DNA of 26,289 bases from assembly GCA_001275005.1 (NCBI GenBank), contig JWZX01002959.1, positions 1 through 26,289 of the forward strand, written 5' to 3'. The notes beneath the pieces are model-generated. The model did no database searches and had not been told where the DNA came from. It was given only the letters and a program-made list of their open reading frames with translations. The position numbers and the translations under genes are program-made. This document shows positions 1-26,289 of the stretch, piece after piece. Within the stretch, counting starts at the first letter, position 1, and each line of letters begins with the position of its first letter. The stretch comes from Chrysochromulina tobinii (taxonomy: Eukaryota > Haptophyta > Prymnesiales > Chrysochromulinaceae).

Positions 1-1
1 C

Positions 2-3000
2 GGCGCGATCGGCGACCTGCTCGGCCTCGACTTCTCGATGGGCCCCGAGCGGCCACCGCCGGCGCCTGGCGGCGGCGGGTTTGGCGGCACCGTCCCGGGT
101 GCCGTCGGCTTCGGCCCGCCCGCCATACAATCCTCGTTCGCCCCCCCGCCACGTGGCTTCGGCTCGGCGCCGTCCGCCATGCAAGCCTCGTTCGGCGGCT
201 CGGCGGACAGCTTCTTCCCGCCCTCGGACGGATTCTTCCCCCCCACGTCGCCCTCGGACCCGTTTGCAACCGGCGGCGGCGGCGGCTTCGGCGATTCGAG
301 CGCCCGTCCACCGTCGAGCGCCGAGATGAGCGCCCGCCCGCCGCCCGTCTCGACGAGCGGCGCTCAACTGGGCGCTCCCAAATCGGGCTCTCGCGTGGGC
401 AGCGGCAGCAGCGCTGCTGCCGCCGGCGGCGCCGACGGCTTCTCGTCGCTCGGAAGCGGGATGGGTTCCAAACCCCTCAGCCCTGGCCAATGGACCTCGG
501 GACCCTCGTCGCCAAAGAGCGGGCCGCCGCCGACACTCCAGCTGCTGATCAAGGCGGAGGTGAAATCGCTCACGCGCGCTTCACAGCTCAAGGCCTTCAC
601 AGCGCGCTTCTGCAAGGAGCTAGGCGCCGCGTTGAGCGTGCCAGCGACGCGGCTCGAAGTGACCGACACGGCGCTGCGTGAGGCCGCAGGCCAGCTGCTG
701 ATCGACTTTGTCATCAGCGACCCCGCCGGCGCCGGAGAGGCGTCGGCAGAGTCGCTTCGGTTCTCGCTCGCGCGCCAAATGGCCGACGGTGCCCTGCGCT
801 TCAACCCGCTGCTCCGTGGCATCGATGGGGTCTACGGCCTCAAGGAGGTGAACGAGAAGGGTGAGGTCCTCGGCACCGTCTCGGCGGCGGCCTCCACGGC
901 CCCATCCTCCAACCCCTCGCCCACCAGCAGCGCGCCCCAGCAGGCCAAGGTGCCCCCGCGCTCCTCCACGGCGGGCACGGCGGGCACGGCGGCTCCCGTC
1001 TCCGGCTGGGTGGGCTTCGGCTCGCACAGCTTCGCGCCGGCGGAGGGGGGGGGCACGAGCGCCGCCGTGGGCACGAGCGGCTTAGGGGAGGCGCCTTCCA
1101 TATTAGGGCAGCCGCCTCCCTTTGCGCCGAGCGCGGGCGCCGTCGTGGGCGCCGGCGCGTCGGGCTTGCCCCCGAAGCCAGCGGCGCCCACGACGGCGCA
1201 GAGCGTGCCCGAGCCGGCGCCCGAGCCGCCGCCCAAGAGCCGGGAGGAGGAGCTGCGCGAGCGGATGGCGGAGTTTCGAGGGCTGTCGACCGAAGAGAAG
1301 CGTGCGCGGATCCGCGAGAAGCTCGCTGCCGAGCAGAAGGCGAAGAAGGACGCGGCCGAGAAGGCGAAGCGGGAGGCGGAGGAGCGGGATCGCGCCGAGC
1401 GCGAGGCAAAGGAGAAGGCGCTCGCTGAGGAGAAGGCGCGCAAGGAGGGCGAGAAGCGCGCGCGTGAGGAGGAGTACCGCGCGTCCGTGCGCGCCAAGAT
1501 CGCCGCGGAGCGTGCGGCAGAGGAGGAGCGCAAGCGGCGCGAGGCGGAGGAGAAGGAGCGTAAGCGGCTGGAGGACGAGGTGGAGACCCTGCTTACAACG
1601 GCGCTCCACCCCGACGACGGCTCGAGGGCGCTGCTTGAGGAGGGCTTGGCGATGGCCGAGGCGAGCGGCGTGAAGCATGAGCTCGTGGGCAAGGCACGCG
1701 CGCGACTGCGGGCAATCGAGGAGGAGGAGAACCGCCTCCAGGCGGAGCACGCGCGCGCGACCGCCGCGCTCGAGGCCGCGTGCCGCATGGAGGACGTCTC
1801 GCTTCTGCGCGGGAGCCTCGCGGCGGCGCGAAAGGCGGTGCTCCCTGTGAACGAGGCGCTCTGTGAACGCGCGGAGGCGCTGCTGATGGAGCTCGAGGAG
1901 CTCGCGCGGCTGCGGGCGGAGGCGGAGGCCCAGGCTCGTGCAGAGGAAGAGGCGAGGGTGCAGCGCAGGGCGACAGCCGCCGAGAGGCTGCGTGTGCTCA
2001 CCGACGCGGCCGACGACGAGGCGGCGCTCGCGGAGGCGCTCGAGGAGGCGGAAGCGGCCGGTGTCGACGGGCATGCCGTCTGGATGGCCTCGCAGGCGCT
2101 TGGCAAGCTCGAGGAGGCGCGGCTGAGGCGCGAGGAGGAGATCAACGAGGCCAAGATGGCCCTCGAGGCGGCGCTCGAGGTGGGCGATCCCGACGCGATC
2201 GTCGTAGCCATCGAGGTGGCCAAGGGATCGGGAGTGGGCGGCGAGGTGCTGGCGGAGGCGCACCGGCATCTCGAGCGGCTTAGAGAGGAGGAGCGCGAGC
2301 TGAGGGAGGAGGAGGCGCGCGAAAGGCTGCGGCTCGCTCTCGAGGAGGTTGAGGACGAGGAGGACGAGGCGCCCATCCACGCGGCCATTGCACAAATGCG
2401 AGAGGTGGGGCTCGGGGAGGAGCCCGCTGTGGCCGAGGCGGAGGCGCGTGCAGCCGAGCTCAAGGCCGCGCGCGAGGCACGTGAGGAGGAGCGCCGCCTC
2501 GCTGCGGGCGAGTTGCAGACCCTCGTCGTCTCCAAGCTCACGGAACTCGAGCCATTGCAAGCGGCGTTGCGGCGCGCCCGGGTGGCGGGCGTGGACGCGG
2601 CGTCGGTGACGCCAGCCTTTGAGCGGCTCTTCGACATGCTGAGTGAGCTGGAGCCGCTTCGGGAGGCCGTGCAACAGGCGGAGACGGCGGGCGTGGGCAA
2701 GGGGGTGCTCGGGCCGGCGCTCGAGCGGCTGTTCGAGCTGGAGGAGAAGGAGGCGCTGCGGCTCGAGCTGGAGGAGAAGGCGCGGGCGGAGGAGGAGGAG
2801 CGCCTTCGACTCCTTGAGGAGGCGAGGGTGCGGGCGGAAGAGGAGGAGCGCATGAGGCAGGAGGCCGAGGAGCGCGCTCGGTTTGAGGAGGCGGAGCGCC
2901 AGAGGCTCGCGGCGGAAGAGGAGGCGGAGAGGTTACGTATCGAGGAGGAGGAGCGGCAACGTATCCTTGACGAGGAGCGTATGGAACGGGAGGAGGCGGC

Positions 3001-3980
3001 CCGTCTGGAACGGGAGGAGGCGGAGGCGGCGCTCCGGGCGGAGGAGGAGGCTGTGCGCCTCCAGGCCGAGATGGAGGAGGAGGCGGCGCGCATTGAGGCG
3101 GAGGAGGCCGAGCGAGAGCGCATTGAGGCGGAGGAGCGTCAGCGCATTGAGGCAGAAGAGCGCGAGCGTGCGCTCCGGGCGGAGGAGGAGGCGGCGCGCC
3201 TCCAGGCCGAGATGGAGGAGGAGGCGGCGCGCATGGAGGCAGAGGAGGAGGCCGAGCGAGAGCGGATCGAGGCGGAGGAGCGCCAGCGCATCGCAGCGGA
3301 GGAGCGCCAGCGCATCGCAGCGGAGGAGCGCGCGGCCAAAAAGGCGGCGGAGCGGGTAGCGGCAGCGGCGGCGGCGGCGGCAGAGCGGGCCGCGGCGGCA
3401 GCGGCGGCGGAGCGGGCCGCGGTGGAGCGGGCCGCGGCGAAGGCGGAATGGCGCCTGCGTGAGCATGAGGCGCGGCAGCGCGAGGCGCGCGAGGACCAGA
3501 TGGAGGGCCAGATGGGTGGTATAGATGATGAGGGCGCGGGGAGCGACGAGGACGTGCCGCCGCCATCGGAGCCGCCCGATTCAGATGCTGAGGACGCGGA
3601 GAGTGGCGACGAGTTCCCGTCGGCAGCGGCTGCACCCGAGCCACCAACGTACGTGGGCAGCGATGACGACGATAACGATGACGAGCCCGCGCTAGCGACG
3701 GTGGAGGAGGCGAGGACGACGGTCGGGCTCGAAGTGACGCTGCGCCGAGACTCGAAAGGTCGTTTCATGATCACACTTGACGGGGACGAGGGCGGCATCT
3801 TCGTCAAAAAGGTGGGCGCGGCCGATGTGGACGACGGTCGGGCCGAGCTGCAGCCCCACGACTACCTTCAGGCGGTCGATGGTCATCCAGCGAGCTCACT
3901 CGACATCGAAGCTGCGCGGGAGCTCTTCAAGTGCGCGGGAGACGAGCTCGTTCTGGTCGTTGAGCGGCCGGCCGGCCCAC

Positions 3981-4026
<46 letters not shown>

Positions 4027-5677
4027 GGCGACCAATGGCCATGCAGCACCGACACCCACCACCGTCGCCGCAAGCTCGGCCTCGGCGCTCCCGGCGTCAC
4101 AACGGCCGACGACCGCGCGCCCCTCTGTGCCCAAGCCTTCAGTCGCCAAGCCCACAGTCGCCAAGTCGGCCGCAGCGGCCACCTCAAGTGCGGAGGCCGC
4201 GGCCGCGGTGGCGCCGACGGCGGATCGTAGCGCTGTCGTGGGCGCCGCCAGCGCTCCCGCGGATGGTACGCCCGCGCCTTCACCGTTCGCCTCGTTCGCG
4301 ACGCCCTTCGAGGCGCCTGCGTTTGCAGCCCCCTTTGACGGCACTTCGGCCTTTGGCTCCGTCGCTTTCGAAGTCGTTTCGCCGGACGCGTTTGGACCGA
4401 GCACTCCGTTTGGCGCAAGTTTTGGCGATGCGGCGCCCGATGCGGCGCCCGCACCAGCCTCGGCGGTGGCGGCCGCGGCGCCGGCCGCGGTGCCGTCCGC
4501 GACAAAACCGGGCGCTGTCGTGGGCGCGAGTGCGTCGGAGGCGACGCAGCGGCGTGCCGAGGAGGCCTTCGAGGCGATGCGAGTGCAGTGTGAGTCGTCC
4601 CAATCGGCGCAACGCGAGCTACTCACCTGTTGTGCCGTCTACCGGTCCGAGCTGTCCGGCTTCGAGGCGGATGGGCTGGCAGCGATGGAAGCGGCGGCGG
4701 CCAGCGAGGCGGCGGCGGCGCGGGCGGCGGCGGCGAAGGCGGCGGAGGCGCGGGTGGCAGAGCTCGAGCATCGGCTGACGGAGTGTACTCGGCGGGCGGC
4801 GGCGGGCATGGCGGCGCTGGTGTCGACCGTGGCCGAGATCGAGGCCGAGATTGAGGAGATGGCTGAGGGGAGCAAGCCGGACGAGAAGGCTCCTGTCTTT
4901 TCCATGGCGGAGCTCGAAGCGATGCGTGAGGACGTCTTTGGTCAGGACATTCCTGTGTTCCACGAGATGCGCTTCTGGTCCAGGGAGGCGATCTCAACGT
5001 ACTTCCGCTCGGGCGGGGAGACGAAGTCGGAGGGAGCGGCGGCGGCGGCGGGCGCGCTGTCGGCGGAGCTCGCACGCGCGGTCCATGCGGAGAAGCAGGC
5101 GCGCGAGGAGGCGGCGGCGGCGCAGGACGCGGCGGCGCATGCGCGCGAGACGGCCGCCGCGGCCGAGGAATATGCTGCCGGGGCCGAGGCCGAGGCCGAA
5201 GCGCTACGGGCCAAAGTAGACGATCTGGAAGCGGAGCTTGAGGAGGCGCGTGCGGCCACTGAGACGGCCAAGGCGGCGGCCGCCGCTGCCGAGGCCGCCG
5301 CCGCCGCCGCTGAGGGCGCCGCTGCCGAAGCGGCCTCGAAGCTCGTCAACACGATGCTGCACGAGCAGATCTCTCAGATCGAGCAGCTTGAGAGTGACGC
5401 CCAGGGGCGCGAGGAGCTGATCGAAGAGCTCCGTCGTGAGCTCGATCAATCTCGGAGTGAATCTCGGAGTGCGCCACCGCGGGAGCTCAGCGCTGAACAG
5501 ATGGAGACTGCCATCGAGTCGGCGCGGGCTGCAGTGGAGGAGGCGTCGGCGGCGCGGGTGGCGGAGCTCGAGCAGCGGCTGGCCGAGGCCGAGGCCGAGA
5601 TGGTCCACATGCGCAACGAGAACGCGCGGCTCGCCGAGCACTTGGAGACTGCCATTGAGGCCGCGCGAGCGACCTGA
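2..5677 (+). CDS. Giant coiled-coil PDZ protein with endocytic-type motifs (5' partial)
   Basis: The frame is open from base 2, so the true start lies outside the window; an internal ATG is at 38. About 1,891 residues are visible. In order: a clathrin-box-like motif (DLLGLDF, residues 5-11), a Gly/Pro/Phe-rich stretch with FG and DPF motifs, an unrecognised folded segment (about 176-283, starting TLQLLIKAEV), and a Glu/Arg/Ala coiled coil (about 415-1165). An acidic linker follows, then a PDZ-like domain (about 1239-1322, with GIFVKKV and HDYLQAVDGH), a poly-Ala run, a second FG-rich region (about 1425-1480) and two more Ala/Glu coiled coils to the end. Clathrin-box plus DPF motifs suggest an adaptor or scaffold in vesicle traffic, but no ENTH, EH or adaptin domain is visible here. 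The role is inference. The long antisense frames are codon-bias shadows. Confidence 0.85.
1137..1199. repeat. Inverted pair of a 16-nt palindromic element
   Basis: GCGCCGTCGTGGGCGC lies at 1137-1152 and its exact reverse complement at 1184-1199, inside the first gene. Each copy is itself an imperfect palindrome: stem GCGCC/GGCGC around a 6-nt loop. Near-identical copies (one change) lie at 4230-4245 and 4512-4527, and a loop variant at 5825-5840. GTCTTG-loop copies lie at 25499-25657. The forward copies encode GAVVGA and the reverse copy encodes APTTA. Confidence 0.7.
3980..4027 (+). repeat. GCC trinucleotide run (poly-Ala)
   Basis: A nearly pure GCC microsatellite just after the PDZ domain encodes a run of about 16 to 18 alanines. 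It is in frame and probably length-variable. Confidence 0.9.
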
Positions 5678-6073
5678 CGCGCTTGGCGTCTACGTATCTT
5701 TTGTAGGAGAGGCATGTGGGGTCGACGGGTTACAGCTGTTTTGTGTAACGACGCGGCGCGAGACCAGACCCTCGGCTGCCCTGGGATACATTCTCTGCCG
5801 ATCTGGGAGATCTGTGCACTGTGGGCGCCATGGTGGGCGCGCTGTTTATCTGCAACTGGTGTATTATACAATAATCAGTTGTATTATGATGCACTACTGA
5901 AGCACGACCACGAGTCAACACGAGCGGGAGTAGATTGGGAGGGACGAGGCTAGCTCTCTATTCGCCTCTTTCATGATACGTGACTTTGGACACGTCTATT
6001 GCGTCCAACGTACCGTTGCGACGTGGATTTGCAAAGTTGAGAATTAAAATCTCGGCCGTAAATGTGTGGTGTA
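5678..6073. other. Intergenic region, AT-richer than neighbours
   Basis: No convincing gene. It holds one variant of the 16-nt palindrome (5825-5840) and AT-rich patches near 5860-5890 and 6040-6060, which probably include the 3' end signals of the upstream gene. I see no tRNA and no clear AATAAA on the plus strand. Confidence 0.5.
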
Positions 6074-6215
6074 AACTCACGTACTTGTGTATACACTCAC
6101 GGTCGCGATACTCTATCTCACGTCTTTCGGAGTACCGGTAAGAGACCCGACTCCCCCCGGTGTCTTTTTACCGGAAGAGACCTGTCGAACGCGTCATCCT
6201 GAGCTTGGGACGCTC
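6074..6215 (+). promoter_or_regulatory. Duplicated upstream element, copy 1 (before SUMO-PARP gene)
   Basis: A 41-nt block (6074-6114, core TACTTGTGTATAC) matches 8190-8230 at 38 of 41 positions. A second block, TGAGCTTGGGACGCTC at 6200-6215, is identical to 8259-8274. Block order is the same at both loci but spacing differs (86 versus 29 nt). Between the blocks a 15-17 nt direct repeat (TACCGG...AAGAGACC) occurs near 6132 and 6169. Each element sits just upstream of a start codon (ATG at 6235 here). A promoter or 5' UTR control role is inferred from position and conservation. Confidence 0.6.
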
Positions 6216-6234
6216 CTTTCCCGCTTTTCTTGGC

Positions 6235-8017
6235 ATGTCCGTGAGTCTCCCAGAGCTCATTCGCGCCATCCGCGGCCAAATCCCGAACGAGAAGTGTGAC
6301 CTGCTCGAAGACCTCGACCGGAAGCTGCAGAAACGTGAGCTCCGGCTCAACAGGCAGGAATTTTTGCACCGCTTCAAGGATATTATTGGCGTCGATGCCC
6401 CAGCATTGAAAATGGCTCTGAAGCAGCTTGCCGTCGATCGCCGCGCGCCCGATCCGCAGCCGTCATCGCTCGGCAGCGGATCCGCAGGTGTGCCTCAACA
6501 GCCGAGCACCAGTTCCGGCGCCGCTGCCGTCGCCACAGCCAACGGCGCGGCCCGTGCCAAGACCCCGCCAGCCCCGCTCGGCGCCGGCCCTTCGGCAGCG
6601 ATGGGCGGTGTCAAGCGCCCGCGCCCCGCCGAGAGCAGCGGCGAGGGGACCATGCAGCTCAAGGTCGTCTCGCAAGACTGCACTGAAGGTGTGCTGCTCC
6701 CGCTCAGTGGCGTCCTTCCTCGCTGAGCGCGGGTGACCGCCAGTGATCTCGCCATCTTGTGTAGCCATGGCACGCACGCGCCTCACTGATCTCACGCTTG
6801 AGTGTCACTCGCGCGCTCTCACCACAGTCTTCTTCAAGTGCAAGCCCGACACGAAGCTTGGGAAGCTGATGCGCGCGTTTTGCCAGCGGCAAGGCGTGGC
6901 CATGGAGTCTGTCCGCTTCCTCTTCGACGGCAACCGCATCCGTGAGAACCAGACGCCAAACGAGGAAGGAATGGAGGATGGTGACAGCATCGATGTGGTC
7001 TTTGCGATTAACTTCACTCAGCGAGCGCAAGGAGAGTCGCAACCAGGCCCAGCGCACGTGTGGATGTGGGAGGATGGTGCTGTTGGCAGCGGGGCGTGGC
7101 AGCTCTTTGACACCGCCTCGGAGGAGACGTTCCGAAACCACGAGGAGGCGGGTGTCCTTCACTTCCGAATCGAAATCCGTGGTCAGGCGTACGACGTGGA
7201 CCTGAGCCAATGCACGCAGCAGAATGTGCGAACAGGCTTCGTGCGCAACCTCAAAAGACATGCGCTGACTGATGTGGACAAGGACCTGCCGAGCCTGAGT
7301 CAGTTTCCAGGCAGCTATAGGCTTGCACCGCCATACTGGGCAGCACATCTCCCCGCAGGCCAGCTTCCTGGGGCAGCTTCCACACAGGGTATAGGCCACG
7401 CTCCATATAAGCTGGGTGAGATCCTCTCGACGCCAAATGGGGGGATGTTCACGCCCAAACCAGTGCACATCGAGCGGCACGTGGCGCTGTGCGACTTCGT
7501 TCGAAGCATGATGCCTCCGCAGCTGCGTTCGCGCCTGCTCACAGTCTCGCACATCCGCAGCGAGGCTCGCTTCAACCTATACCAGGCAGCTCGCGACGCG
7601 CTGATCTCACGCATTGGGGGAGCGCAGCTCAACGAGACCTGGCTCTGGCACGGCACTTCGCGCAACACGCTGGAGTCTATCATGGCCAACGGCTTCGATC
7701 GCAACATGAACGAGCGGGGACAGTATGGCGTTGGATCCTACTTTTCAAATCAACTGGAATACTCTCTTCGTGAGGAGTACGCGAAGCCCGACGACGAAGG
7801 ATCGCAATGGGTACTGCTCGTGCGTGTCCTCGTGGGTCAGTCATGCGTTGGCAAGAAGGGCATGAGACAGCCTGACAAGAAGCCGGGCGGAGGTGCGGTA
7901 CTCTATGAGAGCATGGTCGATTCGTTGCAGAAGCCGAGCATCTTCGTTCTCTCAACTGGCAGCGACAACCACGCATACCCAGAGTTTGTGCTGCGGCTAA
8001 GGCTGCCCCAAAGGTAG
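6235..8017 (+). CDS. RST-SUMO-like-WWE-PARP protein (probable mono-ADP-ribosyltransferase), one intron
   Basis: Two open frames join cleanly across an intron at 6689-6827 to give 547 residues. Domains in order: an RST-like helical domain (about 1-66, with NRQEFLHRFKDIIGVDAPAL); a Pro/Ala/Ser linker; a SUMO-like beta-grasp (about 140-213; the join reads SQDCTEVFFKCKP, then SVRFLFDGNRI and MEDGDSIDVV); a WWE domain (about 228-298); and a PARP catalytic domain to the end. The PARP motif residues are His426 (WHGTS), Tyr456 (GSYFS) and Ile523 (PSIFVLS) where polymerases have Glu, so a mono-ADP-ribosyltransferase is predicted. The SUMO-like domain has no Gly-Gly end and runs on into WWE, so it is a built-in interaction module and not a conjugated modifier. 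Plant SRO/RCD1 proteins carry WWE-PARP-RST; here RST is N-terminal and a SUMO-like domain is added. The ATG at 6235 was chosen because it immediately precedes the RST domain. Confidence 0.9.
6689..6827 (+). other. Spliceosomal intron (139 nt, phase 1) in the SUMO-PARP gene
   Basis: The 5' site is GAAG|GTGTGC and the 3' site CACCACAG|TCTTC. An unspliced read stops at 6724-6726. Splicing restores an uninterrupted SUMO-like beta1-beta2 hairpin, which is independent homology support. CTGAT near 6785 is a candidate branch site. Confidence 0.88.
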
Positions 8018-8189
8018 TTCAGTACGGACGACGGTGTACGGACTACGACGCAGTCGGTGCCCCCTGCTGCAGACGCCAGAGAGGCACCGCGAGGCCCTCA
8101 ACCATGAGGCCCACATGCTCTAAGTTTGCATTGGGAATTTATAAATCATCAATGCCTCATGTACCGTAATTTTTGTGGAGACTGGAGTC
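8018..8189. other. Intergenic region between SUMO-PARP and Ubl-protease genes
   Basis: No gene is seen. An AT-rich patch (TTTATAAATC near 8138) could be part of a promoter or of the 3' end of the PARP gene. The duplicated element begins right after it. Confidence 0.5.
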
Positions 8190-8274
8190 AACTCACATAC
8201 TTGTGTATACTCTCACGGTCGCTATACTCTCGTTGCTTGTTTCGCAACTCGTCGTCCGTGAGCTTGGGACGCTC
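8190..8274 (+). promoter_or_regulatory. Duplicated upstream element, copy 2 (before Ubl-Ulp gene)
   Basis: Positions 8190-8230 match 6074-6114 at 38 of 41 positions, and 8259-8274 is identical to 6200-6215. The ATG of the next gene follows 88 nt later. The coding starts of the two genes are not alike, so only upstream sequence is shared. Confidence 0.6.
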
Positions 8275-8361
8275 GCTTTTTTCTCCCTGAGTTCCCAAAT
8301 TTGGAAAATCGGACCTCGAGTGCGAAACGTCTACTGAAGGGGGCGGCGTGCGGCGCTCTCA

Positions 8362-9598
8362 ATGCACATCTTCGTGAACGTTTTGGGATCACAGGACGTG
8401 TGCGCCAGGACGTTCACGCTCGACGTGGAAAGCCACAGCCTGGTCGATGATTTGCGCGTCAAGATTCAGGCGAAGGAGGGCATCCCAACCGGCCTGCAGC
8501 GGCTCCTTTTTGCCGGCAAGCAGCTCGTAGACGGCCGCACCCTCTTGGACTACAACATCCAGGCGGAAGCAATGCTGCATCTGAAAATCCTCATGGTTGG
8601 CTCAAGTGTCAATGATCCTCCGCCGACTGTCGACGTGCACGTCCTGTCCGGCAGCACACGCCTTGCACCCGTGACCATTACAACTTCTGCAGGCGTCACA
8701 TACAGGACCTTAATTGCAGACGTCGCGAGCGCGATTGGCTGCGAACGTGCAGACATCGAGCGGATCACCGTCTCACAGCCCCATGGATTGCTGGTCCTCG
8801 ACACCGATGATAAGGTCAGCCAGCACCTTGCCGCGTCGGCGGCCATCACAGCGCGGTTGAAAGATGGCGCCTGCGGTGTAGTCAGAACCCGCACGCGCGA
8901 GGAGCGTGACGCGGCGGGTTTCGCCAACGCCATCGATCTGGAAGACGGCGACGATGACCCGGACGCGATCCCAAAATCATTCAAGAGCATGAAGAAGTGT
9001 GCTCGCTCTCGCACACGTTTGAACCTCGAGTGCGCCTCGACCGATCGCACCCTCCGCCGCCACCTCGTGTGCGCAGGAAAGAGCCATTTGACGGCCGCAA
9101 CGCCGGATCTGCGCATGCTGCCATCGATGAGGAGGACGATGATAGGCAAGTACGAGCGAGAGCAGCTGAAGAACGAAAGCAGAGCCCGAAAGATATCGTG
9201 GGTGGGCCCATGCGCGGCGGCTCGAGCTATGGGGCGCAGCGCGAGGCCAGCGGCGGGCGCGTGACTGACCTCGAGGCGGATCGGCGAGCCATCTACAGCA
9301 GCGCGGTGCATCCGCAGGCCGGGGCGCCTGGTGGCGCGAGCGGCGCGAGTGGCCAAGGGCGCAAGCGTTCTACCGACGAGGCAGCGCATGGAGTGACGCA
9401 TGACGCATCTTCGACGCATCTGCAGCCAATCCGACCCTTCCAGAGTCGTACTGATGCCTCCCAGAGCCATGCCGCGGTGGGCGGCAGCGTCAAGCGTCCT
9501 AAGCCGCAGTCACAGCCGCCGCCGAGGAGTGGAGGCGCCGACGATGACGAACCCGGGCGTCGATCGCCCGCACCTGCACCTGCACCTGCGCCCGCACC

Positions 9599-9644
<46 letters not shown>

Positions 9645-12323
9645 GTGGCGCGCCCTGCGGTGGACAAGACGATCGAAAAGGTGCAGGACGTGGACCCTGG
9701 CGACGTAATCGTCATGATGTCGCAAGTGTACATCGGCACCTTCGACGCTGGCGCGGCTGAGGTCAAGTTCGACAGCAAGCGAATCACATTCATGCTTGGG
9801 AAGCCGACGCCCGGATCGAACAGCTACGTGTACGCGCATCTCGCTGTCACCGCGTTGAAGAGGTTCGAGGTCGACAAGGACCGCGGCACGCTGTGCATGT
9901 GGGGCATGTGGGATCTGCACTTCGCCGACGAGCTCAACGGCGCCTACATGCCCTTCCTCTCGCACATGGATGCGGAGGCTTCCATCTTCATGCAATTCAA
10001 TAAGGCGGACTTCCCTCGCTCCTCCTGGCCGTCTGACATCCTGAAGGTGCACCCAAAGTTCGCCCAGCTCATCCATTTCACCAGTGGCCACATGGGACGG
10101 CCCCTCGCCGCGCACGCGCCTACCGCCGCCAAAAAGCCGGCGCCCAAGCCCAAAGCCCCAAGTTCACAGGGCGGTCGACAGCAAAAGGCAGCGGTGAGCG
10201 GCGGCGCCGGCAGCAGCAGCGGCGACATGCAGCAGACGCTCACTGGGGGGCGCTACACGCCCCTCGCGCTTCAGCCCTCGGGTGCGCCGCCGGGCTCCGG
10301 CGCCGCGGCTCAAGACGAAGGCAGTCTCTTCGATGTCGACCCAACCGACGACTGGACTGGCAGCGCCTCGCATCACTTCCCAGCGGCAGCCGCGGCGCCA
10401 TCGCGTCGCCATTCTACCGGCAGCATCGGCGGCCACAGCGGCGGCATCGGTGGCCTCGGCGGCAGCGGCGGCACCAACCGCAGCCTCCCCCCGCAGCGCA
10501 AGTCGACGCGGCTGAACAGGGAGCCGTGGCAACTCGAAGCGGACTCGCACGCGCGCAACTCAATAGGCGACTCGAACCGCGTAGTGCTCGTCTACCCCGA
10601 CGAGCAAGCCAAGGACGCCGTGACGCTCACCGATGAGGAGCTGCAGCGCCTCGTCGAAAATGAGTACTTGAACGACACGCTCGTCGACTACAAGCTCAAG
10701 CAGATCCAGGCGTCACTGTCGCCAGCGCTGCTCGAGCGCTGCCACTTTTTCAACTCCTTCTTCTTCAAACGGCTGATGCAGTCCATCGGCGGCAACAAGC
10801 GGCTCAAGGACCCCGCCGCGATCGCCGAGGGCTACAAGGCGGTACAGCGGTGGACCAAGAGCGTCGACCTGTTCGCGAAGGACTTTGTCTTTGTGCCGAT
10901 CAACGAGTCTCTCCATTGGAGCCTGGCCATCATCCACCGACCTGGCGCCTACCTGGCTACTTGGCGCAACGGCGAGCGCTCCACTGCCACCGCGGCTGCC
11001 GCCGCCGCGCACGAGGCCAGCGATGTCGCTGCAGCCGGTGCAGCCGGTGCTGCCGGTGCTGCCGGTGCAGCCGGTGCAGCCGGTGCAGCCGGTGCAGCCG
11101 GTTCGGGGAGAGGTGGTGTGGGACTTGGGGCCATCATGGCAATGGACGAGGACGCCGGGGCAGACACGGAGCCCGATGACGACGACGCGGATGACTCGAG
11201 GCAGTTCGACGGAAGCTTGATGGTGGACATGGACGTGGACGAGGATGAGCGGCAGGCTCGCGAAAAGGCTGCTGCGGCGCAGGAGGAGGCCGCGGCGCAA
11301 GCGGAGCGGCAGCGGCGCCAATTAGAGGCAGAGAGCGTAGTCGGTTACGACGAGGAGGACGACGTCGAGGACGAGGAGGAGGAGGAGGCGGGCGAGGCGT
11401 TGAGCGGTGAGGCTAGCGTCGAGGAGGAGGCCGCGTCGGCGCAAGGGGCGGTGGGCGGCGTGACGGCACCGCAGTTCGACGACGACGACGCGGTGGTCAA
11501 TCCGCCGTCGACGGACGTAACCACCACGCGCCGCGCAGACCAGCTGTCGCCGGCGGCACTGCTCCCAGCAGCGGCTCGGCCGGGGCGCGAGCCATGCATC
11601 ATGTACCTCGACTCGATGGGTGGTTCGAAGCAGAAGGCCTTCCATCTGCTCAAGATCTACCTCGACCTCGAGCGCAAGGATAAGGAGGCGAAGGGCACGG
11701 CTGGCAAGCCGCTCAAGGTGGAGGGGGCGTCGGATACGAGCATCGCGGCCGCCTCCCCCGCCGCCTCCCCCTCCTCGGCCACCGCTGCGCCCCCTGCTGC
11801 CGCCAGCACCGCGCCCCCGTTGTCGTCCCAAAAGTCGGAGGATTGCGAGATTGTCGAGCCGACGGGTGCAGTGCTTGGCGCCCGCGGCGGCGCCAGCGGC
11901 AGCGTCGACCTCACCGCGGAGGTTCACGAGTACCGCGGTGAGTTCGACAAGATGCCAGAGTACGACATCGAGGTGCCGCACCAGAACAACTCGGTCGATT
12001 GCGGGCTGTACATGCTCCAGTTCGTGAGCCGCGTCGCGCACGAGCAGCCCGACTTGGCGGGAGCGCGCAAGCGGCGCTGGGAGGAAGCCGAGTGCCAGGG
12101 TGGAGGGAAGCTCGGCCTCAAGGATCTCTCGCCGCATGACATCACAGAGATGCGCAGCGACATGTACATGACGATCAAGGCGCTGGGTGAAGAGCAGCAG
12201 GCAAAGAAGAAGGTCAAGGCCGAAGGTAAAGCCGAGGGCGCCCCCTCGGTCGCGGCCGGCGTGGCTGACGGCAAGCGCAAGCGGTCGAAGAAGATCAACG
12301 ACGAGGACGATGACGAGTGCTGA
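8362..12323 (+). CDS. Ubiquitin-like domain fused to C48 (Ulp/SENP-type) SUMO protease, one intron
   Basis: Two frames join across an intron at 8997-9076 into 1,293 residues. Residues 1-77 are clearly ubiquitin-like ([20 protein letters not shown], then [13 protein letters not shown]) but end LKILMVGS with no Gly-Gly. Residues about 92-172 may be a second, degenerate beta-grasp. A PH-like segment (about 414-530, [17 protein letters not shown]) resembles the N-terminal domain seen in SENP6/7-type proteases. The protease begins near residue 728 ([20 protein letters not shown]). Its catalytic residues are His825 (LHWSL), Asp1057 (MYLDSMGG), Gln1181 and Cys1187 ([12 protein letters not shown]). 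His to Asp spans about 232 residues because of an Ala/Gly repeat and acidic insertion; Asp to Cys is also enlarged. The Lys/Arg-rich end (KRKRSKK) may be a nuclear signal. Likely role: removing or editing SUMO chains in the nucleus. The Ubl could target the protease to chains or the proteasome (inference). Confidence 0.88.
8997..9076 (+). other. Spliceosomal intron (80 nt, phase 2) in the Ubl-protease gene
   Basis: The 5' site is AAGAA|GTGTGC and the 3' site GTGCGCAG|GAAAG. It joins the Ubl frame to the protease frame as KSMKKKEPFDG. The unspliced Ubl frame ends at 9264. GTGTGC at the 5' end is shared with the intron at 6689. The exact sites rest on frame logic and consensus, since this low-complexity region gives no homology check. 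Confidence 0.7.
9568..9645 (+). repeat. Ala-Pro dipeptide repeat
   Basis: Tandem GCACCT/GCGCCC hexamers encode about 13 Ala-Pro pairs, a stiff linker between the N-terminal region and the PH-like domain. Confidence 0.85.
11029..11103 (+). repeat. 9-bp tandem repeat (Ala-Ala-Gly) inside the protease
   Basis: About eight copies of GCAGCCGGT or GCTGCCGGT lie between the catalytic His and Asp regions, in frame, within the large insertion that splits the C48 fold. Confidence 0.85.
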
Positions 12324-12614
12324 GCACACTGGCTCACTGCACAGCCACCTCACAGGGAACGAAGCAATCACCCTCTGCCAGAGCTGAGAGGATGTGGTCA
12401 TTAAACAGCGATACAGCGTTCGCCTGTTGTTTACCGTAGTGCAGACAGCCGTCGCAATGAGTTTCGTCTCGTGATTTCACGGAATGTACGTAAAGCGTGT
12501 CCTCCGCGAGCCATCTCATTCACTCGGCACCGCTTGCGACCAAGTTTCGAGTGGGGCATGGTGGGGGCATGGTGGGGGCGTGGAAACAGCCAGTTCACGC
12601 CGCTTGTTTTTCGT

Positions 12615-14054
12615 ATGGCGTCCACGACACAGCAAACCGCCGCAGCCGTCACTGCGTGGGCGCGCGACAATATTGGCTTGCATAGTGCGTTGACAATAGC
12701 GCCAGGCCGCTACGGGCTCCACGTTGAAACCAATGCCGGCATTCGCGCCGGCACGACATTGCTTGCCATTCCCGGCGACCTGCTCATCACGTCCAACTCG
12801 GCACGCCGCGCTTCCAAGCTATTGGGCGTCTCGACGGCGGGTGTCGAGCTGGTGCACGAGGAGGCTCACGTAGCGATGGCCGTGTGGCTCATGAACGCCA
12901 CCGCGCACCCCGAGGCGGCCCCGCGCCATGCGGGCTGGCTCGCTGCTCTCCCGAAGGCGTTCGACTGCACGATCGAGTGGAGCGAGGCCGAGCTGGCTCA
13001 CTTGCAGGCGTCGCACGCGCGCAGCCGCGCCAACAACCTACGCCGCTGGGCGGATGCGGAGCACGGACGCCTCATCTCGAAGCACGCAGCGGCTAGCGGC
13101 TCGGCTTGGTCGCAGGAGCGCTTTCGGTGGGCACTGTGCGCGGTATGGTCGCGCTCCTTCCACCTACAGCAGGGTTCGTGGCGTGTGCTGCCGCCGGCGG
13201 CCGACTTTTTCAACCACGCAGTCGCGCCTTCGGTGCCGTCGGCGCACCTCGAGGTAATGACGGACGAGGAGACGAGCCTCGACGAAATTGACGACGACGA
13301 GAGCACACGTGTGGCGGCGGAGGCGGCGGTGAGGGCGGCGGAGGCGGCAAGCGCAGCGGACGAGGCGCGAGTGGCCGGTGACGGGCGCAGCATCGCGAGC
13401 GCTGCGGCGGGCGGCGGCGCGACGGCCACTGTACGCTTCGTTGCCATCCGCGATCTCGGAGTCGCCGAGCACGTGGAGATTGATTACGGCGGGAGATCGA
13501 ATGCCGAGATGCTCACGACGCACGGATTTGCCATCTATGGCAATGCACACGAGAGTTTACCGCTCTCGCTCGCGCCGACGGCGGGCGATCCGTTGGGAGC
13601 CATCAAAGCCAAGATCCTCGCAGCCGGCAACTTGAGCGTCCCGTTTGCTCTCTCCGTCGGCGCCCTTCACACCGACTCCGACCTCCTCGTCGCGCTCCGT
13701 ATCCTGGTGAGCTCGGCCGACGAGCTCAAGCACTACTCAAGGGCGTTCCGGGGCGAGCCTGTGTCGGAGCGCAACGAGCGCCGCTGGCGCGTGGTGCTTC
13801 GTCAGCACGCGGATGCCCTCCTCCGTGAGAGGGAGGCCCAGACGACCGCCGAGGAGGACGCAGCGCTGCTTGCGGCGCTGCCCTTGGAGCAAGCAAGCGG
13901 CCGAAAGGCGGCTGCCTTGGTGACGCGTCTCGGAGAGAAGCGGCTGCTCGCCCGCGTGCTTGCGGAGCTCGAGAAGATGCGTTCGGCGGTCAGTTTGGTG
14001 GAGCAGTCCGAGGCACGTGTGACCGAGCGTGCAGGTGTGGTGGTCCCTCAGTGA
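12615..14054 (+). CDS. SET-domain lysine methyltransferase, Rubisco-LSMT/SETD3 type
   Basis: 479 residues from the ATG at 12615. That start directly precedes the conserved region (MASTTQQTAAAVTAWARDNI); the frame stays open upstream to 12471 but that part is unlike any domain. Seen: the start of a split SET domain (VETNAGIRAGTTLLAIPGDL), the AdoMet-binding Asn-His (ADFFNHA, Asn200-His201), the catalytic-type Tyr in EIDYGGRSNAEML (Tyr291), and the usual HGF that follows it. A Rubisco-LSMT-like helical substrate-binding domain forms the C-terminal third. An Ala/Glu-rich insertion (about 215-265) separates the Asn-His and Tyr motifs. Enzymes of this family methylate lysine (or, in SETD3, a histidine of actin). 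The substrate cannot be named from sequence. No clear plastid leader is seen with this start. Confidence 0.85.
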   Translation: MASTTQQTAAAVTAWARDNIGLHSALTIAPGRYGLHVETNAGIRAGTTLLAIPGDLLITSNSARRASKLLGVSTAGVELVHEEAHVAMAVWLMNATAHPEAAPRHAGWLAALPKAFDCTIEWSEAELAHLQASHARSRANNLRRWADAEHGRLISKHAAASGSAWSQERFRWALCAVWSRSFHLQQGSWRVLPPAADFFNHAVAPSVPSAHLEVMTDEETSLDEIDDDESTRVAAEAAVRAAEAASAADEARVAGDGRSIASAAAGGGATATVRFVAIRDLGVAEHVEIDYGGRSNAEMLTTHGFAIYGNAHESLPLSLAPTAGDPLGAIKAKILAAGNLSVPFALSVGALHTDSDLLVALRILVSSADELKHYSRAFRGEPVSERNERRWRVVLRQHADALLREREAQTTAEEDAALLAALPLEQASGRKAAALVTRLGEKRLLARVLAELEKMRSAVSLVEQSEARVTERAGVVVPQ

Positions 14055-14476
14055 CGAGGCGAGCATCCGAGTTAACCGACCCCGCCGCGGGCGGCCGCGC
14101 CCCCGCCCGGGACATGGCACGGATGCAAACGTGCGAGATCGTCACACAGTGTGCGCGCGTGTGGCCCAGGCACCGACACCCCGCGCTCGTTTTTTTCTCC
14201 CCTCGCTTTAAGTATAGTTTAATATCGCGCGCGACAGCTGTGCGCGCCGTGCCGGGACCGGTGCGCGGTGGCCGCGTACTCTGTATACGGCGTACCGATT
14301 ATCGCGCGGTAACTCTCTAACGTAACGAGCTCGCATTTCCGATCCGAATAAACGCGGGAAATAAGCGCGCAGCGAGTACATCGTATCTTATGTATCGAGA
14401 GCCATCGGGAGGGTCATCTCGAGCGGGGGGGGGCGCCCCGGCATGCACACTGTGCGTGCAGGACGAGCGGGGATCT
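14055..14476. other. Convergent intergenic region with poly(A)-like signal
   Basis: This 422-nt gap separates the 3' ends of the SET gene (+) and the PDZ-C2 gene (-). AATAAA lies at 14347-14352 on the plus strand, about 290 nt past the SET stop. CpG-rich stretches alternate with a short AT patch near 14210. No tRNA or other RNA gene was recognised. Confidence 0.5.
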
Positions 14477-15379
14477 TCATCGCCTGCTGCCGTGCGTTAC
14501 GGGGAGGTCGACGGCGAGGTCAGCGGGCTCGTCGATAGGAGCCATCGGCATCGACTCGTGCGTGACCGGGCCTGAGGGCTCCCAATCATCGTCCGAGTCG
14601 TTCTCGCTGAACGCGGCACGGTCGGGACAGATGGACGCACTCGAGTAGAAGCGGCGCGTCGTCAGCAGGATCTCGCCCTCGATCTCCCGAGAGTCGTGCT
14701 CCGCGTCCTCGGCTCGAAGCGCGTACCAGCGGCAGTCAAGCGTCTCCTTGGCAAGCGAAGCGATGGGGATCTCGACGCACCCGATCAGCGGCTCGCTGAA
14801 CAGATGGCTCTCGCGCAACCCCACACAGATCGTGTGCGTGCGCGGCTGGATCGGCACAGTCCAGAACGTGCCCCAGACCGCATCGGTCTTGAGCTCCCAG
14901 AGCTCAGAGGTCCACTCGTCCAGGTTCTCACCGCGGCGGTCGCGAAGCTCGAGCGCGGCGAACACTTCGCCGGAGCGCTCGACTTTCTCTTCGACGAAGG
15001 ACGAGCGTGATATGTGCAGCTCCACCGTCTCACAAGCGGAAAAGTGGCGCTGCAGCAACACGGCCAGCTTCTCGCGCACGAGCGGTACGCTGCCGACGCT
15101 GCGCACTTGATCGCCGAGCCGCAGCTTGTCCGTGTTCTGCTCGTGGTAGAAGGCGATAATCTCATTGTCCTCGGATAGGCCGAGTCCAAATGTGCCATCC
15201 TCGCCCCGGCGCACGGTGTGGACGTAATCGTCCGCCTTATACAGCCGACGGAGACGCTCAACCTTTACCGAGAGCGTCGTCGGCTCGAGCGCCGTGAAGT
15301 CGTGATCGCTGCTCGTTCCACCGCCGTTGCTACTCGTGCCGACGCCGCGTTCCGTGCCGACACCCGCATTGTCATCCAT
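14477..15379 (-). CDS. PDZ plus C2-like domain protein
   Basis: 300 residues from the ATG at 15379 (MDDNAGVGTERG). A PDZ-like domain spans about 52-128, with FGLGLSED as the peptide-binding loop and KLRLGDQVRSVGSVPL as the core GD motif. A C2-like beta-sandwich spans about 138-246 (GEVFAALELRD, HTICVGLRESHLF, IGCVEIPIASL). The tail is acidic. C2 domains usually bind lipid, often with calcium, and PDZ domains bind C-terminal peptides, so a membrane-associated scaffold is plausible. The Asp ligands of a calcium-binding C2 are not clearly complete. It lies divergently to the next gene with 171 nt between start codons, and convergently to the SET gene. Confidence 0.75.
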   Translation of the reverse strand: MDDNAGVGTERGVGTSSNGGGTSSDHDFTALEPTTLSVKVERLRRLYKADDYVHTVRRGEDGTFGLGLSEDNEIIAFYHEQNTDKLRLGDQVRSVGSVPLVREKLAVLLQRHFSACETVELHISRSSFVEEKVERSGEVFAALELRDRRGENLDEWTSELWELKTDAVWGTFWTVPIQPRTHTICVGLRESHLFSEPLIGCVEIPIASLAKETLDCRWYALRAEDAEHDSREIEGEILLTTRRFYSSASICPDRAAFSENDSDDDWEPSGPVTHESMPMAPIDEPADLAVDLPVTHGSRR

Positions 15380-15550
15380 GTTTTGCCCTGTTCTGGAGCG
15401 CAAACTTAGTAGAGCGTGTGGAGGCGCGTCTCACTGGACACCACGAAGGTCGTTGTTAAGCAGGTATCCCCTTCGTCATTTTAAACTTCTCGTGCGAGCC
15501 TCGTCAGAAACTTGCCTGTCAGTCCAGCAGGTCAAGTCGGTCAAGACATC
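15380..15550. promoter_or_regulatory. Divergent intergenic region (probable bidirectional promoter)
   Basis: Only 171 nt separate two start codons facing away from each other (15379 - and 15551 +). Both 5' UTRs and promoters must fit here or overlap the neighbouring coding sequence. No clear TATA box was seen. Confidence 0.45.
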
Positions 15551-16873
15551 ATGCCGGCTGATCTTAGCCCGAGCCCACTCCAACAGCCTACGATAAGGCC
15601 CGCTCCTAGATTGATGGACAGCTTGTCCGCGTCAGTCTCGAGACCAACCTCAGCTATTAGCGCAGCGTCAGCTTCATCGGGCGTGACGGCCGTGGGCGTG
15701 GGCGTCAGGGGCGCACGGCTTATTAAGCGCTCCTCCTTGAACGACTCTCCTTATGCGACCTCCGTCGCCGTCCCGGCCGCATCGAGCAGCTCTGCTCCAG
15801 CTGCTCCAGCTTCTGCTTCGAGGTCTCCTTATGCGACCGCCTTGAGCAGCACTTCGACAGCTGCTATGGCGGCGCCCACTTTGGCTGCCGCTCCAACGAG
15901 CAATGCGGCCGAGCCGCTCGTTGAGCCGGTGCGTACTGCTCCGCCCCTCAGGAAACGACCGGCACGCCCAAAGTCAGCCAAGAAAGGAGGGCGCACCAAA
16001 CCATCCAAGGACCTGTGGAAAGAGGTGACCGCCCGGCTGGCGGCACCTCACGCGGCGGGCTCAGGCGCACGCGCCGTTCGATCAGCCACGCGAGCCGCCC
16101 GCGCCGCCGTGGACGCCGCAACTCAGCCGGTGGCCGCGAAGAGGATGATGCGCGTCGTCGAAATGATCCAAGCGGCAGATGCCGCCAACGGGCGCCCATC
16201 GACAGCGCAGGGGCGCACAGCTGTGGAAGGGCAGACAGGCCGCCCAGGATCGGCAAAAGGCGTTCGTCCAGCGACGGCATACGCAGACGCGGGGCGGAGG
16301 GGCTTCGCAGCAGCCCTGCGCGCGCGCGCATCCGCCGCGCCCGATGCAGTCCTCTGGCGTCGCGCGCCCGATGGGCAGATATTCGAATCGGACGAGCTCG
16401 CAGAGGAGCTTGAGGCGACAGTCGAGCCCGGGGAGGGCGACGAGGAAGAGGAGGAGGGGCTGGTGGAGGAGAAGGCGCTGCCCAGGGACGTGCTCGGCCT
16501 CGATGTGCTCGGCCGAGCAGGCGCCTCCATCGAACCCCGCACCAAACTGGATCCGGTGACGAAACCGGAACCGGTGACGAAACCGGAACCGGTGACGAAA
16601 CCGGAGTCGGTGACGAAACCGGAGCCGGTGACGAAACCAGTCGAGGCGCCGAAGGCGTGTACGGCGGGCAGCGCCAGCGCGGCCGCGCCGGTGCTGAGCA
16701 ACGGCGCTGCTGGCCGCTCACGGAGGCCGAGCGCGGACACCGAAGGTATGGCCTCCGCGGCTGTGCCGGCGAAGGGGCTGGCGCTGTCGACGCAGGCTCC
16801 GGCGACGGCAGCGGCAGCGACTCCGACGCCATCGACGTCGCTGACAGCGGCAACCGCGGCGGTGCCAAGTTGA
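15551..16873 (+). CDS. Low-complexity basic protein with RPxSA-type motifs (unknown function)
   Basis: 440 residues from the ATG at 15551 (MPADLSPSP); an alternative start is the ATG at 15614. No known domain is recognised. The protein is rich in Ala, Ser, Pro and Arg. It has scattered motifs RPTSA, RPKSAKK, RPSTAQ, RPGSAKG and RPATAYA, an acidic patch (EGDEEEEEGLVEE) and five hexapeptide repeats close to KPEPVT. A possible ordered segment is SKDLWKEVTARLAAP to KRMMRVVEMIQAAD. RPxSA-rich proteins are common among microtubule and flagellar proteins of algae, but that link is weak inference. The long frame and its divergent pairing support a real gene. Confidence 0.65.
   Translation: MPADLSPSPLQQPTIRPAPRLMDSLSASVSRPTSAISAASASSGVTAVGVGVRGARLIKRSSLNDSPYATSVAVPAASSSSAPAAPASASRSPYATALSSTSTAAMAAPTLAAAPTSNAAEPLVEPVRTAPPLRKRPARPKSAKKGGRTKPSKDLWKEVTARLAAPHAAGSGARAVRSATRAARAAVDAATQPVAAKRMMRVVEMIQAADAANGRPSTAQGRTAVEGQTGRPGSAKGVRPATAYADAGRRGFAAALRARASAAPDAVLWRRAPDGQIFESDELAEELEATVEPGEGDEEEEEGLVEEKALPRDVLGLDVLGRAGASIEPRTKLDPVTKPEPVTKPEPVTKPESVTKPEPVTKPVEAPKACTAGSASAAAPVLSNGAAGRSRRPSADTEGMASAAVPAKGLALSTQAPATAAAATPTPSTSLTAATAAVPS
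16550..16639 (+). repeat. 18-bp tandem repeat, five copies
   Basis: Units of the form GAACCGGTGACGAAACCG repeat five times in frame and encode (D/E)PVTKP hexapeptides. The middle copies are identical, which suggests recent expansion. Confidence 0.9.
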
Positions 16874-17250
16874 ATATATGCGCGAGCACAGAATATGGTC
16901 CCGAGAAGCGGTGAAGGGCTGCCATGAGCGGCCCGAGTTGCGTTCCCGCGATTGCGCGAAACACCGCCAGCCCGGGCCGGTTACGGTGCATACTTTACGC
17001 TTACTCGACTTAACGCATGAGAGAAACGCCAAAAAACTAACGGCCGAAAAGCGAAAACCGACGCGGGGCAGCTAAACGCGTTATAGATGTAAGATGAAAC
17101 CGCATGCGGCGTGCCGCTCGTGATCAGGCCAGTATCACGCGCACCGGACAGCGGCCCATCGTCGCTCTCCTCTCCGGCCCACGCGACGAGACTCCGAATG
17201 GGAATACAGAGCGTACATGCATGGCCTCGCTCATGTGCATGTGCAACAGA
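16874..17250. other. Convergent intergenic region, no gene seen
   Basis: Downstream of the basic protein gene and reaching the 41-bp repeats. It has A-rich patches near 17030-17060 but no recognisable gene or RNA. Confidence 0.5.
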
Positions 17251-17416
17251 GTGCGTGGTCTGCACACGAGAGCCGCGGCGCCCGCAATTGCGCGTGCGTG
17301 GTCTGCACACGAGAGCCGGCGCCCGCAATTGCGCGTGCGTGGTCTGCACACGAGAGCCGGCGCCCGCAATGGCGCGTGCGTGGTCTGCACACGAGAGCCG
17401 GCGCCCGCAATGGCGC
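17251..17416. repeat. 41-bp tandem repeat, four copies
   Basis: Copies start at 17251, 17294, 17335 and 17376, each beginning GTGCGTGGTCTGCACACGAG. The first has a 2-nt insertion (43 nt). Copies differ mainly at CAATTGC versus CAATGGC near the unit's end. The array ends 24 nt before the stop of the HCF173-like gene on the minus strand, so it probably lies in that gene's 3' UTR or in the terminator zone between convergent genes. There are no unique spacers. Confidence 0.92.
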
Positions 17417-17439
17417 TCGCCCTCTCGCCAGCCACATGT

Positions 17440-19464
17440 TCATCGGTTGGGCTGCAACACCTCCAATGCCTTGCTGATATCTTGCTCATACATGGAGGGG
17501 GCGACAGTGTCGGACTCGGTGATGGTACATGCCACGTTGCAGGCGCGCGGGTCGAGGAGCGAACGCACAGCGACCTCAGCCACATCCGCACGCGAGACGG
17601 TGCCAGTGACGGGCCCGCTGCCCTGCGTGAACGACAGCCGGCGCGAGCTCGGCGCATCAGTGAGTTGCGTCGGGCGAACGATGAAGTAGGTGAGGCCCGA
17701 TGAGCGCAACATGCGCTCGCCCCGGAGCTTCACTTGAGCACGAGCCGAGATGGGCGGAGCGGCCTGCGCGCGCGCTGCCGCCGCCTCCGCGTCGGCCAAG
17801 GTGCCCCGCTTGCCCTTGTCCTCCTTGCTGTCCCCCGCAGCGGCCTCCGCGTCCGAGATGTAGATGATCTCGGGCTCGTCACGCTTGCGGAACGCCTTCA
17901 CATTCGCCACTGACAAGTAGAACTCTCCTGTCGTCTGGCTCGGGTTGTTGCGCTGCGGGTAAAAGGCGAGCGCGAGCCCCACCAGCTGGCGTCGGTCGAG
18001 CTCCGGCGCATCCAGCACCCGCCGGCCGTCGCGCACGGGCACAAAGGTCGAAAAGGGCAGCCGCACCGTGTCGAAGCGCTTCGTGGCCGCAGTGGCGGTG
18101 AAGTCCGCATGGTACTCAAGCCCACTGCGAGCGTACTCGGGTGTGCGTAGCACGGCGGTGTACTTCTTGCCGTCGCTGATCGCGCGGATCACCAGCCCAG
18201 AGTACTCGCCGAGGTTGAGGGGCACCTCGGCCGCCGCGGCCGCTGCGACCACCCGATCGACCTCGCCCTCGATCTCGCCCTCGATCTCGCCCTCGATCTC
18301 GCCCTCGATCTCGCCCTCGACCTCGCCCTCGATCTCGCCCTCGATCTCGCCCTCGATCTCGCCCTCGATCTCGCCCTCGATCTCGCCCTCGACCTCGCCC
18401 TCCCCGCGCCCGCCTGCTGCTGCTGCTGTGGGGGCTGGCTTCGCCACATCCCACTGACGCGTGCCGCCATACTCGTCGATGAATTCGGCGCGCGTGTACG
18501 CCTTGCCATCCGTCACGTCGACGCGCCGCTCCACCGCCTCACTCGCCGGAAGGCTCGCCGGCGCAGCCGCCTCAACGGTCCCAAACGTCACGGGCGTCGC
18601 TCCGAGCAGCAACCCAGAGAGAGAGCAACCGATGACCGCAGCGCCGAGGTACGTGTCGAAGACACGCCCGACGAAGACGCCGTTCCGGTGCGCGCCGCTC
18701 CGCTTCCAGAGCACCGTCGACGGCTTTGGCCCCACGCCCGCGCTCTGGAGACGACTCGCGACGTCGCCTGAGGACGCCTCAACACGCCAACGGTTGAAGT
18801 CTCTGTCGCGGCGCATCTTGAACAGGCTGAGCTTGGTCGACTCGGCGTCGCCGTACATGAAGGTGCGGGTGTCCTGGAAGCTGCGCAGCACCGCCTGAAG
18901 CCCGTCGAGCTCCTCGTCGTCCTCCGCGTCGGCCGCGAAAATGACCCGGTCGACGTCCTCCATCGCATCGAGCAGAGAGCGATAGTCCGTCATGTCGCCG
19001 TACGAGTACGAGACGCCAGAGCCGAGCAGGTTAAGAGTCTCGCTGCTCAGCGAGCGCACGAGCACCGACACGCGGAAGCCCTGCAGCACCAGCTTGCGCA
19101 CGATGAGGCGCCCCATGCGCCCGGTGGCGCCAATGACGAGGACAAGTGGCACAAACTCGGTGTCGGCTTCCGGCGCTTCCTCGAACCTGGTCAACTCGCT
19201 CACTGGGACCTCGCTCGGTTTGACGAGGCTCTTCCAAAGCCCACGCAAATTTTGAACCGCGCTGCTGATGCCGTTGGATGTGGATGGAGGCCGCTGATCG
19301 TTTGGCACCAAGGCGCCGCCGCTGGCGCGGAGCTCAGCAGCGCGACTTTTGGTTTGTGGAACCAGGTGCGACGTCAAAGCTGGGCAACGGCTGGTGAGCC
19401 CGAACGACGCGACGCCCGACAGGGCTAGCAGCTGAACGTACCAAAGCCTGAGCATGCTGGGCAT
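17440..19464 (-). CDS. HCF173: HCF173-like plastid protein (atypical SDR with inserted CIA30 domain)
   Basis: 674 residues from the ATG at 19464. It starts with a signal peptide (MPSMLRLWYVQLLALSGVAS), then Phe and a Ser/Arg-rich transit-like stretch, as in proteins sent to complex red plastids. A Rossmann segment follows (VIGATGRMGRLIVRKL, about 107-122; YGDMTDYRSLLDAM). CIA30-type sequence comes next (KMRRDRDFNRWRVE; YSGLVIRAISDGKKYTAVL; VRLPFSTFVPV), then the SDR end (GERMLRSSGLTYFIVRP, SRADVAEVAVRSLLD). This order matches plant HCF173, which promotes psbA mRNA stability and translation for photosystem II D1. Oddities: the CIA30 part is split by an insertion holding a hydrophobic stretch (about 272-292), a YTRAEF/YGG motif and a Gly-Glu-Ile-Glu repeat. 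The ATG at 19629 was rejected because it puts 55 atypical residues before the signal peptide. Confidence 0.8.
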   Translation of the reverse strand: MPSMLRLWYVQLLALSGVASFGLTSRCPALTSHLVPQTKSRAAELRASGGALVPNDQRPPSTSNGISSAVQNLRGLWKSLVKPSEVPVSELTRFEEAPEADTEFVPLVLVIGATGRMGRLIVRKLVLQGFRVSVLVRSLSSETLNLLGSGVSYSYGDMTDYRSLLDAMEDVDRVIFAADAEDDEELDGLQAVLRSFQDTRTFMYGDAESTKLSLFKMRRDRDFNRWRVEASSGDVASRLQSAGVGPKPSTVLWKRSGAHRNGVFVGRVFDTYLGAAVIGCSLSGLLLGATPVTFGTVEAAAPASLPASEAVERRVDVTDGKAYTRAEFIDEYGGTRQWDVAKPAPTAAAAGGRGEGEVEGEIEGEIEGEIEGEIEGEIEGEVEGEIEGEIEGEIEGEIEGEVDRVVAAAAAAEVPLNLGEYSGLVIRAISDGKKYTAVLRTPEYARSGLEYHADFTATAATKRFDTVRLPFSTFVPVRDGRRVLDAPELDRRQLVGLALAFYPQRNNPSQTTGEFYLSVANVKAFRKRDEPEIIYISDAEAAAGDSKEDKGKRGTLADAEAAAARAQAAPPISARAQVKLRGERMLRSSGLTYFIVRPTQLTDAPSSRRLSFTQGSGPVTGTVSRADVAEVAVRSLLDPRACNVACTITESDTVAPSMYEQDISKALEVLQPNR
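18257..18401 (-). repeat. 12-bp tandem repeat encoding Gly-Glu-Ile/Val-Glu
   Basis: About twelve units of GATCTCGCCCTC (plus strand), with GACCTC variants at the ends and once inside. The repeat is in frame and encodes an acidic (GEIE)n linker within the HCF173-like protein. Confidence 0.92.
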
Positions 19465-19774
19465 AGGTATCGAGCAAGCTCGACGCGCCTCCGCGCGGTT
19501 AAATTTCGGAAAAGTCCTGCAACTTTCCACAATCTCACTCAACCTTATGAACCACCCGAGGTGGACAGAAGCGGTCGACTGGCCGCAATAATATACAAAA
19601 CAGCCTCGCAATCCTGCCTCGACAGGCATTCGAGACGCTTGTTAGACCTCTAAGGAGAGCACCAATAAGAAGTTTTGTGAACTTTTTGTGCGCCGCGGCA
19701 ATGGGTGGACGTATTGTGTACGTCTCGGTGGCTGCCGTGTGCTGTGCGCAGCCTGGCGCGCCGTTAAGCCATCC
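19465..19774. promoter_or_regulatory. Divergent intergenic region between HCF173-like and VSD-PDE genes
   Basis: 310 nt separate the two start codons and must hold both promoters. An upstream ATG at 19701 in another frame opens an overlapping uORF toward the PDE gene. No motif is clear enough to name. Confidence 0.45.
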
Positions 19775-19922
19775 ATGCTCAAGCGTACGACGACCGTATC
19801 GACCTTCCACCCGCCTGGCGAGAAGAGGAAGCTCTCGCTACGCCAGCGGTTGCGCATCTTCACCGACGACCGACGCGTCGAGGGCACGAGCATCATCATC
19901 GTGCTCATCTACTTCTTGTTGA
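19701..19922 (+). other. Possible upstream ORF overlapping the VSD-PDE start
   Basis: The ATG at 19701 is in a different frame from the main start at 19775 and stays open to 19922. It would encode 73 residues with no recognisable domain. If it is in the mature transcript it would be expected to lower initiation at 19775, but transcription could also start downstream of it. Confidence 0.3.
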
Positions 19923-21820
19923 TCTTGCTCAACATCGTAGTGCCCGAGGTGATGTTCAGCACCAACGATTCCAGGGTGACCGTCGAGTGGCGCCACTTCA
20001 TCATCGTATGGCAGCGCGCCTTTTGGATCATCGACCTCGTCTTCTTGCTCTTCTTCTTCATCGAGAGCGTGGTACGCATCTACGCATGGGGCATGATCTA
20101 CCTTTGCGATGTTATCAACATAATCGACTTTCTGATCATCTTCGGCTCCTTCGTGATGCTTTGGGTCGTATTGCCCTACACGATGGCAGGCGGCGACGAA
20201 TCAAGTCTAGGAACCGCGCTCGCGCTGCTGCGCATCTTCCGCGTCTTCCGCATCGTGCGCCTGATTGTCATCCTCATCAAGGTCAAGAAGTCGCGCGAGA
20301 CGGCGCAGCTCATGCGCCAGAAGGCCAAATTCAAGCGGCTGGGCTCGCCCGTCGAGCGTGTGATCGACATCCTGGTGGGCCTCAAGCGCAAAGCGGAGAG
20401 CATTGTCGAGCGAGACCACGTGAACTTCATGATTGAAGCCGTCGTCTCTGGCGACCTGTACACGGTGCACATGGGCCTCAACGACGGGCGCAGCGCGTCA
20501 GCGGACTCGTCCATGGACCAATTCCTGCGCGACGGCGGTGCATGTGAGACGAGGGGCAACGCTAAGAAGGGCGGCAATATCAAGGCGCGTGCGGTCAAGA
20601 AGAGGAACTCTTTGCGGCTGTCGGCGAGCGAGCAGCTCAAGCAGCAAGTCGTCGACCTAGACGGTATCAAGGGCAGCGAGGGCGGCGCTCACGAACAGGG
20701 CGATGTGCTGCGCAGCCTGCACTCGAGGCTTGCGCATGAGCTCATTTGGGTCGACACCATGCTCCAGAGCGAGCCCGTCCTCGCAGTGCTCTCCAACCTT
20801 GACTCATGGGACTTCAACATCTTCGAGCTCGACCGAGCCTCGGGCCACCACCCGATCGTTATGATCGTCCTCGCGTACGTCATACGTCTCGACCTCGACT
20901 TGCAGCTGCCAATCGACGTCAACAACCTGGTGCGCTTTGCGCTCGCGCTCGAGGCGGGCTACAAGCACGTGCCCTTTCACAACATGGTGCATGCCGCCGA
21001 CGTGGTCCACGGCACCGCCTACTTTATGATGCAGGACGCCGTGTACAAGAGCTTGACCGCGCTCGACCTGTACTGCATGATCCTGGGCGCGGCCATGCAC
21101 GACTTCGAGCACCCGGGCGTCAACAACAACTTTTTGGTCGCGTCTCGCCACGAGGTTGCCATCCTGTACAATGACTCCTCCGTGCTCGAAAACTTCCACC
21201 TCTCGTCGTCGTTCATGCTGATGCGCGACGAGAAGGTCAACCCGTTTGCGGGCTTCTCGCCCGAGCAGTACCGAGACGCGCGCTCGACGATAGTCTTGGC
21301 TATCCTAGGGACGGACATGAAGTTCCACTTCGATCATCTAGTCAAGTTCAAGACGCGCGTGAGTGCGGGTGCCTTCGAGGAGCCCGATCGCAAGGACGTG
21401 CAGATGCTGCTCGCCGTTTGTATGCACGCCGCCGACGTGTCCAATCCGGCCAAGCGCTGGGAGCTCTCGTCGGAGTGGTCGTGCCGCGTCATGGAGGAGT
21501 TTTTCCAGCAGGGCGAGCAGGAGGCGAAGCTTGGGCTGCTCGTCTCGCCATTCATGGACCGCGCCAAGACGGACATTGGCAAGTGCCAGGCGGGCTTCAT
21601 CTCGATCCTGATCAAACCGTTCTTCGAGGAATGGTGCAGCTTCCTGGGCGCCGAGTGCAAGGTCATTGCATCCAACGTCGACGAGAATGTCAAGAGGTGG
21701 GCCGAGAAGGCGGAGGCAGCGCTCGGCGGCCGCGCGGAGAAGATCCACAGCAGGCTGCCTTGGGGTGAGCCGCCCTCCATCGTGAGCCAATCGCCTGTTG
21801 AGACATTAGACATGCGGTGA
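19775..21820 (+). CDS. Voltage-sensor domain fused to class I cyclic-nucleotide phosphodiesterase
   Basis: 681 residues. Four membrane helices come first: S1 (about 38-56), S2 (76-100, ending in acidic FFFIESVVRIY), S3 (112-133, with NIIDFLIIF) and S4 (about 146-170, RIFRVFRIVRLIVILIK, Arg153/156/159/162 at every third place). There is no pore loop or S5-S6, so this is a voltage sensor and not a channel. A cytosolic linker (about 175-340) leads to a PDE domain (about 370-655): His402 and His406 (HNMVHAADVVH), His442-Asp443 (MHDFEHPGVNNNFLV), YNDSSVLEN, Asp554 (MHAADVSNP) and the purine-clamp Gln605 (KCQAGF). All metal and nucleotide residues appear intact. Predicted role: membrane-potential control of cAMP or cGMP hydrolysis. 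The ATG at 19775 is the first in frame; upstream in-frame sequence lacks an ATG. cAMP versus cGMP preference cannot be read. Confidence 0.9.
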   Translation: MLKRTTTVSTFHPPGEKRKLSLRQRLRIFTDDRRVEGTSIIIVLIYFLLILLNIVVPEVMFSTNDSRVTVEWRHFIIVWQRAFWIIDLVFLLFFFIESVVRIYAWGMIYLCDVINIIDFLIIFGSFVMLWVVLPYTMAGGDESSLGTALALLRIFRVFRIVRLIVILIKVKKSRETAQLMRQKAKFKRLGSPVERVIDILVGLKRKAESIVERDHVNFMIEAVVSGDLYTVHMGLNDGRSASADSSMDQFLRDGGACETRGNAKKGGNIKARAVKKRNSLRLSASEQLKQQVVDLDGIKGSEGGAHEQGDVLRSLHSRLAHELIWVDTMLQSEPVLAVLSNLDSWDFNIFELDRASGHHPIVMIVLAYVIRLDLDLQLPIDVNNLVRFALALEAGYKHVPFHNMVHAADVVHGTAYFMMQDAVYKSLTALDLYCMILGAAMHDFEHPGVNNNFLVASRHEVAILYNDSSVLENFHLSSSFMLMRDEKVNPFAGFSPEQYRDARSTIVLAILGTDMKFHFDHLVKFKTRVSAGAFEEPDRKDVQMLLAVCMHAADVSNPAKRWELSSEWSCRVMEEFFQQGEQEAKLGLLVSPFMDRAKTDIGKCQAGFISILIKPFFEEWCSFLGAECKVIASNVDENVKRWAEKAEAALGGRAEKIHSRLPWGEPPSIVSQSPVETLDMR

Positions 21821-22226
21821 AGACTGAGACGAGATAGTGCGGACGTGCGGGCCGCTTTTGCTGGTTCAAACCAATGGAAAACCTGGTCCATCCCTACCTT
21901 TTTCCCGGTTCGGCTTAATAGTCCTCTACACGAGACAACCGGAGCCCGCTCAGACACCCCCGACCGGTAATCAACCGCGCCCGGCCGCACACCGCACTGG
22001 AAGGAAAAAACACGTGTAGTGTGAATAAAACGAAAGACAAAGAGCCTGTGCCACACGCCTTATACGGAGTTCAAACGAAAGTCCTCCGATCCTTATGATT
22101 CTGATATATAGCTGGCACATAACGGAGGGGCTCGGAGTAGAGATCATCATGATCCGCGCGGGCTAATGTGACTATGTGAGGCCGCGCCCGGCCCCGTAGT
22201 CCACGCCGCCAGCGCCTGTCTCCAGC
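21821..22226. other. Convergent intergenic region with AATAAA
   Basis: A 406-nt gap between the ends of the PDE gene (+) and the NHL gene (-). AATAAA at 22024-22029 is a candidate poly(A) signal for the PDE transcript. A small inverted repeat (TGGTTCAAACCA) lies near 21871. No RNA gene was recognised. Confidence 0.5.
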
Positions 22227-24512
22227 TCACTTTGCGCTGAGCAGGTTCAGTCGTCGCTGGAGTTCGGCCACCTTGGAGTCGCGCGCGCGCACGGCGAGCT
22301 GTGCTTGCTCCAGCCGCTTGAGCAGCCGGCCTGCTTCCATATCACGCTCGGCCAGCAGAGCGGACAGGCGCAGGATCTCCTGATCGGCCTGGTGGAGTCG
22401 CTGGTCGATGGCCGAGGGTGGGTCGAGAGCGCTTCGAGGCGCGCCGCCGCCGCCAGGCGTCGTCCCCTTGCGTGGAGAGGTACGTGGAGGGCTCGCTCCG
22501 GAAGTCGAGGTCTGGGCCGTGCGGTAGCCTGCAGCCGACTGCGGCGCGCCGAACTCCGAGACGCCGGGGAGGCTCCGGGACGCCGTGTGGAACGTCGAGG
22601 GGGCGCAGCTTGCGCGCTGTTGGGTTGCGGGGTGCTGCAGACCCCCGCGCGTCGGGCGGGCGGGGGTCGAGCCAGGCGTCACGTTGGGGGTGAGGCCGCC
22701 GTGCGGCGGGCCGTGCGGCGGGTGGTCGCTGTCGTCGAAGGTGCCCGGAGGTCCGTCGCCGCCGTGGCCGTTGGCGGCCTCGCCTACGATGGCTTCACAG
22801 GCGGCGAGGAGGGAGGCGGCCGCCGTGGTCGTCGTGAAGCGCAATCCGAGTTCATTCGACCCAAAGCCGTTGAAGCCGCCGCCGCTGTCCGCGTCCGGCG
22901 TGCAGACGACAAAGGCTGTGTCCCGGAGCATGAGCTGCCCCGGCCGCACGACGCTCACTTCCGCCGTCGCCGCGCCGTGCACCTGGACAGCGAGCATCGC
23001 CGCCCGAGGCGCACACCGGCGCAGCGTCACCTGTGCGGTACCGGTGTACGTCCAGCCGCCACTGATCGGGCGACTCATGAGCGTCGTCTTGGGCGGGCGA
23101 GTGCGCTCGAAGAGCTGGGCCTCGGCCGAAAAGTCCCTCGGTTGGAAGTCCCCGACCGAGGCCGGGGCCGCCTCGGACGCGTTCTCGTGGCCGTCGTCGG
23201 CCGGCCCCGTCGCGCTCGGCGGCAGCGGCGGCGCCCCATAGGGACCTGGAGCGGGCACGGCGGTGCGAGGGCCGGACTTGAACGCTTCGCCCGAGTGCCG
23301 ACGTTCGGCGGCGGCCTTGGCGAGCGGACCGACGCCGCGCCGCTCGTCGCCACCTACCGGGTCCGTCCACGCCGCCGCGGGCAACGGCATCGGCGGCGGC
23401 TGTGGGCGAGTCGCCTGCTTCGCAGACTCCTCGGCCCGGAGGACGCGGACGCAGTGGTTCTGGCTATCGGCGAGCCATACGTCCCCCGAGGGCGCGACGG
23501 AGAGGCCCTTGGGCACGTTGAAGCGCGCATCGTGGCTCATGCCGTCGACGAGGCCCCAGGTGCGTTCAGTCGAGCCTCCAAGCGTGCCGAGCGTGCGCGT
23601 CTGGAAGTCGACTCGGCGCAGGTTGTTGTTGGCCGCGTCGCTGATCACTAGCGAGCCGTCGGGCAGCACGGCGAGGCCGGCGGGCGTCGCGAGCGTGCCG
23701 TCGGAGAGCGCGCCGTCGGTGTTGCCCGGGAGCCCTGGCTTGCCGCACAGCGTGCCCACCGACAGCTCGCCGCTCCCCGGCGTGCGCGTCACTAGTCGGA
23801 TGGCATGGTTGCCGCTGTCCGCCACGTAGACGACCGACTCGCCGTCCTGGAGGCCGCTCACGTTGCCGAGCGCGACGATGCCGCACGGCTGGTCGAAGCA
23901 GGCGGCGTGCGCGGGCCCGTCGGCGCTGCCCGGCCGGCCGCTTCCCGCGAGCGTCCCGACGATGCGACGCTGCCCGCCTGTGCCCGAAGCATCCCAGATG
24001 GCCACGATCGTGCGAATGCAGTGGTTGCCCGTGTCGCACACGAGGACGCTCCCGTCGGCGCAGACGCACACGGCCGTGGGGTTGTCGAACGTGGCCTGGA
24101 GTGCGGGCCCGTCGGCGCGCCCGCGCCGCCCGGAGCCCGCGTAGACGCTCACGCCGCCGTCGGCGCCGAGCAGCCGGATCCGGTTGTGGCCCGAGTCGCA
24201 CACGAGCACGCCGCCGTCGGGCAGCTGGGCCATGCCACGCGGGCGCATCCACGTGAAGCCTTGCAGGCTGACTTTGCGCACCGAGTAGCCGCCGCGCCCG
24301 TCGATCGATACGTGCCGCACCGAGTCGTTGCCTGTATCGGACACGAGCGCCGAGCCGTCGGCGAGCGGCAGCACGTGAGTGGGGAACGAGAAGGTGGACA
24401 CCTCCGCCGCCCCGTCGGTCGCGCCGATCCGACCCGATCCAGCTACCGTCTGGCAGCGCAGGGCCACCTCGTAGACGGGTGGCACCACCTGCTGACGTAA
24501 CCTCGGCGGCAT
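22227..24512 (-). CDS. NHL-repeat beta-propeller protein with C-terminal coiled coil
   Basis: 761 residues from the ATG at 24512. Six NHL blades occupy about residues 20-365. Each has the LPDGS...V.D.GN/HxxxR pattern: DTGNDSVR, DSGHNRIR, DTGNHCIR, DSGNHAIR, DAANNNLR and DSQNHCVR. Glycine-rich loops with AGSGRxGxADGP precede blades, as in many algal and bacterial NHL proteins. A disordered Pro-rich linker follows. Then comes an unassigned beta-rich segment (from GGWTYTGTAQVTLRRCAPRA to FTTTTAAASLLAACEAIVGE), perhaps PH-like. After a second low-complexity stretch a leucine-heptad coiled coil ends the protein (ILRLSALLAERDMEAGRLL). NHL propellers bind protein, RNA or ligand; no catalytic motif or RING/B-box is seen. 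It lies divergently to the Pus1-like gene with 175 nt between starts. Confidence 0.82.
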   Translation of the reverse strand: MPPRLRQQVVPPVYEVALRCQTVAGSGRIGATDGAAEVSTFSFPTHVLPLADGSALVSDTGNDSVRHVSIDGRGGYSVRKVSLQGFTWMRPRGMAQLPDGGVLVCDSGHNRIRLLGADGGVSVYAGSGRRGRADGPALQATFDNPTAVCVCADGSVLVCDTGNHCIRTIVAIWDASGTGGQRRIVGTLAGSGRPGSADGPAHAACFDQPCGIVALGNVSGLQDGESVVYVADSGNHAIRLVTRTPGSGELSVGTLCGKPGLPGNTDGALSDGTLATPAGLAVLPDGSLVISDAANNNLRRVDFQTRTLGTLGGSTERTWGLVDGMSHDARFNVPKGLSVAPSGDVWLADSQNHCVRVLRAEESAKQATRPQPPPMPLPAAAWTDPVGGDERRGVGPLAKAAAERRHSGEAFKSGPRTAVPAPGPYGAPPLPPSATGPADDGHENASEAAPASVGDFQPRDFSAEAQLFERTRPPKTTLMSRPISGGWTYTGTAQVTLRRCAPRAAMLAVQVHGAATAEVSVVRPGQLMLRDTAFVVCTPDADSGGGFNGFGSNELGLRFTTTTAAASLLAACEAIVGEAANGHGGDGPPGTFDDSDHPPHGPPHGGLTPNVTPGSTPARPTRGGLQHPATQQRASCAPSTFHTASRSLPGVSEFGAPQSAAGYRTAQTSTSGASPPRTSPRKGTTPGGGGAPRSALDPPSAIDQRLHQADQEILRLSALLAERDMEAGRLLKRLEQAQLAVRARDSKVAELQRRLNLLSAK

Positions 24513-24687
24513 CTTTCCAGTTGCGAATCTTTGTTGTGCGCTGCTCACGTCTTTCCTCGTCGCAAGTGCCAGTTCACAGATCCCCTGAAGTGTTCACAGC
24601 ATCCTCCTCCCTAGAAACTCTCGTCAAATGCCTGCGTGGGCGCCTTTATGTTTCACAGCAGCAGCAGAGCCTACTTGAGAGAGTACA
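24513..24687. promoter_or_regulatory. Divergent intergenic region (probable bidirectional promoter)
   Basis: 175 nt separate the start codons of the NHL gene (-) and the Pus1-like gene (+). No TATA-like box is obvious. Confidence 0.4.
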
Positions 24688-26224
24688 ATGTCGTCGCCGA
24701 TGTGCGGGCGGGGACCGCCACCGGCTCGAGCCGGAGCGTGCGGCGTTTGCGGCTGCGAATTCAAGAGCCGGAACGCTCTCTTCGAGCATCTGAAGACATC
24801 GTGCTTGCCCGCGGTCGCCACGCTCACCGTGCCCTCCGATCAGCTGGCCGAAAAGCCAAGACTCTCGCTGCTGGTTGGGTTCGTCGGGGACACCTGGTAC
24901 GGCACCAAGATGAATGGGCCGACTTGCGAGATCGTTCGGCCTTCGGTCGCCGCCGCGGTGCTCGCCGCTGCGCAGCGCGCGTGGGGCCCGATCGTGACTG
25001 CAGCCAATGCCGAGGCGGTTCGGACCGAACGGGGTGCCAGTGCCGCTGCCAACGTGGTGCTGCTCACGATGCTGCGCGGCGACGCCGGGGCCAGCAGCGA
25101 GACCGACGCCGACAAGCTGCGCCGTGAGCTGCCACCGTCGATCACGCTCCTCGCCGGGCCGCGCCTCGCGCCACCAGCCAAGCAAGGAGAGGAGCTGTTC
25201 AAGCTCGTGCGCTTGCAGGTGTACACGTGTGCGGTGCCGTACTCGGCGCTGCTGCCAGGGCCGGCATCGCTCGAGCAGCAGCAGGAGGAGCAGCAGTACG
25301 AGCAGCCGCAGCAGCCCCAGGCGCTCCCTAATTTGGGATCGCTCCCTAATTTGGGATCGCTCGGCTCGTGCGTGTGGCTCGCCGGGCTGCCGCTCGGCAG
25401 CGCCGCGTCCGACGTGCGCCAGCTGCTGCAAGCCGTTGGCGTGGAGCGGTACGTGAAGGACGTGGTGATCAAGGGCGACTCGAGGCTCGAAGGTGGCGAC
25501 GCCGTCTTGGGCGCAACGGCTGAGGGCGCCGTCTTGGGCGCGGTGGCTGAGGGCGTGGACGGTGGCAATGGCCCACACGCGGGCGCCGTCTTGGGCGCAG
25601 ACCACACGACGGCGACGCTCATGCTCATCGCGCCGCGCGCCGCGCCCAAGACGGCGCCGGGCGCGCCGCCCGGAGCGCCCGCGAGCGAAGTGCCCGAGAC
25701 GGCGCCGTGCGCGGCGGTGCTTGGGGCGCTCGATGGATACACGTGGCGCGGAGCCACGTTGATTGCCCTCGATGGCGCCGAGTCCGAGGCCAAGCAAGCG
25801 GTCCATGCGCGCATCTCGAGTGTGCTCGCGCGCCTCGCAGCGGCCAAAAGCTTCCACAACTTTATCCAGACCAAAGGGGGGGTGAGCGCGAGCAGCGCGG
25901 CGCGTCGGCTGCAGGTGAGTCTCGTCAATTGCCACTGATGGCCACTGATTGCCATTGATTGCCTCTGATTGCCTCTGATTGCCTCTCTCGGCTGCGGCGC
26001 GTCGGCTGCAGGTGAGCACCGCCGACATCACGGAGGACCTGCGCGCCCAGCACGGCGCGCGTCCCGAGGGCGCGTGGCGGACGGGAGATTGGGTCCAGAT
26101 ACACCTTGGCGCGCGTGAGTTTGGGGCGCAACAGCTGCGGCGGCTTACAGGGGTGCTCGTGGCGCTCGTGCGCGGTGTCGAGGGGGACGAGTACCTACGC
26201 CGATGCTTCGACCCGAGGCAGCAG
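24688..26224 (+). CDS. C2HC zinc finger fused to Pus1/TruA-like pseudouridine synthase (3' partial, two introns)
   Basis: Exon 1 is 24688-25914 (409 residues) and exon 2 is 26012-26224 (71 residues); a second intron runs to the window end, so the gene continues. Residues 18-39 form a C-x2-C-x12-H-x4-C finger (CGVCGCEF...HLKTSC). The synthase core follows: GFVGDTWYGTKMNG, then AVRTERGASAAANVVLL, where the family has RTD(K/A)GVxA with catalytic Asp; here it is Glu114. LPPSITLLAGPRL and KLVRLQVYTCAVPYSALL match the substrate-domain motif. KSFHNFIQTKG...ARRLQ matches the family's HNF...RR element. Exon 2 reads GDWVQIHLGAREFGAQQLRRLTGVLVALVRG, matching the GxxFxxHQIRKMxG helix but with the His lost. 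An acidic and GAVLGA-rich insertion lies at about 190-360. Glu for Asp and loss of other conserved residues suggest weakened or lost catalysis (inference); an RNA-binding pseudoenzyme is the alternative. Confidence 0.78.
25322..25357 (+). repeat. 18-bp direct repeat, two identical copies
   Basis: CGCTCCCTAATTTGGGAT occurs twice in tandem, in frame, encoding LPNLGS twice. The unit contains an inverted repeat (TCCC...GGGA). Confidence 0.85.
25499..25657. repeat. Cluster of four 16-nt palindromic elements
   Basis: GCGCCGTCTTGGGCGC lies at 25526-25541 and 25583-25598, with one change at 25499-25514. Its exact reverse complement lies at 25642-25657. The forward copies encode AVLGA/GAVLGA and the reverse copy APKTAP. 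It differs from the copies near 1137 only in one loop base (T for G). Confidence 0.72.
25915..26011 (+). other. Introner-like intron 1 (97 nt, phase 0) with exon duplication
   Basis: It begins GTGAGTCTCGTCAATTGCC. It then carries about five 10-nt units of the TGATTGCCTC type, each with a branch-site-like CTGAT or TTGAT, and ends in CTGCAG. Its last 18 nt (25994-26011) copy the last 18 nt of the upstream exon (25897-25914). The identity continues through GTGAG on both sides, a 23-nt direct repeat in all. Removing it rejoins the Pus1-like frame (ARRLQ|VSTAD), and reading through gives a stop at once. Confidence 0.85.
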
Positions 26225-26289
26225 GTGAGTCTCGTCAATTGCCTCTGATGGCCACTGATTGCCTCTGATGCTTCGACCCGAGGCAGCAG
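26225..26289 (+). other. Introner-like intron 2 (65 nt visible, phase 0) with exon duplication
   Basis: It starts with the same GTGAGTCTCGTCAATTGCC as intron 1 and matches its first 40 or so bases with one change. Its last 23 nt (26267-26289) repeat the last 23 nt of the upstream exon (26202-26224), ending CAGCAG at the window edge. The 3' splice site is therefore predicted at the final base. Confidence 0.75.

Follow-up and report, generated by a model that had tools for sequence, protein, structure and literature searches.

The window, that is, the whole stretch of DNA analysed (26,289 bp), is an entire contig (C1800) of an assembly of 53.15 Mb in 2,253 contigs. It contains a host gene with a frame formed by positions 24688-25914 joined to 26012-26224, in which two inserts, both predicted to be introns, lie between codons (phase 0). 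A Pfam search with the host gene returned a weak zinc finger (C2H2) match only, and a homologue 47% identical to it gave a sub-threshold Pfam match to pseudouridine synthase. A window protein was 54% identical to P0008 from Haptolina brevifila (taxid 156173), the sole organism-named entry among its 26 best relatives, and another of the genome's genes was 50% identical to P0086 from Emiliania huxleyi, so that the alga is likely a haptophyte. The exons also hold an 18-bp tandem repeat (CGCTCCCTAATTTGGGAT) at 25322-25362; LPNLGS units occur twice in the window gene and once each in its relatives P0061-P0063, and further tandem repeats of the window lie at 16544-16638 (18 bp), 17251-17416 (41 bp) and 18257-18402 (12 bp). 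The features of the gene and its inserts are as follows.

24688..25914, + strand: host gene exon 1, 409 codons, with the weak C2H2 match at its start; has homologues
25897..25914, + strand: exon end at site 1, copy one, 18 nt, ending in CAG
25915..26011, + strand: insert 1, predicted intron 1, 97 nt, phase 0; homologue P0065 reads across the site
25915..25933, + strand: element head of insert 1, GTGAGTCTCGTCAATTGCC, resembling a 5' splice site
25928..25983, + strand: 10-bp satellite of insert 1, units TCTGATTGCC, containing CTGAT
25985..25993, + strand: non-satellite stretch of insert 1, common to the inserts of contigs C1725 and C1453; likely a relic of an earlier host exon
25994..26011, + strand: exon end at site 1, copy two, with the predicted 3' splice site CAG at 26009-26011
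26012..26224, + strand: host gene exon 2, 71 codons, from the reading frame and homologue P0065
26202..26224, + strand: exon end at site 2, copy one, 23 nt, ending in CAG
26225..26289, + strand: insert 2, predicted intron 2, running for 65 nt or more and truncated where the contig stops
26225..26243, + strand: element head of insert 2, from the genome-wide head search
26238..26269, + strand: 10-bp satellite of insert 2, from its tandem-repeat structure
26267..26289, + strand: exon end at site 2, copy two, its CAG being the final bases of the contig

As the original prediction held, the two inserts are related: over 40 positions (25915-25954 versus 26225-26264) they mismatch solely at positions 20 and 40, and the head found no match in 100 shuffled windows. 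Their shared phase 0 was also confirmed, both sites falling between codons of the host frame, as were the exact exon-end copies, of 18 nt at site 1 (25897-25914 recurring at 25994-26011; 23 nt when the adjoining GTGAG is included) and of 23 nt at site 2 (26202-26224 recurring at 26267-26289). The insert brings a GTGAGT and repeated CTGAT motifs, which we take to resemble a branch point, without an acceptor of its own, and the proposal that the CAG of the copied exon end likely acts as the 3' splice site is supported as a prediction. Since the window is the whole of contig C1800, insert 2 stops on the last base of the contig and its downstream exon is unseen; a longer tandem array may lie beyond this end. 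Three features set out below are not visible from the window alone: the role of the satellite, a mirror-image family, and old exon ends handed over from one gene to another.

Genome-wide searches showed that the inserts belong to a multi-copy, introner-like family, as had been suggested. The 19-nt head (up to 2 mismatches) was found at 92 places versus 1 for the reversed pattern, an extended head (up to 3 mismatches) at 108 places versus 0, and two more head variants gave 86 (reversed 0) and 98 (reversed 3) matches, partly overlapping. The target can therefore be discounted as the source of the 5' splice site of intron 1, contrary to the possibility raised in the original prediction, because the head is the element's own and recurs at 92 genomic places. 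The 10-bp satellite had 696 overlapping matches (reversed 0) and is thus more widespread than the 19-nt head. Among viral contigs, a single exact match to the head pattern had surroundings that looked unrelated; it was taken as chance.

We sampled 60 stretches around head or extended-head places (100 of the 108 extended places being listed) together with the window, leaving out 14 listed places on 11 contigs (C272, C319, C694, C752, C971, C1067, C1256, C1463, C1658, C1665 and C1753). With up to 3 mismatches allowed, these held 114 head instances, which merged to 85 sites, with tandem arrays at 21 of them; removal of one locus (L043) that repeats another (L038) left 84 sites, a count that retains some chance or decayed head matches. 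Consistently with introners, many genes of this genome carry similar inserts, here predicted introns, whose positions are unrelated to one another. They lacked the similarity near both splice boundaries expected of introners, the 5' end alone being fixed; at 57/84 sites, hand-over groups apart, the 3' end varies with the host exon. One of the several arrangements described for introners, in which one splice site is carried and the other comes from duplication of the target, was also present, as predicted splice sites.

Several loci deserve description in their own right. L033 (contig C182), L079 (C1677) and L048 (C380) are tandem arrays with four to five units, each made of an insert and an exon copy; the units of C182 measure 75, 85, 95 and 115 nt, so that the differences in length are whole numbers of 10-bp repeats. 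The insert at 1156 of C506 (L036) is built partly from a different short repeat, with units like TCTCGGACGAA. In L031 (C88), L066 (C343) and L078 (C1542) the heads stand at the apparent 5' ends of existing introns (exon|GTGAG), with exon-end duplications of 44, 23 and 20 nt, respectively; in C88, the apparent intron would be an older one of a gene that is presumably helicase-like by its motif, and CTGATCAAT occurs on both sides of the jump.

The most regular property of the family is the copied exon end. A copy of the directly upstream exon end (score at least 10) closes the insert at 57/84 sites, compared with 7/840 mispaired combinations (P = 8e-62), in agreement with an earlier duplication test of all 114 instances, array units included (79/114 versus 24/570). 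The 27/84 sites where no own copy was scored are hand-overs, decayed copies and chance head matches, plus window insert 2, which counts as a miss in these figures owing to the contig edge. In the 57 sites the copy is 10-45 nt long (median 23) and is perfect in 26, of which 18 are at least 20 nt, which confirms that the duplications far exceed ordinary target-site duplications in length. At one site (L052, C852), CTG stands at the exon end ahead of the insert and CAG at the end of its copy, so one of the two copies has changed.

A duplicated target and a high copy number are what would be expected of a non-autonomous DNA transposon (a MITE-like introner making a target-site duplication), the origin proposed for most introners, as is one splice site carried with one co-opted, the arrangement reported for Chrysochromulina sp. 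(PMC9860276, legend to Fig. 2C). We consider this origin improbable here: duplications of 10-45 nt (median 23) do not fit a fixed length of 3-9 bp, only the 5' end of the insert is fixed, and tandem arrays occur at 21/85 sites. Moreover, inverted repeats between the head and the end of the body reached at most 6 nt, at 3/57 sites, compared with 5 nt in shuffled sequence, a difference so small that clear terminal inverted repeats of the transposon type are lacking. A classical DNA transposon is thus disfavoured, because the duplications are variable and clear inverted repeats are absent.

The insert is preceded by AG at 69/84 sites and by CAG at 59/84. The distance from the A of the last CTGAY to the end of the insert has a median of 31 nt and falls within 20-47 nt in 48 of the 53 inserts with the motif, which is absent from 4 of the 57 own-copy inserts. 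An earlier AG lies inside 38/57 copies, so that being first past the predicted branch point does not by itself define the terminal AG. The length of the duplication is probably set by what splicing tolerates, that is, an acceptor AG approximately 20-47 nt past the last CTGAT. Some of the AG bias can be put down to selection, which probably also determines how short or long the copies may be. At the 3' junction, 29 of 46 scored units (several of them from the same arrays) were periodic up to the copy. In these 29, the periodic sequence ran on into the copy for a mean of 1.97 nt versus 0.30 in control lags, and short homology was lacking at 10/29 junctions, which amounts to modest short homology overall; the commonest single 3' break was TGATT|GC (11/46 scored units).

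Reading frames, conserved proteins and homologues lacking the intron support the prediction that the inserts are excised exactly as introns. The frame test covered 42 AG-to-AG sites, namely those with an own copy by that script plus the site of C1159. An upstream frame was callable at 28 of them and placed 25 inserts in phase 0, 1 in phase 1 and 2 in phase 2, compared with 137/271 in phase 0 for CAG triplets of the same coding stretches (P = 2e-5). Both flanks were callable at 18 sites, and excision kept the frame at 16/18 in this stricter open-frame test; an earlier one based on base composition had found 24/34 sites consistent. Since open frames are common on both strands of this GC-rich genome (of 69 AG sites, 55, 34 and 27 have upstream frames of at least 50 codons in phases 0/1/2, and 46, 35 and 23 have open 150-nt frames on the antisense strand), the frame evidence is weakened and counts as support rather than proof. 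Excision rejoins without a gap a P5C synthase (C1818, own-copy score 19), a beta-mannosidase (C2162, score 10) and a DYRK-like kinase (C972, HCDLK|PENILL), the last lying below threshold because its own-copy score is 9. Six joined proteins all matched Pfam, the junction itself being spanned only in an AAA ATPase (AAA_lid_3) and in the kinase.

Homologues provide a view of the sites without the insert. P0065 (47% identical) reads across window site 1 and continues for 25 residues past window site 2, where the window has no exon to compare. At another locus with a perfect 22-nt copy (C2055:12145), the homologue P0068, 95% identical, reads straight across; its last residues look like a translation that runs on, unspliced, into a similar repeat, so that the site is likely to be truly empty. 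P0068 may be a spliced gene model, as may the database homologues in general. Within the genome, a strawberry-notch-like gene (Pfam; C1159) is uninterrupted where its paralogue on C1725, named by its similarity to the C1159 gene, bears an insert. These data bear on the idea that old introns were filled by the spreading satellite and that their 3' ends became exon-like through gene conversion. The satellite is indeed commoner than the head (696 overlapping matches), as this idea would have it; nevertheless, we regard it as very improbable, because a 95%-identical relative and a paralogue read across insert sites, perfect copies of at least 20 nt are present at 18 sites, and the head is fixed.

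Other relatives of the window gene behave differently from P0065: P0061-P0063, with 93-95% protein identity, enter the insert at window site 1 and then stop, which suggests that insert 1 is older than that divergence. The claim that intron 1 is a very recent insertion is consequently not supported, for two reasons, since these 93-95%-identical relatives already enter the insert at the same place and its 3' end (CTCTCGGCTGCGGCGCGTCGGCTGCAG) is largely common to the inserts of C1725 and C1453. The same relatives, which come from other sources, speak against an assembly artefact, a false duplication beside a repeat, as do the 57 sites with different copies. Although the end of the contig coincides with that of the second copy, as such an error might produce, this explanation is hardly credible.

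The shared 3' end of insert 1 is one instance of a wider pattern, in which some inserts carry exon ends foreign to the gene in which they lie. The clearest case joins the inserts of C1159 and C1619, identical at 90/95 positions: of the last 43 nt of the C1159 insert, 40 positions match the exon of C1619 and 13 its own exon, and the C1159 exon end shares only AG with that of C1619. The last 18 nt of the C1444 insert come from the exon end of C736; 10 of them match the exon end of C1444 as well. One 3' stretch is common to the inserts of C500, C556, C1626, C1918 and C2167, and another to those of C1453, C1725 and the window (insert 1). Window insert 1 therefore holds a relic of the latter lineage (CTCTCGGCTG). 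Moreover, the exon end at window site 1 is identical to that of C1725 over 16 nt, the 18-nt match of insert 1 may be partly inherited, and in view of the shared 3' end its perfect copy is no proof of recency.

Exon ends at insert sites resemble one another beyond what their coding context would give: 14/65 shared at least 10 nt with another site, compared with 10/258 in-frame controls. When sites were grouped by the 3' end of the insert, such sharing was seen in 5/15 pairs versus 9/3,435 other pairs, the four groups having been drawn by hand after the data were seen. In three of the four hand-over groups an exon-end pair shares 10-16 nt, and in the fourth 2 nt; most of the remaining grouped pairs share 3-5 nt. 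An attempt to link inserts by k-mers (112 linked pairs) was abandoned as noisy, because heads within tandem arrays and GC-rich words joined unrelated sites.

Taken together, these observations describe a genome-wide family with a GTGAGT head, 10-bp repeats and, at 57/84 sites, a copy of the host's exon end, predicted to be spliced exactly; template switching at AG|G is the likely means of its spread (probability roughly 0.55). In splicing, the head would act as the donor, CTGAT as the branch point and the AG of the copied exon end as the acceptor. At the birth of an intron, DNA synthesis reaching the ...AG of an exon would switch to an existing intron at AG|GTGAG, copy its head and satellite, and then return by short homology to the host exon 10-45 nt upstream, so that the exon end is copied again. 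If the return took place only at the terminal AG of the donor intron, the whole intron would be passed on with its old relic, as may have happened from C1619 to C1159, and repeated rounds or unequal exchange would generate the tandem arrays. Such switching would account for the fixed head, the AG junction, the variable copies, the short homology, the donor-like exon ends, the arrays and the hand-over. The origin by copy-paste-like repair raised in the original prediction is plausible. The AG at the junction could also result from selection for splicing. An exact splice-to-splice copy without duplication, as in transposition by reverse splicing, fits the C1159/C1619 pair and not the 57 own-copy sites.

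An RNA route is possible and would share many of these features, because the genome contains reverse transcriptases (26 RVT_1 matches, e.g. C2236:14348-14833, some in frames of more than 1,500 codons). Target-primed reverse transcription of the excised, linear intron RNA, with an exact 5' end and a 3' end trimmed within the repeats, would prime at a nick, a second nick giving the 10-45-nt duplication. Beyond the available enzymes, this main rival is consistent with the variable duplication lengths, with the exact 5' end and the repeat tail adjoining the duplication, and with the GC overlap at some 3' junctions (TGATT|GC, 11/46 units); target duplications of variable length and tail repeats, as in LINE/SINE-type elements, are indeed found here. 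However, it leaves unexplained the AG at 69/84 junctions, unless selection was strong, and the 10-16 nt of exon-end sharing in three of the four hand-over groups, and we judge it rather unlikely. We thus favour template switching over both retrotransposition and a transposase.

A second family, B, of the form GCATGCAAGTGCTCACCACGGCGC ... CCCCACAG, has at least 2,312 core matches genome-wide (up to 3 mismatches; reversed 0), none of its copies lying in the window. The fetched loci (L043 left out) contained 76 copies, of which 43 were isolated and 31 had a candidate acceptor. A flanking 15-44-nt copy of the downstream exon start accompanied 16 of these 31, versus 3/310 mispaired combinations (P = 2e-16); 14 of the 16 duplicated copies begin with GT and 8 are preceded by AG. 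Examples are L033:2036, L069:3358, L079:1387 (-), L084:1632 (-) and L090:4413 (-). Judged by these predicted splice sites, family B is the reverse arrangement, with the acceptor carried and the donor taken from duplicated exon. Family A, to which the window inserts belong, would bring the donor and branch points, duplication of the upstream exon end yielding the acceptor; family B would bring the branch point, pyrimidine tract and acceptor, duplication of the downstream exon start yielding the donor. We tentatively suggest that introns may be built from two complementary half-introns, A and B, by the same copy-and-return template switching, each part mobile sequence and part host exon, with relics passed on; we hold this to be somewhat doubtful, the more so because only 8/16 family B copies are preceded by AG.

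The comparisons that follow draw on parts of the papers cited. The closest known counterparts are introners of Chrysochromulina sp. (family 5, TARA_PON_109_MAG_00232; Gozashti et al. 2022, PMC9860276), likely from the same algal group, which similarly bring their own 5' splice site, borrow the 3' one and, in the part of the paper used here, are without terminal inverted repeats; their duplications are of 4 bp, in contrast to 10-45 nt here. As described there, that pipeline kept only introns similar close to both of their boundaries and filtered out families dominated by short repetitive motifs, so that a satellite family such as the present one would probably have been lost. Micromonas and Aureococcus introners (PMC9860276) are likewise multi-copy, and target duplication aids splicing in some families; those of DNA-transposon type are described with 3-9 bp repeats and/or inverted repeats, and other families without both. 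Intron gain at staggered breaks in Daphnia (PMC4202315) left 4-12 bp exon-end repeats at new introns (33 cases); the sections used mention no head and satellite shared across the genome as here. In models of tandem genomic duplication and intron transposition (PMC3443670) the duplicated exon likewise gives a splice site and whole introns are copied, as with C1159/C1619, whereas here a shared mobile sequence lies between the copies and most sites add a copy of host exon. Fungal sister stwintrons (PMC12403724) are also sequence-similar introns at new positions; in the text consulted they show neither target-site duplication nor co-opted splice sites. The comparison literature, in part, also includes PMC11782384 and PMC7789003. 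Co-option of a splice site from a duplicated target was hence already known (PMC9860276, PMC4202315, to the extent used here). None of the titles and abstract openings searched described an introner family with long exon-end duplications, nor such a mirror pair. As far as these literature searches show, the new elements are the long, variable exon-end duplications together with a branch-point-like satellite, the hand-over of relics and the mirror family.

These findings address the long-open question of how new introns arise. Families A and B are prone to be overlooked wherever a search requires both intron ends to be similar or discards repetitive introns. The exon relics act as labels of descent, so that moves from donor to recipient can be read within one genome, which makes the mechanism testable. 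If this reading is true, half of the splicing signals would suffice for a mobile sequence to become an intron, because its own insertion duplicates enough of the host exon to provide the missing signals, suitably spaced from the branch point.
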